From an uncultured Reyranella sp. (GTDB lineage Bacteria > Pseudomonadota > Alphaproteobacteria > Reyranellales > Reyranellaceae): 64,000 nt of DNA. A program made the translations under genes and the position numbers. This document shows positions 1 through 64,000 of the stretch, in pieces. Location of the stretch: contig CALDNT010000058.1 of NCBI GenBank assembly GCA_937915145.1, forward strand, positions 1 to 64,000, given 5' to 3'. The stretch's first letter is position 1. Every line of letters starts with the position of its first letter. The notes under the pieces were generated by a model, which ran no database searches, was not told the origin of the DNA, and worked only from the letters and a program-made list of their open reading frames with translations.

Positions 1-1
1 C

Positions 2-1954
2 GCCCAGCTGGTGGCCGAGGAACTCGAGTGCGACTGGAAGAAGGTCACGACCGAATATCCGACGCCCGGCGAGAACCTCAGACGCGGCCGCGTATGGAAG
101 AACTTCTCGACCGGCGGCAGCCGTGGCATCCGCGAGAGCAACCAGTATGTCCGCGAAGGCGGCGCCATGGCGCGCGAGATGCTGATCGCGGCGGCGGCGG
201 CGGAGTGGAAGGTGTCGGCGGCCGAATGCAGTGCCGCCAGCAGCGTCATCACCCACAAACCTTCGGGCAAGACAGTCACCTACGGTGCGGTCGCCGCTGC
301 GGCGGCGCAGCTCGAGCCGCCGAAGGAAGTGAAGCTCAAGGATCCCAAGGACTGGAAGATCGCCGGCAAGCCGGTGAAGCGGCTCGACACGCTCGACAAG
401 GTCACGGGCAAACAGGTCTACGGCATCGATTTCACCATGCCCGGCATGCTGGTCGCCACCGTGCGCGCCTGTCCGGTGATCGGCGGCACGCTCAAGAGCT
501 TCGATGCCGCCAAGGTCGAGAAGATGCCGGGCGTGAAGAAGGTGGTGGCGATCGACGGCAACGCCGTCGTGGTGGTGGCCGATACCTACTGGAATGCCCG
601 TACCGCGCTCGCCGCTCTTCCGACCGACTGGGACATCGGCAAGCTCGGTGAGGTCTCGAGCGATACCATCGCGGCTCTGCTCAAGGAGGGGCTGGACGCT
701 CCCGAAGCCTTCGTCGGCAACAAGGTGGGCGACGCCAGGGCGGCCATCGCCGGCGCCGCCAAGAAGGTGGAAGCGACCTACAGCTTTCCCTACCAGCATC
801 ACGCGACCATGGAACCGATGAACGCCACGGCGCGTGTCTCTGCCGACAAGTGCGAGGTCTGGTGCGGCACGCAGAACGGCGAGGCAGCACTTGCCGCGGC
901 GTCGGAGGCCTCCGGCCTGCCGGTCGCCAAGTGCGACGTCTTCAAGCTGATGCTGGGCGGCGGCTTCGGCCGGCGTGGCCGGTCCGACTACGTGCGCCAG
1001 GCGGTGCTGGTCGCCAAGGAGATGCTGGGCACGCCGGTCAAGCTGATCTGGTCGCGCGAAGAAGACATGACGCACTGCCAGTATCATCCGATCACGATGG
1101 CCCGACTGACCGGCGGTCTCGATGCCGAGGGCAATCTGGTTGGGCTGCAGGTCCGCATCTCCGGCCAGTCGATCCTGGCCGCGCTGCTGCCGCAGAACCT
1201 GCGGAACGGCATGGATCCCGCCACCTTCCAGGGCCTCGCGGCCGGCGGCGTCGAAGCGGCCTACGGCTACGACGTGCCGAACCTGCTGATCGACCACGCC
1301 ATGCGCAATCCGCACATCACGCCGGGCTTCTGGCGGGGCGTGAATACCAACCAGAACGCCGTCTACATGGAAAGCTTCATGGACGAGCTGGCCGCCGCGG
1401 CGGGACAGGATCCGCTGGCCTTCCGCCTCAAGCTGCTCAAGCCCAAGTGGGCGGCGGTGCTGAAGGCGGCAGCCGACAAGGCGGGTTACGGCAAGCCGCT
1501 GCCGGACGGCCACTTCCACGGCCTCGCGCAGATCATGGGTTACGGCAGCTACGTCGCCGGCGTCGCCGAAGTCTCGGTGAGCCCCGACGGCCAACTCAAG
1601 ATCCACAAGATCACCGCCGCCACCAATTGCGGCCATGTGGTCAACCCGGCGCAGATCGAACGCCAGGTCGCGGGCTCCTTCGCCTACGGCCTGTCGGCGG
1701 CGCTTTATGGTGAGATCACGGTCAAGGACGGCGCCGTCGAGCAGACCAACTTCGACAGCTACAATCTGTTGCGCATGGACGAGATGCCGAAGGTCGAGAC
1801 CGTGCTGGTGCCGACCGGCGACTTCTGGGGTGGCGTCGGCGAGCCCACCATCGCGGTGGCGGCGCCGGCGGTGCTGAACGCGGTTGCCCGGGCCACCGGC
1901 AAGCGCGTGCGCGACCTTCCGATGATGCATCATGAGTTGAAGAAGGGCGTCTGA
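2..1954 (+). CDS. Molybdopterin-binding subunit of a xanthine dehydrogenase/isoquinoline oxidoreductase-type enzyme (5' end outside window)
   Basis: Large catalytic subunit of a molybdenum hydroxylase of the IorB / aldehyde-oxidase type, which hydroxylates aldehydes or N-heterocycles using water as oxygen donor. The reading frame is open to the left edge, so the true start lies upstream. A GTG at 11 is in frame but falls inside the conserved core and is not the start. The visible part has the glycine-rich LGGGFGRRGR stretch, FWRGVNTNQN, and near the C terminus GVGEPTIAVAAP, where the Glu is the expected catalytic base. A small 2Fe-2S partner (IorA-like) is expected upstream. The TGA shares one base with the ATG of the next gene (cytochrome c), so translation is probably coupled and the cytochrome could be an electron acceptor. 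The substrate cannot be told from sequence. Confidence 0.88.
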   Translation, partial: AQLVAEELECDWKKVTTEYPTPGENLRRGRVWKNFSTGGSRGIRESNQYVREGGAMAREMLIAAAAAEWKVSAAECSAASSVITHKPSGKTVTYGAVAAAAAQLEPPKEVKLKDPKDWKIAGKPVKRLDTLDKVTGKQVYGIDFTMPGMLVATVRACPVIGGTLKSFDAAKVEKMPGVKKVVAIDGNAVVVVADTYWNARTALAALPTDWDIGKLGEVSSDTIAALLKEGLDAPEAFVGNKVGDARAAIAGAAKKVEATYSFPYQHHATMEPMNATARVSADKCEVWCGTQNGEAALAAASEASGLPVAKCDVFKLMLGGGFGRRGRSDYVRQAVLVAKEMLGTPVKLIWSREEDMTHCQYHPITMARLTGGLDAEGNLVGLQVRISGQSILAALLPQNLRNGMDPATFQGLAAGGVEAAYGYDVPNLLIDHAMRNPHITPGFWRGVNTNQNAVYMESFMDELAAAAGQDPLAFRLKLLKPKWAAVLKAAADKAGYGKPLPDGHFHGLAQIMGYGSYVAGVAEVSVSPDGQLKIHKITAATNCGHVVNPAQIERQVAGSFAYGLSAALYGEITVKDGAVEQTNFDSYNLLRMDEMPKVETVLVPTGDFWGGVGEPTIAVAAPAVLNAVARATGKRVRDLPMMHHELKKGV

Positions 1955-2250
1955 TGCGGCTCTGGCTGCTGCCGGTGTTGGCCTGTGTCTTTGCCCAGGC
2001 CGGCGCGCCGGCATGGGCGGCCGACGCGCCGCCGGGCGCGTCGTCATGCACCGGCTGCCATGCCAGTGTGAAGATCGCCGACTCGGTCATCCCGCACATC
2101 GCCGGCCGCAAGGCGGCCGAGATCGTCGCGGCGATGGGCGCCTACCGCAGCGGCGCCTGGCCGTCGAGCGTGATGGGCCGCATCGCCAAGGGCTTCGACG
2201 ACCGGCAGACCGCAGCGATCGCGGCCTGGTTCGCCGCGCGGCCGGAGTAG
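1954..2250 (+). CDS. fccA: Monoheme cytochrome c, flavocytochrome c sulfide dehydrogenase cytochrome subunit (FccA-like)
   Basis: Periplasmic class I cytochrome c of 98 residues. Residues 1-22 form a Sec signal peptide ending in AWA. The single heme motif CTGCH is at residues 32-36, and the segment SSVMGRIAKGF, with a Met as probable distal heme ligand, is typical of FccA-type cytochromes. In the FCSD family this subunit takes electrons from the flavoprotein encoded three bases downstream. It overlaps the preceding molybdenum hydroxylase by one base (TGATG), so service to that enzyme is an alternative. The match to FccA around GRIAKG favours the sulfide dehydrogenase role. Confidence 0.8.
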   Translation: MRLWLLPVLACVFAQAGAPAWAADAPPGASSCTGCHASVKIADSVIPHIAGRKAAEIVAAMGAYRSGAWPSSVMGRIAKGFDDRQTAAIAAWFAARPE

Positions 2251-2253
2251 CAC

Positions 2254-3516
2254 ATGGCGACACGGCGCGCGTTGCTGAAAGGGGCGGCCGCGCTCAGTTT
2301 CGCACCGGCGATCGCCATGGCGCAGGGCACCGGTGCCGGCCGCGTCGTGGTGATCGGCGGCGGCTTCGGCGGTGCCACGGCGGCGCGCACGCTGAAGGCG
2401 CTCGCGCCCAGGCTCGACGTCACCCTGGTCGAGCCCAATGCCGTCTACACCTCCTGCCCCTACAGCAATGGCGTGCTGGCGGCGGTGCGTGAGATGTCGC
2501 AACAGCAGTTCCGCTACGACGGTGTCAGGCGGGCGGGCGTGACGGTCGCGCAGACGAGCGCCACGGCGGTGGATGCCTCGGCCAGGACCGTGACCCTGGC
2601 CGACGGCAACCGCCTCTCCTGGGACCGGCTGGTGATGTCGCCCGGCATCGACATCAACTGGACGGCCTTGCCGGGATACGATGAGGCCGCCGCCCAGAAG
2701 ATGCCGCATGCCTGGAAGGCGGGCGCCCAGACCGTGCTGCTGCGCCGGCAGCTCCAGGCGATGGACGACGGCGGCCTGGTCGTCATGTCGGCGCCGGCCA
2801 ATCCTTACCGCTGCCCGCCCGGCCCCTACGAACGCGCGAGCCTGATCGCCTATTGGCTGAAGACCTGGAAGCCGAAGTCGAAGCTTCTGTTGCTTGACGC
2901 CAAGGACGCCTTCTCCAAGCAGCGCCTGTTCCAGAACGCCTGGACGCAGGAGTATCCCGGCATGATCGAATGGGTGCCGTTGTCCAAGGGCGGCGCCGTG
3001 ACCTCGGTCGATCCCTCGGCTCTCACATTCGTCACCGACTTCGCCCGTCACAAGGCGGCCGTCGCCAATGTCATCCCGCCGCAGAAGGCGGGCGCCATCG
3101 CCGCGCTGGCGGGCGTCGCGGACCGTACTGGCTGGTGCCCGGTCGAGCCGGTCGCCTTCGAGTCGACGCTGCGGCCCGGCATTCATGTGCTGGGCGACGC
3201 CGCGGTCATGGGCGCGATGCCCAAGTCGGCGTTCGCGGCCAACGCCCAGGCCAAGGTCTGCGCCGCCGCCATCGTCGATCTGCTTGCCGGCCGCACGCCG
3301 GTCGATCCGATCCTGATCAACACCTGCTACAGTCTTGTGGCGCCGGACTACGGCATTTCCGTCGCCGGGGTCTATCGACCCGACAAGGGCGTGCTGGCCG
3401 AAGTGCCCGGCGCCGGTGGCGTCAGCCCGCTCGATGTCGTGGGCGGCTATCGTGGCCAGGAGGCGCTCTATGCCGATAGTTGGTTCCGCACCATCACCGG
3501 CGAGACCTTCGGCTGA
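2254..3516 (+). CDS. fccB: Flavocytochrome c sulfide dehydrogenase, flavoprotein subunit (FccB/SoxF)
   Basis: FAD protein of 420 residues that oxidises sulfide to sulfur in the periplasm and passes electrons to the cytochrome subunit. The N terminus TRRALLKG is a twin-arginine signal, as expected for export of a folded flavoprotein. The FAD-binding motif GGGFGG is at about residues 35-40. The two cysteines expected to form the redox-active disulfide are visible: C187 in YRCPPGPYERAS and C358 in NTCYS. The segment GIHVLGDA is the second FAD-contacting motif. It lies between the cytochrome gene and soxX with gaps of 3 and 4 bases, so it is part of one sox-type operon, and in that setting it is also called SoxF. 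Confidence 0.93.
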   Translation: MATRRALLKGAAALSFAPAIAMAQGTGAGRVVVIGGGFGGATAARTLKALAPRLDVTLVEPNAVYTSCPYSNGVLAAVREMSQQQFRYDGVRRAGVTVAQTSATAVDASARTVTLADGNRLSWDRLVMSPGIDINWTALPGYDEAAAQKMPHAWKAGAQTVLLRRQLQAMDDGGLVVMSAPANPYRCPPGPYERASLIAYWLKTWKPKSKLLLLDAKDAFSKQRLFQNAWTQEYPGMIEWVPLSKGGAVTSVDPSALTFVTDFARHKAAVANVIPPQKAGAIAALAGVADRTGWCPVEPVAFESTLRPGIHVLGDAAVMGAMPKSAFAANAQAKVCAAAIVDLLAGRTPVDPILINTCYSLVAPDYGISVAGVYRPDKGVLAEVPGAGGVSPLDVVGGYRGQEALYADSWFRTITGETFG

Positions 3517-3520
3517 CGCC

Positions 3521-3949
3521 ATGTGGCATCTGGCTCTGTCTTTTGTTGTCTTGGCGCTCGCGGTTCCCGCCGCCCGCGCCCAGCAGGTCGTGGGTGACGC
3601 CATTCCGACGTCGCTCACCGGCCAACCGGGCGATGCCGCGCGCGGGCGGGCGATCGTCGCCAGCCGCAACCTCGGCCTCTGCCTGCTCTGCCACAGCGGC
3701 CCGATCGCCGAGGAACGGTTTCAGGGCAATCTTGCCCCCAGTCTTGCTGGCGCCGGGTCGCGCTGGTCGGAAGGCCAGCTGCGGCTGCGTATCGTTGATG
3801 CCATGCGGCTCAATCCGGATACAATCATGCCGCCCTACTACCGGGCAGGCGGCCTTCGACGCGTCGCCCGCAACTTCGAAGGCAAGACCATCCTGTCGGC
3901 GGGGCAGGTGGAAGATGTCGTGGCCTATCTCGCAACATTGAAGGATTGA
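3521..3949 (+). CDS. soxX: SoxX, monoheme cytochrome c of the SoxAX complex
   Basis: Periplasmic cytochrome c subunit of SoxAX, which joins thiosulfate or sulfide sulfur to the SoxYZ carrier and receives the electrons. The protein has 142 residues with a Sec signal peptide ending ARA at about residue 20, heme motif CLLCH at residues 54-58 and M103 in the DTIMPPYY motif as the likely distal heme ligand. The C-terminal LSAGQVEDVVAYLATL is typical of SoxX. The ATG at 3521 is preferred to upstream in-frame starts, which lie inside fccB and would precede the signal peptide. The stop codon abuts the ATG of soxY. Confidence 0.92.
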   Translation: MWHLALSFVVLALAVPAARAQQVVGDAIPTSLTGQPGDAARGRAIVASRNLGLCLLCHSGPIAEERFQGNLAPSLAGAGSRWSEGQLRLRIVDAMRLNPDTIMPPYYRAGGLRRVARNFEGKTILSAGQVEDVVAYLATLKD

Positions 3950-4393
3950 ATGGATCGACGTCGTTTCCTTGCTGGCACCGCGACCATCACCCTGCTGCCC
4001 TTCGCATCGGCGTGGGCGACGCCTGAGTCGATGGCCGCTGCCATCAGGCGGATCGTCGGCGCCGCAGCCGTCCGCCGCGGCCGTGTGACGCTCGACCTGC
4101 CGCCGCTGATCGAGAACGGCAACACCGTGCCGTTGGTCGTGTCGGTCGAGAGCCCGATGACCGCGGCCGACCACATCAAGGCGATCCACGTCTTCAACGA
4201 GAAGAACCCGCAGCCCAACGTCTTCAGTGCCCGGCTCGGGCCGCGCAACGGCCGCGCCGTCGTCGGCACGCGCATCAAGCTCGGCGACTCGCAGACGATC
4301 GTGGCTATCGCCGAGACCAGCTCCGGCGAGTTCTGGAGCGCCGGCGCCGATGTCATCGTGACGCTCGCGGCCTGTCTCGAGGAGGCGAGCTGA
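3950..4393 (+). CDS. soxY: SoxY-like sulfur carrier subunit with atypical C-terminal arm
   Basis: Carrier subunit of SoxYZ. In the family, the C-terminal Cys on a flexible arm covalently holds the sulfur substrate while SoxAX, SoxB and SoxCD act on it. The protein has 147 residues, with a twin-arginine signal (MDRRRFLAG) at the N terminus and the usual beta-sandwich core. The canonical arm ends in GGCGG. Here the protein ends TLAACLEEAS, so the Cys (C142) is kept but the flanking glycines are replaced and four acidic or small residues are added. The reading frame is clean and flows by a TGATG overlap into soxZ, so sequencing error is unlikely. Either this is a divergent but active carrier or it serves a non-canonical substrate or partner. 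Confidence 0.85.
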   Translation: MDRRRFLAGTATITLLPFASAWATPESMAAAIRRIVGAAAVRRGRVTLDLPPLIENGNTVPLVVSVESPMTAADHIKAIHVFNEKNPQPNVFSARLGPRNGRAVVGTRIKLGDSQTIVAIAETSSGEFWSAGADVIVTLAACLEEAS

Positions 4394-4713
4394 TGGCCAA
4401 CGTCCTCATCAACGCGCCCAAGACCGCCAAGCGCGGTGAGGTCATCGAGATCAAGGCGCTGATCCTGCATCCTATGGAGACCGGCTTTCGCCCTGGCACC
4501 AACGGCAGCATCATTGCGCGCAACATCATCGAGCGTTTCACCGCGACGTGGAATGGTGACGAGATCTTTCGCATCGATCTGTCGCCGGCGATCGCCGCCA
4601 ATCCGTTCGTGTCTTTCTTTGCCGTCGCGACCGACAGCGGCACCGTCGGCCTGCGCTGGAGCGGCGACGAAGGCTTTCAGGTCGAGGAGTCGATCGCGAT
4701 CACCGTCGAATGA
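4393..4713 (+). CDS. soxZ: SoxZ, partner subunit of the SoxYZ carrier
   Basis: Small beta-sandwich protein of 106 residues without a signal peptide. SoxZ proteins bind SoxY in the cytoplasm and are co-exported on its Tat signal. Family landmarks are the N-terminal MANVLINAPKTAKRGEVIEIKAL region, the HPMETGFR segment and a C-terminal pattern ending SIAITVE. The ATG overlaps the soxY stop by one base, so the two subunits are translationally coupled in the expected 1:1 ratio. The gene overlaps soxA by four bases (ATGA). Confidence 0.93.
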   Translation: MANVLINAPKTAKRGEVIEIKALILHPMETGFRPGTNGSIIARNIIERFTATWNGDEIFRIDLSPAIAANPFVSFFAVATDSGTVGLRWSGDEGFQVEESIAITVE

Positions 4714-5486
4714 TGCGCCTGCGCATCGGACTCTGTCTGGCATCGGTTTTTGCCGCGTCGCTCGCGCTGGCGCAGGGCGGCACCGACAAGCGCCGTTCCG
4801 GCTATCAGGACATGGGGCCGTCGCTGCAGAGGATGCAGGACGACGGAACCTCCAATCCCGGCATGCTGTTCGTGCAACTCGGCGCGGAAGCGTGGGCAGG
4901 GCCGGCCGGTGCCGCCAACAAGGCCTGCGCCGACTGCCACGGCGCTTCGGGCGCGACGATGAAGGGTGTGGCGCTACGCTATCCCGCCATCCCGGAAGGT
5001 GCCGACACGCCGGTCGATCTCGAGGGCCGGATCAATCTCTGTCGCACCACCAACCAGCAGGCGGCACCCTTGCCTGCCGAAAGCCGCGAATTGCTGGCTT
5101 TGGCGGCCTTTGTCGCCCACCAGTCCCGCGGCCAGCCGATCGCGCCGCCGGACGATCCGCGGCTTGCGCCGTTTCTGGATCGGGGCGCAGCGATCTGGGC
5201 GCTCCGGCAAGGCCAGCTCAATCTCTCCTGCGCCACCTGCCACGACGACAATGCCGGCAAGAAGCTGGCCGGCGTGACGATCCCCGAGGCCCATCCCACC
5301 GGCTACCCGGTCTACCGGCTGGAGTGGCAGACGCTGGGCTCGCTGAAGCGCCGCCTGCGCAACTGCCTGGTTGGAATCCGTGCCGAATCCTACGCCTATG
5401 ACAGCATGGAGTATGTCATGCTCGAACTGTTCCTCATGGAACGGGCAAGGGGCATGGCATTCGAAGCGCCTGCCGTGAGGCCCTAG
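4710..5486 (+). CDS. soxA: SoxA, diheme cytochrome c of the SoxAX complex
   Basis: Catalytic subunit of SoxAX, which forms the heterodisulfide between sulfur substrate and SoxYZ in the periplasm. The protein has 258 residues with a signal peptide ending in about LALAQG. There are two heme motifs, CADCH at 73-77 and CATCH at 174-178, so this is the diheme type. C111 in RINLCR is a likely axial ligand of heme 1. C219 in RNCLVGIRAE is at the position of the active-site Cys that ligates heme 2 and carries a persulfide. All residues needed for activity appear present, in contrast to the odd SoxY. No soxB or soxCD follows. Confidence 0.94.
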   Translation: MMRLRIGLCLASVFAASLALAQGGTDKRRSGYQDMGPSLQRMQDDGTSNPGMLFVQLGAEAWAGPAGAANKACADCHGASGATMKGVALRYPAIPEGADTPVDLEGRINLCRTTNQQAAPLPAESRELLALAAFVAHQSRGQPIAPPDDPRLAPFLDRGAAIWALRQGQLNLSCATCHDDNAGKKLAGVTIPEAHPTGYPVYRLEWQTLGSLKRRLRNCLVGIRAESYAYDSMEYVMLELFLMERARGMAFEAPAVRP

Positions 5487-5514
5487 CGTCACGTTTTCAA
5501 CCCTGAGGATCGAA

Positions 5515-6495
5515 TTGCCTCCATCATGGCCCATGGTTCGTTTCGGTCGCCGGCCGTTGCTTGCGGCACTACCGGGGCTTGCCCTGGCGGGTGCGGCGGC
5601 TTCGGCCCGGTCGGCGTCCCTCAAACTCGGTACCGCCACGATCGGCGGTGGCTTTCCGATCTATGGCGCGGCCTTCGTCGACGCCGTCAGGGTGGCCGAC
5701 CCGACCCTCGGGTTCCGGGAGGTCAACACCAAGGGCAGCCTGGAGAACGTGCCGATGCTCGAGGCGGGCAAGCTCGATCTCGCGCTGGTCCAGGGCGAAG
5801 TAGTGCAGGCGACTTTCGCGGCCGTCGGCGGGCCGCCGAGCCTGCTGAAGGTCATCACCGCCATGTATGCATCGCCCGGCATGTTCGTCGTGCTGGCCGA
5901 CAGTCCCTATCACGGCATCACCGACCTCAAGGGCAGTCCGGTCGTCTGGGGCGCGCGGGGCTCGGGGCTCGTTGTGCTCGGACGTTACGTGGTCGACGGC
6001 GTAGGTCTCGACGCCGACAAGGATTTCGAGGCGATTTATCTCGAGCGTGCCGCCGACGGTCCGGCGATGGTGCTTGACGGTCAGGCGGCCGCGCTGTGGG
6101 GCGGCGGTATTCGCTGGCCGGGCTTCACGACCGTTGCCAGCCATCCCGAGGGCGCGCGCTTCGTCGTGCCGGATGCCGGCGAGATCGATCGCATCGTCGC
6201 CAAGCATGCCTTCCTGAAGCGTCTCGTCGTGCCGGCCGGCGCGTACCGCGGTCAGTACGAACCGCTCGACACCGTCGGTTCCTGGAGCTTCGTGCTGGCG
6301 CGTCCCGGTCTTCCCGACAGCGTCGGCTATCGCCTGGCAGCGGCGCTGCACAAGGTCGAGGCCACCCGCATCCGACCCCGGCAGCTTGGCGAGACGACGG
6401 CGAAGAACACGCTCGCGGCCCTGCCCCGGCCCGACGCGCTGCACCCCGGCGTCGAGGCATACTACCGGGAAATGGGAATGCTGCCCCAGCCGTAG
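5515..6495 (+). CDS. TAXI-family TRAP transporter solute-binding protein
   Basis: Periplasmic binding protein of the TAXI (TRAP-associated extracytoplasmic immunogenic) family, 326 residues. An Arg-containing signal (FGRRPLLAALPG, followed by a hydrophobic stretch) is followed by the family start LKLGTATIGGGFPIYGAAFVDAV and the NTKGSLENVPML segment. Start choice: the TTG at 5515 has a GAGG ribosome site at 5505-5508, six bases upstream. The ATG at 5533 has none, so TTG is preferred, although ATG is possible. No TRAP membrane component is adjacent, so this is an orphan binding protein in this window. It lies 28 bases after soxA and could share the sox transcript, which would hint at uptake of a sulfur or organic anion, but the substrate is unknown. 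Confidence 0.82.
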   Translation: MPPSWPMVRFGRRPLLAALPGLALAGAAASARSASLKLGTATIGGGFPIYGAAFVDAVRVADPTLGFREVNTKGSLENVPMLEAGKLDLALVQGEVVQATFAAVGGPPSLLKVITAMYASPGMFVVLADSPYHGITDLKGSPVVWGARGSGLVVLGRYVVDGVGLDADKDFEAIYLERAADGPAMVLDGQAAALWGGGIRWPGFTTVASHPEGARFVVPDAGEIDRIVAKHAFLKRLVVPAGAYRGQYEPLDTVGSWSFVLARPGLPDSVGYRLAAALHKVEATRIRPRQLGETTAKNTLAALPRPDALHPGVEAYYREMGMLPQP

Positions 6496-6514
6496 GTCTA
6501 CCGCGGCCGGCACT

Positions 6515-6670
6515 TCAGGTCTTGGACTTCTCGCGCTTTTTCATTTGGTCTGCCGGTGGCTTCTGGTCGCCCGCCTTGGCCGGCGACCGGGCGGCACGCT
6601 GCTTCTTGGCTTCCGCCTCGGCGCGTATTTCCGTCCGGCGGGCTTCGATGAGACGGTTGGTCGGGGCCAT
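6515..6670 (-). CDS. Small basic hypothetical protein (51 residues)
   Basis: Short ORF on the reverse strand of the gap between the TAXI protein and the Lrp regulator. The start is MAPTNRLIEARR and the protein ends KKREKSKT. It is almost entirely Ala, Lys, Arg, Glu and Gln, with no membrane segment, and would be a highly charged, probably helical or disordered cytoplasmic peptide. Support for a real gene: a GGAGG site eight bases before the ATG (6679-6683, reverse strand), GC-rich third codon positions like the neighbours, and a position that otherwise would be the only long empty gap in the window. I do not recognise the family. A nucleic-acid-binding role is conceivable from the charge but is only a guess. 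Confidence 0.55.
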   Translation of the reverse strand: MAPTNRLIEARRTEIRAEAEAKKQRAARSPAKAGDQKPPADQMKKREKSKT

Positions 6671-6678
6671 TCCGATTG

Positions 6679-6683
6679 CCTCC
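6679..6683 (-). promoter_or_regulatory. Ribosome binding site GGAGG of the 51-residue ORF
   Basis: On the reverse strand the sequence GGAGG lies eight bases before the ATG of the small ORF ending at 6670. It is the main evidence that this short frame is translated. Confidence 0.5.
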
Positions 6684-6774
6684 GCGGATGCGTTTTCGGG
6701 CGCCAGTGGCGGGCCCCATGTTTGCCCCGAGCGTAATTCAACCGCCCGGCGCCGTCACCGCCGAGGAGGCAAAA

Positions 6775-6814
6775 TTTCTCCTGTGCCGCCGCGGCGGAGA
6801 AGTTTCTCCTGCGC
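6775..6814. promoter_or_regulatory. Candidate operator: repeated TTTCTCCTG boxes and a GGAGAA-GT-TTCTCC palindrome
   Basis: Two near-identical 12-base boxes occur, TTTCTCCTGTGC at 6775-6786 and TTTCTCCTGCGC at 6803-6814, 28 bases apart start to start. The second overlaps a perfect inverted repeat with six-base arms, GGAGAA-GT-TTCTCC (6796-6809). Between them is the palindrome CCGCCGCGGCGG. The element lies about 130-170 bases before the Lrp/AsnC regulator gene, so autoregulation is a reasonable inference. It could also be a hairpin in an RNA leader. Confidence 0.35.
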
Positions 6815-6946
6815 GGTCAGGGCAATTCGATGGCCGGTTTCATTGCCTGGCCGGCTATGCTGCCCCTAGGGTTGGCTGGAAGCTTTGGTTGAGATTCCAG
6901 TCGCCAGGTCCGACAGTGGGTCTGCTGCTCACCGTGGGTGCCGGAA

Positions 6947-7441
6947 ATGGATGGGATAGACCGGAAGATCGTGGCGCTCCTCCAGGAGGACGCCAGCCTG
7001 TCGCTGGCGCAGATCGCTCACCGGGTCGGCCTGTCGCAAAGCCCGTGCTGGAAGCGTATCCAGCGCCTCGAGAAGGCCGGGGTCATCCTCAAGCGCGTGG
7101 CACTGATCTCGCCCGAATCGATCGGCGTCGGCCTCACCGTTTTCGTCTCGATCGAAACCGGTGATCATTCGTCGACCTGGCTCGCGAAGTTCGCGCAGAC
7201 CGTCACGGCCATGCCCGAGGTCATGGAGTTCCACCGCATGGCCGGCGATATCGACTACATGCTGCGCGTGGCGGTGCCCGACATGCAGGCCTACGACGCG
7301 TTCTACAAGCGGCTGATCGACACCATGCCGCTCAAGAACGTGACCTCGCGTTTTTCGATGGAGCGCGTGAAATCGACCACCGCCTATCCGCTGCCGGCCG
7401 ACCAGCGAATCCTGGCGGCGACGGCCAAGAAGAAGCGTTGA
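6947..7441 (+). CDS. Lrp/AsnC family transcriptional regulator
   Basis: DNA-binding regulator of the feast/famine family, 164 residues from the ATG at 6947. The helix-turn-helix spans about residues 17-45 (LAQIAHRVGLSQSPCWKRIQRLEKAGVI). It is followed by a RAM ligand-binding domain with the PEVMEFHRMAGDIDYMLRV segment, which binds amino acids or related effectors and drives oligomerisation. An in-frame GTG at 6938 is an alternative start, but MDGIDRKIVALLQ is the family's usual N terminus. The adjacent aldolase-like gene downstream in the same direction is a possible target. A candidate operator with inverted repeats lies at 6775-6814. Confidence 0.9.
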   Translation: MDGIDRKIVALLQEDASLSLAQIAHRVGLSQSPCWKRIQRLEKAGVILKRVALISPESIGVGLTVFVSIETGDHSSTWLAKFAQTVTAMPEVMEFHRMAGDIDYMLRVAVPDMQAYDAFYKRLIDTMPLKNVTSRFSMERVKSTTAYPLPADQRILAATAKKKR

Positions 7442-7573
7442 CCCAGTAACGGCCGGTGCGGGTGAGCCCCACCGGATGCGAAATTCAGATGGCTGCCGTG
7501 CGTGCGGATAGGGCTTCCGGTCAGGCAGGTCCGGGTCTACCGTCCGGAACCGCCTTTCACCCGGAGCGCCATC

Positions 7574-8371
7574 ATGTCCGTGCACGCCCTCAAGCCCGCG
7601 AAAGTCGCCCACCTCAGCTCAAAAGTGTCGCCGGAGGAGTGGCAGGCCCGCGTCGATCTCGCCGCCTGCTACCGCCTGATCGCGCACTACGGCATGTCGG
7701 ACCTGATCGCCAACCACATCTCGATGCGCGTGCCGGGTGAGCCTCATGCCTTCCTGATCAACGCCTATGGGCTGCTCTACGAGGAGATCACCGCCTCGAG
7801 CCTGCTCAAGATCGATCACGAGGGCAATGTCCTCGCCAAGCCCGAGTTTCCCGACGGCCTCGACTACGGCGTCAACCGTGCCGGTTTCGTCATCCACTCG
7901 GCGATCCATATGGCCAAGCCCGAGGTCAACTGCATCATCCATACCCACACCTACGCCGGCATGGCGGTCTCGACCCTGGAATGCGGGCTGCTGCCCAACA
8001 CCCAGACCTCGATGCGCTTCGCCAAGATCAGCTATCACGACTATACCGGCGTGGTGCTCGACACCGCCGAGCGCGAGGCGCTGGGTAAAAGCCTGGGCGA
8101 CAACAACGCACTCATCCTGCGCAGCCACGGCCTGCTGACCACCGGCGCCACGATTCCGGAGGCGTTCAACGCCATGCACCGGCTCGAGCTTTCCTGCAAA
8201 ACCCAGATCGCCGCCATGTCGTGCAACACGCAGATGGTGCGGGTGCCGGAGAAGGTGGTCGAAGACACCTACACCATGTACCAGCCCAAGACGCGCCGAG
8301 CGTTCGGCCTGCTCGACTGGCCGGCGCTGCTGCGCAAGCTCGACCGCATGGATCCCAGTTTCCGCGACTGA
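7574..8371 (+). CDS. Class II aldolase/adducin family protein
   Basis: Protein of 265 residues with the AraD/FucA/adducin fold. The zinc-binding histidines H123 and H125 (IIHTHTYAG) and H185 (RSHGLL) are in place. The Glu that acts as acid/base in fuculose-phosphate aldolase, four residues before a conserved His, is Gly here (NRAGFVIH, residues 101-108). The protein therefore belongs to the adducin-like subgroup, whose reaction is uncertain, rather than to classical sugar-phosphate aldolases. The ATG at 7574 is chosen because upstream in-frame codons give no family sequence. The gene follows the Lrp-type regulator by 132 bases and converges with the nitronate monooxygenase gene 13 bases away, leaving no room for a long terminator. 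Confidence 0.85.
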   Translation: MSVHALKPAKVAHLSSKVSPEEWQARVDLAACYRLIAHYGMSDLIANHISMRVPGEPHAFLINAYGLLYEEITASSLLKIDHEGNVLAKPEFPDGLDYGVNRAGFVIHSAIHMAKPEVNCIIHTHTYAGMAVSTLECGLLPNTQTSMRFAKISYHDYTGVVLDTAEREALGKSLGDNNALILRSHGLLTTGATIPEAFNAMHRLELSCKTQIAAMSCNTQMVRVPEKVVEDTYTMYQPKTRRAFGLLDWPALLRKLDRMDPSFRD

Positions 8372-8384
8372 GGTCGACGCGCCG

Positions 8385-9362
8385 TTAGGCTTTGGCGAAT
8401 CCTGCGAGGCGCCGGCCGATGATGCCGTCGGCCTCGCTCATGATGCGGTCAATCAGCTCCTTCACCGTCGGCACGTCGTGGATCAGGCCCGCCACCATGC
8501 CGCACGACCAGGCGCCGGCATCCATCGCGCCTTCTTTCATGATCTTTGGATAGACACCGGCGACTTCCGGCAGGATGTCCTCGAACTTGAGGTTCGACCC
8601 CAGGGCCTTTTCCTTCTCGAGCAGGCGATCGACGGCGGCGTTCTTCAGCACGCGTTCGGTGTTGCGCAGCGGCCGCATGACCAGCCGCGTATCGAGTTCG
8701 CTGGCGGCAACCAGGGCCTGCTTCACATGGTCGTGGATCGGCGCCTCTTTCGTCGCCATGAAGCGCGTGCCCATGTTCATGCCTTCGGCGCCCAGCGACA
8801 GGGCGGCGACCAGCGAGCGGCCATCGGCCATGCCGCCCGAGGCGACGAAGGGAATCTTGAGTTCCTCCGCGGCGCGCGGCAGCAGGATGAAGTTCGGCAC
8901 GTCGTCCTCGCCGGGATGGCCACCGCATTCGAAGCCGTCGACGCTCACGGCGTCGCAGCCGATGGATTCGGCCTTCAGCGAGTGGCGCACCGAGGTGCAT
9001 TTGTGAATGACCTTGATGCCGGCGTCCTTCAGCGCCGGCAGCCACTTCTGCGGATTGTTGCCCGCGGTCTCGACGACCTTGATGCCGCCCTCGACGATGG
9101 CACGGATGTAGCCCGGATAGTCGGGTGGCGTGACCGAGGGCAGGAAGGTGAGGTTCACGCCGAAGGGCTTCTTCGTCATTTCGTGGCAACGCCTGATCTC
9201 GTTGGCGAGCTTCTCCGGCGTGCCTTGCGTCAGTCCCGTGATGATGCCGAGGCCGCCGGCCTCGGAGACCGCCGCGGCCATCTCCGCGAAGCCTACGAAA
9301 TGCATACCGCCCTGGATGATCGGATGCTCGATGCCGAACAGCTCGGTGATCTTGGTTTTCAT
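8385..9362 (-). CDS. Nitronate monooxygenase / 2-nitropropane dioxygenase-like FMN protein
   Basis: FMN-dependent TIM-barrel protein of 325 residues from the NMO/NPD family, which oxidises alkyl nitronates or, in relatives, acts as an enoyl reductase-like flavoprotein. Visible landmarks are the N-terminal HPIIQGGMHFVGFAEMAAAVSEAGGLG, the FGVNLTFL strand, GFECGGHPGE (FMN phosphate loop with a conserved His) and VASGGMADGRSLVAALSLGAEG. It is the last gene of a reverse-strand operon after the acyl-CoA dehydrogenase and DUF3237 genes. The pairing with acyl-CoA dehydrogenase suggests a role in breakdown of an organic acid or nitro compound. The substrate is not evident. Confidence 0.87.
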   Translation of the reverse strand: MKTKITELFGIEHPIIQGGMHFVGFAEMAAAVSEAGGLGIITGLTQGTPEKLANEIRRCHEMTKKPFGVNLTFLPSVTPPDYPGYIRAIVEGGIKVVETAGNNPQKWLPALKDAGIKVIHKCTSVRHSLKAESIGCDAVSVDGFECGGHPGEDDVPNFILLPRAAEELKIPFVASGGMADGRSLVAALSLGAEGMNMGTRFMATKEAPIHDHVKQALVAASELDTRLVMRPLRNTERVLKNAAVDRLLEKEKALGSNLKFEDILPEVAGVYPKIMKEGAMDAGAWSCGMVAGLIHDVPTVKELIDRIMSEADGIIGRRLAGFAKA

Positions 9363-9416
9363 GGGCTGGTCATCCTTCCGGAAATGGACTTGGTTCCTGG
9401 CGCCGATCCTGCACGT

Positions 9417-9899
9417 TCACAGCACTTCATGGAAGCCGATGGCGACGCGGTCGGGCGCACGCGCGGCGACGCCGACGAAGGTCGCGCGTTCCAGCCATTT
9501 CAGCGACGGTTCCGATGTCTCGAAGTGCGGGGCGGTGCGGAAGTGATAGGTGTCGGGTGGCATGAGCTCGCCCTTGGTCATGCGGGCGAGGACCTCGGGG
9601 CTCGCCACACGCAGCCCTTCGTTCTGGACGTAGATCAGGGCGCCGGCGTCGCTGCGGATCGTGTAGCGCGCCACCACCTCGATCGTGCCGTCCGGCCGCA
9701 CGACCTGCCAGTCGGCGCCGCCCGGCAGGATTTCGCCAGCAAGGCGGGGGCCATGCACTTCGCCGCCCAGGATATCGATGATGCGGCGATGGCCGCGCGC
9801 GGTTTGCCCCAGATCCTGAATAGGGCCGACCTTCGCCTTGATCGCGAAGGCGAACTTCAGGCCCGGTGCGGTCGCGATGAAGCTGTCGACGTCGTCCAT
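9417..9899 (-). CDS. DUF3237 family protein
   Basis: Protein of 160 residues with the DUF3237 barrel-like fold. No reaction is established for the family. Conserved stretches visible are GQTARGHRRIIDILGGEVHGPRLAG, GADWQVVRPDG and a C-terminal region beginning DTYHFRTAPHFETSEP. The start is taken as the ATG at 9899, two bases after the TGA of the acyl-CoA dehydrogenase. A GTG six bases further upstream overlaps that stop and is an alternative. A long open frame continues upstream inside the dehydrogenase but is a shadow. The operon position between acyl-CoA dehydrogenase and nitronate monooxygenase points to a shared catabolic job. Confidence 0.83.
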   Translation of the reverse strand: MDDVDSFIATAPGLKFAFAIKAKVGPIQDLGQTARGHRRIIDILGGEVHGPRLAGEILPGGADWQVVRPDGTIEVVARYTIRSDAGALIYVQNEGLRVASPEVLARMTKGELMPPDTYHFRTAPHFETSEPSLKWLERATFVGVAARAPDRVAIGFHEVL

Positions 9900-9901
9900 G
9901 G

Positions 9902-11068
9902 TCACGCCGCTTTCGGCTTGCCGAGCAGATGATCGGAGATGATGCGCTGCTGGATCTCCGATGTGCCCTCGAAGATCTTGGTGAGGCGGGCGTCGCGCCA
10001 GTAGCGCTCGACGGCATGCAGTGTCGTATAACCCGCACCGCCGAAAATCTGCAGCGCCTCCGACGTCACGCGCTCCGCCATCTCGGAGGCAAAGAACTTC
10101 ACCATCGCGGCTTCCTTGTCGCAGCGCCGCTTCTGGTCGATCTCGTCGCAGACGAAATACATCAGCTGGCGTGCCGCCTCGATTTCGGTCGCCATGCGGG
10201 CAAGCCTGAAGCGCGTGTTCTGGAACTCGCCGATCGCCTGGCCGAACTGCCGGCGTTCCTGGGCATAGGCGGTGGCGTCCTCCAGCGCACCGCGTGCAAG
10301 GCCAATCGCACGGGCCGCGGTATGGGCGCGGGCGCGTTCGAGGCCGGCGGAGATGTAATAGAAGGCGCGGCCCTCCTCGCCGATCAGCGCCGAGGCGGGC
10401 AGGCGGCAATCGTCGAAGGCCAGTTCCCAGGTCTTCCATCCGAAGTAGCCGATCTTGGGAATTGGCGCCCCCTTCACACCCTTGGGCAGTTGGCCCCTGG
10501 GCTTCTCGATCAGGAAGGAGGAGAGCCCGACGTGCTTGCGCTTGGGATCGGGCGAGTCCGAGGTCCGTGCCACCAGCATGATGTAGTCGGCGCCATCGGC
10601 GAAGGTGCACCAGTACTTGTTGCCGTTGATCACCCAGTCGTTGCCGTCTTTTCTGGCGCGGCAGGAGATGCTGCCCAGATCCGAACCGACGTTGGGTTCG
10701 GACATTGCGGCAGCACCCAAAAATTCGCCGCGGGCGGCGCGCGGCAGGAAGACCTTGCGCTGGGCTTCGGTCATGCCCCGGCCGGCGCTAAGGCCGTTGC
10801 CGCGGGCGATGATGGAGGCCACGCTCATCCAGGCCCGCGCCAGTTCCTCGGTGATCAGGCAGTATTCGAAGACGCCCAGCCCCAGCCCGCCATGCTCCTC
10901 GGGGATGACGATGCCGAAATAGCCCATGTCTGCCAGTTTCTTGATCAGTTCCTGCGGTATGTCGCCCTTTTCGGGATCAAGTCTGTTGGCGACCGGCAAC
11001 ACTTCCTTCAGGGCGAAGGCCCGCGCCGTTTCCTGGATCATGCGGCGCTCGTCGGTCATGTAGCCCAT
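9902..11068 (-). CDS. Acyl-CoA dehydrogenase
   Basis: FAD-dependent alpha,beta-desaturase of acyl-CoA thioesters, 388 residues, full family length. Motifs: EEHGGLGLG near the N terminus, the FAD/substrate signature AAMSEPNVGSDLGS, the helix stretch ERRQFGQAIGEFQ and the C-terminal IFEGTSEIQ, where the Glu is the catalytic base of the medium-chain class. It heads a three-gene reverse-strand operon with the DUF3237 and nitronate monooxygenase genes. The start ATG is 61 bases from the divergent Bug-type binding protein, so the shared gap probably carries both promoters. The acyl substrate is unknown. Confidence 0.93.
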   Translation of the reverse strand: MGYMTDERRMIQETARAFALKEVLPVANRLDPEKGDIPQELIKKLADMGYFGIVIPEEHGGLGLGVFEYCLITEELARAWMSVASIIARGNGLSAGRGMTEAQRKVFLPRAARGEFLGAAAMSEPNVGSDLGSISCRARKDGNDWVINGNKYWCTFADGADYIMLVARTSDSPDPKRKHVGLSSFLIEKPRGQLPKGVKGAPIPKIGYFGWKTWELAFDDCRLPASALIGEEGRAFYYISAGLERARAHTAARAIGLARGALEDATAYAQERRQFGQAIGEFQNTRFRLARMATEIEAARQLMYFVCDEIDQKRRCDKEAAMVKFFASEMAERVTSEALQIFGGAGYTTLHAVERYWRDARLTKIFEGTSEIQQRIISDHLLGKPKAA

Positions 11069-11129
11069 GGCGTTTTCCCCTGTGTTGCCCCAGCATAGTA
11101 GCCAACTCGTCGATCCTTAGGAGACATAC

Positions 11130-12107
11130 ATGCTGAAACTGTTCTCGGGCGCGGTCGCTTCGCTGGCCGCGCTTTTCCTCTCTGCGGCTCCGGGCTCGGC
11201 CCAGGACTGGCCCAGCAAGCCGATCACCATTTTGATGGGCTTCCCGGCAGGGTCGGGCGTCGATGTGGTGGCGCGCATGCTGCAGACGTCACTCGAGAAG
11301 ACGCTCGGCCAGAGGCTGGTCATCGACTACAAGAGCGGCGCCGGCGGCAATGTCGCTTCCGAGGCGGTGGCGCGCGCCAAGCCCGACGGCTACACCTTCC
11401 TGCTGGGTACTGCCGCGACCCATGGTGTCAACGCCGCGCTCTATTCCAAGCTGCCGTTCGACGTCGAGAACGATTTCACGCCGATCTCCACCATCGTCGA
11501 CGTGCCCAACGTGCTGGCGATTAATCCCGACGTGATCGACGCCACGAACGTGCAGGACTTCATCGCCAAGGTGAAGGCGGCACCGGACAAGTACAGCTAT
11601 GCCTCGACCGGCAACGGCACCGGCACGCATCTGGCCTTTGCCACCTTCAACGCCCAGGCCGGCCTCAAGATGCTGCACGTGCCCTACAAGGGCGGGCCCG
11701 ATGCCACCAACTCGGTGCTGAAAGGCGAGACCTGCTGCGTGTTCGCGCTGCTGCAGGCGATGATGCAGCATGCCAAGGCCGGCAAGGTGCGGCTGCTCGG
11801 CGTGACCACGGCCAAGCGGGTCGGCGCGATGCCGGATCTGCCGACGATCGCCGAGCAGGGCCTGCCGGGATACGAGAGCTTCATCTGGTTCGGCATTCTG
11901 GCGCCCAAGGGTCTCGACCCGGCGATTGCTGCCAAGATGAGCGCGGCGCTCAAGATCGCCGTAGAGGACCCCGAGGTCACCGCCAAGCTGATCGCATTGG
12001 GCAACACCCCGCGTTATGAGACGCTGGCGCAGTTCAAGGAGACCGTGAAGCGCGACCGTGCCAAGTGGGCCGAAGTGGTCAAGGCCGCCGGTGCCAAGGT
12101 CGATTGA
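11130..12107 (+). CDS. Bug/TctC family periplasmic binding protein
   Basis: Extracytoplasmic solute receptor of the tripartite tricarboxylate transporter family, 325 residues. The signal peptide ends in GSAQ, and the mature protein begins DWPSKPITILMGFPAGSGVDVVARML, the typical TctC/Bug start. The two aspartate-binding-type loops PFDVENDFTPIST and HVPYKGGPDATNSVL are recognisable. An AGGAGA ribosome site precedes the ATG. No TctA or TctB membrane gene is present, so, like most Bug proteins, it is an orphan receptor. It is followed 19 bases later by a MetE-like gene in the same transcript. Confidence 0.92.
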   Translation: MLKLFSGAVASLAALFLSAAPGSAQDWPSKPITILMGFPAGSGVDVVARMLQTSLEKTLGQRLVIDYKSGAGGNVASEAVARAKPDGYTFLLGTAATHGVNAALYSKLPFDVENDFTPISTIVDVPNVLAINPDVIDATNVQDFIAKVKAAPDKYSYASTGNGTGTHLAFATFNAQAGLKMLHVPYKGGPDATNSVLKGETCCVFALLQAMMQHAKAGKVRLLGVTTAKRVGAMPDLPTIAEQGLPGYESFIWFGILAPKGLDPAIAAKMSAALKIAVEDPEVTAKLIALGNTPRYETLAQFKETVKRDRAKWAEVVKAAGAKVD

Positions 12108-12126
12108 CGACACCGAGGAGGAACTC

Positions 12127-13293
12127 ATGCGTCGCAGCGAGGAGCGGATTCTCACCACCCATGTCGGCAGCCTGCCGCGCAGTGCGGAGCTCAGCGACCT
12201 GCTGATCCGCGACGAAGCGGGCGAGGCGATCGACAAAACGCGGCTGACCCGCCTTGGCGAGGAAGCCGTGCATCATGTCGTGGCCCAGCAATGCGTAGCC
12301 GGGATCGACATCGTGAACGATGGCGAGCAGCCGCGAGTCGGCTTCCAGACCTATGTCGCCCAGCGCATGAAGGGCTTTGGCGGCGAATCGAAGCGGCCCT
12401 CGCCGACCGACTACGCGAACTTCCCGATGTTTGCAGCCCAATGGGCCCGCCTCGCACCCCGGCGCACCAAGGTCCGCAATGCGCCGCGGGCCATCGGCGA
12501 AATCGTCTATGACGATCTTCGATCGGCCGAGGAGGAATGCCGGCTTTTCAAGGCCGCACTCGCCCGACAGGCGGGGAAACCTGTCGAGACGTTCATGACG
12601 GCGCCTTCGCCCGGCATCATCGCCACGACGATGCTCAACGCGCACTACGACAGCCACGAGGCCTATGTTTTCGCCCTGGCCCGTCAGATCGCCAAGGAAT
12701 ACCAGTTGATTGCACGTGACTTCATTCTGCAGATCGATGCACCCGACCTCGCCATGGAACGGACCACCCTGTTCCAGGACAAGAGCACGCCCGAGTTCCT
12801 GAAGATCGTCGACATGCATGTCGCGGCGCTGAACGAGGCGCTCGCCGGCATCCCGCGCGAGCGCGTCAGGCTTCATTGCTGCTGGGGCAACTGGGAGGGC
12901 CCGCACGTCGACGACATCCCGATGCACCATATTCTGCCGGCACTCTACCAGGCCCAGGTCGGCGCGCTCTCCATCGAGTTCGCCAACCCGCGCCACCAGC
13001 ACGAGTACGCTGCGCTCAAGAACAACAAGCTGCCCGACGACTTCTTGCTGCTGCCTGGCGTGATCGACTCGACCACCAGCTTCGTCGAGCATCCCGAAGT
13101 CATCGCCAACCGCATCTGTGAGGCGGTCGACGCCGTGGGCGACAGGAGCCGCGTCATCGCCTCGAGCGATTGCGGTTTCTGTACTTTCGCCGGCGGCGAG
13201 ATGGTCACGGAGGACGTGGTGTGGGCCAAGCTCAAGAGCTGCAGCGAAGGCGCCGCCATTGCCACCCGCCGGCTGTGGGGCTCGAGGGCGTAG
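12127..13293 (+). CDS. Cobalamin-independent methionine synthase-like (MetE C-terminal family) zinc protein
   Basis: Stand-alone protein of 388 residues from the MetE C-terminal / UROD-like superfamily. Zinc ligands of the family are visible: His and Cys in RLHCCWGNWE, Glu in SIEFANP and Cys in SSDCGF. The start ILTTHVGSLPRS is typical of this subgroup, which lacks the N-terminal half of true MetE. Relatives include alkyltransferases acting on thiols such as coenzyme M or homocysteine. The exact acceptor is not predictable, and a bona fide methionine synthase is unlikely. A GAGGAGG ribosome site lies just before the ATG at 12127. It shares a transcript with the Bug receptor and a SnoaL-like protein nine bases downstream. 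Confidence 0.85.
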   Translation: MRRSEERILTTHVGSLPRSAELSDLLIRDEAGEAIDKTRLTRLGEEAVHHVVAQQCVAGIDIVNDGEQPRVGFQTYVAQRMKGFGGESKRPSPTDYANFPMFAAQWARLAPRRTKVRNAPRAIGEIVYDDLRSAEEECRLFKAALARQAGKPVETFMTAPSPGIIATTMLNAHYDSHEAYVFALARQIAKEYQLIARDFILQIDAPDLAMERTTLFQDKSTPEFLKIVDMHVAALNEALAGIPRERVRLHCCWGNWEGPHVDDIPMHHILPALYQAQVGALSIEFANPRHQHEYAALKNNKLPDDFLLLPGVIDSTTSFVEHPEVIANRICEAVDAVGDRSRVIASSDCGFCTFAGGEMVTEDVVWAKLKSCSEGAAIATRRLWGSRA

Positions 13294-13302
13294 CGGCGGG
13301 CG

Positions 13303-13668
13303 ATGGTCGCCGACGAGATCCGCACCGTCTTGGAAGCCAAGGCCGATGCGTTGGTCCGCCGCGCCGCCGCGGATCTGGCGGCCTTGATCGACTCCGGCTT
13401 CGTCTACGTGAACGCCCGTGGCGGGCGGTTCGACCGGGCTGGATATGTCGAGACCTACTGTGCTTCCGGCAGGGTCGTGTTCAGCGAGCAGCGTTTCAGT
13501 GACCTTGAAGTCAGGCCCTTTGCGGCGTTTGCCGTGGCCACGACGACGGTGAACGATAGGTTCGTGTCCGATGGGCGAGAGTTCATTGGCGCCTATCGCG
13601 CATTGTGTGTGTTCAGCAAGGTCGAAGCTCGATGGCTTTGGGCCGCAGGTCAGACCATGGCGGTGTGA
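13303..13668 (+). CDS. SnoaL/DUF4440-like small protein
   Basis: Protein of 121 residues that appears to belong to the NTF2-like (SnoaL/DUF4440) cone fold. It has an N-terminal helix pair (VLEAKADALVRRAAADLAALIDSGFVYVNARG) followed by the beta strands RPFAAFAVATTTVNDRF and FIGAYRALCVFSKVEARWLWAAGQ. Members are varied enzymes or binding proteins. No catalytic residues can be assigned. It ends the operon of the Bug receptor and MetE-like protein. The assignment rests on fold-like pattern only. Confidence 0.65.
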   Translation: MVADEIRTVLEAKADALVRRAAADLAALIDSGFVYVNARGGRFDRAGYVETYCASGRVVFSEQRFSDLEVRPFAAFAVATTTVNDRFVSDGREFIGAYRALCVFSKVEARWLWAAGQTMAV

Positions 13669-13742
13669 CTGGACTGGCTCGCGGACTTTCACCGATTTTC
13701 GAGTTGAGCACCGATAACTACATGAGGTCGGGCGCGGCGGCG

Positions 13743-13760
13743 CAACGAGGTGTGCCGGAA
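13743..13760. repeat. Copy 1 of an 18-base dispersed repeat
   Basis: The sequence caacgaggtgtgccggaa occurs here and again, identically, at 47763-47780, about 34 kb away. Both copies lie just beyond the 3' end of a reverse-strand gene (GMC oxidoreductase here, nitroreductase there) in otherwise non-coding sequence. The left hairpin arm present at the second copy is missing here. Confidence 0.5.
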
Positions 13761-13777
13761 ACCGGTCCGGTCTGGAG

Positions 13778-15373
13778 TCAGGCCGCGGCGTCTTCCCTGA
13801 TCATCGCCGCACCCTTTTCGGCGATCATGATGGTGGGGGCATTGGTGTTGCCGGTGGTCAGCGTCGGCATTACCGAGGCGTCCATGACGCGCAGTCCCTG
13901 AATGCCGTGGACCCGCAGGCGCGAGTCGACGACGGCGCGCGGATCCTCACCCATGCGGCAGGTGCCGACCGGATGATAGAGCGTGGTGCCGACCCGGCGG
14001 GCATAGGCCAGCAGGTCGGCATCGCCCTGCAGTTCGGTGCCGGGCCGGAACTCGCCTGAGCTGTGCTGCGCCAGAGCAGGTGCGGCGAAGATTCGCCGGG
14101 CGTGGCGCACGCCGCCCAGCAGCGCCTGTTCGTCGGTCGGAGTGGAAAGATAGTTCGGCCGGATGGCGGGACGGGCGAAGGGGTCGGGTGAGGCCGCCAT
14201 GATCGTGCCGCGGCTGTCGGGCCGCACGACGCAAACGACGCAGCTGGCGCCGGGCTGATCGTCGAGCTCGCCCAGTTTGGTGGGATGCGTGCTGCCCGGG
14301 GTGAACAGAAGTTGCAGGTCGGGCGAGGCCAGGCCCTCGCGGCTGTCACAGAAGACCTGTGCCGTGGTGACGCCGAAGGTAAGCGCCCCCTTGCCGGTGA
14401 GCGCGAAGCGGACGATCTCGGGCACCACTCGCGGAAAGCGCGCGATTTCGTTCACCGTCGCCGTGCCATGCACGCGATGCACTACCCGGATGACGTAGTG
14501 GTCGACCAGATTGGCGCCGACTCCGGCCAGATCGTGCACCACCGGCAGGCCGAGCGATTGCAGGTACGCACCCGGCCCGACGCCGGAGATGTGCAGGATG
14601 TGCGGCGAGTTCACGGCGCCGCCGCTCACGATGACCTCGCGATTGGCCCGGACCTCGTGAAGCTTGCCATTGCGCCGGAAAGTGGCACCGACGCAGCGCT
14701 TGCCCTCGAACAGCAGCTTGCCGGCCTGGGCGTTGGTTTCCACGCGCAGGTTAGGGCGGCCCTTGGCTTCGCGCAGAAAGGTTTGCGCCGTGGAGCCGCG
14801 CAAGCGGCCGCGCCGCGTCATCTGGGAGTAGCCGACGCCGGCGCGCGTCTTGCCGTTGAGGTCTGGATTGAAAGGGAAGCCCGCCTGTTGTGCGGCTTCG
14901 ACGAAGCGGTGGGTCAGCGGCAGGATGGTGCGGTAGTCCTCGACTTTCAGCGGCCCGCCCTTGCCGCGCACCTCGGGATCGCCGCCCTGGATGTAGTCCT
15001 CGGACTTCATGAAGTAGGGCAGCACGTCGTCGTAGCTCCAGCCGCGGCAGCCCATCTGGGCCCAGCCGTCGAAGTCGGCCGGGGCGCCGCGGACATAGAG
15101 CATGCCGTTGATCGAGCTCGAACCGCCGAGCGTGCGGCCGCGCGGCCATTCCATGCGGCGCTCGCCGGTGCCCGCTTCGGGCTCGGTGGTGAAATTCCAG
15201 TTGACCAGCGGATTGCGGATCAGCGAGCGCATGCCGGCGGGAATGTGGATCATCGGATGCCAGTCCGAGGGGCCGGCTTCGAGCAGGATGACCGAGGCGC
15301 CGGTCTCCGACAGACGCGAGGCCACGACGCAACCGGCGGAGCCTGCGCCCACGACAACATAGTCGGCCTGCAT
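13778..15373 (-). CDS. GMC-family FAD oxidoreductase (choline dehydrogenase-like)
   Basis: Glucose-methanol-choline family flavoprotein of 531 residues that oxidises an alcohol to an aldehyde or ketone. The FAD-binding motif GAGSAG is at residues 8-13, followed by LLEAG. GMC signature 1 is the segment GRTLGGSSSINGMLYVRG, and the second signature is SGGAVNSPHILHISGVGP. The active-site His is in LYHPVGTCRMG and the conserved Asn in GNTNAPTIMIAEK. There is no signal peptide, so it is cytoplasmic. The gene lies 10 bases after the FAD monooxygenase in the same operon, suggesting successive oxidation steps on one compound. The substrate is unknown. Confidence 0.93.
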   Translation of the reverse strand: MQADYVVVGAGSAGCVVASRLSETGASVILLEAGPSDWHPMIHIPAGMRSLIRNPLVNWNFTTEPEAGTGERRMEWPRGRTLGGSSSINGMLYVRGAPADFDGWAQMGCRGWSYDDVLPYFMKSEDYIQGGDPEVRGKGGPLKVEDYRTILPLTHRFVEAAQQAGFPFNPDLNGKTRAGVGYSQMTRRGRLRGSTAQTFLREAKGRPNLRVETNAQAGKLLFEGKRCVGATFRRNGKLHEVRANREVIVSGGAVNSPHILHISGVGPGAYLQSLGLPVVHDLAGVGANLVDHYVIRVVHRVHGTATVNEIARFPRVVPEIVRFALTGKGALTFGVTTAQVFCDSREGLASPDLQLLFTPGSTHPTKLGELDDQPGASCVVCVVRPDSRGTIMAASPDPFARPAIRPNYLSTPTDEQALLGGVRHARRIFAAPALAQHSSGEFRPGTELQGDADLLAYARRVGTTLYHPVGTCRMGEDPRAVVDSRLRVHGIQGLRVMDASVMPTLTTGNTNAPTIMIAEKGAAMIREDAAA

Positions 15374-15383
15374 CGTGTTCTCC

Positions 15384-16865
15384 CTAGAGCGTGCCGGCGC
15401 GCCTGTCGCGCGGCACGAAGTAGTTTGTCGGTTCGAGTTCCGGATCTTCCTGGTCGTACATGTTCTGGACGTGGCGAGCGACGTCGGTCGTGAAGAGGGC
15501 GTGCGAGAGCGTCTGCACCAGCCGCGTGGCGCCGATGAAGAGTCCGGGAATGTCGCCGGCGAGCGCGCCTTGGCTCAGGATGCTGCCCCAGTTGAAGAGA
15601 TGGATATCGCCCAAGCCTGGTGTCGTACCGGAGGTCTTCTCTTGGAGTTCGAAGCCTCGCCCGAGGTAGGGATAGCGTGCTGCCTCGGCATTGGCTTTTG
15701 TTTCGTCGGCGCTGCGCACGTCCGCCCACAACTTTACATTGGCGGCGAAAGCGGCAAGTTCCTTGACGCGGCCCATGTCGACATCGAAGCCGGTGCCGAT
15801 CAACACGATGTCGAAGCGTTCCTCGCCTTTGGTCGTCTTCACGGTGACGCCGTCGGCTTCGACGATCATGTCGAGCCAGGGTTCGGCGAAACGGAAGGAA
15901 AAGCCGGGCAATCGCTGCCCACGCAGCACGGACTCATGTGGCGGCGGCGAGGCGGCGGCCAGCATGTAGGTGTAGATCTTCCAGCGCCAGTCGTCGTCGA
16001 GCATGCCTTGGCCGCGCTGGAAGCCGGAGAACGACACGCCCTTGGATTTGTTGACCTGCGGCAGGTGCGGCCTTCGGGCAAAGCAAACGGCTTCGCGCGC
16101 GCCGGCGTCAAGCGCGGTGCAGGCATTGTCGATCGCCGTCGCCAGCACGCCCAGCACGCCGATGCGCTTGCCCGCGAACCTGGTGAAGTCGATGTCCTGG
16201 AGCGTATGAAACACCCGGCCGTGGCGTTCGGACCTGGCGGGATCGAACGACGGCAGCGCCGGCCAGCGGAAGCCGCCCGAGCCGTCGCGGCCGTTGGCCA
16301 GCACGACCTTGCGGGCGTGAACGATTTCGCCATTCGACAGTTGGGCGCGCAGCAGGTCGCCGGCCGGTTCGATCCTGGCCAGGGCGAGGCCGTTCTCGAC
16401 CTTGAGGTCCACGACCTCGCGCACCCACAGGAGGTAGGCGAGCCAGTCGAGGCGATCGATCTTGTAGAGCTTCGTCCAGCCTTCGGCGCCGTGCTGGGCC
16501 TCGTACCAGGCGCGAAAGGTGAGGGAAGGCACGCCGAGATCGGGGCCGGTCAGATGCTTGGGCGAGCGCAGGATCGGCATGCGGGCGGTGGTGTTCCACG
16601 GCCCTTCGCGGCCGTGCGTCTCGCGCTCAATGACCCGGATGTTGCGAATGCCTTCGCGCAGCAGGCCCCAGCCGACGGTCTGGCCGCACATGCCGGCGCC
16701 CACCACCAGCACGTCGAGCACCCTCTTGCCGTCCGGCCCGGCGCGCTCGGGCACCCAGTTGGCCGGCGGATAGTTCAGCCGCGCAAGATCGTGCCGCGCG
16801 GTCTTCCGCAACGCGGCCAAGCCTCGATCGCCCTCTGCCTGTTCGCGCTCGACAACACCGTCCAT
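15384..16865 (-). CDS. FAD/NAD(P)-binding flavoprotein monooxygenase
   Basis: Class B-type flavin monooxygenase or related oxidoreductase of 493 residues. An FAD Rossmann motif (VLVVGAGMCG) lies near residue 50, a second nucleotide-binding region is seen around KRIGVLGVLATAIDNACTAL, and the C-terminal ATG-like motif is represented by DIVLIGTGFDVD. Fingerprints differ from classical Baeyer-Villiger enzymes, so the reaction is not assigned. The first 40 residues are polar and unlike a signal peptide. It is upstream of the GMC oxidoreductase gene in one operon and divergent from a thiamine-diphosphate decarboxylase-like gene. Together these may process an aromatic 2-oxo acid or alcohol. Confidence 0.82.
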   Translation of the reverse strand: MDGVVEREQAEGDRGLAALRKTARHDLARLNYPPANWVPERAGPDGKRVLDVLVVGAGMCGQTVGWGLLREGIRNIRVIERETHGREGPWNTTARMPILRSPKHLTGPDLGVPSLTFRAWYEAQHGAEGWTKLYKIDRLDWLAYLLWVREVVDLKVENGLALARIEPAGDLLRAQLSNGEIVHARKVVLANGRDGSGGFRWPALPSFDPARSERHGRVFHTLQDIDFTRFAGKRIGVLGVLATAIDNACTALDAGAREAVCFARRPHLPQVNKSKGVSFSGFQRGQGMLDDDWRWKIYTYMLAAASPPPHESVLRGQRLPGFSFRFAEPWLDMIVEADGVTVKTTKGEERFDIVLIGTGFDVDMGRVKELAAFAANVKLWADVRSADETKANAEAARYPYLGRGFELQEKTSGTTPGLGDIHLFNWGSILSQGALAGDIPGLFIGATRLVQTLSHALFTTDVARHVQNMYDQEDPELEPTNYFVPRDRRAGTL

Positions 16866-16908
16866 GCCGTGCTTCTCACTTTCTACCTGTTTCCATAGCA
16901 GGACCCAC

Positions 16909-16914
16909 TATTAT
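16909..16914 (+). promoter_or_regulatory. Candidate -10 box TATTAT before the TPP enzyme gene
   Basis: TATTAT (five of six consensus bases) lies in the short divergent gap. Transcription would start near 16921, which excludes the ATG at 16913 and fits the ATG at 16940 with its GGGGAGAG ribosome site at 16926-16933. No good -35 box is seen, so an activator may be needed or the match may be chance. Confidence 0.3.
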
Positions 16915-16939
16915 GAGAAATGGCCGGGGAGAGAATGCC

Positions 16940-18604
16940 ATGCGCGGGCGACAGGTATTTTTCGAGACACTGCTCAACCACGGCGTCGATCGCATATTCG
17001 GCAATCCCGGCACCACCGAGAGTCCACTGCTCGACTCGCTGCTCGACTATCCGCAGATCGAGTACATCGTGCACCTGCATGAAGGCGTGGCCGCAGGTGC
17101 GGCGAACTTCTATGCCCAGGCCAGCGGCAAGACCGCGTTTGTGAACCTCCACGTGGCGCCCGGCCTCGGCAATGCCCTCGGCATGATCTACGGCGCGCTC
17201 AAGAACAATTCGCCGATGGTGGTGACGGCCGGCCAGCAGGACACGCGGCTTCGACTGCGCGACCCCGTGCTCGGCCACGATCTTGCGGCGATGGCAGCCC
17301 CCGTCACCAAGTGGAGCGTGCAGGTCGAAACGGCCGACGAACTCGGACCGATCCTGCAACGGGCCTTCAAGATCGCCAACGAGGCGCCGGCCGGTCCGGT
17401 GTTCGTGGCGCTGCCGATCAACGTCATGGAGCAGGAGACCGCTGTCCCCGTCGGCAAGCCTGGCCACTCCTTTGCCGCGACGCGGCCCGATCCGGCGGGC
17501 ATCGCCGCCATGACACGGCTGCTGCTGGCGTCCACCAATCCGGCGATCGTCGCAGGTGACGATGTCGCGCGGGCGGGAGCCGTGGGCACGCTGGTCACGC
17601 TCGCCGAAAAACTCGGTGCCGCGGTATGGTTCGAGGGATTGCGCGGCCGCAACTCCTTTCCGACCGATCACGCGTCGGCGCGCGGGACACTTGCTTTCGA
17701 TGCGCCGGGCGTCGCCAAGCAGTTCGCCGACAACGATCTCGTGCTGATGGTGGGCGGGCCGTTCTTCGAGGAAGTCTGGTACGCTCCCGGTTCGCCGTTC
17801 GCGCCCGGCACCAAGGTACTGCAGATCGAGGCTTCGCCGTCGCGCCTCGCCTATAACTTTGTTCTGGATGCAGGTGTGGTGGCCGATGTCGGCGCCGGTC
17901 TGGCGGCGCTCGATGTTGCGCTCGCAACGGTCGCGGACAAAGACTTCGACGCAGCGGCCGCCAAGCGCAACGCCGCTCTGCAGGCGCTCAAAGTATCGGA
18001 TGCCGCGGCCCAGAAGGCCCGTGTCGAAAAAGCCTGGGCGCGCACGCCGACCTCGATGGCGCGTGCCATGGCGGAGATCCGCGCCGGCACGCCCAAGGAC
18101 GCGATCGTGGCCGACGAGACCATCACCGCCAACCTCGACCTCTTCAAGACCTTCACCTTCGCCGGCACGGACGACTATTACAGTGGCCGCGGCGGTGGCA
18201 TCGGTCAGGGCTTGGCCGGCGCCATCGGGGTGGCGGTGGCCGAACCCAAGCGGCCGGTGCTCTGCCTCTCTGGCGACGGCTCGTCGATGTATTCCATACA
18301 GGCGCTATGGACGGCGGCGCACCATGATCTCGCGATCGTGTTCGTGATTCTGGCCAACCGCGAATACCGCGTGCTGAAGCACAATATCGACGCCTATCGC
18401 GCGCGTTTCGACGTCAAGTCGAACAAGCCCTACATGCACATGGATCTTGGCGGTCCGACCATGGGCTTCGTTGACATGGCCAAGGGTATGGGCGTGGCCG
18501 GCACCTATGTCGCCAAGGCCGACGACATCAAGGCCTCGGTTGCGGCTGCCTTCAAGACCGGCAAGCCGCACCTGATCGAGATCGAGATCGAAGGAAAGCG
18601 CTGA
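16940..18604 (+). CDS. Thiamine diphosphate-dependent enzyme (benzoylformate decarboxylase / acetolactate synthase-like)
   Basis: Cytoplasmic TPP enzyme of 554 residues. The N-terminal pyrimidine-binding domain has FGNPGTTESPLLD and HEGVAAGAANFYAQ, with the catalytic Glu that activates the cofactor. The C-terminal domain has the GDG metal-diphosphate motif (CLSGDGSSMYSIQALWTAA) followed by NREYRVLKHN. The pattern NPGTTE plus HEG is closest to benzoylformate decarboxylase types. The start at 16940 is preferred to the ATG at 16913 because of a GGGGAGAG site six bases upstream and a TATTAT -10 box overlapping the earlier ATG. It is divergent from the FAD monooxygenase and GMC genes. It ends one base from the convergent HpcH/HpaI aldolase gene. 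Confidence 0.88.
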   Translation: MRGRQVFFETLLNHGVDRIFGNPGTTESPLLDSLLDYPQIEYIVHLHEGVAAGAANFYAQASGKTAFVNLHVAPGLGNALGMIYGALKNNSPMVVTAGQQDTRLRLRDPVLGHDLAAMAAPVTKWSVQVETADELGPILQRAFKIANEAPAGPVFVALPINVMEQETAVPVGKPGHSFAATRPDPAGIAAMTRLLLASTNPAIVAGDDVARAGAVGTLVTLAEKLGAAVWFEGLRGRNSFPTDHASARGTLAFDAPGVAKQFADNDLVLMVGGPFFEEVWYAPGSPFAPGTKVLQIEASPSRLAYNFVLDAGVVADVGAGLAALDVALATVADKDFDAAAAKRNAALQALKVSDAAAQKARVEKAWARTPTSMARAMAEIRAGTPKDAIVADETITANLDLFKTFTFAGTDDYYSGRGGGIGQGLAGAIGVAVAEPKRPVLCLSGDGSSMYSIQALWTAAHHDLAIVFVILANREYRVLKHNIDAYRARFDVKSNKPYMHMDLGGPTMGFVDMAKGMGVAGTYVAKADDIKASVAAAFKTGKPHLIEIEIEGKR

Positions 18605-18605
18605 G

Positions 18606-19391
18606 CTATTTCTGGAAGGCGCGGACCTTCGCCTGGTGCGCGCGGGCGGCGCCCGTGAGCATCGGCAGGTCGTTGCCGGCGAGCAGGAACTTCATGCCCT
18701 TGTCGGTGTAGATCTTGAGCAGCTCCTCGGTGTAGGCGCCGCCCATGCCCGGCCATTTGCCGTGCTTCTTGCAGGCGGCGATGACCTTGTCGACGGCCGC
18801 CTGGACCTTGGCGTTGCCGGTGTCACCGGGAATGCCCATCTCCATCGACAGATCGCTCGAGCCGACGAGCAGGCAATCGATTCCGGGCACGGCGGCGATC
18901 GCATCGGCGTTCTCGACCGCCTTCGGGGTTTCGATCATCACCGTGATCAGCGTGTTGTCGTCGATCTTCGTGGTCATCTCGCCGAGCGGCATGGGCGCGT
19001 AGTCGAACTGGGCCTGACCGCCGCCCACCGAGCGATGGCCACGCGGCGGATAGCGCAAGCGGTCGGCGATTTCCTTGGCTTCCTCGGCGGTGTCGACATG
19101 GGGGATCACGATACCGAGCGCACCGCCGTCGAGGACACGCGTTGCCATGGCAAGCTCGCCGTGGGGCACGCGCACGATCGGGGCGATGCCGGAGTCCTGG
19201 GCCGCCACCGAGATCTCGCAGGCCGTCTCGATCGACATCGAGCCATGTTCGAGGTCGATGAACAGCCAATCAAAGCCGGCCGCCTTCATGACCTTGATGA
19301 TGTCGACGTTGCGAACGAGGCGAATGCCAATCCCGATGGACAGTTCGTTTTTCTTCAGCCGCGCCTTGGCGGCATTGACGGCGATGGCCAT
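18606..19391 (-). CDS. HpcH/HpaI family aldolase
   Basis: Class II pyruvate aldolase of 261 residues, full family length. It contains FDWLFIDLEHGSMSIETA, with the conserved Glu-His of the metal site, IVRVPHGE, ITVMIETPKAVENADAIAAVPGIDCLLVG with the second metal Glu, and SSDLSMEMGIPGD. Relatives cleave 4-hydroxy-2-oxo acids to pyruvate and an aldehyde, often at the end of aromatic meta-cleavage pathways. The gene stands alone on this strand, convergent with the TPP enzyme with a one-base gap and divergent from the VOC gene across 47 bases. Confidence 0.9.
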   Translation of the reverse strand: MAIAVNAAKARLKKNELSIGIGIRLVRNVDIIKVMKAAGFDWLFIDLEHGSMSIETACEISVAAQDSGIAPIVRVPHGELAMATRVLDGGALGIVIPHVDTAEEAKEIADRLRYPPRGHRSVGGGQAQFDYAPMPLGEMTTKIDDNTLITVMIETPKAVENADAIAAVPGIDCLLVGSSDLSMEMGIPGDTGNAKVQAAVDKVIAACKKHGKWPGMGGAYTEELLKIYTDKGMKFLLAGNDLPMLTGAARAHQAKVRAFQK

Positions 19392-19438
19392 TTTTCCCCC
19401 GTGGTCTTCACTTTCCTGGATGGAGTAAGCTAGATGCC

Positions 19439-19816
19439 ATGACGTTCCATGTCGAACGAATCGACCATGTCGTGCTGCGGGTTCGTGATCTCGCGGCGAT
19501 GGTGCGGTTCTACGAACAGGCTCTGGGATTTGTGGTCGAACGCCGGATTGAGAAGCTCAATCTGGTGCAGATGCGCGCCGGCGCTTCCCTGCTCGATTTG
19601 GTCGCCGGCGAACGGGGCGAGGGCGCACCCAATATGGATCATCTGTGTTTTCGAGTGGAACCGTTCGATCGTGACGCCATCGTCACGCGAATGGAACCGT
19701 TCGGTATATCGGTCGGCGAAACCGTCGAGCGATACGGTTCTGAGGGAAATGGGCCGTCGGTTTATCTGGGCGACCCTGAAGGTAATCAAATCGAGCTCAA
19801 GGGGCCGTCGCTTTAG
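19439..19816 (+). CDS. VOC family (glyoxalase/dioxygenase-fold) protein
   Basis: Small metal-site protein of 125 residues with two beta-alpha-beta-beta-beta units. The N terminus VERIDHVVLRVRDLAAMVRFYEQALGF has the first metal-ligand His, and the C terminus GPSVYLGDPEGNQIELKGP has the Glu ligand. Members include glyoxalase I, fosfomycin-resistance proteins and extradiol dioxygenases. No specific activity is evident. The gap before the ATG is only 47 bases and carries a possible CTAGAT -10 box ending four bases before the start, so the mRNA may be nearly leaderless. Confidence 0.83.
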   Translation: MTFHVERIDHVVLRVRDLAAMVRFYEQALGFVVERRIEKLNLVQMRAGASLLDLVAGERGEGAPNMDHLCFRVEPFDRDAIVTRMEPFGISVGETVERYGSEGNGPSVYLGDPEGNQIELKGPSL

Positions 19817-19819
19817 GTT

Positions 19820-19847
19820 TTGGCTACTGCACACGATGTGCTAGCGT
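19820..19847 (+). promoter_or_regulatory. Candidate promoter of the ABC importer operon
   Basis: TTGGCT at 19820-19825, a 16-base spacer and TAGCGT at 19842-19847, about 58 bases before the start of the binding-protein gene. The -35 matches four of six consensus bases and the -10 only three, which is usual for a high-GC genome but weak evidence. Confidence 0.28.
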
Positions 19848-19904
19848 CGTACCAACGGGGAACCAACAACACGCCCGCATTCGCGTGAGTCTGGGAGGAC
19901 TAAA

Positions 19905-21509
19905 ATGCGTACAGGTTTGGCTATTTTGGCCGGCAGCTTGGCTGCCTTTGTTGCGGCTGCGTCACCGGCGTTTGCCCAGAAGCAGGGCGGAACGCTTCGC
20001 GTGTCGCATCGCGACAATCCGCCGAGTGCGTCGCCACACGAAGAAGCGACGATTTCGACGGTGATGCCGTTCGCTTCGGTGTTCAACAACCTCGTGGTGT
20101 TCGATCCGAAGGAGAAGCTCAATTCGCCGGACAAGATCGTCCCTGATCTCGCCGAGAGCTGGTCGTGGAACGCCGACAAGACCAAGCTGACCTTCAAGCT
20201 GCGCCAGGGCGTCAAATGGCATGATGGCAAGCCGTTCACGGCCAAGGATGTGAAATGCACGTGGGATGCGCTGGCCGGTCGCCCGGCAGAGGCGCAGAAA
20301 GACCTGATCCGCAAGAATCCTCGGAAAGTCTGGTACCTCAACCTCAAGGACGTCACGGTCGCCAACGATAGCGAGGTGACCTTCGAACTCAACCGGCCGC
20401 AGCCGTCGTTCCTGTCGTTCCTGGCCGCGGGCTATTCTCCGGTCTATGCCTGCCATGTGAGCGGTCGCGACCTGCGCTCCAAGCCCATCGGCACAGGTCC
20501 ATTCAAGGTTGCCGAGTTCAAGCGCAACGAATTGATCAAACTGGTGCGCAATCCCGATTACTGGAAGAAGGGCCAGCCCTACCTCGACGCGCTCGACTTC
20601 AGGATCGTACCCAACCGCAGCACGCGTGTGCTGGGCTTTGTCGCAGGCGAATACGACCTGACCTTCGATTCGGATATCACCTTCCCACTGCTCAAGGATG
20701 TGAAGGACCAGGCCCCGAACGCGATCTGCGAGGCGCGCACGACCAACGTGCGCACGAACTTGATCGTGAACCGTGAAGCGCCACCGTTCGACAATCCCAA
20801 GATCCGCAAGGCGTTGGTACTGGCGCTCGACCGCAAGCCATTCAGCGATATCCTGTCGCAGGGCAACGATATTGCTGGGGCGGCGATGCTGCCGCCCCCG
20901 ACCGGGGTCTGGGGCATGTCGACCGCGGACCTGGTGAAGCTGCCTGGTTACGGGTCGGATATTGCCAAGAACCGGGCCGAGGCGCAGGCGATCATGAAGA
21001 GCCTGGGATATGGGCCGGACAACATGCTCAAGGTCAAGGTCGCAACCCGTAACATCGCGCTTTATCGCGATCCGGCGGTCATCCTGATCGACCAGCTCAA
21101 GCAGATCTACATCGAGGGTGAACTCGAGCCGATCGACACGACGGTATGGTTCACCAAGGTTCAGCGCAAGGACTACCAGATCGGTCTGAACCTGACGGGC
21201 GCCGGCGTCGACGATCCTGATGTGATGTTCTACGAGAATTTTCACAGCAAGTCGTCGCGGAACTACACCGGCTATCACAACGACGAGGTCGAAAAGCTCA
21301 TCGACAAGCAGTCGGCGGAAACCGACGTCGCCAAGCGCAAGCAGATCGTGGCGCAGATCGAGGGCCTCCTGGTTGAGGATGCGGCGCGGCCGACCATCCT
21401 CCACTTGTCCGCGAATACGTGCTGGCAGCCCGAGGTCAAAGGGCTCGTGCTGCAGGGTAACAGCATCTACAACAACTGGCGCTTCGAAGACGTCTGGCTG
21501 GATAAGTAG
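19905..21509 (+). CDS. ABC transporter substrate-binding protein (peptide/nickel family, SBP_bac_5)
   Basis: Periplasmic receptor of 534 residues, cluster C type. The signal peptide ends SPAFAQ. The mature protein starts KQGGTLRVSHRDNPPSASPHE and contains the family signature region LAESWSWNADKTKLTFKLRQGVKWHDGKPFTAKDV. The ligand could be a peptide, a sugar oligomer or another organic compound; sequence alone does not say. A GGGAGGAC site precedes the ATG. It heads a five-gene operon with two permeases and two ATPases, followed by a GMC oxidoreductase, which suggests that the imported compound is an alcohol or polyol-like molecule oxidised inside the cell. Confidence 0.94.
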   Translation: MRTGLAILAGSLAAFVAAASPAFAQKQGGTLRVSHRDNPPSASPHEEATISTVMPFASVFNNLVVFDPKEKLNSPDKIVPDLAESWSWNADKTKLTFKLRQGVKWHDGKPFTAKDVKCTWDALAGRPAEAQKDLIRKNPRKVWYLNLKDVTVANDSEVTFELNRPQPSFLSFLAAGYSPVYACHVSGRDLRSKPIGTGPFKVAEFKRNELIKLVRNPDYWKKGQPYLDALDFRIVPNRSTRVLGFVAGEYDLTFDSDITFPLLKDVKDQAPNAICEARTTNVRTNLIVNREAPPFDNPKIRKALVLALDRKPFSDILSQGNDIAGAAMLPPPTGVWGMSTADLVKLPGYGSDIAKNRAEAQAIMKSLGYGPDNMLKVKVATRNIALYRDPAVILIDQLKQIYIEGELEPIDTTVWFTKVQRKDYQIGLNLTGAGVDDPDVMFYENFHSKSSRNYTGYHNDEVEKLIDKQSAETDVAKRKQIVAQIEGLLVEDAARPTILHLSANTCWQPEVKGLVLQGNSIYNNWRFEDVWLDK

Positions 21510-21538
21510 GCGACTGGCAGCGGCAGGAATCGATACCG

Positions 21539-22486
21539 ATGGGCGCCTATCTGACGCGACGGTTTCTGCTGATGGCGCTGACGCTGTTCGGCATGTCGGT
21601 GCTCATCTTCGTGATGCTGCGCCTCGTGCCGGGCAACGTCGCGGACATCCTGGTCGACTCGGCGGGGATCGTCGATCCAGACGAGAAGGCCAGGATCGTC
21701 CACGATCTTGGACTGGACCGGCCGATCTTGGATCAGTACCTGTACTGGATTGGCGGCTTGGTGCGCGGCGATCTGGGCTTTGCCTTCATTTCCGAGCGAC
21801 CGGCAATCGAGGAGATCGCGCCGCGCATTCCGATCACCGCCAAGCTGGCGGGCCTCGCCCTGTTCTTTTCGGTGATCCTCGGCGTCCCGTTGGGTGTGAT
21901 CAGCGCGGTTCGCCAAAATACGGGGCTCGACTACTTCCTGCGGGTGGTGAGCCTTAGCGGCCTTTCGCTCCCTTCCTTCTGGCTGGGCCTGCTGATCCTG
22001 ATGGCATCGGTGCAATGGTTCGGCATGATTCCCATCTACACCAGCGAGCCGCGAAGTTTCATCGACGAGATTCTGCTGCTCAGTATTCCGGCTGCCGCGG
22101 TTGGTTTCCGGGCGTCGTCGCTGATCATGCGGCTGACCCGGTCTTCCATGCTCGAGGTCCTGCGCCAGGACTACATCCGCACCGCGAGATCCAAGGGAGC
22201 CTCGCTGACCTCGGTCAACTACAATCATGCCCTGCGTAATGCGCTTCTGCCGGTGGTCACCATCATCGGTATCGAGGCGGCGTTCCTGATCGGCGGACTG
22301 ATAGTCACCGAGACGGTGTTCAATATTCCCGGTGTTGCGCGCTTCCTGGTCGAAGCCATCCTGTGGCGCGACTATCCTATCGTGCAGAACCTGGTGATGC
22401 TGATCGCCTTCGTGGTGATCATGGTCAATTTCCTGGTCGACATGACCTATATGGTCCTCGATCCCCGCATCAAATACGCGGACTGA
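21539..22486 (+). CDS. ABC transporter permease, DppB-type
   Basis: Inner-membrane permease of 315 residues. It has the classical DppB start MGAYLTRRFLLMALTLFGMSVLIFVMLRLVPGN, where the first membrane helix precedes a periplasmic domain. The EAA-like loop that contacts the ATPase is RTARSKGASLTSVNYNHALRNALLPV. About six membrane segments can be traced. It lies 29 bases after the binding-protein gene and pairs with the DppC-type permease seven bases downstream. Confidence 0.94.
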   Translation: MGAYLTRRFLLMALTLFGMSVLIFVMLRLVPGNVADILVDSAGIVDPDEKARIVHDLGLDRPILDQYLYWIGGLVRGDLGFAFISERPAIEEIAPRIPITAKLAGLALFFSVILGVPLGVISAVRQNTGLDYFLRVVSLSGLSLPSFWLGLLILMASVQWFGMIPIYTSEPRSFIDEILLLSIPAAAVGFRASSLIMRLTRSSMLEVLRQDYIRTARSKGASLTSVNYNHALRNALLPVVTIIGIEAAFLIGGLIVTETVFNIPGVARFLVEAILWRDYPIVQNLVMLIAFVVIMVNFLVDMTYMVLDPRIKYAD

Positions 22487-22493
22487 GGTAGCT

Positions 22494-23387
22494 ATGGCCA
22501 TCATCGACCACGATGCCGCCCTCGACCGCGCAGGCGCGAACGTCTCGAGCAAGTGGGGCCAGGTATGGTTTCTGGCGCGCCGCTATCCGCTGGGCAGCGT
22601 CGGAGCAGTACTCGTTATCGTTTTCATCCTGACCGCGGTCTTCGCCGATTTCATCGCGCCGCTCGACCCGACTGCAACGAACTCCCGCGCGTCGCTTGCC
22701 ACACCGGGATCGGCGTACTGGCTGGGCGCGGACTTCATGGGACGCGACATGTTCAGCCGCATCGTCCACGGTGCACGCATCTCTTTGGCCGTGGGGCTGG
22801 GGGCAACGCTGCTGGGCGGCGTCCTGGGCGTGGCGATCGGGTTGATGTCGGGCTATCTCGGCGGCTGGTTCGATCTCGCCACGCAACGTCTCATGGACAT
22901 CATGCAGTCTCTGCCGCTCCTGGTGATGGCGCTGGTCATGGCTGCGGCCCTCGGCCCGTCTCTGGAAAACACCATCATCGCGATTGCCATTCCGTTGGTG
23001 CCGACGGTGGCTCGTGTCGTTCGCTCGAGTACCTTGTCGCTGCGGGAGCAGCCATTCGTCGAGGCGGCGCGCGCCGTCGGCATGGGCGAGATGCGCATCG
23101 CCGTGCGCCACGTCCTGCCCAACACGCTGGCACCGTTGATCGTGTTGGGAACGGCGCAACTCGGCTCGGCGATCCTGACCGAGGCATCGCTGTCGTTTCT
23201 CGGCCTGGGCATTCCCGAGCCCTATCCCTCGTGGGGCCGCATGCTCTCCGAATCGGCTGCGGAGTACGTACGTACGGCGCCCTGGCTGGTGGTCTTTCCA
23301 GGCATCGCCATCAGTCTCGCGGTGTTCGGCACCAACCTGCTGGGCGATGCGCTGCGTGATATTCTGGACCCTCGGGAGCGTACGTGA
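22494..23387 (+). CDS. ABC transporter permease, DppC-type
   Basis: Second inner-membrane permease, 297 residues. The extended N terminus precedes [32 protein letters not shown], followed by [22 protein letters not shown], typical of DppC. The ATPase-contacting EAA loop is [27 protein letters not shown]. The ATG has a GAGGT ribosome site. The gene overlaps the DppD-type ATPase gene by four bases (GTGA), so the two are translationally coupled. Confidence 0.94.
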
Positions 23388-24373
23388 GCGATCTTCTTGA
23401 AGTCGAAGGGCTGAGTACCTGGTTCTACACCCGTCAAGGGATCGTGAAAGCCGTCGATAGCGTGGATTTCCAGGTCGCCTCGGGCGAGACTCTGGGGATC
23501 GTCGGTGAATCGGGTTGCGGCAAGAGCATGACGGCGCTGTCGCTGATGCGGCTCATCCCCGATCCGCCCGGTCGTATCGTCTCGGGGTCGGTGAAGCTCG
23601 CCGGGCGCGATCTGCTCAAGCTCAGCGAAGAAGAGATGCGCGGCGTTCGCGGCAACGAAATCTCGATGATCTTTCAGGAGCCGATGACGTCGCTCAATCC
23701 GGTGATGACCATCGGCCGCCAGATCGCCGAGGCCCTGGTCCTGCATCGTGACATGGACAGAAAGGCCGGGCTGAACCGCGCCATCGAAATGCTCGACCTG
23801 GTGCGCATTCCCGAACCGGCGCAACGGTCCAGGGAGTATCCACACCAGCTTTCCGGCGGCATGCGCCAGCGCGCCATGATCGCCATGGCACTCGCCTGCA
23901 ACCCAAAACTCCTGATCGCCGACGAACCGACCACCGCGCTCGATGTGACCATCCAGGCGCAGATCCTGGAGCTGATCGTCGAGCTGCAGAGGGAGTTCAG
24001 TGCCGCGGTGATCCTGATCACCCACGATCTCGGCATCATCGCCGAGACGGCGCAGCGGGTCATCGTGATGTATGCCGGCCGCAAGGTCGAGGAGGCCGAT
24101 GTTGGCGAGCTGTTTGCCCGGCCACTGCATCCCTACACAACGGGGCTTCTGGGCTCGATCCCGCGCCTTGACCTGATGCGTGGCCAGACCGAGCGGAACA
24201 CCGGCCGCCTGCAGGAGATCAGCGGCATCGTGCCGGCGCTGTTCGACCTGCCCCAGGGCTGCGCGTTCGCGCCGCGCTGCACCAAGGCCGACGATCACTG
24301 CCGGCGCGAGCGGCCGGCCTATGAACAGAAGCGGACAGGCCACTGGGCGGCCTGCTGGCACAGCGATGTCTGA
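23384..24373 (+). CDS. ABC transporter ATP-binding protein, DppD-type
   Basis: Cytoplasmic ATPase of 329 residues starting with GTG inside the end of the permease gene. Walker A is GESGCGKS, the signature is LSGGMRQR and Walker B is [12 protein letters not shown], all intact. The C-terminal extension has the oligopeptide-transporter motif with several Cys ([15 protein letters not shown]), which in this family can bind an iron-sulfur cluster. It forms a heterodimer with the DppF-type ATPase whose gene overlaps its last eight bases. Confidence 0.95.
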
Positions 24374-25340
24374 GTCCAACATTCCGGTCCTCGAGGTCAA
24401 GGACCTCAAGAAGCATTTTCCCATAAAGAAAGGTCTGCTGCGACGCACGGTGGGTCAGGTCTATGCCGTCGACGGCATCAGCTTCTCGATCAAATCCGGC
24501 GAGACACTGGGGCTGGTCGGCGAGAGCGGTTGCGGCAAGACCACGGCCGGCCGCGCCGTTCTGCGTCTGGTCGAGCCGACCTCCGGCACGATCGAGGTTG
24601 GCGGCACCGACATCACCCATCTGTCGAAGGGCGAGCTGCGCCCCTACAGGCGGCAGATGCAGATCATCTTCCAGGATCCGTTCTCGTCGCTCAATCCGCG
24701 CATGTACGCGGGCGATATCGTCGGCGAACCGCTACTGGTTCATGGCGTGTCGTCGGCCAAGGAACGGGCCGAGCAGGTGGCGGCACTGTTCGCGCGCGTC
24801 GGCCTCAGGCCGGCCCAGATGAGCAACTATCCGCACCAGTTTTCGGGTGGTCAGCGCCAGCGCATCGGTATCGCCCGCGCCCTGGCGCTGGGGCCCAAGC
24901 TGATCGTGGGCGACGAGCCGGTCTCGGCGCTGGATGTTTCGATCCAGGCGCAGGTCATCAACTTGCTGCAGGATCTGCAGCGCGAGCGGCAGCTCTCTTA
25001 CCTTTTCATCTCGCACAATCTCGCAGTGGTTGAGCACATCAGCCACCAGATCGCGGTGATGTATCTCGGGCGCATCGTCGAGTACGCCGACACGCGCTCG
25101 ATCTTCACCCGTGCCCAGCACCCCTATACCGAGGCGCTGCTGTCGGCCGTGCCGGTGCCGGATCCCGCCATCAAGCGCCAGAAGCGGGTGCTGCAGGGCG
25201 ACGTGCCGAGTCCGGTGAAGCCACCGTCCGGCTGTCACTTCCACACCCGTTGTCCCTATGCCGTGGCACGCTGCAAGATTGAATCTCCTCCGCTGCGCGA
25301 AATAGCACCTGGGCATCACGTTTCCTGCCATCTGCGCTAG
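24366..25340 (+). CDS. ABC transporter ATP-binding protein, DppF-type
   Basis: Second cytoplasmic ATPase, 324 residues from the ATG at 24366. The open frame runs further upstream inside dppD-type sequence, but only the stretch from [19 protein letters not shown] matches the family. Walker A is GESGCGKT, the signature FSGGQRQR and Walker [13 protein letters not shown]. The C terminus again has the Cys-containing [14 protein letters not shown] motif. It completes the importer and is followed after 42 bases by the GMC oxidoreductase gene. Confidence 0.95.
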
Positions 25341-25382
25341 AGTGCTCTCCAGCCAAATCTGGAAACCGGGAGCGCAAGCATC

Positions 25383-26999
25383 ATGGCCGATTGGGATTAC
25401 ATCGTCGTAGGCGGCGGTTCGGCGGGCTGTGTGTTGGCCAGCCGCTTGAGCGAGGATCCGACAGTCAAGGTGCTGCTGCTCGAGGCCGGCCCGCGTGACA
25501 GATCGATATGGATCGACATCCCGGTCGGCTTCACCAGGCTCCTGCAGCACAAGTCCTACAACTGGATGTTCGAGATGGAACCCGAGGAGGGCATGGCCGG
25601 GCGGCGAATTCCCTGTCCGCGCGGGCGGACCCTGGGCGGCTCCAGCTCCATCAACGGCATGCTCTATGTGCGTGGCCAGCCGCTCGATTACGACATTTGG
25701 GGACAGCAGGGTAACCGCGGCTGGTCCTACGATCAGGTGCTGCCGTACTTCAAGAAGTCCGAGAATTACGAGGGCACCGGCGACGACAGCCGCGGCAAGG
25801 GTGGGCCGCTCAACGTCGCCGACATGTACGAGCGCCACGAACTCTGCGATGCCTTCATCGAGGCGGCGGCTGGCACCGGCTTTCCGAAGAATCCCGACTA
25901 CAACAACGGCAAGCAGGAAGGCTTTGGCTACTATCAGACGACGATGAAGAACGGCAAGCGCTGGTCGACCGCCCGCGCCTTCCTCGATCCGGCGCGCAGC
26001 CGGCCCAATCTCAGGATCGAGACCGATGCGCTGGCCAGCCGGGTGCTGATCGAGGGCAAGCGCTGCGTCGGCGTTGCCTACGCAGTCCACGGGCAGGCGC
26101 GTGAAGCACGTGCCAACCGTGAGGTCGTGGTCGCATGTGGCGCCGTGCAGTCGCCACAGCTTCTCGAGCTCTCCGGCATCGGCCAGCCCGAGCTACTGAA
26201 GAGCCATGGCATCGAGGTGAAGCACGAACTGAAGGGTGTTGGCGAGAACTACGGCGACCATTTCGCGCCGCGCATGAACTGGCGGATCAACCAGGGGATC
26301 ACGCTGAACGAGCAGACGCGTGGGCTGAACATGGTGAAGGAAGTCGTGAAGTACTTCACGACTCGCCGCGGCATCCTGACCTGGACGGCCGGCATCGTGT
26401 ACGGCTTCGTACGGACGCGGCCGGGTCTGGAATCACCGGACATGCAGTTCCATATGGCGCACGCCAGCTACGACACCGCGGCCAAGCGTGACCTCGAAGC
26501 CGAGCCTGGCATGACCGTGGTGATCGGCCAGTGCCGGCCGGAGTCGCGCGGCTCGATCCACATCAAGTCGGGCACGCCGGGCGCGGCGCCGGCGATCCGG
26601 CCCAACTTCCTGTCGGCCCAGACCGACCGTGATGCCACGGTGGCGGGCATGCAGATTGCCCGGAAGATCGTCCAGCATCCGGCAGTCGCCAGATACGTGG
26701 CCTTCGAGAATACCCCGGGCGACAAGGTGCAAAGCTACGACGAGTGGCTGGATTTCGCCCGCCGCAACGGTCAGACGACCTATCACGTCGTCGGCACCTG
26801 CAAGATGGGGCACGACACGATGGCGGTCGTCGACGATCGGTTGCGCGTTCACGGTCTCGCCGGTCTGCGCGTCGTCGACGCGTCGATCATGCCGACCGTG
26901 ACGTCGGGCAACACCAACGCGCCCACCATCATGATCGCCGAAAAGGGTTCGGACATGATCAAGGAAGATGCCAAGATGGGGCAGAAGGCCGCCGCCTGA
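25383..26999 (+). CDS. GMC-family FAD oxidoreductase
   Basis: Choline dehydrogenase-like flavoprotein of 538 residues, cytoplasmic. The FAD motif is VVGGGSAGC near the N terminus, with GRTLGGSSSINGMLYVRGQ and CGAVQSPQLLELSGIGQP as GMC signatures. The catalytic His is in TTYHVVGTCKMGHD and the paired Asn in SGNTNAPTIMIAEK. It resembles the other GMC gene of the window (13778-15373) closely in layout, so the two are paralogues. Its place directly behind a complete ABC importer suggests that it oxidises the imported compound. Confidence 0.93.
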   Translation: MADWDYIVVGGGSAGCVLASRLSEDPTVKVLLLEAGPRDRSIWIDIPVGFTRLLQHKSYNWMFEMEPEEGMAGRRIPCPRGRTLGGSSSINGMLYVRGQPLDYDIWGQQGNRGWSYDQVLPYFKKSENYEGTGDDSRGKGGPLNVADMYERHELCDAFIEAAAGTGFPKNPDYNNGKQEGFGYYQTTMKNGKRWSTARAFLDPARSRPNLRIETDALASRVLIEGKRCVGVAYAVHGQAREARANREVVVACGAVQSPQLLELSGIGQPELLKSHGIEVKHELKGVGENYGDHFAPRMNWRINQGITLNEQTRGLNMVKEVVKYFTTRRGILTWTAGIVYGFVRTRPGLESPDMQFHMAHASYDTAAKRDLEAEPGMTVVIGQCRPESRGSIHIKSGTPGAAPAIRPNFLSAQTDRDATVAGMQIARKIVQHPAVARYVAFENTPGDKVQSYDEWLDFARRNGQTTYHVVGTCKMGHDTMAVVDDRLRVHGLAGLRVVDASIMPTVTSGNTNAPTIMIAEKGSDMIKEDAKMGQKAAA

Positions 27000-27014
27000 G
27001 CCGAGGAGGAAGCA

Positions 27015-27443
27015 ATGAAATTGTCCGGATCGACCCTTGCCGTTCTTGTCATGTGCGCTGCCGTGGCGGCCTGCATGCCGCCACTTCCGGTTGCTGAAAG
27101 CAAGGAGAACCTGCTGGCGTCCTCGGGTTTCCGGACCATCTCGGTGAACACACCGGCAAAGGTGGCGGCATTCAAGCAGCTGCCGGCGCACGAACTGTCG
27201 AGGAAGAACTACAAGGGCAAAGCCGTCTGGGTGTACCCCGACCGCGACGTCTGTGGGTGCGTCTATATCGGCAGCCAGAAAACCTACGATGCTTACATCA
27301 AGAAGGCGACCCAGAGGATGATTTCGGACTCGCTCAAGGTCAACGACTCCGACGACCCGTACAACCCGACCGCGGAGGTGAACGCCCTGGATTATGACTG
27401 GGCCAATGATCCGGAGGCCTACGGCATCAACAACGACTGGTAG
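27015..27443 (+). CDS. Putative lipoprotein of unknown function
   Basis: Protein of 142 residues with a signal peptide and lipobox (VAAC, Cys20), so it is predicted to be lipid-anchored, on the periplasmic side of the inner or outer membrane. The mature part has an unusual CGC pair (RDVCGCVYIGSQKTYDAY) and an acidic, Asp/Asn/Tyr-rich tail ending AYGINNDW. I do not recognise a characterised family. A GAGGAGG site precedes the ATG, 15 bases after the GMC gene, so it is co-transcribed with the importer operon. It ends eight bases from the convergent AhpD-like gene. Confidence 0.7.
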   Translation: MKLSGSTLAVLVMCAAVAACMPPLPVAESKENLLASSGFRTISVNTPAKVAAFKQLPAHELSRKNYKGKAVWVYPDRDVCGCVYIGSQKTYDAYIKKATQRMISDSLKVNDSDDPYNPTAEVNALDYDWANDPEAYGINNDW

Positions 27444-27451
27444 CGCCGTCC

Positions 27452-28054
27452 TCAGCCCTGCGTCGCGGGCTCGCCCAAAGACAGCATCAGCCGGTTGGCC
27501 CAATTGAAGAACGAGGCTGCTCCGATCAGGTCAGCGATCGCGGCATCGTCGAGACCGACCTTGCGCAGGCGGTCGATATGCGTCGGACCGAAGGCAATCG
27601 GGAGTGCCGTCAGCGCCACGGACGCCGCCACGATGGCATCCCAGCGTTCGTCGAGCCTGGTGCCGACACCTTCGTCGAGCAGGCGCTGAACGTCGTCCAC
27701 GCGCTTGGAATAGGTCGCGGCGAACCGGGCGTGAACCGAGGCACAGTAGATGCAGCCGTTCAGGCGTGAGGTCGCGGCGGCCGCAAGCTCGCGCTCCGCC
27801 CGCGGCAGGCCGGCCTCCGGGTTGTAGAAGATGTCCTTGTCGGTTCGGGTGCGGGCTTCGAGGACGTCCGGATCGCGTGCCAGCAGGCGGAAATACGGCG
27901 ACTTCACGCGCGAGGCGTCGACGAGACTGGCGAGGTGGCGCTCGGTCATGTCGCTTTCGGCCATTGGCTCGATCCAGGGTAGCCAGTCGAGCATGTCGCG
28001 GGTGAAGACCACCGGTTCGGTGTGCGGCGGAGGGGTGAGTGTCTTCTCGGTCAT
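27452..28054 (-). CDS. Alkylhydroperoxidase-domain protein (Avi_7169 family)
   Basis: CMD/AhpD-fold protein of 200 residues. The redox site CIYCASVHA shows the CxxC pair and following His of AhpD-type peroxidases, inside a helical region with LPRAERELAAAATSRLNG. It matches the Avi_7169-type family, known to co-occur with the next two genes. The start is the ATG at 28054, which shares four bases (ATGA) with the upstream gene's stop. The in-frame extension to 28153 lies in that gene and is not family sequence. The role is presumably thiol-dependent peroxide or radical handling for the luciferase-like enzyme. The actual reaction is unknown. Confidence 0.85.
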   Translation of the reverse strand: MTEKTLTPPPHTEPVVFTRDMLDWLPWIEPMAESDMTERHLASLVDASRVKSPYFRLLARDPDVLEARTRTDKDIFYNPEAGLPRAERELAAAATSRLNGCIYCASVHARFAATYSKRVDDVQRLLDEGVGTRLDERWDAIVAASVALTALPIAFGPTHIDRLRKVGLDDAAIADLIGAASFFNWANRLMLSLGEPATQG

Positions 28055-28626
28055 AGGGTGCTCGCGAGGGTGTTGAGTCCGGCGACGACCCGGATCTGGT
28101 AAGCGAGGAAGGAGACGAGTTGGGATATCGTCACGATGTCGGTCGTTGACCAACCGGCATCGAGCAGCGACTGCAGCGCCGGTGCTGCCGCGTCGCGCGG
28201 ATGGAACACCAACATGTGGGTGTGCTCGAATGCCGCTGGCAGGCGGGCGCCCAGCGTCTTGCGGCCGGCGGGGCTCGTTTTCCAGCTGGGGCCGGGCGCG
28301 TCCTCGACGCTGAGCGGGCCCTTGGGAAAACGGCCGTAGGGGCCCTTGCTTTTGGCTGCCGCCACTTCCGCCGCGACGGCCGTGCGCAGGCCTGCCGGCA
28401 GCTTCGCGGCATAGAAGGAGTCAGTCCTGGGCTCGCCGTGCAGGCCCGCGACGAAGGCCGCGATGGCGTGGCGTTCGTCGGCGGTGACGCCGGCCAGGTC
28501 CGCGGGTTCGAACAAGGATGAATAGCTTGTTTGGGCGTGCTTGCGTGCCTCGCTGCGGTTGGCGCGGATCGCATCGAGCTTCGAGCCCGGCGCGATGCCA
28601 ACCAGCGTGTCGATCACATCGGTCAT
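28051..28626 (-). CDS. CMD-domain protein (Avi_7170 family)
   Basis: Carboxymuconolactone-decarboxylase-fold protein of 191 residues. Unlike its partner it has no CxxC pair, so it is not a classical AhpD peroxidase. The helical core DERHAIAAFVAGLHGEPRTDSFYA and the C-terminal ATDIVTISQLVSFLAYQIRVVAGL-like region fit the Avi_7170 family. It is coupled by ATGA overlaps to both neighbours, the AhpD-like protein downstream and the luciferase-like monooxygenase upstream, which points to a complex or a strict stoichiometry. Confidence 0.82.
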   Translation of the reverse strand: MTDVIDTLVGIAPGSKLDAIRANRSEARKHAQTSYSSLFEPADLAGVTADERHAIAAFVAGLHGEPRTDSFYAAKLPAGLRTAVAAEVAAAKSKGPYGRFPKGPLSVEDAPGPSWKTSPAGRKTLGARLPAAFEHTHMLVFHPRDAAAPALQSLLDAGWSTTDIVTISQLVSFLAYQIRVVAGLNTLASTL

Positions 28627-29696
28627 GCGACTTGTCTTGCTCCCGCATTCATTTTCGGCGTCCAGCCCAGTGCCGGCGCCACCTTGTCGGCAAACAGCTC
28701 GATGGAGCGCAGGATATACGGATGCGGCGGATCAATCGAGTGGACCTGCATGGTGAGATCGGTCGCACGCCTCAGGGTGGTGTCCACCTGCAGTGAGGCG
28801 ATGACCTCGTCCGGGGTGCCGATATGAGCGTCCATGGCGGCGATCAGGTCGCCGACCAGATTTCCCGACGAGAGGTTGCCCGTGGCCGCCAGCCGGTGGC
28901 GCATGCGCGACAGACCGATCTCGGCCAGCCGCATGGCTTCCGCCGTGCTGTCCGCGACGAAGATCGTGCGAGATGCCAGGATCCGTGGCTCGCGACCTTC
29001 GGGCAGAGCTTCCAGATAGGCATCGAGCATCGGATTCTGGATGTCGGCCAGAGATGACTGGAGTGCATCGGCTGGCCGTGGTTGCGTACGCGACAGCATC
29101 AGGCCGTCTCCCGCAGCCCCGGCGCGGCGCGCCCCTGCCACGGTGAAGGTCGCCTGCCAGATGCGATCGACCAGGGTCGGGCTCGCTGGATAGAGCCTGT
29201 CGCCGCCGGCAAGCTCTCCGCCCGACCAGGCGGTCTTCAGCAGCGCGAGATGGCGGTCGAACAGTCCGTGCCGGTCGTCGCTGTCGAGGCTGAAGGCGGT
29301 GAAGGCGGTGAGGTTGCCGCCTGGACCCACACCCACTTCGAGGCGGCCGCCGCTTAACAGATCGGTGACGGCGGCATCCTCGGCCACCCGGATCGGCAGC
29401 TCCAGCGGCAGGGTGACGATGCCTGTGCCGAGGCGAATGCGGGAAGTGTGGGCGGCGACGTGGGCAAGAAAGACGAACGGCGCCGGCAGGCCGCCTTCGC
29501 CTTCATGGAAATGGTGCTGGGCGATCCAGGCCGAATCGAGACCGTACTTCTCGGCCTGCACGATCTGCGCCGTGGCCAGCCGGTAGCGCTCGGCAGCGCC
29601 GGCCTGGTCGAGCAGGCGGGTGAAGAAGCCGAGACGCTTGATCGAGGGTACGGTCGTCATGGGCGCCGACGCGGCGGAGGCCGGCAGCCGTCCCAT
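28623..29696 (-). CDS. FMN-dependent luciferase-like monooxygenase (KPN_01858 family)
   Basis: Bacterial luciferase-fold flavin monooxygenase of 357 residues. Typical segments are the N-terminal RLGFFTRLLDQ, AEKYGLDSAWIAQHHFHEGEGGLPAPFVFLAHVAAHTSRIRLGTGIVTLP and DLLSGGRLEVGVGPGG. Such enzymes use reduced flavin and oxygen to oxidise aldehydes, sulfonates or other compounds. The gene order LLM - Avi_7170 - Avi_7169 is a conserved trio of unknown function. The start may be the ATG at 29696, directly abutting the TGA of the previous gene, or the ATG at 29660. Confidence 0.86.
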   Translation of the reverse strand: MGRLPASAASAPMTTVPSIKRLGFFTRLLDQAGAAERYRLATAQIVQAEKYGLDSAWIAQHHFHEGEGGLPAPFVFLAHVAAHTSRIRLGTGIVTLPLELPIRVAEDAAVTDLLSGGRLEVGVGPGGNLTAFTAFSLDSDDRHGLFDRHLALLKTAWSGGELAGGDRLYPASPTLVDRIWQATFTVAGARRAGAAGDGLMLSRTQPRPADALQSSLADIQNPMLDAYLEALPEGREPRILASRTIFVADSTAEAMRLAEIGLSRMRHRLAATGNLSSGNLVGDLIAAMDAHIGTPDEVIASLQVDTTLRRATDLTMQVHSIDPPHPYILRSIELFADKVAPALGWTPKMNAGARQVA

Positions 29697-30761
29697 TCAG
29701 CCGCCGAGCAGGGCCGGTGCCGCCTTGATCTCCTGCCGCTCCACCTTCTTCACGATCTCGGTCAGCTTGCTGTGGGTAGGTGCGGGAACGCCGATGTAGG
29801 TGCCGCGGTCGGCGACGTAGCCATTCATGAACTCGATTTCGGTGCGTCGGCCCTTGCGGATGTCTTGGGCCATCGACGGGCGCTGGATGTCGGCGCGGGG
29901 GTTGGGATTGGTATTGGAGCCGGGGCGCAGGATGGTCTCGATCTCGTCGAGGGCGGCCTTGTCGCCTTCCGATGCCTTGGCCAGCGTCTCGGGCTCCATC
30001 TTGCCGATCTTCTCGATGTGGTAACCAAGGGCTTGGCCGACGCGCACGGCCTCGCCGCCGAGCTTGATCGAGAACCGGCGGATGGCGTCGTTGCGGTCGC
30101 AATCGGCACCTGTAAGTCCGGTGGCGGCCGAAACGCCGTTCTTCATGCCGTTCTGGCAGAGCTTCGACCAGCGCTCGCCCCACAGGTTTGTCGTCGTCTT
30201 GGCGCTGTCGATGCGGCCTACCATTTCGCGCAGTTCCTCGACGCGCTTGGTAATCCGGCCATGGACCTCGCCAACGCGGAACACGGTGTGCTTGTCGCCG
30301 CCCTTGGCGACGGTACGACGGATGCGGGCGGGTTCGTACATGTCGACCGAGATCAGAGACGCCACCATTCCCACGGTCTTGCCCCAGCCGACGACGCCGG
30401 CGATGCGTTCCTCGTTCAGGCAGTTCTGCAGCGATACGATATAGCCGTCAGGGGCGAGGTACTGCTTGATCAACGCCGTCGCCCATTCGGTGTCGTAGGA
30501 TTTCATCGATACGAAGGCGATGTCGATCGGCTTCTGCCGGGACAGGGCTTCCACCTCGGTGAGATGCATGGTCTTGGCTTCGGTGACGGTGAATTTCTCT
30601 TCCGGCGTCACACCGTCGAGTTCAAGGCCGCGCGTGCGGATGGCCTCGATGTTCTCCGGCCAGAAATCGATCAGGGTTACGTCCTCGCCCGCCTTGGCGA
30701 GATAGCCGCCGACATAGCCGCCCAACGCACCGACGCCGACAACTGCAATTCGCTTGCCCAT
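29697..30761 (-). CDS. Ketopantoate reductase (ApbA/PanE) family protein
   Basis: NADPH-dependent 2-oxo acid reductase of the 2-dehydropantoate 2-reductase family, 354 residues, slightly longer than the usual about 300. The Rossmann motif VVGVGALGGYVGGYLAKAG is at the N terminus, and the family Lys/Asn/Ser regions are represented by LCQNGMKNGVSAATGL (K, N) and RTEIEFMNGYVADRG (E, N). The setting in a catabolic operon rather than with panB suggests that it reduces some other 2-oxo acid. It is separated by 12 bases from the upstream alpha/beta hydrolase. Confidence 0.88.
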   Translation of the reverse strand: MGKRIAVVGVGALGGYVGGYLAKAGEDVTLIDFWPENIEAIRTRGLELDGVTPEEKFTVTEAKTMHLTEVEALSRQKPIDIAFVSMKSYDTEWATALIKQYLAPDGYIVSLQNCLNEERIAGVVGWGKTVGMVASLISVDMYEPARIRRTVAKGGDKHTVFRVGEVHGRITKRVEELREMVGRIDSAKTTTNLWGERWSKLCQNGMKNGVSAATGLTGADCDRNDAIRRFSIKLGGEAVRVGQALGYHIEKIGKMEPETLAKASEGDKAALDEIETILRPGSNTNPNPRADIQRPSMAQDIRKGRRTEIEFMNGYVADRGTYIGVPAPTHSKLTEIVKKVERQEIKAAPALLGG

Positions 30762-30773
30762 TTCCCGTTCTCC

Positions 30774-31538
30774 CTAAGCCGCCGGCAGTTTGGTGAGGAA
30801 CGCCTCGACCGCCTGATTGAAAAGCGCAGGCTGGTGCAGATTGGCTGCATGGCCCGCGTCGGGAACGACCGCCTTGATCGCCCCCTTGATCTTGGCCGCC
30901 ATGTAGTCGGTGGCGGCAAGGAAACCGGTATCGTTGGCGCCAACCAGAACCAGCGTCGGCACGGTCACCGTCTCGAGCGAGCGTATCACCCGGTCGTCCT
31001 GCTGGGCCAGCATGCCGCGCGCAGCGCCGGCGAGGCCTTTGGCATCGCGGTGGCGCGTGAGCTTGACCTCGTCGCTGGAATTGAGGGCCGCCAGCCCGCG
31101 GGCCTCGAGGTCGGCTGCCCGCTTGTGCGCGGTCGCGTTCCATTTGGCGCGTGCCTCGTCGTTCTTGAAGCCGGGGCCGGTGTCGAACAGCATCAACGCC
31201 CGCACACGGTCCGGATGGGCGGCGTGGAATGCAAGCGACATATAGCCACCCAGCGACAGGCCGGCGACGATCGCCGTCCTGGCACCCACGACGTCGAGCA
31301 GCGCGGCCATGTCACCCACCGTCAATGCCGCGGAATAGAGATCTGGGTCGGCCGGATAGTCCGAGTCTCCGTGTCCGCGCATGTCCCAGACAACCACCTG
31401 GTAGCGGTCCTTCAGCGCGGCGATCTGGCCGTCCCACATCCGGCAGGTCGAGCTGTAACCATGGCTCAGCAGAAGGGTGGGTCCGGAGCCATGGACCTCG
31501 TAGTGGATCTTCACGCCGGCACGATCGAGTTTGGCCAT
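30774..31538 (-). CDS. Alpha/beta hydrolase
   Basis: Hydrolase of 254 residues from the ATG at 31538. An in-frame ATG at 31559 overlaps the upstream gene and is less likely, and a GGAGAG site precedes the chosen start. The oxyanion-hole region is LLSHGYSSTCRMW, the nucleophile elbow GLSLGGYMS (Ser), the acid is in LVGANDTGF and the His is in VPDAGHAAN. The similarity to meta-cleavage and 3-oxoadipate enol-lactone hydrolases suggests ester, lactone or C-C bond cleavage. The operon with two flavin monooxygenases fits an oxygenolytic degradation route. Confidence 0.89.
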   Translation of the reverse strand: MAKLDRAGVKIHYEVHGSGPTLLLSHGYSSTCRMWDGQIAALKDRYQVVVWDMRGHGDSDYPADPDLYSAALTVGDMAALLDVVGARTAIVAGLSLGGYMSLAFHAAHPDRVRALMLFDTGPGFKNDEARAKWNATAHKRAADLEARGLAALNSSDEVKLTRHRDAKGLAGAARGMLAQQDDRVIRSLETVTVPTLVLVGANDTGFLAATDYMAAKIKGAIKAVVPDAGHAANLHQPALFNQAVEAFLTKLPAA

Positions 31539-31548
31539 GATCTCTCCG

Positions 31549-33435
31549 TTACGGTGCAATGCGGTTTTCCAGCCGGGCCCGCTCGAGGTAGCGGTCGGCG
31601 TCTTCCTCGAGCAGCAGCCGGTCCTTCGTCAAGGCCGTGACGACGGCCTGCACCTTGGCGAGGTAGTCGGCATGGCTTGTATAACGTTCGGTGATCGAAG
31701 GACGTGGATCTGTCGCTGCCAGCCGCGACGCCTTGTCGATGGGGAAGGGAAGGCAGCTGCCGTCCCGGTCGGCGATCTCACCGGCAGGATAGGGCGGCTT
31801 GTATTCGTTCCAGCCGGTGTAGGTGGCAAGCGGCACGGCAATGTCGGGAAGCCGAATCCCGGCGGCTTCATTGCCATCGTCATCGACCTTGCAGACCAGC
31901 GTGCGATAAGACTCAGCCGGAGGCTTGGGATGCACCCAGTCTCCGGGCGGCGCGACCCGGTTGGTGGTGCGCACCACGGCAGCGCCTGGCACGGCGGGAA
32001 AGCCTGTCTTGTCCGGTTCGACCAGGGTGCCGCCGGTAAGCGTCGGCAAGCGGCTGGGCGGTGGCGGCGTGCCCGATACGACCCATTCATCGAGCGCCAC
32101 CAGCAGGGCGCGCACCGCCGGCATGGGATTGTGGGGATTGCGCGGATTGATATCGGGTCCGGGGTCGGACGGCGCACCGGCACGTCCGCCGTGCTGGGTG
32201 CCGGCGATCATGTAGACGCGCGAATTATCGGGCAGAACGACGTCCTGGTGGCCGAGCGGGTCGGTGTGCAACAGCGAGGCGCCCTTCTGCCAGTACTCGG
32301 TCGACGTGTTGGTCTCGATCAACAGTGGATCGGTGGCGTCACCGCGAAACAACGACCCCGTTCGTCCGGTCAGCGGATCGGAGAGCGTCGCTGTCGAGAA
32401 CGGAAATTCGTTCTCCGGGAAACCATGGTCCTCGTGCTGGGTGTTGGTGCGGGCTGGTTGGCCGAACGGCATGTTGAAGAAAAGGCGGCCGACCCCGGCG
32501 ATGTGCGAGTGGATGCCGTCGAAGACTCTGCGGCCGCTCTCATCGCGGTTGAAGCCCTGGCCGACGTGGTGGCGTAGGTAGCGGCCGGCCTGCGAAAAGC
32601 CGATGGCCAGCGCATGGGTGATTGGCCGCCCCGTTACAGCCGATGCTGCCGGATCGTAGCGCAACCAGCTCACGACGTCGCGCGTGGCGGCGAAGCCGAG
32701 GCCGAGAACCTTGGGCTTGGTCGCTGGATAGTGGAATTCATAGAGGAAGCCTGGCCGAGGCTTGGTGCCGTCCGGCCGCAGCTTGATCGAACGATTGCCG
32801 ACGAAACACCAGACCGCAGCCGGCAGTTCCTCGGGGGTATCGGTTTCCCGCTCGCGCACCGTCAGGCGCGCCTGTGACTGGTCGAGCGTCGCGGCTTCAT
32901 GGGAGAGCTTGAATGCCTCCAGAATGCCCACGCGCGTACCTGACACGAACTCGTCGCGGACGGTCTTCACGATCGGTTGTCCGCCATCGGTGGCGACAGG
33001 TGCGGTGAGGGCAAGACCCAGGTTGGTGCGCGGTGCGTCCGGATCCCATCCCGACCAGACGATGGTGAAACCCAGGCGCAGCGGAAAACCATTGCCGAGA
33101 TCCGCCGTTGTCTTGGGGTCGTTCACGCCCTGAGGGCCGTCGGCGATGTTGCCAAACAGCATCTTGCGGCCACGATTATTCACTTCGTAGAGGATGCGGC
33201 CGTTGCCGCGGGCTGGATCCTTGGGCCGCAGGATAAAGATATCGGTGGTGTACTCGACCCTCCCGCGGGTGTTGCGCGGTGCTTTGTCGAGCAGGGCGAT
33301 GCCCTGGTTGGACGGATCCGCCGGGTCGATCTCGCCCTTGGCAACGCCGACCAGGCGCTCATACGCGCCAACGTCGCCGAACGCGACGCCATCGGCCAGC
33401 GGCTCGACGGCCTGAACGTCGATTGAAAGCAGCAC
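31549..33435 (-). CDS. Large alpha/beta hydrolase-domain protein (Abhydrolase_10 type)
   Basis: Protein of 628 residues from a poorly characterised alpha/beta hydrolase family. It starts VQAVEPLADGVAFGDVGAYERLVG, a conserved N terminus. The predicted nucleophile Ser sits in AIGFSQAGRYLRHH, followed by FNRDESGRRVFDG. No signal peptide is seen, so it appears cytoplasmic. It may act on large hydrophobic esters. The gap to the upstream VOC gene is five bases and that to the next hydrolase gene ten, so it is firmly in the eight-gene operon. Confidence 0.85.
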   Translation of the reverse strand: MLLSIDVQAVEPLADGVAFGDVGAYERLVGVAKGEIDPADPSNQGIALLDKAPRNTRGRVEYTTDIFILRPKDPARGNGRILYEVNNRGRKMLFGNIADGPQGVNDPKTTADLGNGFPLRLGFTIVWSGWDPDAPRTNLGLALTAPVATDGGQPIVKTVRDEFVSGTRVGILEAFKLSHEAATLDQSQARLTVRERETDTPEELPAAVWCFVGNRSIKLRPDGTKPRPGFLYEFHYPATKPKVLGLGFAATRDVVSWLRYDPAASAVTGRPITHALAIGFSQAGRYLRHHVGQGFNRDESGRRVFDGIHSHIAGVGRLFFNMPFGQPARTNTQHEDHGFPENEFPFSTATLSDPLTGRTGSLFRGDATDPLLIETNTSTEYWQKGASLLHTDPLGHQDVVLPDNSRVYMIAGTQHGGRAGAPSDPGPDINPRNPHNPMPAVRALLVALDEWVVSGTPPPPSRLPTLTGGTLVEPDKTGFPAVPGAAVVRTTNRVAPPGDWVHPKPPAESYRTLVCKVDDDGNEAAGIRLPDIAVPLATYTGWNEYKPPYPAGEIADRDGSCLPFPIDKASRLAATDPRPSITERYTSHADYLAKVQAVVTALTKDRLLLEEDADRYLERARLENRIAP

Positions 33436-33440
33436 GCCGC

Positions 33441-33866
33441 TTACTTGGTCATGTTCTTGGTGGGTGGGGGCGGCGGGAAGTTGATCTCCACGCCGACACC
33501 GTCGGGATCGTAGAGGAAAATCTGCTGCCCGCCGGTCCGTGGAATGGTCTGCTCGCGGAATTTCACTTTCTTGGCCTTCAGCTTCTTGCGCACGCCGTCG
33601 ATGTCGGTGCCGGCGAAGGCGATATGGTCGAAACGGCCGGTGTCCTTGAACTTCTTCTTGGTGCCGCGCACGACGATGCCTTCGCGTGGCTTGCGCGGTC
33701 CCAGGATATGCACGGTGGCGACGCCGCCGGAATAGAGCCAGTTGCCGGGGAAGCCGAGGGGTGGACGGTCGCCGTCCTTGAGGCCCAGCACCTCGCAGTA
33801 GAATTTGACGGTCTTCTTCAGATTGGCAGGCTCGATGGTGTAGTGCTGGAGGGCGCCAAGCGGCAT
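33441..33866 (-). CDS. VOC family (glyoxalase/extradiol dioxygenase-fold) protein
   Basis: Single VOC domain protein of 141 residues. The first metal ligand region is LQHYTIEPANLKKTVKFYCEVLGLKDG, a second His is in GRFDHIAFAGTD and the Glu ligand is in YDPDGVGVEINFPP. It could be a lactoylglutathione lyase-like isomerase or a dioxygenase. It lies 10 bases downstream of the flavin monooxygenase gene. In such a position a ring-cleaving or epimerising role on the monooxygenase product is plausible but unproven. Confidence 0.84.
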   Translation of the reverse strand: MPLGALQHYTIEPANLKKTVKFYCEVLGLKDGDRPPLGFPGNWLYSGGVATVHILGPRKPREGIVVRGTKKKFKDTGRFDHIAFAGTDIDGVRKKLKAKKVKFREQTIPRTGGQQIFLYDPDGVGVEINFPPPPPTKNMTK

Positions 33867-33876
33867 GGTCGGTCTC

Positions 33877-35085
33877 CTAGACCCAGGTTAGATCGGTTTC
33901 GGCGCCCATCATCCAGGCGCCGACGGTTTCGAAATGGCTGAGCCGGCCCTGCAGTTGCTGGGTCACGGTGTGGATATCGCGGAAGCGGCGCTCCAGCGGA
34001 TGATTCTCGAAGATCGCCGTGGCGCCGGCGGCGTTGTAGGCGAAGTCGACCGCCTCGCGCGCCTTGTGGATGGCATTAGTCGAGGCGCCGCGGATGACGA
34101 TGCGATGGTCGATGCTGAGCGCGTCGCCGGCCGAGACTTCCTTCCAGATCCGCGCCAGTTCCTGCAGGAGGTAAGCGCTGGCGGTGCGCACGCCGATCTC
34201 GGCCTGCGCGAGGTTGGTCTGCACCACGGCGCTGTCGCGGATCGGACTCTTGCCGCCGCGCGGGACCTTGGTCCTGGCCGTGTCGACGAAATCGTCGAGG
34301 GCACCACGGGCGATGCCGAGTGCCACACCGGCGAAGCCCACCTCGTAGCAGGTCATCGCCGACATGCGGTAGAGCGCGCCGGACTCGCGGCGTTCGAAGG
34401 CTGGCTGCGAGAAATCGCGGCTGAATGAGTAGCCGTCGGGCACGAAGAGGTCGGTGACGGCGAACTGGTCTGAGGCGGTGCCGCGGAGCCCAACGACGTT
34501 CCAGATGTCGGTCCAGGCGACGGCGCTCATCGGCACCAGGAAAGTGCGCTCGATCTGCCGGCCATCCTTGGTCATGACCGGCGAGCCGTCCGCCTGGAAG
34601 AGCGGCGAGTGGCAGCCGATCCAGGTGGCGTGACGGCCACCCGAGGCGAACGCCCACGTGCCGGTGACCTTGTGACCGCCCTCGCACTTGACGGCGCGGG
34701 TCTTCGGCCCCGGCCCCCAGGCCAGCACGGCGCGTGGATCGTCACCGAAGATGTGCTTCGCCACCTTGGGGTCGAGATAGGCCGCGGTCATGGCGCAGCC
34801 CCCGGCCTGGCTGACACACCAGGCTGTCGAGGCGTCGCCGCGGGCAAGGGTCTCGATGACATGGAAAAAGGTGATGGGGTCGGTTTCAACGCCATTCGAC
34901 GAACGCGGCAGCAGCAGACGGAACAGCTGCGCCTCGTGCAATTTGTCGAGAAGTGCCGGCGGCAGCCGGCGCCTGTCCTCGATCTCGTTCGAGGCGGCGT
35001 CGACCGCCGGCAGGACGGCCTCGGCAAGCGAGATCACGGCCTGGTCGCCTGCGAGATCGGCGGAAGTCGGGATCAGCGTATCCAA
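33877..35085 (-). CDS. Acyl-CoA dehydrogenase-fold flavin monooxygenase (HpaB/HsaA-like group D)
   Basis: Protein of 402 residues with the acyl-CoA dehydrogenase fold and a type-2 C-terminal domain. The catalytic Glu of true acyl-CoA dehydrogenases is absent, and the C terminus reads ATAIFENHPLERRFRDIHTVTQQLQG, as in two-component flavin monooxygenases such as HsaA. FAD/FMN region: TGTWAFASGGRHATWIGCHS and NVVGLRGTASDQF. These enzymes hydroxylate aromatic rings using reduced flavin supplied by a separate reductase. No reductase gene is in this operon. It is the first gene of the eight-gene reverse-strand operon. Confidence 0.85.
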   Translation of the reverse strand: MDTLIPTSADLAGDQAVISLAEAVLPAVDAASNEIEDRRRLPPALLDKLHEAQLFRLLLPRSSNGVETDPITFFHVIETLARGDASTAWCVSQAGGCAMTAAYLDPKVAKHIFGDDPRAVLAWGPGPKTRAVKCEGGHKVTGTWAFASGGRHATWIGCHSPLFQADGSPVMTKDGRQIERTFLVPMSAVAWTDIWNVVGLRGTASDQFAVTDLFVPDGYSFSRDFSQPAFERRESGALYRMSAMTCYEVGFAGVALGIARGALDDFVDTARTKVPRGGKSPIRDSAVVQTNLAQAEIGVRTASAYLLQELARIWKEVSAGDALSIDHRIVIRGASTNAIHKAREAVDFAYNAAGATAIFENHPLERRFRDIHTVTQQLQGRLSHFETVGAWMMGAETDLTWV

Positions 35086-35190
35086 GGTAGCCTCCTGCGC
35101 TAACGCTACGCCCGGGAGACCGGTCGAAACAAGGGTCAGGGGCTCGCGGTTTTGCTATGCAGGGGGCCAATCCAGGGAGGATCGACCGTC

Positions 35191-36051
35191 ATGCATTGGA
35201 CCGACCGCCGCCGGCGTTTCCGCGCGCTTCTTGCCGGAGACCGCTGCTATCACCCGGGATCGGTGTTCGATCCGATCTCGGCCCGCATCGCCGAGGATCT
35301 CGGCTTCGAGATCGGCATGTTTGCCGGCTCCGTGGCATCGATGACGGTATTGGGAGCTCCCGATCTGATCGTGCTGACGCTGTCAGAGTTCGCGAGCCAA
35401 GCCTATCGCATCAATCGCGCCGGCAACCTGCCGCTGATGGTCGATGCCGACCACGGATACGGCAATGCCCTGAACGTCAAACGTACTGTCGAGGAACTGG
35501 AGACGGCAGGGGTCAGTGGCCTCAGCATTGAGGATACCGACCTGCCGACACCGCACGGCACGCCCAAGCCGCGCTTGATCCCGATCGCCGAGGGCATCGG
35601 CAAGATGAAGGCTGCGCTGGCCGGGCGGCAGGATCCGGCGCTTTGCATCGCCGGCCGCACAAGCGCGATCCAGATCACCGGCCTCGACGACGCCATCGCC
35701 CGCGGCAAGGCCTACGAGGCGGCGGGCGTCGACGCGCTGTTCTTCGTCGGTATCAGGACTCGGGCCGAACTCGACGCCATCTCGGCCGCGACAAAGCTGC
35801 CGCTGATCATGGGCGGCGTGTCGGGCGAGTTGAGCGACCTCGACTATCTTTCGGCCCGGCGCGTGCGCATCGCGCTGCAGGGCCACCAGCCGTTCGCGGC
35901 GGGGGTGAAGGCCGTCCACGACACGCTGAAGGCGCTCCGCGAGGGCACGGCACCGTCGAAGCTACAGGGCGTCGCCGATGCCGATTTGATGAAGCGGGTC
36001 ACGCGCGAAGCCGACTACGGCGGCTGGACCAGGGATTTCCTCGGCGGCTGA
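35191..36051 (+). CDS. PEP mutase/isocitrate lyase superfamily protein (oxaloacetate decarboxylase-like)
   Basis: TIM-barrel enzyme of 286 residues from the ATG at 35191, with a GGGAGG site 10 bases upstream; an earlier in-frame start gives no family sequence. Motifs: HPGSVFDPISARIAEDLGFEIGMFAGSVAS, MVDADHGYGNALNV (metal-binding Asp) and SIEDTDLPTPHG. The lyase Cys motif KKCGH is lacking. This pattern is that of the PA4872-type oxaloacetate decarboxylases, not methylisocitrate lyase. The gene is divergent from the monooxygenase operon and convergent with the transglutaminase gene, ending three bases from it. Confidence 0.87.
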   Translation: MHWTDRRRRFRALLAGDRCYHPGSVFDPISARIAEDLGFEIGMFAGSVASMTVLGAPDLIVLTLSEFASQAYRINRAGNLPLMVDADHGYGNALNVKRTVEELETAGVSGLSIEDTDLPTPHGTPKPRLIPIAEGIGKMKAALAGRQDPALCIAGRTSAIQITGLDDAIARGKAYEAAGVDALFFVGIRTRAELDAISAATKLPLIMGGVSGELSDLDYLSARRVRIALQGHQPFAAGVKAVHDTLKALREGTAPSKLQGVADADLMKRVTREADYGGWTRDFLGG

Positions 36052-36054
36052 CTG

Positions 36055-36933
36055 TCAATCCACCGGCACCAGCGTGACCTCGACGCTGTAGGTGTGGGCG
36101 TCGCCGCCCAGGATGACGCCGCGCAACGGACTCACGTCGGAGAAGTCGCGGCCCCAGGCGACGACGACGTGGTCTTCGCGCGCCACCAGGTCGTTGGTCG
36201 GGTCAAGGTGGACCCAGCCCGCTGCCTCGCCGCACCAGACCGCCACCCAGGCATGGCTGGCGTCGGCACCGCGCAGCGCAATCTCGTCCTTGGAATGAAC
36301 GGTGCGGATGTAGCCGGACACGTAGCCGGCCGCGAGGCCGTGGGCGCGCAGGGCCGCGATCTGGACATGAGCGAAATCCTGGCAGACCCCGCTCTTGCCT
36401 TCGAAAACTTCGGCCAATGGCGTGCTGATGTCGGTGGCGCCCGGGCGGTACTCGAAGTCGGTCTTGATGCGCGTGGTCAATTCGCGGGCGGCTTCGAGGA
36501 TCGGCCGCGCTGGCGTGAACGAAACCGCGCCATAGGCCCGAAGCGCGTCTACGGTCGGCACCAGAGGCGAGTCGTGGACGAATTCGCTGGCCTGGACCGC
36601 GACCGGGAAACCGCCGCCGCTTAATTCTGCCCTCAACTCCTCCCAAGGAGGGGTCGAGGCCGCAGGCGGCGGATCGGGGAAGCGGACATCAACCGTGGCG
36701 CGAACTTCGATGTCGAAGCGCGTGTGCGGTATGGCGATACGATAGATATCGATGTGGTTGCCGAAGTGGTCGAGGTGCTGGACCGCAAGTGCTGCATCGG
36801 GACTTGTCGTGACGTCGATCGACGTGACTTTCTGTCCGGGAAACGGGCGCGCCCGCAAATGGGCGATGTGATGCGCCGAGTCGACACTGCTGACATAGCT
36901 GTAGGAAGTTCGATGCGAGAGCAGGTACTGCAT
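36055..36933 (-). CDS. Transglutaminase-like Cys protease/ligase-associated protein
   Basis: Bacterial transglutaminase-like protein of 292 residues with the beta N-terminal region (MQYLLSHRTSYSYVSSVDSAHHIAHLRARP) and a papain-like core. The triad is visible: C184 in GKSGVCQDFAH, H227 in DASHAWVAVW and D244 in VHLDPTND. Proteins of this family occur with circularly permuted ATP-grasp/alpha-E proteins in predicted peptide synthesis systems, and would cut or transfer the amide bond made by the ligase. It is the last gene of this reverse-strand set, 15 bases after the ATP-grasp gene. Confidence 0.92.
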   Translation of the reverse strand: MQYLLSHRTSYSYVSSVDSAHHIAHLRARPFPGQKVTSIDVTTSPDAALAVQHLDHFGNHIDIYRIAIPHTRFDIEVRATVDVRFPDPPPAASTPPWEELRAELSGGGFPVAVQASEFVHDSPLVPTVDALRAYGAVSFTPARPILEAARELTTRIKTDFEYRPGATDISTPLAEVFEGKSGVCQDFAHVQIAALRAHGLAAGYVSGYIRTVHSKDEIALRGADASHAWVAVWCGEAAGWVHLDPTNDLVAREDHVVVAWGRDFSDVSPLRGVILGGDAHTYSVEVTLVPVD

Positions 36934-36948
36934 GGCCGGTCGTCCCGT

Positions 36949-39447
36949 TCAGCCGCCCGAGGAGCCGACGGCCTGTGCGGCCGGCAGGTGCGAGAAGTAG
37001 GCGCGGGTGATCGCCTCGGAAAGCGCCTCCAGCTTCTCGTCGGCGTCGGCGGCGACGTCGCGCAGCATGGCGAGCGCCAATCCCTCGTGCCGCCAGGCCT
37101 TCTCGTCACCGCCGAACTGGCGGACGACGGCCGTGAGGTCGCTCTCGAGCGACGCCGGAAACGCCGGTACCGGCACGCCCGAGGCGCGGGCGAGATAATC
37201 GAGATGTCCATTGATGGCCCGGAGCTGGAAGGCAAGCGCCCGTGGATTGCTGTCGTCGAGAACGACGAGATCGAGCACCGGCGCCGGTTGGAGTTGGCCA
37301 AGGTACCGGGTGCGGTAGGTGATCGTGCTGTCGCACAATTCCAGGGCCAGGCGCATCGCGGCCTCCCAGTCGATCGGTGATTGGGTGAAGGGACTGAGGG
37401 CGCCCGTCAGGATGAACTGCGCGCGCTCGAGGCGGCGTCCAAGGTCGAGGAAGCGCCAGCCGGTACCGCGGGTCATATTTTCCTGCGCCAGGCCCGAAAG
37501 AGTGGCGACGAAGCGGACGATCTCGTCGAGGGCCGCGAGCAGGAGGTCGAGATTGCCACGCGCGGCCAGGAGCCGCTTGCGCACTTCGGTCATCTCCGGC
37601 CCGGTTGCGATGGTCATGTCGGCGGAAAAGCGGTCGCGCATGGTGCGCGCCAGGTGCTGAATGGCATCGAGCACGGTGGCAAGCCCGCGATCGTCGGAGG
37701 CGACGGCCCCCAGATCCTGCTGGAAGGCCGCACTTTCCGGCGCCGACATCGCGGCGGCGGGGTCCATCAGATTGGCTCGGTGCAGCAGGCGCCCCAGCAG
37801 GCGCAGCTCGACGGAGTCGCGAGGGCCTACGGCGCCCTGCGCCACCTTGGTGGCAGCGGTGCGCAGCAGCCGCGCGTCGTTGTCCAGCCGCTCGATGTAG
37901 CGTCCAAGCCAGTAGAGATTGTCGGCAACGCGGCTTTGCAGGTCGGCGCCGCCTCGCTCGACGGCAAGCTGGTGGAACTGCCGGGTTGGCGGCAGCTCGA
38001 CATCGGCGGCATCTTCGGTCAGCACCCAGACGTCCTTAAGGGTACCACCGAGCCGTCCGAGTGAACTCAATGCGGTGTCGCCCGCGGGCTCGCGCGCGAG
38101 GCCGCCCGGCAGCACGCGAAAACCGTCACCATCGGAAATCAGGAAGACGCGCATCACGACCGCCGCCGGCGCCAGGGCTTGGCCATCCCATTTCGGCGTG
38201 AGCGACGGCGTGAAGGGGTACTGTGCCACGAAGCGGCCGGGATGGGCGCGAATGCGGGCCTCGAGGGCCGCGCGCTCGGCGGGCTCCAGCATGCCGACGA
38301 CGATCGGCTCGCGATCGTGACCGAGGCAGGGTCGCACGATCATGGCGTCGAGGTTGGCCAGAGCGAAGGCGAGCGCCGGCGGCTCGCCCAGCCACCAGAC
38401 ATCGAGCGACGGCAGGCCAAGGGGTTCGCCAAGCAGGTCCTTGCACAACCGTTCGAGGAACGGCATCAGGGCCGGTGTTTCAACCACGCCCGATCCCAGG
38501 GCATTAGCCAGGACAACGCGGCCGCTGCGGGTCGTCTCGACCAGGCCGGTGATGCCGAGCGCCGAGTCGGCGCGAAGTTCCAGCGGATCGACGAAGGCGC
38601 TGTCGAGACGACGCAGCAGCATGTGGACGGGCCGCAGTCCCGCCAGCGTCTTGATCGATACTTCGCCGTCGCGCGTCACCAGATCGCCGCCTTCGACCAG
38701 AGGCACCCCCAGTGTGCGCGCGAGGTGGACATGGCCGAAATAGTCGGCCGACAGAGCGCCCGGCGTCAGCATCGCCATGTTGGGGCGCGCGATGTTGCCC
38801 GGCGCCAGGGCCAGCAGCGAGTCGTGCCAGCGATCGACGAAGGGCCTGACGTGGCGCACTGGAATGGAGCGGAATGCCTCGGGCAGGCTGCGCGCCAGCA
38901 CACGCCGCATTTCCAGCGCATAACCCACCCCGGCCGGGACTTCGGTGTGATCGGCCAGGACATGCCAGCGGCCATCGCCCAGGCGCACCAGGTCGACGGC
39001 GTAGTTGGTAAGGTGACGGGCTGGGGCCACGCCGTCGGTGACCCTGCAGGGCCGTAGGAAATGCCGGTTGGCATGGACCAACATCGCCGGCAGAAGCCGC
39101 TTCTTCAGCAGATCCTGCGAGCCATAGACGTCGGCCAGGATGGCATCGAGCAGGCGGGCGCGCTGGATCAGGCCGGTCTCGAGAAACGCCCATTCTTCGG
39201 GAGCGATGACGAAGGGCAGCGGGTCGAATGTCCAGCGTGGCGCGGCATGATCGTCCAGCAGGTTGACGGTCGCCCCCGACTCCTCGAGCTGCCGGCGCGC
39301 GCTTTCCACCCGCTCGCTCAGTCCGCCGGGGAGTGCGCGGATGACGCTCAGGATGCCTTGCCAGTGGTAGCGGATCGACTTCTGGCTGGTGACCAGCTCG
39401 TCGTAGGCGCTCGCCGGCGTAGTAAGGAGGCCGCGCAACGACTCCAT
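36949..39447 (-). CDS. Circularly permuted ATP-grasp / alpha-E fusion protein
   Basis: Fusion of 832 residues. About residues 1-490 are the circularly permuted type 2 ATP-grasp ligase (NLLDDHAAPRWTFDPLPFVI, VLADHTEVPAGVGYALEMRR, ITGLVETTRSGRVVLANALGSGVVETPALMPFLERL), which would use ATP to join a carboxylate to an amine. From about residue 500 the alpha-E helical domain begins (SRVADNLYWLGRYIERLDNDARLLR), with RFLDLGRRLERAQFIL. In many genomes these are two separate genes; here they are one. Neighbour-based predictions in the literature assign the system to synthesis of a peptide or peptide tag. The product is not known. Confidence 0.9.
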   Translation of the reverse strand: MESLRGLLTTPASAYDELVTSQKSIRYHWQGILSVIRALPGGLSERVESARRQLEESGATVNLLDDHAAPRWTFDPLPFVIAPEEWAFLETGLIQRARLLDAILADVYGSQDLLKKRLLPAMLVHANRHFLRPCRVTDGVAPARHLTNYAVDLVRLGDGRWHVLADHTEVPAGVGYALEMRRVLARSLPEAFRSIPVRHVRPFVDRWHDSLLALAPGNIARPNMAMLTPGALSADYFGHVHLARTLGVPLVEGGDLVTRDGEVSIKTLAGLRPVHMLLRRLDSAFVDPLELRADSALGITGLVETTRSGRVVLANALGSGVVETPALMPFLERLCKDLLGEPLGLPSLDVWWLGEPPALAFALANLDAMIVRPCLGHDREPIVVGMLEPAERAALEARIRAHPGRFVAQYPFTPSLTPKWDGQALAPAAVVMRVFLISDGDGFRVLPGGLAREPAGDTALSSLGRLGGTLKDVWVLTEDAADVELPPTRQFHQLAVERGGADLQSRVADNLYWLGRYIERLDNDARLLRTAATKVAQGAVGPRDSVELRLLGRLLHRANLMDPAAAMSAPESAAFQQDLGAVASDDRGLATVLDAIQHLARTMRDRFSADMTIATGPEMTEVRKRLLAARGNLDLLLAALDEIVRFVATLSGLAQENMTRGTGWRFLDLGRRLERAQFILTGALSPFTQSPIDWEAAMRLALELCDSTITYRTRYLGQLQPAPVLDLVVLDDSNPRALAFQLRAINGHLDYLARASGVPVPAFPASLESDLTAVVRQFGGDEKAWRHEGLALAMLRDVAADADEKLEALSEAITRAYFSHLPAAQAVGSSGG

Positions 39448-39571
39448 GGGTCCGCTGGTTATTGAAGTTGGAAGGGCCAGAATCGCACAGGGGCGTGCCG
39501 AGGTCTACCCATCGCCGCCGGCCAGCGGGTCACGCCCTCGTTCGGCAAAGGTCTGGTCATGGCCGCGCGGC

Positions 39572-40357
39572 TCATTGGAACCTTGGCTTGCGCTTTTCGA
39601 CAAACGCCCTGATGCCCTCGGCGCCATCGTCGGATACCGCGGCGCTGGCGATATCGCGGCCCTCCAGCTCCATCTGCTCCTCCAGGCCATTGCGGAGGGC
39701 GCCGAGCAGGAGCTTCTTGATGGACGAATGAGCACCACCTGGACCGGCGGCGAGCTGCGTCGCAATCGCCAGGGCCTCTTCCTGCAAGGACTCGTCGGGC
39801 ACCACGCGCGTGACGAGGCCCCAGTCGAGCGCCTCGCGAGCGGACAGCGTCCTGTTGGTGAGCATCAGCTCCTGGGTGCGCCGCAGGCCGATGAGGCGGG
39901 GCATGAAGTAAGTCGAACTCCCGTCCGGGCTGAGGCCGGTGCGGGTATAGGCCATGGTGAACTTCGCCGATTCAGCGGCCAGGACGTAGTCGCCCGTGAC
40001 CGCAAGGCTGAAGCCGGCACCGGCGGCGATCCCATTTACGGCGATCACGACGACAGCCGGCATCCGTGCAAACAGGGAGATCGCCTTGTGCAGCTCGTCG
40101 GCCAGTTCCTTGATCTTGGCGCCTGCCTGGTCGCCGAATGCGACGAACGCCTTGAGGTCGCCGCCGGCGCAGAACATCCGGCCTGTGCCGGTAAGCAGGA
40201 CGACCTTGACGCTCTTGTCGTTGTCACAGATCAGGGCCGCCTGCGCGAGTTCTCTCGCTAGGGTGAGATTGAGGGCGTTCGCGGCATCGGGCCGGTCAAG
40301 CGTGATACGCGCAACGGCGCCGTCGATGGCCAACCGAAGGCACTCAAACTGCTGCAT
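39572..40357 (-). CDS. Enoyl-CoA hydratase/isomerase family protein
   Basis: Crotonase-fold enzyme of 261 residues from the ATG at 40357, which has a GGAGGGAA site; the upstream in-frame ATG at 40414 lacks one. The oxyanion-hole regions are MFCAGGDLKAF and NGIAAGAGFSLAV. The downstream acidic residue of classical hydratases (Glu164 position) is near RTGLSPDGSSTYFMPRLIG, where Asp and Ser appear, so it may be an isomerase or a thioesterase-like relative. It interrupts the ATP-grasp and DUF2126 genes, with gaps of 124 and 115 bases on either side, so it may be a later insertion with its own promoter. Confidence 0.88.
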   Translation of the reverse strand: MQQFECLRLAIDGAVARITLDRPDAANALNLTLARELAQAALICDNDKSVKVVLLTGTGRMFCAGGDLKAFVAFGDQAGAKIKELADELHKAISLFARMPAVVVIAVNGIAAGAGFSLAVTGDYVLAAESAKFTMAYTRTGLSPDGSSTYFMPRLIGLRRTQELMLTNRTLSAREALDWGLVTRVVPDESLQEEALAIATQLAAGPGGAHSSIKKLLLGALRNGLEEQMELEGRDIASAAVSDDGAEGIRAFVEKRKPRFQ

Positions 40358-40472
40358 GCTTTCCCTCCGACAGCTCCTATATGCGTTAGTCGCAGTATCG
40401 CAATGAGTGATCAACGACGAATTGAGGAGTTGGTTCCCGTTGGGGCTGGCAACGGCCTGGGCCGGCAGGACA

Positions 40473-43400
40473 TCAGGCGCGTCGGAGGTCGAGCGTCAGG
40501 GGGTGTTCGGGATTGTCCATCTTCCGGGGCTCGGGGGCTACGCCGGGCGTATGGCCGATCGGGAAGAAACGGGCGCGACGGCGTGCCTCGGCCTCATTGG
40601 CGTTGACCGGCACGCGGTCGTAGCTGCGGCCACCGGGGTGGGCGACGTGATAGGTGCATCCCCCCAGGGATCGCCCGCTCCACAGGTCGTGGATGTCGAA
40701 GGTGAGCGGTGCGTGCACGCCGATCGTCGGGTGCAGTGCATTGGGGGGTTGCCAGGCGCGATAGCGGACGCCGGCTACGTACTGGCCGGCCGTGCCGGTG
40801 GCACGCAGCGGCAGGCGCCAACCATTGCAGGCGATCACATGACGCGCGTCGTTCAGCCCCTCGACCTTTACCTGCAGGCGTTCGACCGAGGAATCGACAT
40901 AGCGAACGGCACCGCCGCCGCCCGGCTCTTCGCCCAGCACGTGCCACGGTTCGAGTGCATGGCGCAGTTCCAGTCCGATACCGCGTTGCGCGATTTCGCC
41001 CAGCCGCGGGAAGCGGAACTCGAAGTGCGGCGCGAACCACTGCGGCTCGAAGCGGTAGCCGGCCTCGGCAAGATCGGCCAGCACCTCGCTGAAATCCTGC
41101 CACACGAAATGCGGCAGCATGAAATCGTCGTGCAGGCGCGTTCCCCAGCGGCTGAGTGGCCGCTCGTAGGGCCGGGCCCAGAATTTGGCGACGAGGCCGC
41201 GCAATAAGGCCTGCTGCGCCGCACTCATCTGCCAATGCGGCGGCATTTCGAAGGCGCGCAGTTCGAGCAGCCCGCGCCGGCCGGCGGCGCTGTCCGGCGT
41301 GAAGAGCTTGTCGATGCAGAATTCGGTGCGATGCGCGTTGCCGGTGGCATCGACCAGCAGGTTGCGGAACACCCGGTCGACCAGCCACGGCGGCGTTTGG
41401 CGGCCGGGCGCGATCTGGCGGAAGGCGATCTCCAGCTCGTGCAGTGCATCGTTGCGTGCCTCGTCGATGCGGGGATGCTGGCTGGTCGGGCCGATGAACA
41501 GACCCGAGAACAGATATGAAAGCGACGGGTGGTTGATCCAGTAACCCAGGAGACTTTTCAGCAGGTCGGGCCGGCGCAGCAGTGGAGAGTCCGGCGCCGA
41601 CGGGCCACCCAGGACGATGTGATTGCCGCCGCCGGTGCCGGTGTGACGTCCGTCGATCATGAACTTCTGCGCACCCAGCCGGGTGGCACGCGCTTCCTGG
41701 TAGACGATCTCGGTGCGCTCGACGAGTTCCGGCCAACTGGCGGCGGGATGGATATTGACCTCGATCACGCCGGGATCGGGCGTGACGCTGAAGCTCAACA
41801 GCCGCGAATCGCCGCTGGGCGGCGAATAGCCCTCGATGAACACCGGTTGGCCGAGTTCCTCGGCGGTATCCTCTACCGTCGTCACCAGTTCGAGATAGTC
41901 CTCAGTGCGCTCGACCGGCGGCATGAAAACGTACAGGTGCCCGTCGCGCGACTCGAACGACATGGCGGTACGGACGACGGCGCCGGCCGAAGTGCCGATT
42001 GCAGGATGGCCGGCGCCAGGCCGGCTGGCGAGGTCGGGTGCCAGCGCACGGCGCCAGGCTTCGCGGCGGGCGTCACCTTCACCGTTCTCCGGAGCGCTTC
42101 CACGTTCCTGGCGACGCAGCACCGGCGCACGGCGGAAGGCGTCGGGTGGTGGCAGGTCGGGATAGGCGATCATGGGGTCGGGGTCGGCGATGAAGTCGGT
42201 ATCCGCTGGCGCCGCCCAAGGCAGCGAATCGAGCGGCAGGCGGTAGCCGAGGGCGGAGTCGCCGGGGATCAGGTAGCACTTCTCCGAGCGCAGGAACCAC
42301 GGGCCGCTGCGCCAACGCCCGCGCCCCTCGCGCTTGATGGGCAGGACATATCCGGCAGCATCTTCGAGACCCTTCTCGAAAATCCGCGCCAGCCGTTCGC
42401 GCTCCAGCGGGTCCTTCACCTTGGCCGCATCGACCGCGACGTTGCTCGGCAGGCGCCGCTCGCGCCATAGGTAGTACCAGGTGTCCTCGAACGCCGGGAA
42501 GAGATAGCCGGGATTGAGTTGCAGCCGCTCGGCGACGGCGAGCGCGAAGCGTTGCGCCGCCTCGGGCGTGGCGCCGACGGGTTTGGATTCGACGGCGGTG
42601 AGATGCGGGTCGCGCCAGATTGGCTGGCCATCCTTGCGCCAGAAGCAGCCGAGCGCCCAGCGCGGCAGCTGCTCACCGGGATACCACTTGCCCTGGCCGA
42701 AATGCAGCAGCGGCTTCTTGGCGAAGCGGTCGGCGAGCTTGCGGAACAGCGCGCCCGCGAGCCGGCGTTTCTCCGGGCCCAGTGCCAGGGTGTTCCATTC
42801 GTCGCCGTCCATGTCATCGATCGAGACGAAGGTCGGTTCGCCGCCCATGGTGAGTCGGACATCGCCCTTGGCGATGTCGCGCTCGATCGTCTCGCCGACC
42901 TCGAGCAAGGTCGCCCACTGCTCGCTGCTGTAGGGCTTTGTGGTGCGCGGCGTCTCGCGCACGCGCACCACCGTCATCTCATGTTCGAAACTGACCTCGG
43001 ACTTCTCGACTCCGCCCTCGATTGGCGCCGCACTTGATGGCTCGGGCGTGCAGGCGAGCGGAATATGGCCTTCGCCCGTCAGCAGGCCCGACGTCGGGTC
43101 GAGCCCAATCCACCCAGCGCCGGGCAGATAGATTTCGCACCAGGCGTGAAGGTCGGTGAAATCACCGGTCGGGCCCTCGGGGCCGTCGAGCGGCTTCTCG
43201 TCGGGCTTGAGCTGGATCAGGTAGCCCGAAGCGAAACGCGCAGCGAAACCCAGGTGGCGCATGATGGTGACCAGCAGCCAGCCGGTGTCGCGGCACGAAC
43301 CCTTGCCCAGCGCCAGGGTTTGCTCGCAAGTCTGGACGCCCGGCTCCAGCCGCACGATGTAGCCGATCTCTTTCTGCAGCCGGGCGTTGAGGCCGACGAT

Positions 43401-43832
43401 GAAGTCGACGGTGCGCATCTTCTTGGCGTCGACCTTGGCGAGCCAGGCCTTGAGCAACGGCCCGGCCGGTTCCAGCTTGCGGAACGGCGCAATCTCTTCG
43501 GCCAGCGAGGCATCGTAGGCGAAGGGCCAGGTCTCGGCTTCGGGCTCGAGGAAGAAGTCGAAAGGGTTGATCACCGACATGTTGGCGACGAGATCGACGA
43601 CAACTTCGAACCTGTCGGTCTTGTCCTCGAATACCAGCCGGGCGAGATGGTTACCCTGCGGGTCCTGCTGCCAATTGATGAAATGCTTGGCTGGCGCCAC
43701 TTTCAGGGAATAGGATACGACGGGCGTCCGCGAATGCGGCGCCGGACGCAGCCGCACGACCTGCGGGCCCAGTGAGACGGGCCGATCGTAGCGGTAGGTC
43801 GTTCGATGATGCAGCGCGACGTGGATACTCAC
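40473..43832 (-). CDS. Transglutaminase / DUF2126 putative amidoligase fusion
   Basis: Large protein of 1119 residues. The N-terminal beta domain ([20 protein letters not shown]) and transglutaminase core carry the triad C180 ([11 protein letters not shown]), H229 ([11 protein letters not shown]) and D245 (GLDPTSGL). From about residue 310 to the end lies DUF2126, classed as a putative amidoligase of the glutamine synthetase-like fold, with landmarks [42 protein letters not shown] and [19 protein letters not shown]. It belongs with the ATP-grasp/alpha-E and small transglutaminase genes downstream. The pairing of two ligase-type and two transglutaminase-type units suggests a peptide-linked product or tag. 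Confidence 0.92.
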   Translation of the reverse strand: [1119 protein letters not shown]

Positions 43833-43947
43833 CGGGGATGCTCACAACGACCGTCTTGTTTCGCTCCACAATACCTTAAGCAAGGCACATGCCACTGTCC
43901 AAGCGGACGGCCTTTCGCGCGCCACGCCGATATGGTGGAATCCCGCC

Positions 43948-44691
43948 ATGAGCAACTATTTCGACCTCACGGGCAAGGTTGCCCTCGTCACTGGCGGCAG
44001 CCGCGGGCTCGGCCACCAGATGGTGAAGGCCTTCGCCGCCCACGGTGCCGACGTCTTCATCACCAGCCGCAAGATCGAAACCTGCGAGAAAGTGGCCGAC
44101 GAGGTCCGGGCGATGGGTCGCAAGGCCGCGACCTATGCCTGCAACGTCGCCAACTGGCAGGAACTCGACGGGCTGGTCGATGCCGCCTATGCCGCCTTCG
44201 GCAAGGTCGACATCCTGGTGAACAACGCCGGCTCCTCGCCGTTGGCGCCCTCGTCGCTGGAAACCTCCGAGCAGCTCTTCGACCGCATCGTGTCGCTCAA
44301 CTTCAAGGCGCCGTTTCGGCTGATGTCCCTGGTCGGCAGCCGCATGGCCCAGGGTGACGGCGGCTCGATCATCAACATTTCGAGCGCCGGTGCGCTCAGG
44401 CCTCGACCGCAGATCGCACCCTATGCCGGCGCCAAGGCCGCACTCAATGCCATCACCGAGGCCTTCGCCTTCGAATACGGGCCGATGGTGCGCGTGAACA
44501 CCATCTCGCCGGGCCGCTTCCTCACCGACGTCTCCAAGGCCTGGCCCGAGGCGCACAAGGCCAACCCGACGGCGGCGCTCAAGCGCAGCGGCCAGCCTGA
44601 AGAGATCGTGACGGCGGCCCTCTATCTCGCCTCGAGCAAATCGAGCTTCACCACCGGATCGCTGGTCCGGGTCGACGGAGGAATCGCATGA
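43948..44691 (+). CDS. SDR family NAD(P)-dependent oxidoreductase
   Basis: Classical short-chain dehydrogenase of 247 residues. Cofactor motif TGGSRGLG at residues 15-22, NNAG in VDILVNNAGSSPLAP, active-site Ser in INISSAGALRP and the YxxxK pair in YAGAKAALNAI. The acid-rich region after the first strand (TSRKIETCEK) favours NADPH. It overlaps the zinc alcohol dehydrogenase gene by four bases (ATGA), so the two dehydrogenases are co-translated. Both probably act in one oxidation path of an alcohol or hydroxy acid. Confidence 0.92.
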   Translation: MSNYFDLTGKVALVTGGSRGLGHQMVKAFAAHGADVFITSRKIETCEKVADEVRAMGRKAATYACNVANWQELDGLVDAAYAAFGKVDILVNNAGSSPLAPSSLETSEQLFDRIVSLNFKAPFRLMSLVGSRMAQGDGGSIINISSAGALRPRPQIAPYAGAKAALNAITEAFAFEYGPMVRVNTISPGRFLTDVSKAWPEAHKANPTAALKRSGQPEEIVTAALYLASSKSSFTTGSLVRVDGGIA

Positions 44692-45821
44692 AGATGAAAG
44701 CCGGCGTTCTCACCACCTGCGGCGCACCGCGGCCGTTCGCCAAATCCAAGCCCATCCAGGTCCTGGAAGTCGATCTCGATCCGCCCGGTGAGGGCGAGGT
44801 GCTGGTCAAGGTCGGCGGCGGTGGGCTCTGCCACTCCGACCTGTCGCTGATCAATGGCGACCGTCCGCGTCCCGTGCCGATCGTGCTGGGCCACGAGGGC
44901 TCAGGCGAGATTGTCGAAGTCGGCGCCGGCGTGCACGATGTGAAGAAAGGCGACCATGTCTGCTTCACCTTCAACGTGAGCTGCGGCCGCTGCCGCCGTT
45001 GCCTCGAGGGCCGACCCTATATCTGCGAACGGTCGGTCTCTCCGCGCGCCGCCGGCCAGCTGCTGTCGGGCCATCATCGCCTGCACATGGACGGCAAGCC
45101 GGTGAACCATCATTCCGGTGTCTCCTGCTACGCCGAATATGCCGTGGTCGATCGCGGGTCGATCGTGGTGATCGACAAGAGCTTGCCGCTCGACGTTGCT
45201 GCCCTGTTCGGCTGCGCCGTGGTGACCGGCGTGGGCGCCGTCATCAACACCGCGCAGATCCAGCCCGGCAGCACGGTGGCCATCGTGGGCCTGGGCGGCG
45301 TGGGTCTCAGCGGCCTGATGGGTGCGGTGCTGGCGGGCGCGGGCCGCATCGTCGCCATCGATCTTTCGGACGACAAGCTCGGCCTCGCGCGACAGCTTGG
45401 CGCCACCGACACGGTGGACGCCAAGGACGCCGATCACGTGACGCAAGTCCGCGACCTCACCAACGGTGGTGTCGACTATGCCTTCGACCTCGCCGGCACC
45501 ATCAAGGCGATGGAGACGGCCTATCTCGTCACCCGCTGGGGCGGCACGACCGTCACAGCGGGTCTCTCGCCGATCGCTGCCGATTTCTCGTTCAAGCAGA
45601 GCGGCCTCGTCAGCGAGGAGAAGACCATCAAGGGCTCCTACATGGGAAGCTGCGTGCCGGTGCGCGACATCCCGCGCTTCATCGCGCTCTACCAGCAGGG
45701 CAAGCTGCCGGTCGACCGCATGGTCAGCCAGCGCATCGGCTTCGACGAGCTGAACCTGGGCTTCGACCGGCTGCAGGATGTGGCCACCGTGCGGCAGATC
45801 CTGGTGCCGCACGGGGCATGA
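44688..45821 (+). CDS. Zinc-dependent alcohol dehydrogenase (MDR family)
   Basis: Medium-chain dehydrogenase of 377 residues. Catalytic zinc ligands: C48 (GLCHSD), H69-E70 (GHEGSGEI) and a Cys in LFGCAVVTGVGA. Structural zinc cysteines C99, C102, C105 and C113 are all present (CGRCRRCLEGRPYIC). The nucleotide motif is AIVGLGGVGLSGL, and the following IDLSDDK indicates NAD. The length and the HSGVSCYAEYAVVD region are closest to the class III/aryl-alcohol type. Translation is coupled to the SDR gene by an ATGA overlap and a GGAGGAA site. Confidence 0.93.
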   Translation: MKMKAGVLTTCGAPRPFAKSKPIQVLEVDLDPPGEGEVLVKVGGGGLCHSDLSLINGDRPRPVPIVLGHEGSGEIVEVGAGVHDVKKGDHVCFTFNVSCGRCRRCLEGRPYICERSVSPRAAGQLLSGHHRLHMDGKPVNHHSGVSCYAEYAVVDRGSIVVIDKSLPLDVAALFGCAVVTGVGAVINTAQIQPGSTVAIVGLGGVGLSGLMGAVLAGAGRIVAIDLSDDKLGLARQLGATDTVDAKDADHVTQVRDLTNGGVDYAFDLAGTIKAMETAYLVTRWGGTTVTAGLSPIAADFSFKQSGLVSEEKTIKGSYMGSCVPVRDIPRFIALYQQGKLPVDRMVSQRIGFDELNLGFDRLQDVATVRQILVPHGA

Positions 45822-45833
45822 CGAGACCGTCGA

Positions 45834-45856
45834 CGACCAGCAGGCCTTCGTGGTCG
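45834..45856. terminator. Candidate hairpin between convergent genes
   Basis: Inverted repeat CGACCA/TGGTCG with an 11-base loop in the 54-base gap between the convergent alcohol dehydrogenase and UPF0114 genes. There is no T-run on either side, so if it terminates it is a weak, bidirectional stem. Confidence 0.3.
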
Positions 45857-45875
45857 GGTGGGATTGTCTGCCGGG

Positions 45876-46457
45876 CTAGTGTTGTCCGTTCTTGCGGTGG
45901 GCGGCCTGATTGGCCGTGCCCATGCGGTCCACCAGGGCGATGCCGATCGCTGAAAGGATGAAGACCGTGTGGATGATCGTCTGCCACATGATGCCGGCTT
46001 CGGTGAAGGTGGCGCTCGGGCTCCCCAGATTTCCCGATTCGATAAACGTCCGCAGGAGATGGATCGAGGAGATGCCGATGATCGCCATCGCCAGCTTGAT
46101 CTTCAGGACGCTGGCGTTGACGTGGCTCAGCCATTCCGGCTGGTCGGGATGCTTGTTGAGTTCCATCCGCGACACGAAGGTCTCGTAGCCACCGACGATG
46201 ACCATGATGAGCAGGTTCGAGATCATCACCACGTCGATGAGCCCGAGGACGACCAGCATGATCTGCTGTTCGGTGGCCTCGAAGCTGTGTGCCACGAGAT
46301 GCCACAGCTCCTTCAGGAAGAGAATCACATAAACAACCTGTGCAACGATCAGGCCGAGATACAGCGGCAGCTGCAGCCACCGCGAGGCGAAGATGAGCCT
46401 TGGCAGGGGACGTAGCCCGACGCGCGGCGCGTCCGATGTCGTCGTACTCGTGGTCAT
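45876..46457 (-). CDS. UPF0114 family inner-membrane protein (YqhA-like)
   Basis: Integral membrane protein of 193 residues with about four hydrophobic segments. Two near the N terminus (LQLPLYLGLIVAQVVYVILFL and IMLVVLGLIDVVMISNLLIMVIVGGYETFVSR) match the UPF0114 signature, and two are C-terminal. The family is widespread but uncharacterised. The ATG at 46457 is chosen because the sequence before it (to 46505) is Arg/Cys-rich and unlike the family. A GGGGA site precedes it. It is followed by no co-directional close neighbour and converges with the alcohol dehydrogenase gene. Confidence 0.87.
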   Translation of the reverse strand: MTTSTTTSDAPRVGLRPLPRLIFASRWLQLPLYLGLIVAQVVYVILFLKELWHLVAHSFEATEQQIMLVVLGLIDVVMISNLLIMVIVGGYETFVSRMELNKHPDQPEWLSHVNASVLKIKLAMAIIGISSIHLLRTFIESGNLGSPSATFTEAGIMWQTIIHTVFILSAIGIALVDRMGTANQAAHRKNGQH

Positions 46458-46597
46458 CGCATTTTCCCCTGTCTGCCTTCGGCCGAAGCAGCGCGGTCGG
46501 TACACTGGCGGGGCGCGGCTTGTCCACTGGCAACACGGGTCAAATCACCGGCCGGGCCGGGGAAGGCTCCGACTTCCAGCTCGGTGATGTTCAGTGG

Positions 46598-47596
46598 TCA
46601 GAAAAAGACCGGCAGCTTCGGTGTGACGGCGGCCCCGTCGCCCTCGATGTCGGGCGTGGCGTACTGGATGAAACTGTCGGGCAGGGTCGCCCCCCAGTAG
46701 GTGCCGGTGCCGCGCTCCTGTTCGTTCCACGTCACCGGCTCCCAGTCCGGTGCGAACACCAGATAGCTGCCGGAGTAGATTTCGATACGATTGCCGCCGG
46801 GTTCGTAGGAGTAGAGGTAGAAACCCTGGGAATTGTTGTGCTTGGCGGGGCCGGCTTCGATGAAGATGTGATTTTCGGCCAGGATGTCGGCGGCGCGCAG
46901 CACGTCCTCGCGATTGTCGACCCACAGCGAGAAATGATGCAGGCGTCCGTGCCCGCCCTTCACGTCGACGACGTAGGCGAGCTGGTGGTGCACCGCGGTC
47001 GGGCTCATCCACGAACCGATTTCGCGCTTGCCCTCCTCGAAGACCACCTGCTCGCGGAGCTGGAAGCCCAACAGTTCCTGGGCGAAGCGGCGGTTGCGGC
47101 CGACGTCGCCGGCGAGCAAGGCGAGATGGTCGGTGCGGCGCACGCCGATGCCGCGGCCGGTGTATTTTTGCGGTTGGTTCTTTAGCGTCGAGCGCAGCTC
47201 CGGCGGCGCCATGAATTTCTGCTCCTCGTAGTAGATCTCCATGAGGTGGCCGTCGGGGTCATGGAAACGATAACTGCGGCCTCGTCCGAAATCGCCATTG
47301 GTCCAGCCGACGCCGAGACCTGCCGCCTCGATGGCCCTGGCGCGACGCTCCAGCGCGGCCGGACTCGTGGTGCGCCAGGAGACGCATCCGACGCCGGGCT
47401 TCGCCGCCATCGTCAGCTTGAGCGTACTGGCTGCATGATCGCCATACCCGCGCAGGTAGACGCTCGGGCCGGCGTTGTGCACGACCTCCATGCCAAGCAG
47501 GTCGCGGAAATACCACAGGCTGGGGTCGGGCGGCGGCGTGAAGAGTTCAACGCCGCCGAGATGGGCGACATCGTTGAGGGGTTCCGTTGCCGCCAT
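46598..47596 (-). CDS. VOC-fold extradiol dioxygenase-like protein (two domains)
   Basis: Protein of 332 residues with two VOC modules. The second has the metal ligands of extradiol dioxygenases: His in RRTDHLALLAGD, His in RLHHFSLWVDN and Glu in NRIEIYSGSY. The conserved Tyr near the C terminus is represented by IYSGSYLVFAPDWEPVTWNEQE. Family members cleave catechols next to the hydroxyl groups (meta cleavage). The start at 47596 has an AAAGGGA site (47604-47610) seven bases upstream; ATGs at 47617 and 47623 have none. A 185-base gap with a strong inverted repeat separates it from the nitroreductase gene, so expression may be partly uncoupled. Confidence 0.87.
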   Translation of the reverse strand: MAATEPLNDVAHLGGVELFTPPPDPSLWYFRDLLGMEVVHNAGPSVYLRGYGDHAASTLKLTMAAKPGVGCVSWRTTSPAALERRARAIEAAGLGVGWTNGDFGRGRSYRFHDPDGHLMEIYYEEQKFMAPPELRSTLKNQPQKYTGRGIGVRRTDHLALLAGDVGRNRRFAQELLGFQLREQVVFEEGKREIGSWMSPTAVHHQLAYVVDVKGGHGRLHHFSLWVDNREDVLRAADILAENHIFIEAGPAKHNNSQGFYLYSYEPGGNRIEIYSGSYLVFAPDWEPVTWNEQERGTGTYWGATLPDSFIQYATPDIEGDGAAVTPKLPVFF

Positions 47597-47745
47597 CAGC
47601 CGATCCCTTTCGATCATCGTCATGGTCGAGGATGCCGGGACGCCCCGGGACCTTGCCTTGATCTTGGTCAAGGAGCGCCGGTCTGGCCTCCGCGAGGTTC
47701 GGCCAGCTAGATCAAGGGAATGGCCCGAATTTCTGGTACAAGGCA

Positions 47746-47777
47746 CGGCACACGTCGTGGTCCAACGAGGTGTGCCG
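47746..47777. terminator. Hairpin with 13-base-pair stem downstream of the nitroreductase gene
   Basis: The arms CGGCACACGTCGT (47746-47758) and ACGAGGTGTGCCG (47765-47777) pair over 13 positions with one mismatch, enclosing a six-base loop (GGTCCA). The element begins five bases beyond the nitroreductase stop on the reverse strand. There is no U-rich tail, so it is either a factor-assisted terminator, an mRNA-stabilising stem, or a palindromic repeat. Confidence 0.45.
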
Positions 47778-47780
47778 GAA
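47763..47780. repeat. Copy 2 of an 18-base dispersed repeat
   Basis: Identical over 18 bases (caacgaggtgtgccggaa) to 13743-13760. Here it contains the whole right arm of the hairpin at 47746-47777. In both places it lies in the 3' region of a reverse-strand gene. Confidence 0.5.
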
Positions 47781-47781
47781 T

Positions 47782-48618
47782 TCAGCGGATTTCGAACCCC
47801 AGCTTCGCCAGCGTCGCGCGGATCGTCTCGCGGCCGCCCATCGCCTTGATCGGCGCCATGCGGGCCACGATCCGCTGGGTCCAGGTCGTGGCCTGCATCT
47901 CGTTGCGCTGGGAGAATTTTGCCATCTCGGCGTCGTAGGCCGGGCGGTCCTTGGCCTCGGGGGTGGCATCGTAGCGGTCGTGGTGCAGCACGGTCGACTG
48001 CGGCAGCCGCGGCTTTACTTCGTTTTTTGCCTTGGGGTCGGCGTAGCCGACGCAGAGGCCGAACACGACGAAGGCGCGCGGCGGCAGGCCGAGCAGTTCG
48101 GCCACCCGTGCCGGGTCGTTGCGCATGGCGCCGATATAGACCGTGCGCAGGCCGATCGACTGGGCAGCCACGACGGCGTTCTGGGCGGCCAGCGCGGCAT
48201 CGATGCAGGCGACCATGAAGGTTTCGAGATAGGGCAGGCTCTCGAACTTCACCTTCTCGGCTCCGGACAGGCGCTCGTTGCGCGACAGGTCGGCGACCCA
48301 GGCGATGTAGAGCGGGCACTGCTCGATGTGCTTCTGGCCGCCGGCGATCTCGGCCAGCACATTCTTCTTGCCAGGGTCGCTGATGGCGATGGCCGACCAC
48401 AGCTGCATGTTGGAGCTTGTGGCGGCCGACTGCGCCGCCGCGATCAGTGTCTCCAGCGTGCCCGGCGGCACCGCGTCAGGCAGAAAGCCGCGCACCGAGC
48501 GGTGGTCGAGCATGGAGGCGATCGTCTCGTTCCATGGCCCGGCAGGCGGAAGCGCGGCGCCGTAGCGGCGGGCGAGGGCGTCGGGTTTCGTCGTGGCAGC
48601 GGGTGCTAGCGAATCCAT
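47782..48618 (-). CDS. Nitroreductase family protein
   Basis: FMN-dependent NAD(P)H oxidoreductase of 278 residues. The FMN-binding start is MLDHRSVRGFLPDAVPPGTLETLIAAAQSAATSSNMQLWS, followed by the mid-protein FMVACIDAALAAQNAVVAAQSIGL and the family motif AELLGLPPRAFVVFGLCVGYAD. The N-terminal arm of about 30 residues is longer than usual. Relatives reduce nitroaromatics, flavins or quinones. Only six bases separate it from the MFS gene upstream, so it is part of the 47782-52928 operon. Confidence 0.9.
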   Translation of the reverse strand: MDSLAPAATTKPDALARRYGAALPPAGPWNETIASMLDHRSVRGFLPDAVPPGTLETLIAAAQSAATSSNMQLWSAIAISDPGKKNVLAEIAGGQKHIEQCPLYIAWVADLSRNERLSGAEKVKFESLPYLETFMVACIDAALAAQNAVVAAQSIGLRTVYIGAMRNDPARVAELLGLPPRAFVVFGLCVGYADPKAKNEVKPRLPQSTVLHHDRYDATPEAKDRPAYDAEMAKFSQRNEMQATTWTQRIVARMAPIKAMGGRETIRATLAKLGFEIR

Positions 48619-48624
48619 GAGGCG

Positions 48625-49860
48625 TTAGTCCTTGGGCTTGGCGCGGGTGATCGCGGTCACCAGCGCAAGGAAGATGAATCCGACCACGATCATGAAGATC
48701 GCCCGCGGCTCGCCGCGGTCCATCAGCCAACCGTACAGCAGGGGCGCGAACATGCCGCCCAGGTTGAAGCCAGTACTGACGAAGCCGAAGACCTTGCCGA
48801 ACGAACCCGGTGGGGTGACGGCGCGCACCATCATGTCGCGCGACGGCTGGATCACGCCGTTCAGCAGCCCACCCAGCGACATCACGCCGACCAGGACGAC
48901 CGCCGGCATGTTCACCCAGGCCATCAGAATCGCCATGGCCGAGGTGAAGGCAAAGCCGACCGCGGCCACGCGTTCATGATGCGGCGTGCGGTCGGCGACG
49001 AGGCCGCCCAGCAGGACGCCGAAGGCGCTGCACAGCAGGAAGCCGGACAGTGCCACGTTGGCCACTGCAAACGGCGTATCGTGGATGGCGCCGAGGCCGA
49101 CGACCGTAAAGGTCTGGATGCCGCCGTTGGCCATGGCCAGGCAGAAGAAGAACAGGAGATTGCGCAGGATCGGCACGCTGAGCAGCAGGCCGAGCCCGAC
49201 CTTGGCATCGCTTTTTGCCGGCTGCTGACCGGGCTTGTGAACGACGCGCGGCAGGATGCCGCCCGCCACGATCACCAGCAGGCCGACGGCGAGAGAGAGA
49301 CCTGCAGCGAACAGAAAGCCGCCGCGCCAGCCCCAGATGGCGGCGCAGGCGAGCACCATGGCCGGCGTCACGCCCGAGCCCAGGTAGCCGGCGAAGGTAT
49401 GGATCGAGAAGGCCTTGCCGATCCGCTTGTGATCGACCGTCGCCGACAGGATCGTGTAGTCGGCCGGATGATAGACCGTGTTGGCGACACCCAGGAAGGC
49501 ATAGGCGATGACGAAGAACCAGTAGCCTGGCAGCAGGGCCGCGGCGGCGATGGCCGCAGCGCCCAGCAAAAGCCCGCCGGTCAGCATGACGCGCGGACCG
49601 ATGCGGTCGACCAGGAAGCCGGCCGGCGTCTGCAGCAGCGCCGAGGCGACGTTGAATGCCGTGAGCGCCAGGCCGATCTGGATGTAGCTGACGCCGAAGG
49701 CTTCGCGCACCTCGCCGAACAGCGGCGGCAGCAGCATGATGTGCACGTGGCTCACGAAATGCGCCGCGGCGATCAGCGCGATCACCCTGGTCTCGCGGCT
49801 CCATCTCGAACCGGAGGCGGTCTCGGCCGGCAGGGCGAGCGGTTCACTCGTCGACGACAT
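48625..49860 (-). CDS. MFS transporter
   Basis: Major facilitator superfamily membrane protein of 411 residues with about 12 hydrophobic segments. The loop 2-3 motif is represented by GFLVDRIGPRVMLTGG. A charged central loop lies around HKPGQQPAKSDAKVG, and the second half repeats the motif as GGLVADRTPHHERVAAVG. The N-terminal 20 residues are polar. The start overlaps the fumarylacetoacetate hydrolase-like gene by 17 bases. It probably moves the substrate of the neighbouring catabolic enzymes, but the direction and ligand are unknown. Confidence 0.9.
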   Translation of the reverse strand: MSSTSEPLALPAETASGSRWSRETRVIALIAAAHFVSHVHIMLLPPLFGEVREAFGVSYIQIGLALTAFNVASALLQTPAGFLVDRIGPRVMLTGGLLLGAAAIAAAALLPGYWFFVIAYAFLGVANTVYHPADYTILSATVDHKRIGKAFSIHTFAGYLGSGVTPAMVLACAAIWGWRGGFLFAAGLSLAVGLLVIVAGGILPRVVHKPGQQPAKSDAKVGLGLLLSVPILRNLLFFFCLAMANGGIQTFTVVGLGAIHDTPFAVANVALSGFLLCSAFGVLLGGLVADRTPHHERVAAVGFAFTSAMAILMAWVNMPAVVLVGVMSLGGLLNGVIQPSRDMMVRAVTPPGSFGKVFGFVSTGFNLGGMFAPLLYGWLMDRGEPRAIFMIVVGFIFLALVTAITRAKPKD

Positions 49861-50686
49861 TGACGCCCAACGTTCCGATGCCGGAAATCTCGACCTCCAC
49901 CTTGTCGCCGCTCTTCATCCACAGCGGCGGCTTGCGGCCGGCGCCGACGCCGTCGGGCGTGCCGGTGGCGATGATGTCGCCGGGCTCCAGCCATGTCACG
50001 GTCGACAGATACTCGATGATCGTGGCGACATCGAAGATCATATGATCGGTCGTGTCATGTTGTACGATATTGCCGTTCAGGCGGGTCGTGAGCTCGAGCC
50101 GCTGCGGGTCGGCGATCACACTGGCCGTCACCATCCAGGGGCCAAGCGGCCCGGTCGCCGGAAAGTTCTTGCCAGCGGTCACTGAATGCTTCTGGAAATC
50201 GCGCACGCTGCCGTCGAGAAAGCAGGTGTAGCCCGCCACCATCGACAGCGCGCTCGCCCGCGACACATGCCGGCAGCGCGCACCGATCACGACGGCAAGT
50301 TCACCCTCGAAGTCGAAATCGATCGAAGCGCGCGGTCGAACGATATTGCCGCCGTGCGCCACCAGGGTGTTGGCAAAGCGCGAGAAGACACTGGGCACGG
50401 TCGGCAACTGCCGGCCCATTTCGCCGACGTGTGTCGAGTAGTTGAGGCCGACGCAAAGAATTTTGCCCGGCTCGGGGATGACCGGCAGGAGCTCGACGTC
50501 GCCGAGCTTGAAATCGGCCGCCGCGCCCTTGGCCGCCGCTGTGAGTTCGTCGAGCGCCTGCCCGGCGATGGCGGCGCGCAGACTGGGCCAACGCGCCGAA
50601 AGCCGGGTCGAGAGATCGACGATACCGCCGTCGACGATCATGCCGAATTTTTGCGCATCCGCATGGCGAAAACTGACCAAACGCAT
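49844..50686 (-). CDS. Fumarylacetoacetate hydrolase family protein
   Basis: Metal-dependent hydrolase, decarboxylase or isomerase of 280 residues. FAH-family landmarks: GKILCVGLNYSTHVGEMG, the metal-binding acidic residues in DFEGELAVVIGARCRHV, CFLDGSVRDFQKHS and the C-terminal GDIIATGTPDGVGAGRKPPLWMKSGD. Relatives act on diketo acids or 2-hydroxyhepta-2,4-dienedioate at the end of meta-cleavage routes. In this operon it is a plausible partner of the extradiol dioxygenase-like protein and of the alpha/beta hydrolase. Confidence 0.92.
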   Translation of the reverse strand: MRLVSFRHADAQKFGMIVDGGIVDLSTRLSARWPSLRAAIAGQALDELTAAAKGAAADFKLGDVELLPVIPEPGKILCVGLNYSTHVGEMGRQLPTVPSVFSRFANTLVAHGGNIVRPRASIDFDFEGELAVVIGARCRHVSRASALSMVAGYTCFLDGSVRDFQKHSVTAGKNFPATGPLGPWMVTASVIADPQRLELTTRLNGNIVQHDTTDHMIFDVATIIEYLSTVTWLEPGDIIATGTPDGVGAGRKPPLWMKSGDKVEVEISGIGTLGVNVVDE

Positions 50687-50701
50687 GCCGCAACCCTAGG
50701 G

Positions 50702-51442
50702 TTATCCGAGCAGCTTTGCGAGGCCCTTGGAGAGATGGATGCTTTCGACGGGTGCCGGTCGCGCCGACGAGCCCTTGCCGGCTTTCGCAGGTTTCTGCCG
50801 GGCCAGTCCCTCGGCCATGGAGATGGCGCAAGCAACCCCATCCAAAAGAGGGACATCGACCGCGCCGCGCAACTTGGCGGCGAGGCCCGCCAGACCCGCG
50901 CCGCCCAGGATCACCACGTCGGCACCGTCATCGCGTACGCAGGCGGTGCAGCCCTTGGCCAGCAGCGCCATCGAGGCTTTGGGGTTGCGCGCGATGTCGG
51001 CGCCGGTCGGTGCCACCGTGCGCACGGAGGCAAGACGTGAGGCGAGGCCGTGGCTGGCCACGAATTCCTCGAGCATGGATTTCCAGCGCTCGCCGCCGGT
51101 GACGATCGAGAAGCGACGGCCCAATGTGCAGGCTTGCAGGATCGAGGCTTCGGCCATGCCGACCACTGGCACGGGGCTCACCTCCTTGAGGGCCGCGAGG
51201 CCGGGATCGCCGAAGCAGGCCAGTACAACGGCGTCTCTCGATCCCGTGTCGTTGGCAAAGGCATCGAGCGCGGCATGGCCCGCGATGACATAAGCGGCGC
51301 GCGAGGCGATGTAACGCGGCCCGAAAGCACCGGTAAGGGCGCGCAGCTTCGTGTCCGGCCCGGCGAAGCGGGCGGCGGTCTTCAGCACCAGTTCGGTAAT
51401 CGTCGCGGTCGTGTTGGGATTGATCAGCAGGATTTCGGTCAT
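50702..51442 (-). CDS. Asp/Glu/hydantoin racemase-family protein missing the second catalytic Cys
   Basis: Protein of 246 residues starting MTEILLINPNTTATIT, the typical N terminus of hydantoin/allantoin racemases. The first catalytic Cys is present as C76 in ACFGDPG. At the position of the second one the sequence is ILGGAGLAG, with Gly181 where racemases have Cys (usually LGCAGM). Two-base racemisation needs both cysteines, so this protein is more likely a one-Cys enzyme such as an isomerase or decarboxylase relative, or inactive. The start is the ATG at 51442, overlapping the upstream stop (ATGA); longer in-frame starts run into the glycosylase gene. It is followed by the FAH-family gene. 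Confidence 0.85.
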   Translation of the reverse strand: MTEILLINPNTTATITELVLKTAARFAGPDTKLRALTGAFGPRYIASRAAYVIAGHAALDAFANDTGSRDAVVLACFGDPGLAALKEVSPVPVVGMAEASILQACTLGRRFSIVTGGERWKSMLEEFVASHGLASRLASVRTVAPTGADIARNPKASMALLAKGCTACVRDDGADVVILGGAGLAGLAAKLRGAVDVPLLDGVACAISMAEGLARQKPAKAGKGSSARPAPVESIHLSKGLAKLLG

Positions 51443-52158
51443 TCCTGCATCACTTCCTGCAGGCGCTCGACCGCATGGTTCTCGCCGATCGACAGCGCGC
51501 AGATGCGCGAGATGTGGGTGAGCGGCAGCCCGCTCTCGGTGGCCCAGGCGTTGATCTGCGCTTGCGCCAGCCGGCGATCCTTCTTCGATGTGCCTTTGTC
51601 GCTGATCGGCACGCCGCAATCTCGCAGGCAGAGCAGCAGGTCGTTGGTCAGGATGAAGGAGTCGCGGCCGAGGAAGCGCAGCAGATACTGGCCGCTGTTG
51701 CCGCCGAGGCGCGACCCCTGCTTGTCCAGGACCTCGAGCAGGCCGACCTGGTCTCCCGCGGGCCAGGCGGCGAGAAACTTGCCGAAGCTGCCGTGTTCGG
51801 CCGCGATGTCGCTGACAAACTTGGCGTTATCGCGCACCGACTTGATCTTCTGCGGGTTGCGAACGATGCGTTTGTCCGATGCAAGGTCGTGCCAGAACTC
51901 GGCCGGCTGGAACAGCAGCCGCTTGGGATTGAAGCCGAGAAAGGCTTCCTCGAAACCCGGCCACTTCTTGTCAATGACGCTCCACACGAAACCCGCCGAG
52001 AACACGCGCCGTGCCATCTCCGACAGAACGCGATCGTCGGTGAGCCTGGCCAGCGCCTTGTTGTCCCGCTTCTTCGGCAGAAGCGAGGCCAGCGCATTGT
52101 CGCCGCCCTTGCGTTTGGCGGCGCGCTCGCGAATGCGCTTGAAGGGCACCTTCGCCAC
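51439..52158 (-). CDS. DNA-3-methyladenine glycosylase I-like protein (non-canonical)
   Basis: Protein of 239 residues from the Tag-like (Adenine_glyco) family of helix-hairpin-helix DNA glycosylases, which excise alkylated adenine. The core AGFVWSVIDKKWPGFEEAFLGFNPKRL and GLLEVLDKQGSRLGGNSGQYLLRFLGRDSFIL match the family. It departs from E. coli Tag: the N-terminal zinc Cys/His are absent, and the catalytic Glu found four residues before the AG of Tag's QAGLSW is not present here (SEMARRVFSAG). It belongs to an alphaproteobacterial subgroup. Its presence in the middle of a catabolic operon is odd. Confidence 0.78.
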   Translation of the reverse strand: MAKVPFKRIRERAAKRKGGDNALASLLPKKRDNKALARLTDDRVLSEMARRVFSAGFVWSVIDKKWPGFEEAFLGFNPKRLLFQPAEFWHDLASDKRIVRNPQKIKSVRDNAKFVSDIAAEHGSFGKFLAAWPAGDQVGLLEVLDKQGSRLGGNSGQYLLRFLGRDSFILTNDLLLCLRDCGVPISDKGTSKKDRRLAQAQINAWATESGLPLTHISRICALSIGENHAVERLQEVMQE

Positions 52159-52163
52159 GGCAG

Positions 52164-52928
52164 CTACTCCAGCCAGCCATCGAAGAAATCGAAGACGCTT
52201 GCCTTGAACAGTGGATGGCCGATGCAGGAGAAATGATCGCAGCCCGGCAGGGTCACCGCCTTGGCGCCCGGGATGGCATCGGCAAGTCCCTGCGGCGGCC
52301 CTGCAAGTTGGTCGCGCGCGCCGGCAACGACGAGGGTCGGGCGGCGGATGGCTGCCAGCGAGTCGGGCGTGAGTGGCAGGCGGGCGCCGCGTGAACAGGC
52401 CGCCAGGGCGAGGCGGTCTTCCTTCTGCTCGTCGGCAAAATGGCGGAAGCTCTTCAGCATCGGATCGGTGATCGAGTCGGGCGAGGCTGCTTCCATCGCC
52501 TCGGCCATGGCGCCTTCCTCGCGCGGTGGATCGAAGATCCTGGCCCCAACGCCTGCGACCACGAGATGGTCGATGCGGCTGGCGTCGGTGAGTGCCGCGG
52601 TGAGCGCAATGTGTGAGCCCATGGAAAAGCCCAGCAGATGCGCGCGTTCAACGCCGGCATGGTCCATCAGTGCAAATATATCGCGGGCCATCGCCTCGCG
52701 GTCGTACTTCGCGGGATCGTGCGGCTTTGCGCTTTCACCGTGGCCTCGGGCATCGAATGCCAAACCACACAGGCCCTTGGCGGCAATGGCGTCGTACCAG
52801 CCCATGCGCTTCCAGTTTTCATAGCGGTTGGCGGAGAAGCCATGCACCAGCACGATCGCCTTCTTGGCGTCGCGGGGGCCGAACGCGTCGTAGGCGAGGG
52901 AGAGCCCGTCGGAGATGAACTGAGCCAT
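52164..52928 (-). CDS. Alpha/beta hydrolase
   Basis: Alpha/beta hydrolase of 254 residues from the ATG at 52928, preceded by an AGGGAAAG site; a long upstream open frame is spurious. The oxyanion region is VLVHGFSANRYENW, the nucleophile Ser is in LLGFSMGSHIAL, the acid is in VVAGARDQLAG and the His is in LPGCDHFSCIG. It has the size and layout of meta-cleavage product hydrolases, although esterase or haloperoxidase-like activity is possible. It is the first gene of the operon that runs left to the nitroreductase and is divergent from the arylsulfatase gene. Confidence 0.9.
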   Translation of the reverse strand: MAQFISDGLSLAYDAFGPRDAKKAIVLVHGFSANRYENWKRMGWYDAIAAKGLCGLAFDARGHGESAKPHDPAKYDREAMARDIFALMDHAGVERAHLLGFSMGSHIALTAALTDASRIDHLVVAGVGARIFDPPREEGAMAEAMEAASPDSITDPMLKSFRHFADEQKEDRLALAACSRGARLPLTPDSLAAIRRPTLVVAGARDQLAGPPQGLADAIPGAKAVTLPGCDHFSCIGHPLFKASVFDFFDGWLE

Positions 52929-53015
52929 GACTTTCCCTAACCCGAGGCATGAACAGCGACAAGGTTGATCATGGGACGCTAGTGTCGGACAACCGACAAA
53001 ACGAGAGGGAAACGC

Positions 53016-55247
53016 ATGACGGGCAGGATCGGCAAGACGATCGTGGACTCCCAGCCGTTCTGGCCGGAAACACCCAAGCGGCCAAAGGGTGCCCCCAATA
53101 TCCTGGTCGTGCTGTTCGACGACGTCGGCTACTCCGATCTCGGCTGCTATGGCTCGCCGATCTCGACACCCACCATCGATGCGTTGGCCGGCAAAGGGGT
53201 GTGCTACACCGGCTTTCACACCACCGCGATGTGTTCGACGACGCGTGCTGCCCTGCTCACCGGGCGCAATCATCATTCGGTCGGCGTCGGTTGTCTCGCG
53301 AATTTCGACTCAGGCTATCCCGGCTACCGCGGAAAGATCGCACGCGAGGCCGGTACGCTGGCGGAAATGCTGCGCCCGCACGGCTATCGCAACTACATGC
53401 TGGGCAAGTGGCACGTGACGCCGCTCACCGAATCGGGTGCCACCGGTCCGTTCGACGGCTGGCCGCTCGGTCGTGGCTTCGACCGCTACTACGGCTTCAT
53501 GGACGCCGAGACCGACCAGTACGCGCCCGAGCTGGTGCGCGACAACACGCCGGTCGACCCGCCCGGCACCTTCGCGACCGGCTATCACCTGACATCGGAT
53601 CTCGTCGACCAGGGCATTCGCTATCTCGCCGACCATGTTGGCGACAATGCCGAGACGCCGTGGCTGATGTGGCTGGCCTTCGGCGCGTGCCATGCGCCGC
53701 ATCAGGCACCCTTCAACCTGATCGCCAAGTACGACGCCATTTTTGCCGAAGGCTGGGACGTCGAGCGCGAACGCAGGCTTGCCCGCCAGATCGAGCTGGG
53801 CATCGTGCCCAAGGGCACACGCCTGCCACCCCGCAACGACACTGTGCGGCCGTGGCCCGAAGTGGCGGAAGGCGAGCGGCGCATGTTCACGCGCCTGCAG
53901 GCCGCCTACGCCGCGATGCTCGATCATGCCGATCAGCACATCGCGCGACTCGTGGCGTTCCTCGAGACGGCCGGGCAACTCGACGACACCATGATCGTCG
54001 TGCTGTCCGACAACGGCGCCAGCCAGGAGGGCGGCCCGCTCGGCATGATCAACGCCATGGGCCCCTACAATCTCCGTCGCGAAACCCTGGACGAGAAGAT
54101 TGCGCGTATCGAGGACATCGGTGGCCCCGACACGCATTCCAACTTCCCGCTGGGCTGGGCGATGGCGGCCAACACGCCGCTCAAGCGCTACAAGCAGAAC
54201 ACCCATGGTGGCGGGATTCGCGACCCGCTGATCGTTGCCTGGAACAAGGGCCTCGCCGCGCGCGGTGAGCTTCGCCATCAGTTCTGTCACGCCAGCGACC
54301 TTGTACCGACCCTGCTGGACGTCGTGGGTGTGAAGCCACCCAAGACGATCAACGGCCTGAAGCAGATGCCTCTTGAGGGCACCAGCTTCGCGCGCAGCCT
54401 GAAGAACAAGAAAGCGAAGTCCAAATCCAAGGCGCAGTATTTCGAGATGTTCGGCCATCGCGGCCTGGTGCAGGACGGCTGGAAAGCCGTGTCCTTCCAC
54501 CCGCCGGGCGGCGATTTCACGCAGGACAAGTGGGAACTCTATCATCTTGCCCGTGACTTCAACGAGATCGACGATCTCGCCGAGCGCGAGCCGGAGCGGC
54601 TGAAGGCGATGATCGAGGAGTGGTGGCGGCAGGCCGAGACGCACAAGGTGCTGCCGCTTGACGACCGTTTCGGGCCGCGCTTTGCCGACAACGCCAAGCG
54701 TTTCCACGGACCGCGCAACCGGTTCGTCTTCCATGCCGGCATGGGGCATGTGCCGACCGACGTGGCGCCCGATGTGCGCAACCGCACCTATACGATCGAG
54801 GCTGACGCTCAAGTCGACGGTCCGACCACCGAAGGCGTCCTGATTGCCCACGGCGACGCCACCACTGGCTATTCGCTCTACATGAAGGATGGAAAGCTTG
54901 CCTACGACATGAACATCGGCGGCGAGCATCATCTGATTGTGTCCGACCGGCCGGTGCCGGCTGGCAACCGCCGCCTCGGCGTGCGCATGCGGCGCAACCA
55001 GGGCCGCAACATCGCCACCCTGCTGATCGACGGTGAGCCTGCGGGTGGCTTCGATACGCAGAACGGTTTTGTGAGTTTCATTTCCTGGTCGGGCCTCGAT
55101 ATCGGCCGCGACCGCTCGAGCCCTGTGTCGCACTATGCCGCGCCGTTCGCCTTCACCGGCAAGCTGCGCAAGGTCACCGTGGTCATGGATGACGATCAGG
55201 AACTCGATGCCAAGGCTGCTGCCGACGCGGCGCTTGCACGCGAATGA
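53016..55247 (+). CDS. Arylsulfatase with variant CSTTR active-site motif
   Basis: Sulfatase of 743 residues, hydrolysing sulfate esters. The metal-binding Asp pair D35-D36 (VLFDDVGYSDLG) and VLSDNGASQEGG are in place, and the C-terminal 120 residues form an additional beta domain. The sulfatase signature is normally C-x-(P/A)-x-R, where the Cys is converted to formylglycine. Here it reads C73-S-T-T-R, followed by the usual AALLTGRNHH. The threonine in the third position is a variant that could need a tolerant formylglycine-generating enzyme. There is no obvious signal peptide, so it is probably cytoplasmic. A GAGAGGG site precedes the ATG. Confidence 0.92.
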   Translation: MTGRIGKTIVDSQPFWPETPKRPKGAPNILVVLFDDVGYSDLGCYGSPISTPTIDALAGKGVCYTGFHTTAMCSTTRAALLTGRNHHSVGVGCLANFDSGYPGYRGKIAREAGTLAEMLRPHGYRNYMLGKWHVTPLTESGATGPFDGWPLGRGFDRYYGFMDAETDQYAPELVRDNTPVDPPGTFATGYHLTSDLVDQGIRYLADHVGDNAETPWLMWLAFGACHAPHQAPFNLIAKYDAIFAEGWDVERERRLARQIELGIVPKGTRLPPRNDTVRPWPEVAEGERRMFTRLQAAYAAMLDHADQHIARLVAFLETAGQLDDTMIVVLSDNGASQEGGPLGMINAMGPYNLRRETLDEKIARIEDIGGPDTHSNFPLGWAMAANTPLKRYKQNTHGGGIRDPLIVAWNKGLAARGELRHQFCHASDLVPTLLDVVGVKPPKTINGLKQMPLEGTSFARSLKNKKAKSKSKAQYFEMFGHRGLVQDGWKAVSFHPPGGDFTQDKWELYHLARDFNEIDDLAEREPERLKAMIEEWWRQAETHKVLPLDDRFGPRFADNAKRFHGPRNRFVFHAGMGHVPTDVAPDVRNRTYTIEADAQVDGPTTEGVLIAHGDATTGYSLYMKDGKLAYDMNIGGEHHLIVSDRPVPAGNRRLGVRMRRNQGRNIATLLIDGEPAGGFDTQNGFVSFISWSGLDIGRDRSSPVSHYAAPFAFTGKLRKVTVVMDDDQELDAKAAADAALARE

Positions 55248-56467
55248 CGGCTGCCGTCGACCGCTCCGGAGTCGACAGCCCTTACGCCTGGCGCCTGGCA
55301 TTCGTCTCCATGTTCTGCATCGCGCTGGGCGGTGGGTCGATCTATCTGCCGGTCGTAGGCCTGAAGGAGATCGCCGCGGAGTTCGGCGACCGCCGTGCCG
55401 TGCCGTCACTTGCCTATATGGTGGGCTTCTTCTCGATGGGTGTGGGTGGCGTGTTCATGGGCTGGCTGGCCGATCGCACCAGCCCGCGTGTGCCGCTGTT
55501 GATCGCCGGCGTATCGATCATGGCCGGAGGCTGGCTGGCGAGCAGCGGCGGCGTGTATGCGCTCTATGCCGGCTATGCCATTCCGCTCGGCTTCCTCGGC
55601 AATGCCGCCACCTTCACGCCGGCCATGAACAACATCCAGGGCTGGTTCGACCGCCGCCGCAGCACGGCGGTCTCGATCATTTCGGTCGGACCGGCAATCT
55701 CGGGCTTCGTCTGGCCGCAGATCTATCGCTGGCTGCTGCCTGAGGTCGGCTGGCGCGAGACGCTGGCGATCTATGGCGTCACGGCGGGCGCGCTGCTGTT
55801 CCTTTGCGCCTTCTATGTGCGATCCTCGCCGATCGCGCGCAGCAAGGCGGCGCGGCTGGTCGAGGATCTCTCGGTCCTGCCGTTGCCGTCACCCGTGATC
55901 ATGGTGCTTCTATCGATGGCGGCCTTGTGCTGCTGCGTGGCCATGGCCATTCCCTTCGTCCACATGGTGGCGTTCTGCGGCGACCTGGGTTTCGGGTCGG
56001 CGCGCGGAGCGGAAGCGGTGTCACTGATCCTGCTGACCGCCGTTGCCGCGACTTTCGTGATGGGCCGCTTGGCCGACTATATCGGCCCGATCAAGGTAAG
56101 CCTGCTCTGTGCCCTCATTCAGATCACCTCGCTGGTCGGCTTCGTCTTCGTCGAAAGCCTGTCGGGCATCTACACGCTCTCGGTCATCCACGGCATTCCC
56201 TATATCGCCATCGTGCAGGGCTATGCGCTCATCCTGCGCTATCTCTACGGTCCCACCATCGCCGGTTGGCGCCTGGGCGTGGTTATGCTGTTTGCCATGG
56301 CGGGCATGGCAGTCGGCGGCTGGCTGGGCGGCGCGATCTTCGATGTGACGCTATCATACCGGTCTGCGTTCCAGGCGGCGCTGGCATTCAATCTGCTGAA
56401 CCTTATGCTGCTGGGTGCGCTGCTCTTTTCCCAGCGCCGCCGCCGCGGTTTTCTTATTCCGTCTTGA
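55244..56467 (+). CDS. MFS transporter
   Basis: Major facilitator superfamily protein of 407 residues with about 12 membrane segments. The loop 2-3 motif is represented by GWLADRTSPRVPLLIAG, and the matching second-half loop by GRLADYIGPIKVSLL. It resembles monocarboxylate/oxalate-formate antiporter types (long open segments such as NNIQGWFDRRRSTAVSIISVGPAISGF). It overlaps the arylsulfatase gene by four bases (ATGA), so the two are translated together. It is a plausible importer of the sulfate ester or exporter of a product. Confidence 0.9.
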   Translation: MTAAVDRSGVDSPYAWRLAFVSMFCIALGGGSIYLPVVGLKEIAAEFGDRRAVPSLAYMVGFFSMGVGGVFMGWLADRTSPRVPLLIAGVSIMAGGWLASSGGVYALYAGYAIPLGFLGNAATFTPAMNNIQGWFDRRRSTAVSIISVGPAISGFVWPQIYRWLLPEVGWRETLAIYGVTAGALLFLCAFYVRSSPIARSKAARLVEDLSVLPLPSPVIMVLLSMAALCCCVAMAIPFVHMVAFCGDLGFGSARGAEAVSLILLTAVAATFVMGRLADYIGPIKVSLLCALIQITSLVGFVFVESLSGIYTLSVIHGIPYIAIVQGYALILRYLYGPTIAGWRLGVVMLFAMAGMAVGGWLGGAIFDVTLSYRSAFQAALAFNLLNLMLLGALLFSQRRRRGFLIPS

Positions 56468-56481
56468 TGCCGGAGCAAATC

Positions 56482-57933
56482 ATGAGTGACGATCTTTACA
56501 AGCTGACGGCGGTCGAGGCGGTGGCGCGGCTGAAGAAGAAGGAGATCTCTCCTCTCGACCTGGTCGAGGCATCCGCCAGGCGAATCGCCGAAGTCGAGCC
56601 TGCAGTGAATGCGCTGCCGACCCTTTGTCTCGATCGCGCGCGCGACCACGCCAAACGCATCATGGCGGGCGGCGACGCCTGCGAAGCCTCCGGCGAGGCG
56701 GGTTGGCTCGCCGGACTTCCCGTGTCGATCAAGGACCTGGCCGATGTCGCGGGCGTGCGTACGACCTATGGTTCGCCGATCTTCGCCAACCATGTGCCGG
56801 CCACCTCCCATCCGCTGGTCGAGCGCATCGAGCGCAAGGGCGGCATCGTGATGGGCAAGTCGAACACACCGGAATTCGGTGCCGGCGGCAGCACCTTCAA
56901 CGAGGTGTTCGGCCGCACGCGGAACCCCTGGAATACCTCGCTCACCTGCGGTGGCTCGACTGGCGGCGGTTCGGTGTCGGTGGCGACCGGTGAGGTCTGG
57001 CTGGCGCAAGGTTCCGACCACGGCGGCTCGCTGCGCCGGCCCGGCACCTATTGTTCGACCGTCGGTATCCGGCCCTCGCCGGGCCGCGTGACGCGCGGCA
57101 CTTCGAACAACCTGTGGTCGCCGCAGTCGGTGCAGGGGCCGATGGCGCGGAACGTGCCCGACCTCGCGCTGTTCCTCGATGCCATGGCAGGTTTCTGCCC
57201 GCAGGATCCGATGACTTTCGATGCGCCCGCGGTGTCGTTCAGCACTGCGGTTGCCAGCCCTGCGGCCCCCAGGCGGGTCGCCTGGACGGCAGACTTCGGC
57301 GGCCGGTTCGATCTCGACAGGGATATCCGAGCGATCTGCGACAGGGCGGCGCGACGCTTCGAAGAGCTGGGCTGCATCGTCGAGGAAATATCGCCGGACT
57401 TCGGTCCGGTCGACGAGATCTTCATGGCATTGCGCAGCCAGCAGTTCGTCGTCGATCGCGAGCTGCAGATCCAGGAGCATCGCGACAAGTTCAAGCCGGA
57501 CATCATCTGGAACACCGAGCTCGGCCTGAAGCAGACCACCAGCCAGCTCGCTTGGGCCGAGCGCGAGCGCGCGGCGCTGTTCCGGCGCATGGTCGGGTTT
57601 TTCCAGAAATACGACCTGCTGGTGACGCCGGGCGCGCCAACCGCCGCGTTCGACGCCAATCTGCGCGCACCGGAGACCATCGCCGGAAGGAAGCTCGAGA
57701 ACTACATGGCGGGCTCGACGCTCAATTCGGCCATCACCGTGGCGGGCAGCCCGGCGATCGCCGTGCCTTGCGGGTTCGATCAGTACGGCCGGCCAGTCGG
57801 CCTGCAGCTTGTCGGCAAGCCTCGAGGCGAAGCGGCGCTGCTGCAGGCTGCCGCGCTCTATGAAAAGCTGCTCGGGCTCGATCGCCTGCTGCCCATCGAC
57901 CCCAGGCCCGGAACCGTGCCACCATCGGCCTGA
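56482..57933 (+). CDS. Amidase (amidase signature family)
   Basis: Ser-Ser-Lys amidohydrolase of 483 residues. The triad is visible: K84 in VSIKDLADV, cis-Ser S159 in CGGSTGGGS and nucleophile S183 in DHGGSLRRP; their spacing equals that of fatty-acid amide hydrolase. The start is the ATG at 56482 with a GGAG site. An ATG at 56467 overlapping the MFS stop is an alternative, and a far longer upstream frame is a shadow. It hydrolyses an amide or acts on a transamidation substrate. In this operon with arylsulfatase, MFS and SDR genes it probably works on the same compound. Confidence 0.93.
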   Translation: MSDDLYKLTAVEAVARLKKKEISPLDLVEASARRIAEVEPAVNALPTLCLDRARDHAKRIMAGGDACEASGEAGWLAGLPVSIKDLADVAGVRTTYGSPIFANHVPATSHPLVERIERKGGIVMGKSNTPEFGAGGSTFNEVFGRTRNPWNTSLTCGGSTGGGSVSVATGEVWLAQGSDHGGSLRRPGTYCSTVGIRPSPGRVTRGTSNNLWSPQSVQGPMARNVPDLALFLDAMAGFCPQDPMTFDAPAVSFSTAVASPAAPRRVAWTADFGGRFDLDRDIRAICDRAARRFEELGCIVEEISPDFGPVDEIFMALRSQQFVVDRELQIQEHRDKFKPDIIWNTELGLKQTTSQLAWAERERAALFRRMVGFFQKYDLLVTPGAPTAAFDANLRAPETIAGRKLENYMAGSTLNSAITVAGSPAIAVPCGFDQYGRPVGLQLVGKPRGEAALLQAAALYEKLLGLDRLLPIDPRPGTVPPSA

Positions 57934-57950
57934 AAAGCCGGGGGGAAGCC

Positions 57951-58757
57951 ATGCGGGTCGTTATAACGGGCGCGAGCCGCGGGATCGGTCGTGCGACGGC
58001 GCTCAAACTCGCGGCCGACGGTGCCGAGGCGCTGACGCTCTGCGATGTGGCCTACCTCGACGAACTCGAGGCGCTGGCGGCCAACCTGCGTACCTCGGGC
58101 TGCAAGGTGCGCACGCTTCGGGCCGATATGGCCAGGCCCAACGAGCCCGCCCGGGTGATCGCCAGCGCGGTAAAGGCGATGGGTGGGATCAGTGGCGTCG
58201 TTGGCAACGCCGGCATCGCCGCACCCGCAAGACTGGTCGATCTCGATGTCCCGACCTGGGATCGCATATTCGACATCAACCTGCGGGCCAACTGGCTTCT
58301 CGCGAAGGCGGCCCATCCGTATCTGAAGAAGTCGAACGGTTCGATCGTCATGCTGGCGTCGATGGCGGGCGTCATGCCTCAGCTTCCGACCGGTGCCTAC
58401 AGCCCGGCCAAGGCCGCGCTGATCATGCTGACCGAGATGATGGCGATGGAATGGGCCCCCGACGGCATTCGCGCCAATTCGGTATGCCCGGGCTTCGTCC
58501 ATACCTCGATGACCGACGCGATCTACAGCAAACCCGGGCTTGCACGCGACCGCGCCAGGCTGGTGCCGCTGGGCCGCGTTGCCAAGCCGGGCGATATCGC
58601 CGACGCCATCGCCTTCCTGCTCGGTCCTGAGGCCAGCTACATCACCGGCCAGTCCCTGCTGGTCGATGGCGGCCTCACGCGCTCGATCCTCAACCACGTT
58701 CCCGGGGTCGCCGCGACACCTCAGGGGAAACCCCCGGGACGCCCGAAAGGGAAATGA
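57951..58757 (+). CDS. SDR family oxidoreductase
   Basis: Short-chain dehydrogenase of 268 residues. Cofactor motif TGASRGIG at residues 6-13, GNAG in VGNAGIAAPARLVD, active-site Ser in IVMLASMAGVM and YxxxK in YSPAKAALIML. The C-terminal GPEASYITGQSLLVDGGLTR is standard, followed by a basic tail (GKPPGRPKGK). A GGGGGGAAG site precedes the ATG, 17 bases after the amidase gene. It ends the arylsulfatase operon, and the next operon starts after 108 bases. Confidence 0.92.
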   Translation: MRVVITGASRGIGRATALKLAADGAEALTLCDVAYLDELEALAANLRTSGCKVRTLRADMARPNEPARVIASAVKAMGGISGVVGNAGIAAPARLVDLDVPTWDRIFDINLRANWLLAKAAHPYLKKSNGSIVMLASMAGVMPQLPTGAYSPAKAALIMLTEMMAMEWAPDGIRANSVCPGFVHTSMTDAIYSKPGLARDRARLVPLGRVAKPGDIADAIAFLLGPEASYITGQSLLVDGGLTRSILNHVPGVAATPQGKPPGRPKGK

Positions 58758-58865
58758 CGGCGTCGTGAGTTCCGATATTCTCGTGTCGCCCGTTCGACGC
58801 CTAGACCGCAGATGCCGGCCGGTCCACACTCCTACAGGGCAGCTTCAAGACACGAGGGAACCGCA

Positions 58866-59867
58866 ATGAAGCGATGGTTGGGATCGGCGATCGCCTTGAT
58901 CGCCATGGGCTTCCTGGCGTCCGTTCAGGCGCAGACCGTCGTCAAGCCTGCCGTCATTTACAGCACGGGCGGAAAGTTCGACAAATCCTTCAACGAAGGT
59001 GTGAGCGCGGGTGTCGAAAGGTTCAAGAAAGAGACCTCGATCCCCGTTGCCGAGTTCGAGCCCAGCAACGAGACCCAGTTCGAGCAGGCGCTCCGGCGAT
59101 TCGCCCAACGCAGCCAGGATCCGATCATCGCCGTCGGGTTCTCCCAGGCCGTCGCGCTGGACAAAGTCGCCAGGGAATTCCCCAACATCCACTTCACCAT
59201 CATCGACAGCGTTGTCGACCTGCCCAATGTGCAGTCCGTGGTGTTCAAGGAGCAGGAAGGCTCGTTCCTCGTGGGCGTGCTTGCCGCACTTGCGTCGAAA
59301 ACCGGCAAGATCGGCTTTGTTGGCGGCATGGATATCCCGCTCGTCCGCCGGTTCCAGTGCGGCTTCGAACAGGGCATCAAGTACGCCAATCCCAATGCCG
59401 AACTGATCTCCAACATGACCGGCACGACGCCGGCGGCCTGGAACGATCCGGGGCGCGGTGCCGAACTCGCGAAGGGTCAATTCGATCGAGGCGTGGATGT
59501 CGTCTATGCCGCCGCCGGCTCGACCGGTATTGGCATCCTGCAGGCCGCCAAGGACCGCGGCAAGCTCGGCATCGGCGTCGATTCCAATCAAAACCATCTG
59601 CACCCCGGCACGATGCTGACGTCGATGCTTAAGCGCGTCGACCTTGCCGCCTACAACAGCTTCAAGGAGGCGCAGGCCGGCGACTGGAAGGGCGGTACGC
59701 AAGTGCTCGGCCTCAAGGAGGGCGGCGTCGACTGGGCGCTCGACAAGGACAATGAGAAGCTGGTCACGCCCGACATGAAGGCCCGGGTCGACGCCGCCAA
59801 GGCCGATATCGTGTCGGGCAAGATCGTCGTCCACGACTACATGAGCAACAATTCGTGCAAACCCTGA
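58866..59867 (+). CDS. BMP/PnrA-like nucleoside-type ABC substrate-binding protein
   Basis: Periplasmic receptor of the BMP (basic membrane protein / PnrA) family, 333 residues. The signal peptide MKRWLGSAIALIAMGFLASVQAQ has no lipobox Cys, so it is probably soluble. The family pattern VIYSTGGKFDKSFNEGVSAGVERF, VVFKEQEGSFLVGVLAALAS, DIPLVRRFQCGFEQGIKYANP and GIGVDSNQNHL is clear. BMP receptors of this kind bind purine nucleosides. The in-frame start at 58812 is excluded because the signal peptide begins at 58866. It heads the nucleoside importer operon and overlaps the ATPase gene by 13 bases. Confidence 0.93.
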   Translation: MKRWLGSAIALIAMGFLASVQAQTVVKPAVIYSTGGKFDKSFNEGVSAGVERFKKETSIPVAEFEPSNETQFEQALRRFAQRSQDPIIAVGFSQAVALDKVAREFPNIHFTIIDSVVDLPNVQSVVFKEQEGSFLVGVLAALASKTGKIGFVGGMDIPLVRRFQCGFEQGIKYANPNAELISNMTGTTPAAWNDPGRGAELAKGQFDRGVDVVYAAAGSTGIGILQAAKDRGKLGIGVDSNQNHLHPGTMLTSMLKRVDLAAYNSFKEAQAGDWKGGTQVLGLKEGGVDWALDKDNEKLVTPDMKARVDAAKADIVSGKIVVHDYMSNNSCKP

Positions 59868-61393
59868 CGCCGGCCGCTGCGGCGATCGAGCTTCGGGAGA
59901 TCGAGAAATCGTTCGGGACGGTCCATGCCGTTCGCGGCGTCTCGTTGCGGATCGAGAAGGCAACGATCACCGGCATCGTCGGCGAGAACGGCGCGGGAAA
60001 ATCCACACTGATGAGCATTCTCTACGGCCTGTACCGCGCCGACGCCGGTGAGATCCGGGTCGATGGCCGGCCGGTCGGGATGGCAAGCCCACGCGAGGCC
60101 ATCGGCCACGGCATCGGCATGGTTCATCAGCATTTCATGCTGGTAGACACCTTCACCGTACTGGAGAATCTGGTGCTGGGGGCCGAGGGCGGGCCGTTGC
60201 TGGCCGGCGGTATTGCCGCGGCGCGGACTGAACTGGCCCGATTGGCGCGGGAGTTTGGACTTTCGGTCGATCCCGATGCGCGCATCGCCGATCTCTCGGT
60301 TGGTGAACAGCAGCGCGTCGAGATCCTGAAGGTGCTGTTTCGGGGTGCGCAAATCCTCATTCTGGACGAACCCAGCGCCGTGCTGACGCCGCAGGAAACC
60401 GATCGGCTGTTTGGCATCCTTGCGTCGCTCCGCGAACGTGGCGTCACCGTGGTGCTCATCACTCACAAGCTGCGCGAGATCGTGGCAGTGACCGACCATG
60501 TCTGTGTGATGCGACAGGGCCGCGTGGTGGCCGAGCGGCGTACCGCCGATACCAATGTCGAGGAGCTCGCCGAGCTGATGGTCGGCCGCAAGGTGCGCCT
60601 GGATCTCGACAAGGCACCACCGCGCCTCGGTGAAGTCCTGCTTCACGCCGAGCATCTTACGCTGGTCGATGGTCGAGGCGTGCGACGGCTCGACGATGTC
60701 GGGTTCGAGCTCCGCGCCGGGGAGATCGTCGGCATTGCCGGCGTTTCCGGCAATGGGCAAAGCGAGTTGCTGCAGGTGCTGTCGGGCATCCGCGCACCCG
60801 ATGGTGGCCGGTTGACGGTCTGCGGCCGCGTCATCGATGCCGACCATCCTGGCGATCCGGCGGAAATGCGCGTCCTTGGCCTGGCCCACGTGCCGGAAGA
60901 CCGGTTGCGTCAAGGCATGGTGGCCGCATTCGAGGCGTCGGAGACGTCCATCCTCGGCTACCAGGACGGCGCGCCGTTCACGAACTACTACCTGCTCGAT
61001 GGGCCGGCGGTCGGCGCCCATTGCACCGGCTTGATGGAGCGCTTCGACGTGCGTCCGCGATCGCCCACGCTGCGTTCGTCACAATTCTCAGGCGGCAACC
61101 AGCAGAAATTGGTGCTGGCGCGCGAGATCTCGCGCCAGCCCAGGGTGCTGCTGGTCGGCCAGCCGACACGAGGCGTCGATATCGGTGCCATCGAATTCAT
61201 TCGTCGCGAGCTGGTCAAGGCACGCGATGCGGGGTGCGCCGTTCTTGTCGTATCGGTCGAGCTCGACGAGGTCCTCTCGCTTGCCGATCGGATCCTGGTG
61301 ATGTTCGACGGGCGTGTCGTGGGCGAGGTCGGGTCGGGGCAGACCGATGAACGAGCGCTCGGTCTGCTGATGGCGGGCGCCGCGGCGGCATGA
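59855..61393 (+). CDS. Nucleoside-type ABC transporter ATP-binding protein (tandem ATPase domains)
   Basis: Cytoplasmic ATPase of 512 residues with two ABC domains in one chain, starting at GTG inside the receptor gene. The first domain is complete: Walker A GENGAGKS, signature LSVGEQQRVEI and Walker B ILILDEPSAVLT. The second is degenerate, as in sugar and nucleoside importers: GVSGNGQS, signature FSGGNQQKLVLARE and LLVGQPTRGVDIG, where the Walker B Asp-Glu is replaced. It pairs with the two permeases downstream, the first overlapping it by four bases. Confidence 0.94.
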   Translation: MQTLTPAAAAIELREIEKSFGTVHAVRGVSLRIEKATITGIVGENGAGKSTLMSILYGLYRADAGEIRVDGRPVGMASPREAIGHGIGMVHQHFMLVDTFTVLENLVLGAEGGPLLAGGIAAARTELARLAREFGLSVDPDARIADLSVGEQQRVEILKVLFRGAQILILDEPSAVLTPQETDRLFGILASLRERGVTVVLITHKLREIVAVTDHVCVMRQGRVVAERRTADTNVEELAELMVGRKVRLDLDKAPPRLGEVLLHAEHLTLVDGRGVRRLDDVGFELRAGEIVGIAGVSGNGQSELLQVLSGIRAPDGGRLTVCGRVIDADHPGDPAEMRVLGLAHVPEDRLRQGMVAAFEASETSILGYQDGAPFTNYYLLDGPAVGAHCTGLMERFDVRPRSPTLRSSQFSGGNQQKLVLAREISRQPRVLLVGQPTRGVDIGAIEFIRRELVKARDAGCAVLVVSVELDEVLSLADRILVMFDGRVVGEVGSGQTDERALGLLMAGAAAA

Positions 61394-62499
61394 CGGTGCT
61401 GCGGCGTACCGCGCCCGGACCGTTGCCGGCCTGGGCGGAGATCGTGCTCCTGCCGCTGGTCAACATCGCGCTCGCCTTCATCGTCGTCGGGTTGGTCGTG
61501 GCGGTCATCGGTATCGATCCGTTCCACGCGCTGCGGCTTCTGGTCGTCGGCGCGCTAGGGTCGTCCGAATCGATCGGCTACACGCTCTACTACGCCACCA
61601 ACTTCATGTTTACCGGACTGGCCGTCGCGGTCGCCTTTCATGCCGGCCTGTTCAACATCGGCGGCGAGGGCCAGGCCTATATCGGTGGCCTGGGCTGCGG
61701 TCTTCTCGTCCTTGCCCTGGGCGACGTACTCCCGGGCTGGCTCGTGGTTCCGCTCGCAATTGCCGCGGCGGCTTTGTTTGGCGCCGGCTGGGCCGCCGTA
61801 CCGGCCTGGCTGCAGGCCTGGCGCGGCAGCCACATCGTCATCACCACCATCATGTTCAATTTCATTGCCTCGGCGTTGATGGTTTACCTGATGGTGAACG
61901 TGCTGATCGCGCCGGGTTCGATGACGCCGGCGAGCCGTGCCTTTGCGGTCACGGGCTGGATTCCGGCGATGCACGATGTACTGCAGGCGGTCGGGATCAC
62001 CGTGGCGCCGTCAGCCCTCAACCTGTCGATTGTATTGGCATTGGCGTGCTGCTTCGTCGTCTGGGTATTCCTCTGGCACACGCCAGGGGGCTATGCGCTG
62101 CGTACCATGGGACACAATCCCGAGGCTGCGGTCTACGCCGGCACCAACCTGCGGCGGACGACGATGGTCGCGATGTGTTTCTCCGGTGCGCTGGCCGGCT
62201 TCGTCGGCGTCAACGAACTGATGGGTGTGCACCATCGGATCGTGCTGGATTTTCCGGCGGGATATGGCTTCGCCGGCATCGCCGTTGCCCTGATGGGACG
62301 CAACCACCCGCTTGGTGTCGTGCTCGCGGCATTGTTGTTTGGTGCGCTGCAGCAGGGAGGTGCCGAACTCGCGTTCGAGATCCCGTCCATCACGCGCGAA
62401 ATGGTGGTGGTCATCCAGGGCCTGATCATCCTGTTCTCGGGAGCCCTGGCGCAGCTGCCGCGGCCATGGCTGCAGTCTCTGTTCGCGCTGCGGGACTGA
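61390..62499 (+). CDS. Nucleoside-type ABC transporter permease (first)
   Basis: Inner-membrane permease of the BPD_transp_2 class, 369 residues with about nine or ten hydrophobic segments. The conserved stretch AFHAGLFNIGGEGQAYIGGLG and the loop RTMGHNPEAAVYAGTNLRRTTMVAMCFSGALAG, which contacts the ATPase, mark the family. The ATG overlaps the ATPase stop by four bases. Together with the next gene it forms the heterodimeric channel. Confidence 0.93.
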   Translation: MTVLRRTAPGPLPAWAEIVLLPLVNIALAFIVVGLVVAVIGIDPFHALRLLVVGALGSSESIGYTLYYATNFMFTGLAVAVAFHAGLFNIGGEGQAYIGGLGCGLLVLALGDVLPGWLVVPLAIAAAALFGAGWAAVPAWLQAWRGSHIVITTIMFNFIASALMVYLMVNVLIAPGSMTPASRAFAVTGWIPAMHDVLQAVGITVAPSALNLSIVLALACCFVVWVFLWHTPGGYALRTMGHNPEAAVYAGTNLRRTTMVAMCFSGALAGFVGVNELMGVHHRIVLDFPAGYGFAGIAVALMGRNHPLGVVLAALLFGALQQGGAELAFEIPSITREMVVVIQGLIILFSGALAQLPRPWLQSLFALRD

Positions 62500-62501
62500 A
62501 G

Positions 62502-63422
62502 ATGGATGAGGCGCTCACCTACGTTCTTCTGATGCTGGCATCGACATTGCGTGTCGCAACGCCGCTGGTGCTGTGTGCGATGGGCGGCCTGTTCGCCGAG
62601 AAAGGCGGCATTGTCGACATTGGCCTGGAGGGCAAAATGCTGATGGCGGCGTTTTTCGCGGCCGCGACGGCGGCAGTCACCGGCTCGGCCTGGGTGGGCG
62701 TTGCGGTGGCCATCCTCGCCGCTGTGGCGTTGGCGGTGCTGCATGGCTTTGCCTGCATCACCTATCGCGGCAATCAGGTCGTGAGCGGGGTGGCCATCAA
62801 TATCCTGGCGGCCGGGCTCACGGTCGTCCTCGGTACCGCCTGGTTCGCACGCGGCGGCCAGACACCGCCTCTGACAGGCAGCGAGCGCCTGCCGCCGCTC
62901 TTCCTGCCGAACGCGGGCGACAACGTCCTGGTCTATGCCGCACTGCTGTCGGTACCGATCACTTGGTGGATCATTGGGCGAACGCGGTTCGGCCTGCGCC
63001 TGCGGGCGGTGGGCGAGGTGCCTATCGCCGTCGATGCGGCCGGCATTTCGGTCGCATGGTTGCGTTACCGCGCCATGCTGCTCTGTGGGCTGTTTACGGG
63101 TCTCGCCGGGGCCTACCTCTCGATCGGCCAGAATGCCGGTTTTAGCCGCGACATGACTGCCGGCCAGGGCTTCATTGCGCTGGCTGCCATCATCTTCGGC
63201 AAATGGCGGCCATTGCCGGCCTTCGGCGCCTGCCTGATTTTCGGCCTGCTCGACGCCACGGCCATCCGCCTTCAGGGGGTGAAGGTGCCAGGCCTGGGTG
63301 AAGTTCCGGTGCAATTGATTCAGGCGATGCCGTATCTTCTCGCCGTGTTCCTGCTGGCCGGCTTCATCGGCCGCGCCGTCGCGCCCAAGGCGTCTGGCGT
63401 GCCTTACGTGAAAGAGCATTGA
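62502..63422 (+). CDS. Nucleoside-type ABC transporter permease (second)
   Basis: Second BPD_transp_2 permease, 306 residues from the ATG at 62502, two bases after the previous stop. The upstream in-frame extension lies inside the first permease gene and is spurious. Landmarks are MGGLFAEKGGIVDIGLEGKMLMAAFFAA and the ATPase-contacting RAVGEVPIAVDAAGISVAWLRYRAML. It has about eight membrane segments. It is followed by cytidine deaminase after one base, linking transport and salvage. Confidence 0.93.
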   Translation: MDEALTYVLLMLASTLRVATPLVLCAMGGLFAEKGGIVDIGLEGKMLMAAFFAAATAAVTGSAWVGVAVAILAAVALAVLHGFACITYRGNQVVSGVAINILAAGLTVVLGTAWFARGGQTPPLTGSERLPPLFLPNAGDNVLVYAALLSVPITWWIIGRTRFGLRLRAVGEVPIAVDAAGISVAWLRYRAMLLCGLFTGLAGAYLSIGQNAGFSRDMTAGQGFIALAAIIFGKWRPLPAFGACLIFGLLDATAIRLQGVKVPGLGEVPVQLIQAMPYLLAVFLLAGFIGRAVAPKASGVPYVKEH

Positions 63423-63423
63423 G

Positions 63424-63819
63424 ATGGACGACCTGATCCGTCTGGCGCGAGAGATGCAGGCGCGAGCCTACGCGCCTTACTCGCATTTCCCGGTCGGGGC
63501 GGCGCTGCGCTCGGCCGACGGATCGATCCATGGCGGTTGCAATGTCGAGAACGCTGCCTATCCCGAGGGGCTGTGTGCCGAAGCATCGGCAATTGCCGCC
63601 TTGGTAGGGGCGGGGCATCGCCACATTGTCGAATGCGTGGTGACTGGCCCCGGTCCGCAGCCCATCACGCCATGCGGTGGGTGCCGGCAGAAATTGCGCG
63701 AGTTCGCATCGGACGACCTGCCGATCCATCTTTGCGGCCCCGATGGGCGGCATCGCACCGTAACGCTGGGCGAGTTGCTGCCGCTGTCCTTCGGCCCCCA
63801 ACACCTCGCCAGGCCATGA
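63424..63819 (+). CDS. cdd: Cytidine deaminase
   Basis: Zinc enzyme of 131 residues converting cytidine and deoxycytidine to uridine and deoxyuridine. The zinc/catalytic motif is C51-A-E53 (LCAEASAI), with C84 and C87 in PCGGC as the other zinc ligands, and NVENAAYPEGL contacts the ribose. The length is that of the homotetrameric type. In the importer operon it processes the imported pyrimidine nucleosides. The stop overlaps the ATG of the next gene by four bases. Confidence 0.95.
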   Translation: MDDLIRLAREMQARAYAPYSHFPVGAALRSADGSIHGGCNVENAAYPEGLCAEASAIAALVGAGHRHIVECVVTGPGPQPITPCGGCRQKLREFASDDLPIHLCGPDGRHRTVTLGELLPLSFGPQHLARP

Positions 63820-64000
63820 ACGATGTGATCGCCCGCGCGGCTCCGGAGTTCCAGCCTAAGGTGGCGGTGGTGCTGGGCTCGGGTCTCGGCGGTTTCGCCG
63901 ACGATGTTCGTGCTGTCGCCACTATTCCCTACGGCGATCTTCCGGGCTTTCCGCAAACCACTGTCGGCAGTCACGCGGGGAAACTGGTACTGGGTCACGT
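63816..64000 (+). CDS. Purine-nucleoside phosphorylase (3' end outside window)
   Basis: The first 61 residues are visible, with MNDVIARAAPEFQPKVAVVLGSGLGGF, where GSGLGGF is the phosphate-binding loop of trimeric purine nucleoside phosphorylases, and then YGDLPGFPQTTVGSHAGKLV. The enzyme splits inosine or guanosine with phosphate to base and ribose-1-phosphate. It is coupled by an ATGA overlap to cytidine deaminase in the nucleoside import and salvage operon. The rest lies beyond the right edge. Confidence 0.92.
   Translation, partial: MNDVIARAAPEFQPKVAVVLGSGLGGFADDVRAVATIPYGDLPGFPQTTVGSHAGKLVLGH

Follow-up and report, generated by a model that had tools for sequence, protein, structure and literature searches.

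Does the gene cluster found in this stretch of Reyranella DNA build an amide bond on its own and, if so, which of its proteins would be the ligase? The window, that is the whole stretch of 64,000 nucleotides that was analysed, belongs to contig C58; the draft genome measures 4.77 Mb and is 98.4% complete. The first-pass annotation had placed two transglutaminase-like (Tgl) domains, a CP-ATP-grasp/Alpha-E fusion and a DUF2126 amidoligase at 36055-43832, and the open reading frames and Pfam matches bear this out (Table 1). Its three ORFs were right, but a fourth gene of the cluster, which encodes an enoyl-CoA hydratase, had been left out. The ATP-grasp/Alpha-E fusion is also real, and it is the rule in this type of cluster: the two domains, first described as often separate, are fused in essentially all complete loci of this type among about 80 relatives. 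The DUF2126 protein has its nearest relatives in the named-genome collection within Reyranella, with identities of up to 90%. A scan of the locus for promoters and terminators gave signals that were not above chance.

Table 1. Features of the cluster, with positions in the window; residue numbers refer to the respective protein
Feature	Position	Strand	Basis
Tgl-DUF2126 fusion, 1119 aa	40473..43832	-	Pfam (Bact_transglu_N + Transglut_core + DUF2126; DUF2126 1292 bits); triad conservation; AlphaFold model vs glutamine synthetases
Domains of the Tgl-DUF2126 protein: N-terminal Tgl-like, residues 6-246; predicted GS-fold amidoligase, residues 276-1117			Pfam, AlphaFold
Cys180 codon, nucleophile of the Tgl domain in the DUF2126 protein (with H229, D245)	43293..43295	-	
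Enoyl-CoA hydratase/isomerase, 280 aa	39572..40414	-	Pfam match; sits between the DUF2126 gene and the fusion gene
CP-ATP-grasp/Alpha-E fusion, 832 aa	36949..39447	-	Pfam (CP_ATPgrasp_2, 410 bits; Alpha-E, 193 bits); residue comparison; AlphaFold model
Domains of the fusion: CP-ATP-grasp, residues 78-452; Alpha-E, residues 503-818			
Codons A165-D166-H167 of the fusion, at the site of the E-x-N metal motif of active CP-ATP-grasps	38947..38955	-	
Stand-alone Tgl-like protein, 292 aa, C184/H227/D244	36055..36933	-	ORF; Pfam (Bact_transglu_N + Transglut_core); triad conservation

A cluster of Tgl, CP-ATP-grasp, Alpha-E and circularly permuted GS-like ligase genes was reportedly described by Iyer and Aravind in 2008 and 2009. 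The window locus has the same domains, the same fusion and the same gene order, with a DUF2126 protein that carries an N-terminal Tgl domain and with CP-ATP-grasp, Alpha-E and Tgl in the conserved arrangement, and it shares the prediction of an amide ligase system. It differs in that its fused ATP-grasp is without catalytic residues, its genome is without the peptidase Anbu and a crotonase gene has been inserted. In about 80 related loci drawn from Proteobacteria, Verrucomicrobia, Planctomycetes, Acidobacteria and Myxococcota, the DUF2126, fusion and Tgl genes are consecutive in nearly every complete locus. The window set is an ordinary representative of this arrangement, here termed module B, within the widespread Iyer-Aravind cluster, whose predicted role is to form or edit bonds of the peptide type. 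The earlier link to predicted peptide-ligation clusters was therefore correct (PMC2588565, PMC6376114, PMC5666114), and a Tgl-ligase fusion of this sort had already been named, for example Rv2566 of M. tuberculosis (PMC2588565). The kind of cluster is known; the analysis adds a specific, testable revision of its presumed mode of action.

The fused CP-ATP-grasp had been taken as the ligase, an assignment at odds with the absence of residues that are invariant in active-type homologues. When 70 stand-alone and 78 fused CP-ATP-grasps were aligned (about 150 relatives), E143, N145, D302, K303 and D410 were found in every stand-alone protein and in none of the fused ones. D301, G356, G359, H408, S442 and S443 are retained in at most four of the 78 fused proteins, and the Gly-rich loop is gone from them. 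Other positions have been kept throughout (Q74, R75, D233, R258, D265, N293, R412, R430 and D450 in 78/78) or nearly so (D130 in 75/78), and the nucleotide-side lysine, Lys350, is K in 50 and R in 25 of the 78. At the metal motif the window fusion has A-D-H in place of E-x-N. The losses recur (ADR, ENP) in a fusion protein that belongs to a different phylum, encoded on an actinobacterial Tsukamurella plasmid, and the companion set of genes introduced below is intact there. The importance of such residues is indicated by the fungal ATP-grasp Cp1B, in which replacement of R139, D141, E163 or N165 by Ala abolishes or strongly cuts activity (PMC12568646); Cp1B has the same fold as the window ATP-grasp half (VIA Z 22.6). 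Gss also has E330-Y-N332 within its CP-ATP-grasp fold. A profile alignment of the stand-alone type with Gss, YgiC and YjfC sets E143-D-N145 upon E330-Y-N332, at a level that is not significant (hhalign probability 0.4%), and motif and fold together suggest that E143/N145 are equivalent to Gss E330/N332 and Cp1B E163/N165.

In spite of these losses the fold appears to have been preserved. The AlphaFold model of the fusion (pLDDT 84) is of the CP-ATP-grasp/glutathione-synthetase type, with matches to 3n6x (Z 41.4), glutathione synthetases (Z 24) and Gss (Z 20.6). The structure 3n6x (Mfla_0391, a putative glutathionylspermidine synthase) is 31% identical to the fused half, but unlike it has intact LEDN, DDK and GSGG motifs of the stand-alone type. 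Gss, YgiC and YjfC share the CP-ATP-grasp fold, and Gss is itself a Cys amidase fused to a ligase; in the window, by contrast, the putative ligase joined to the Cys domain has a predicted GS fold, and the ATP-grasp partner is without E-x-N. A fold search with the Alpha-E domain returned generic helical bundles only, all with Z below 10. The fused ATP-grasp half has evolved under purifying selection (dN/dS 0.13-0.16 against relatives). Because the catalytic residues have been lost while fold and selection have been kept, the fused CP-ATP-grasp is, judged from its sequence, probably a conserved pseudoenzyme and not a ligase. The same retention of fold and selection, together with D130 and the mostly K or R occupancy of position 350, could also be read as the mark of an active but divergent ligase with a remodelled metal and ATP site, which would make the window cluster a self-sufficient peptide ligation pathway. 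We consider this unlikely: the metal-motif E and N, K303 and D410 are absent from every fused protein and the Gly-rich loop has disappeared with them. Nevertheless, K or R at position 350 would allow for an altered mechanism, or for a nucleotide that is bound but not turned over. Since the pseudoenzyme reading would apply to all fused homologues, the cluster probably relies on another locus of the same genome.

A candidate for this second locus is present on contig C289, where genes for a CP-ATP-grasp (L006 9887-11275), a stand-alone Alpha-E protein and a Tgl protein, here termed module A, are followed by an aminotransferase gene. The two modules can be told apart by Alpha-E bit score, nearly all full-length stand-alone proteins scoring at least 249, against a maximum of 236 for the fused ones, in 192 genomes of the class. 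All 29 genomes with DUF2126 in this class sample have a stand-alone Alpha-E. Among 299 genomes of the phylum, an A-type Alpha-E (E 1e-70 or better) occurs in 91 of 92 genomes with DUF2126 as against 78 of 207 without it (Fisher 5e-28, uncorrected for kinship). In many loci (e.g. L094, L098, L125, L155-L157) the two modules lie side by side. A Hydrogenophaga type strain is one of the cultivated bacteria that carry both (L113/L114), and on the IncFII plasmid p1_120063 of Enterobacter roggenkampii they form five adjacent genes, without Anbu (L259 2171-11362). These plasmid genes lie near arsC and IS26. As co-occurrence is near-total and the modules are so often neighbours, even on a plasmid, module B has the character of an add-on to module A, and only half of a two-locus set is found in the window. 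A module B without module A is almost never seen, which also argues against a self-sufficient pathway in the window. Co-occurrence would fit a physical partnership between the modules but is no proof of one. By eye, stand-alone Alpha-E proteins (L158 4633-5577, L006 8752-9684) seem to have two copies of a GR(Y/F)LERAxNxAR-like motif, which suggests an internal duplication of Alpha-E; the fused version retains the second copy only in part.

No mention of the name DUF2126 was found in the literature searched, but the family has been assigned to the carboxylate-amine ligase superfamily, which includes PafA (PMC2588565). The AlphaFold model of the DUF2126 domain (m5a8178d4021e, pLDDT 75) adopts a predicted glutamine-synthetase fold, and all 50 VIA matches listed are glutamine synthetases or close homologues, at Z 13.9-15.7 (best 15.7) over about 260 aligned residues. 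Foldseek matches to glutamine synthetases were weak, with a best E of 0.011 and none under 0.001. The model is consistent with the published superfamily assignment and, because of its fold, the DUF2126 domain would be the likelier ligase within the window. Across 113 DUF2126 sequences no variation is seen at many acidic and basic positions, and for this reason it is likely to be a working ligase; the Glu, Asn, His and Arg residues conserved in this way include E332, E387, E667, E691, N693, H738, E837, E857 and R859.

Both Tgl domains of the window belong to the transglutaminase-like superfamily, and their Cys-His-Asp triads, described as intact from the outset, are confirmed residue by residue; C184/H227/D244 and C180/H229/D245 are conserved at 97% or more in 78 and 115 homologues, respectively. 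It is conceivable that these proteins do no more than cleave or cross-link other proteins in the ordinary way, and that the cluster serves protein turnover or the envelope, with no peptide synthesis. Rv2569c, a mycobacterial member of the YebA transglutaminase-like superfamily, has been reported to cleave proteins (PMC11081392), though its inhibition is typical of serine enzymes and not of a Cys triad. When it is considered that the Tgl genes are strictly linked to genes for a GS-fold ligase and for CP-ATP-grasp and Alpha-E, we regard such a role as improbable. A third, lone Tgl gene with intact motifs is found on contig C254 of the same genome (L002 1435-3228). It is followed by a 135-aa precursor with NGGWGNGGW repeats (TIGR04260 GrrA/OscA1, 30.7 bits against a cut-off of 31) and then by the beginning of a radical SAM maturase that resembles GrrM/OscB (TIGR04261).

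The Tgl protein of module A is altered in this genome. In its motif, GVAQDQAH, the catalytic Cys has been replaced by Ala while His and Asp are kept (L006 7928-8755). Within Reyranellaceae the cysteine is present in all four Anbu-positive genomes and lost, to Ala or Arg, in all 17 Anbu-negative genomes examined; the tree suggests two separate losses, the fork between them being weakly supported. Loss of the cysteine as a strict correlate of the loss of Anbu was considered and rejected. Outside Reyranellaceae, G031 has Tyr and G078 Pro despite having Anbu, and G003, G007 and G122 have Cys without it. As the link breaks down there, it is suggestive and serves as a lead only.

Anbu itself is missing. 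The lack of a proteasome-like peptidase in the window, pointed out at first reading, extends to the whole genome, which was searched one protein family at a time: the search elsewhere that had been proposed was carried out with an Anbu query and found none, and the sole PF00227 protein is HslV, encoded beside HslU. Anbu occurs in only four of 61 Reyranellaceae and is absent from the other 57, and its lack from this genome and from most of the family makes this a property of the lineage and not of the window. More widely, 114 of the 299 phylum genomes are positive for Anbu, 112 of these with an A-type Alpha-E, and Anbu adjoins module A in many sampled loci. The Anbu operon, for which a functional hypothesis has been reviewed (PMC6376114, PMC5666114), combines ATP-grasp, Alpha-E, Tgl and Anbu genes; it has in common with our genome the module A on C289, and differs from it in having Anbu and in the Ala that replaces the catalytic Cys of the module A Tgl here. 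A pupylation-like process has already been proposed for that operon, and in our genome it could take the form of a tag made by module A, attached by DUF2126 and later removed; the place of DUF2126 beside PafA in one ligase superfamily would suit such a scheme. However, the neighbourhoods are reported to be without a small Pup-like ORF (PMC2588565), Anbu is absent here and, among genomes with module A, whether DUF2126 is present does not depend on Anbu (p = 0.33). Tagging is to our minds the least probable of the readings weighed, and a distinctly poor prospect.

The enoyl-CoA hydratase gene is found in none of about 80 related module B loci. Among 61 Reyranellaceae a counterpart was found only in the sister species G216, at the same position, with 89% identity to the window copy and a dN/dS of about 0.18. 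The spacer between the DUF2126 and fusion genes (39448-40472) is an insertion spot in Reyranella. In L087 it holds, on the opposite strand, an ORF that resembles a D-lactate dehydrogenase, judged by reading its translation, and in L121 a 183-aa ORF; in most other loci there is a short gap or there are unrelated genes. As the hydratase gene is absent from related loci, is present otherwise only in G216 and gives way to unrelated genes in the same gap elsewhere, it is an insertion, shared with one sister species. A role for it as a conserved component of the cluster was rejected on its occurrence in these two species only, and it is probably no part of the system.

Our best explanation, to which we would give an even chance as a whole, is that the window encodes module B of a two-module amide-bond system, with a dead ATP-grasp partner, a DUF2126 ligase and Tgl amidases. 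The GS-fold domain of DUF2126 would be the ATP-dependent ligase of the locus and form an amide bond, and both Tgl proteins would be amide hydrolases or transamidases of the Cys type, which cleave or exchange that kind of bond, a pairing of ligase and amidase as in glutathionylspermidine synthetase/amidase. These two roles draw on family knowledge and conserved residues. The intact CP-ATP-grasp and Alpha-E of module A on C289 may have the dead CP-ATP-grasp/Alpha-E fusion as their partner, as a scaffold or as a substrate-binding subunit, as co-occurrence and the loss of catalytic residues suggest. In this organism, with no Anbu and with a module A Tgl that lacks its Cys, catalytic Tgl function would rest on module B. 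A more specific version, which we put forward tentatively and hold to be somewhat less probable, has module B as an obligate add-on whose dead fusion sits in a mixed complex and steers or regulates the active CP-ATP-grasp and Alpha-E of module A, with DUF2126 performing a second ligation and the Tgl proteins editing the product. On this version, the loss of the module A Tgl cysteine in Anbu-less Reyranellaceae, probably on two occasions, might have moved the hydrolase duty to module B.

Clusters of this kind are common in the phylum, DUF2126 being present in 92 and Alpha-E in 171 of the 299 sampled genomes. Should the fused ATP-grasp prove to be a pseudoenzyme and module B depend on module A, in vitro work with the fusion alone would fail and both modules would be needed together. 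Both the lost residues and the reliance of module B on module A offer direct and inexpensive ways to approach the function of these clusters.
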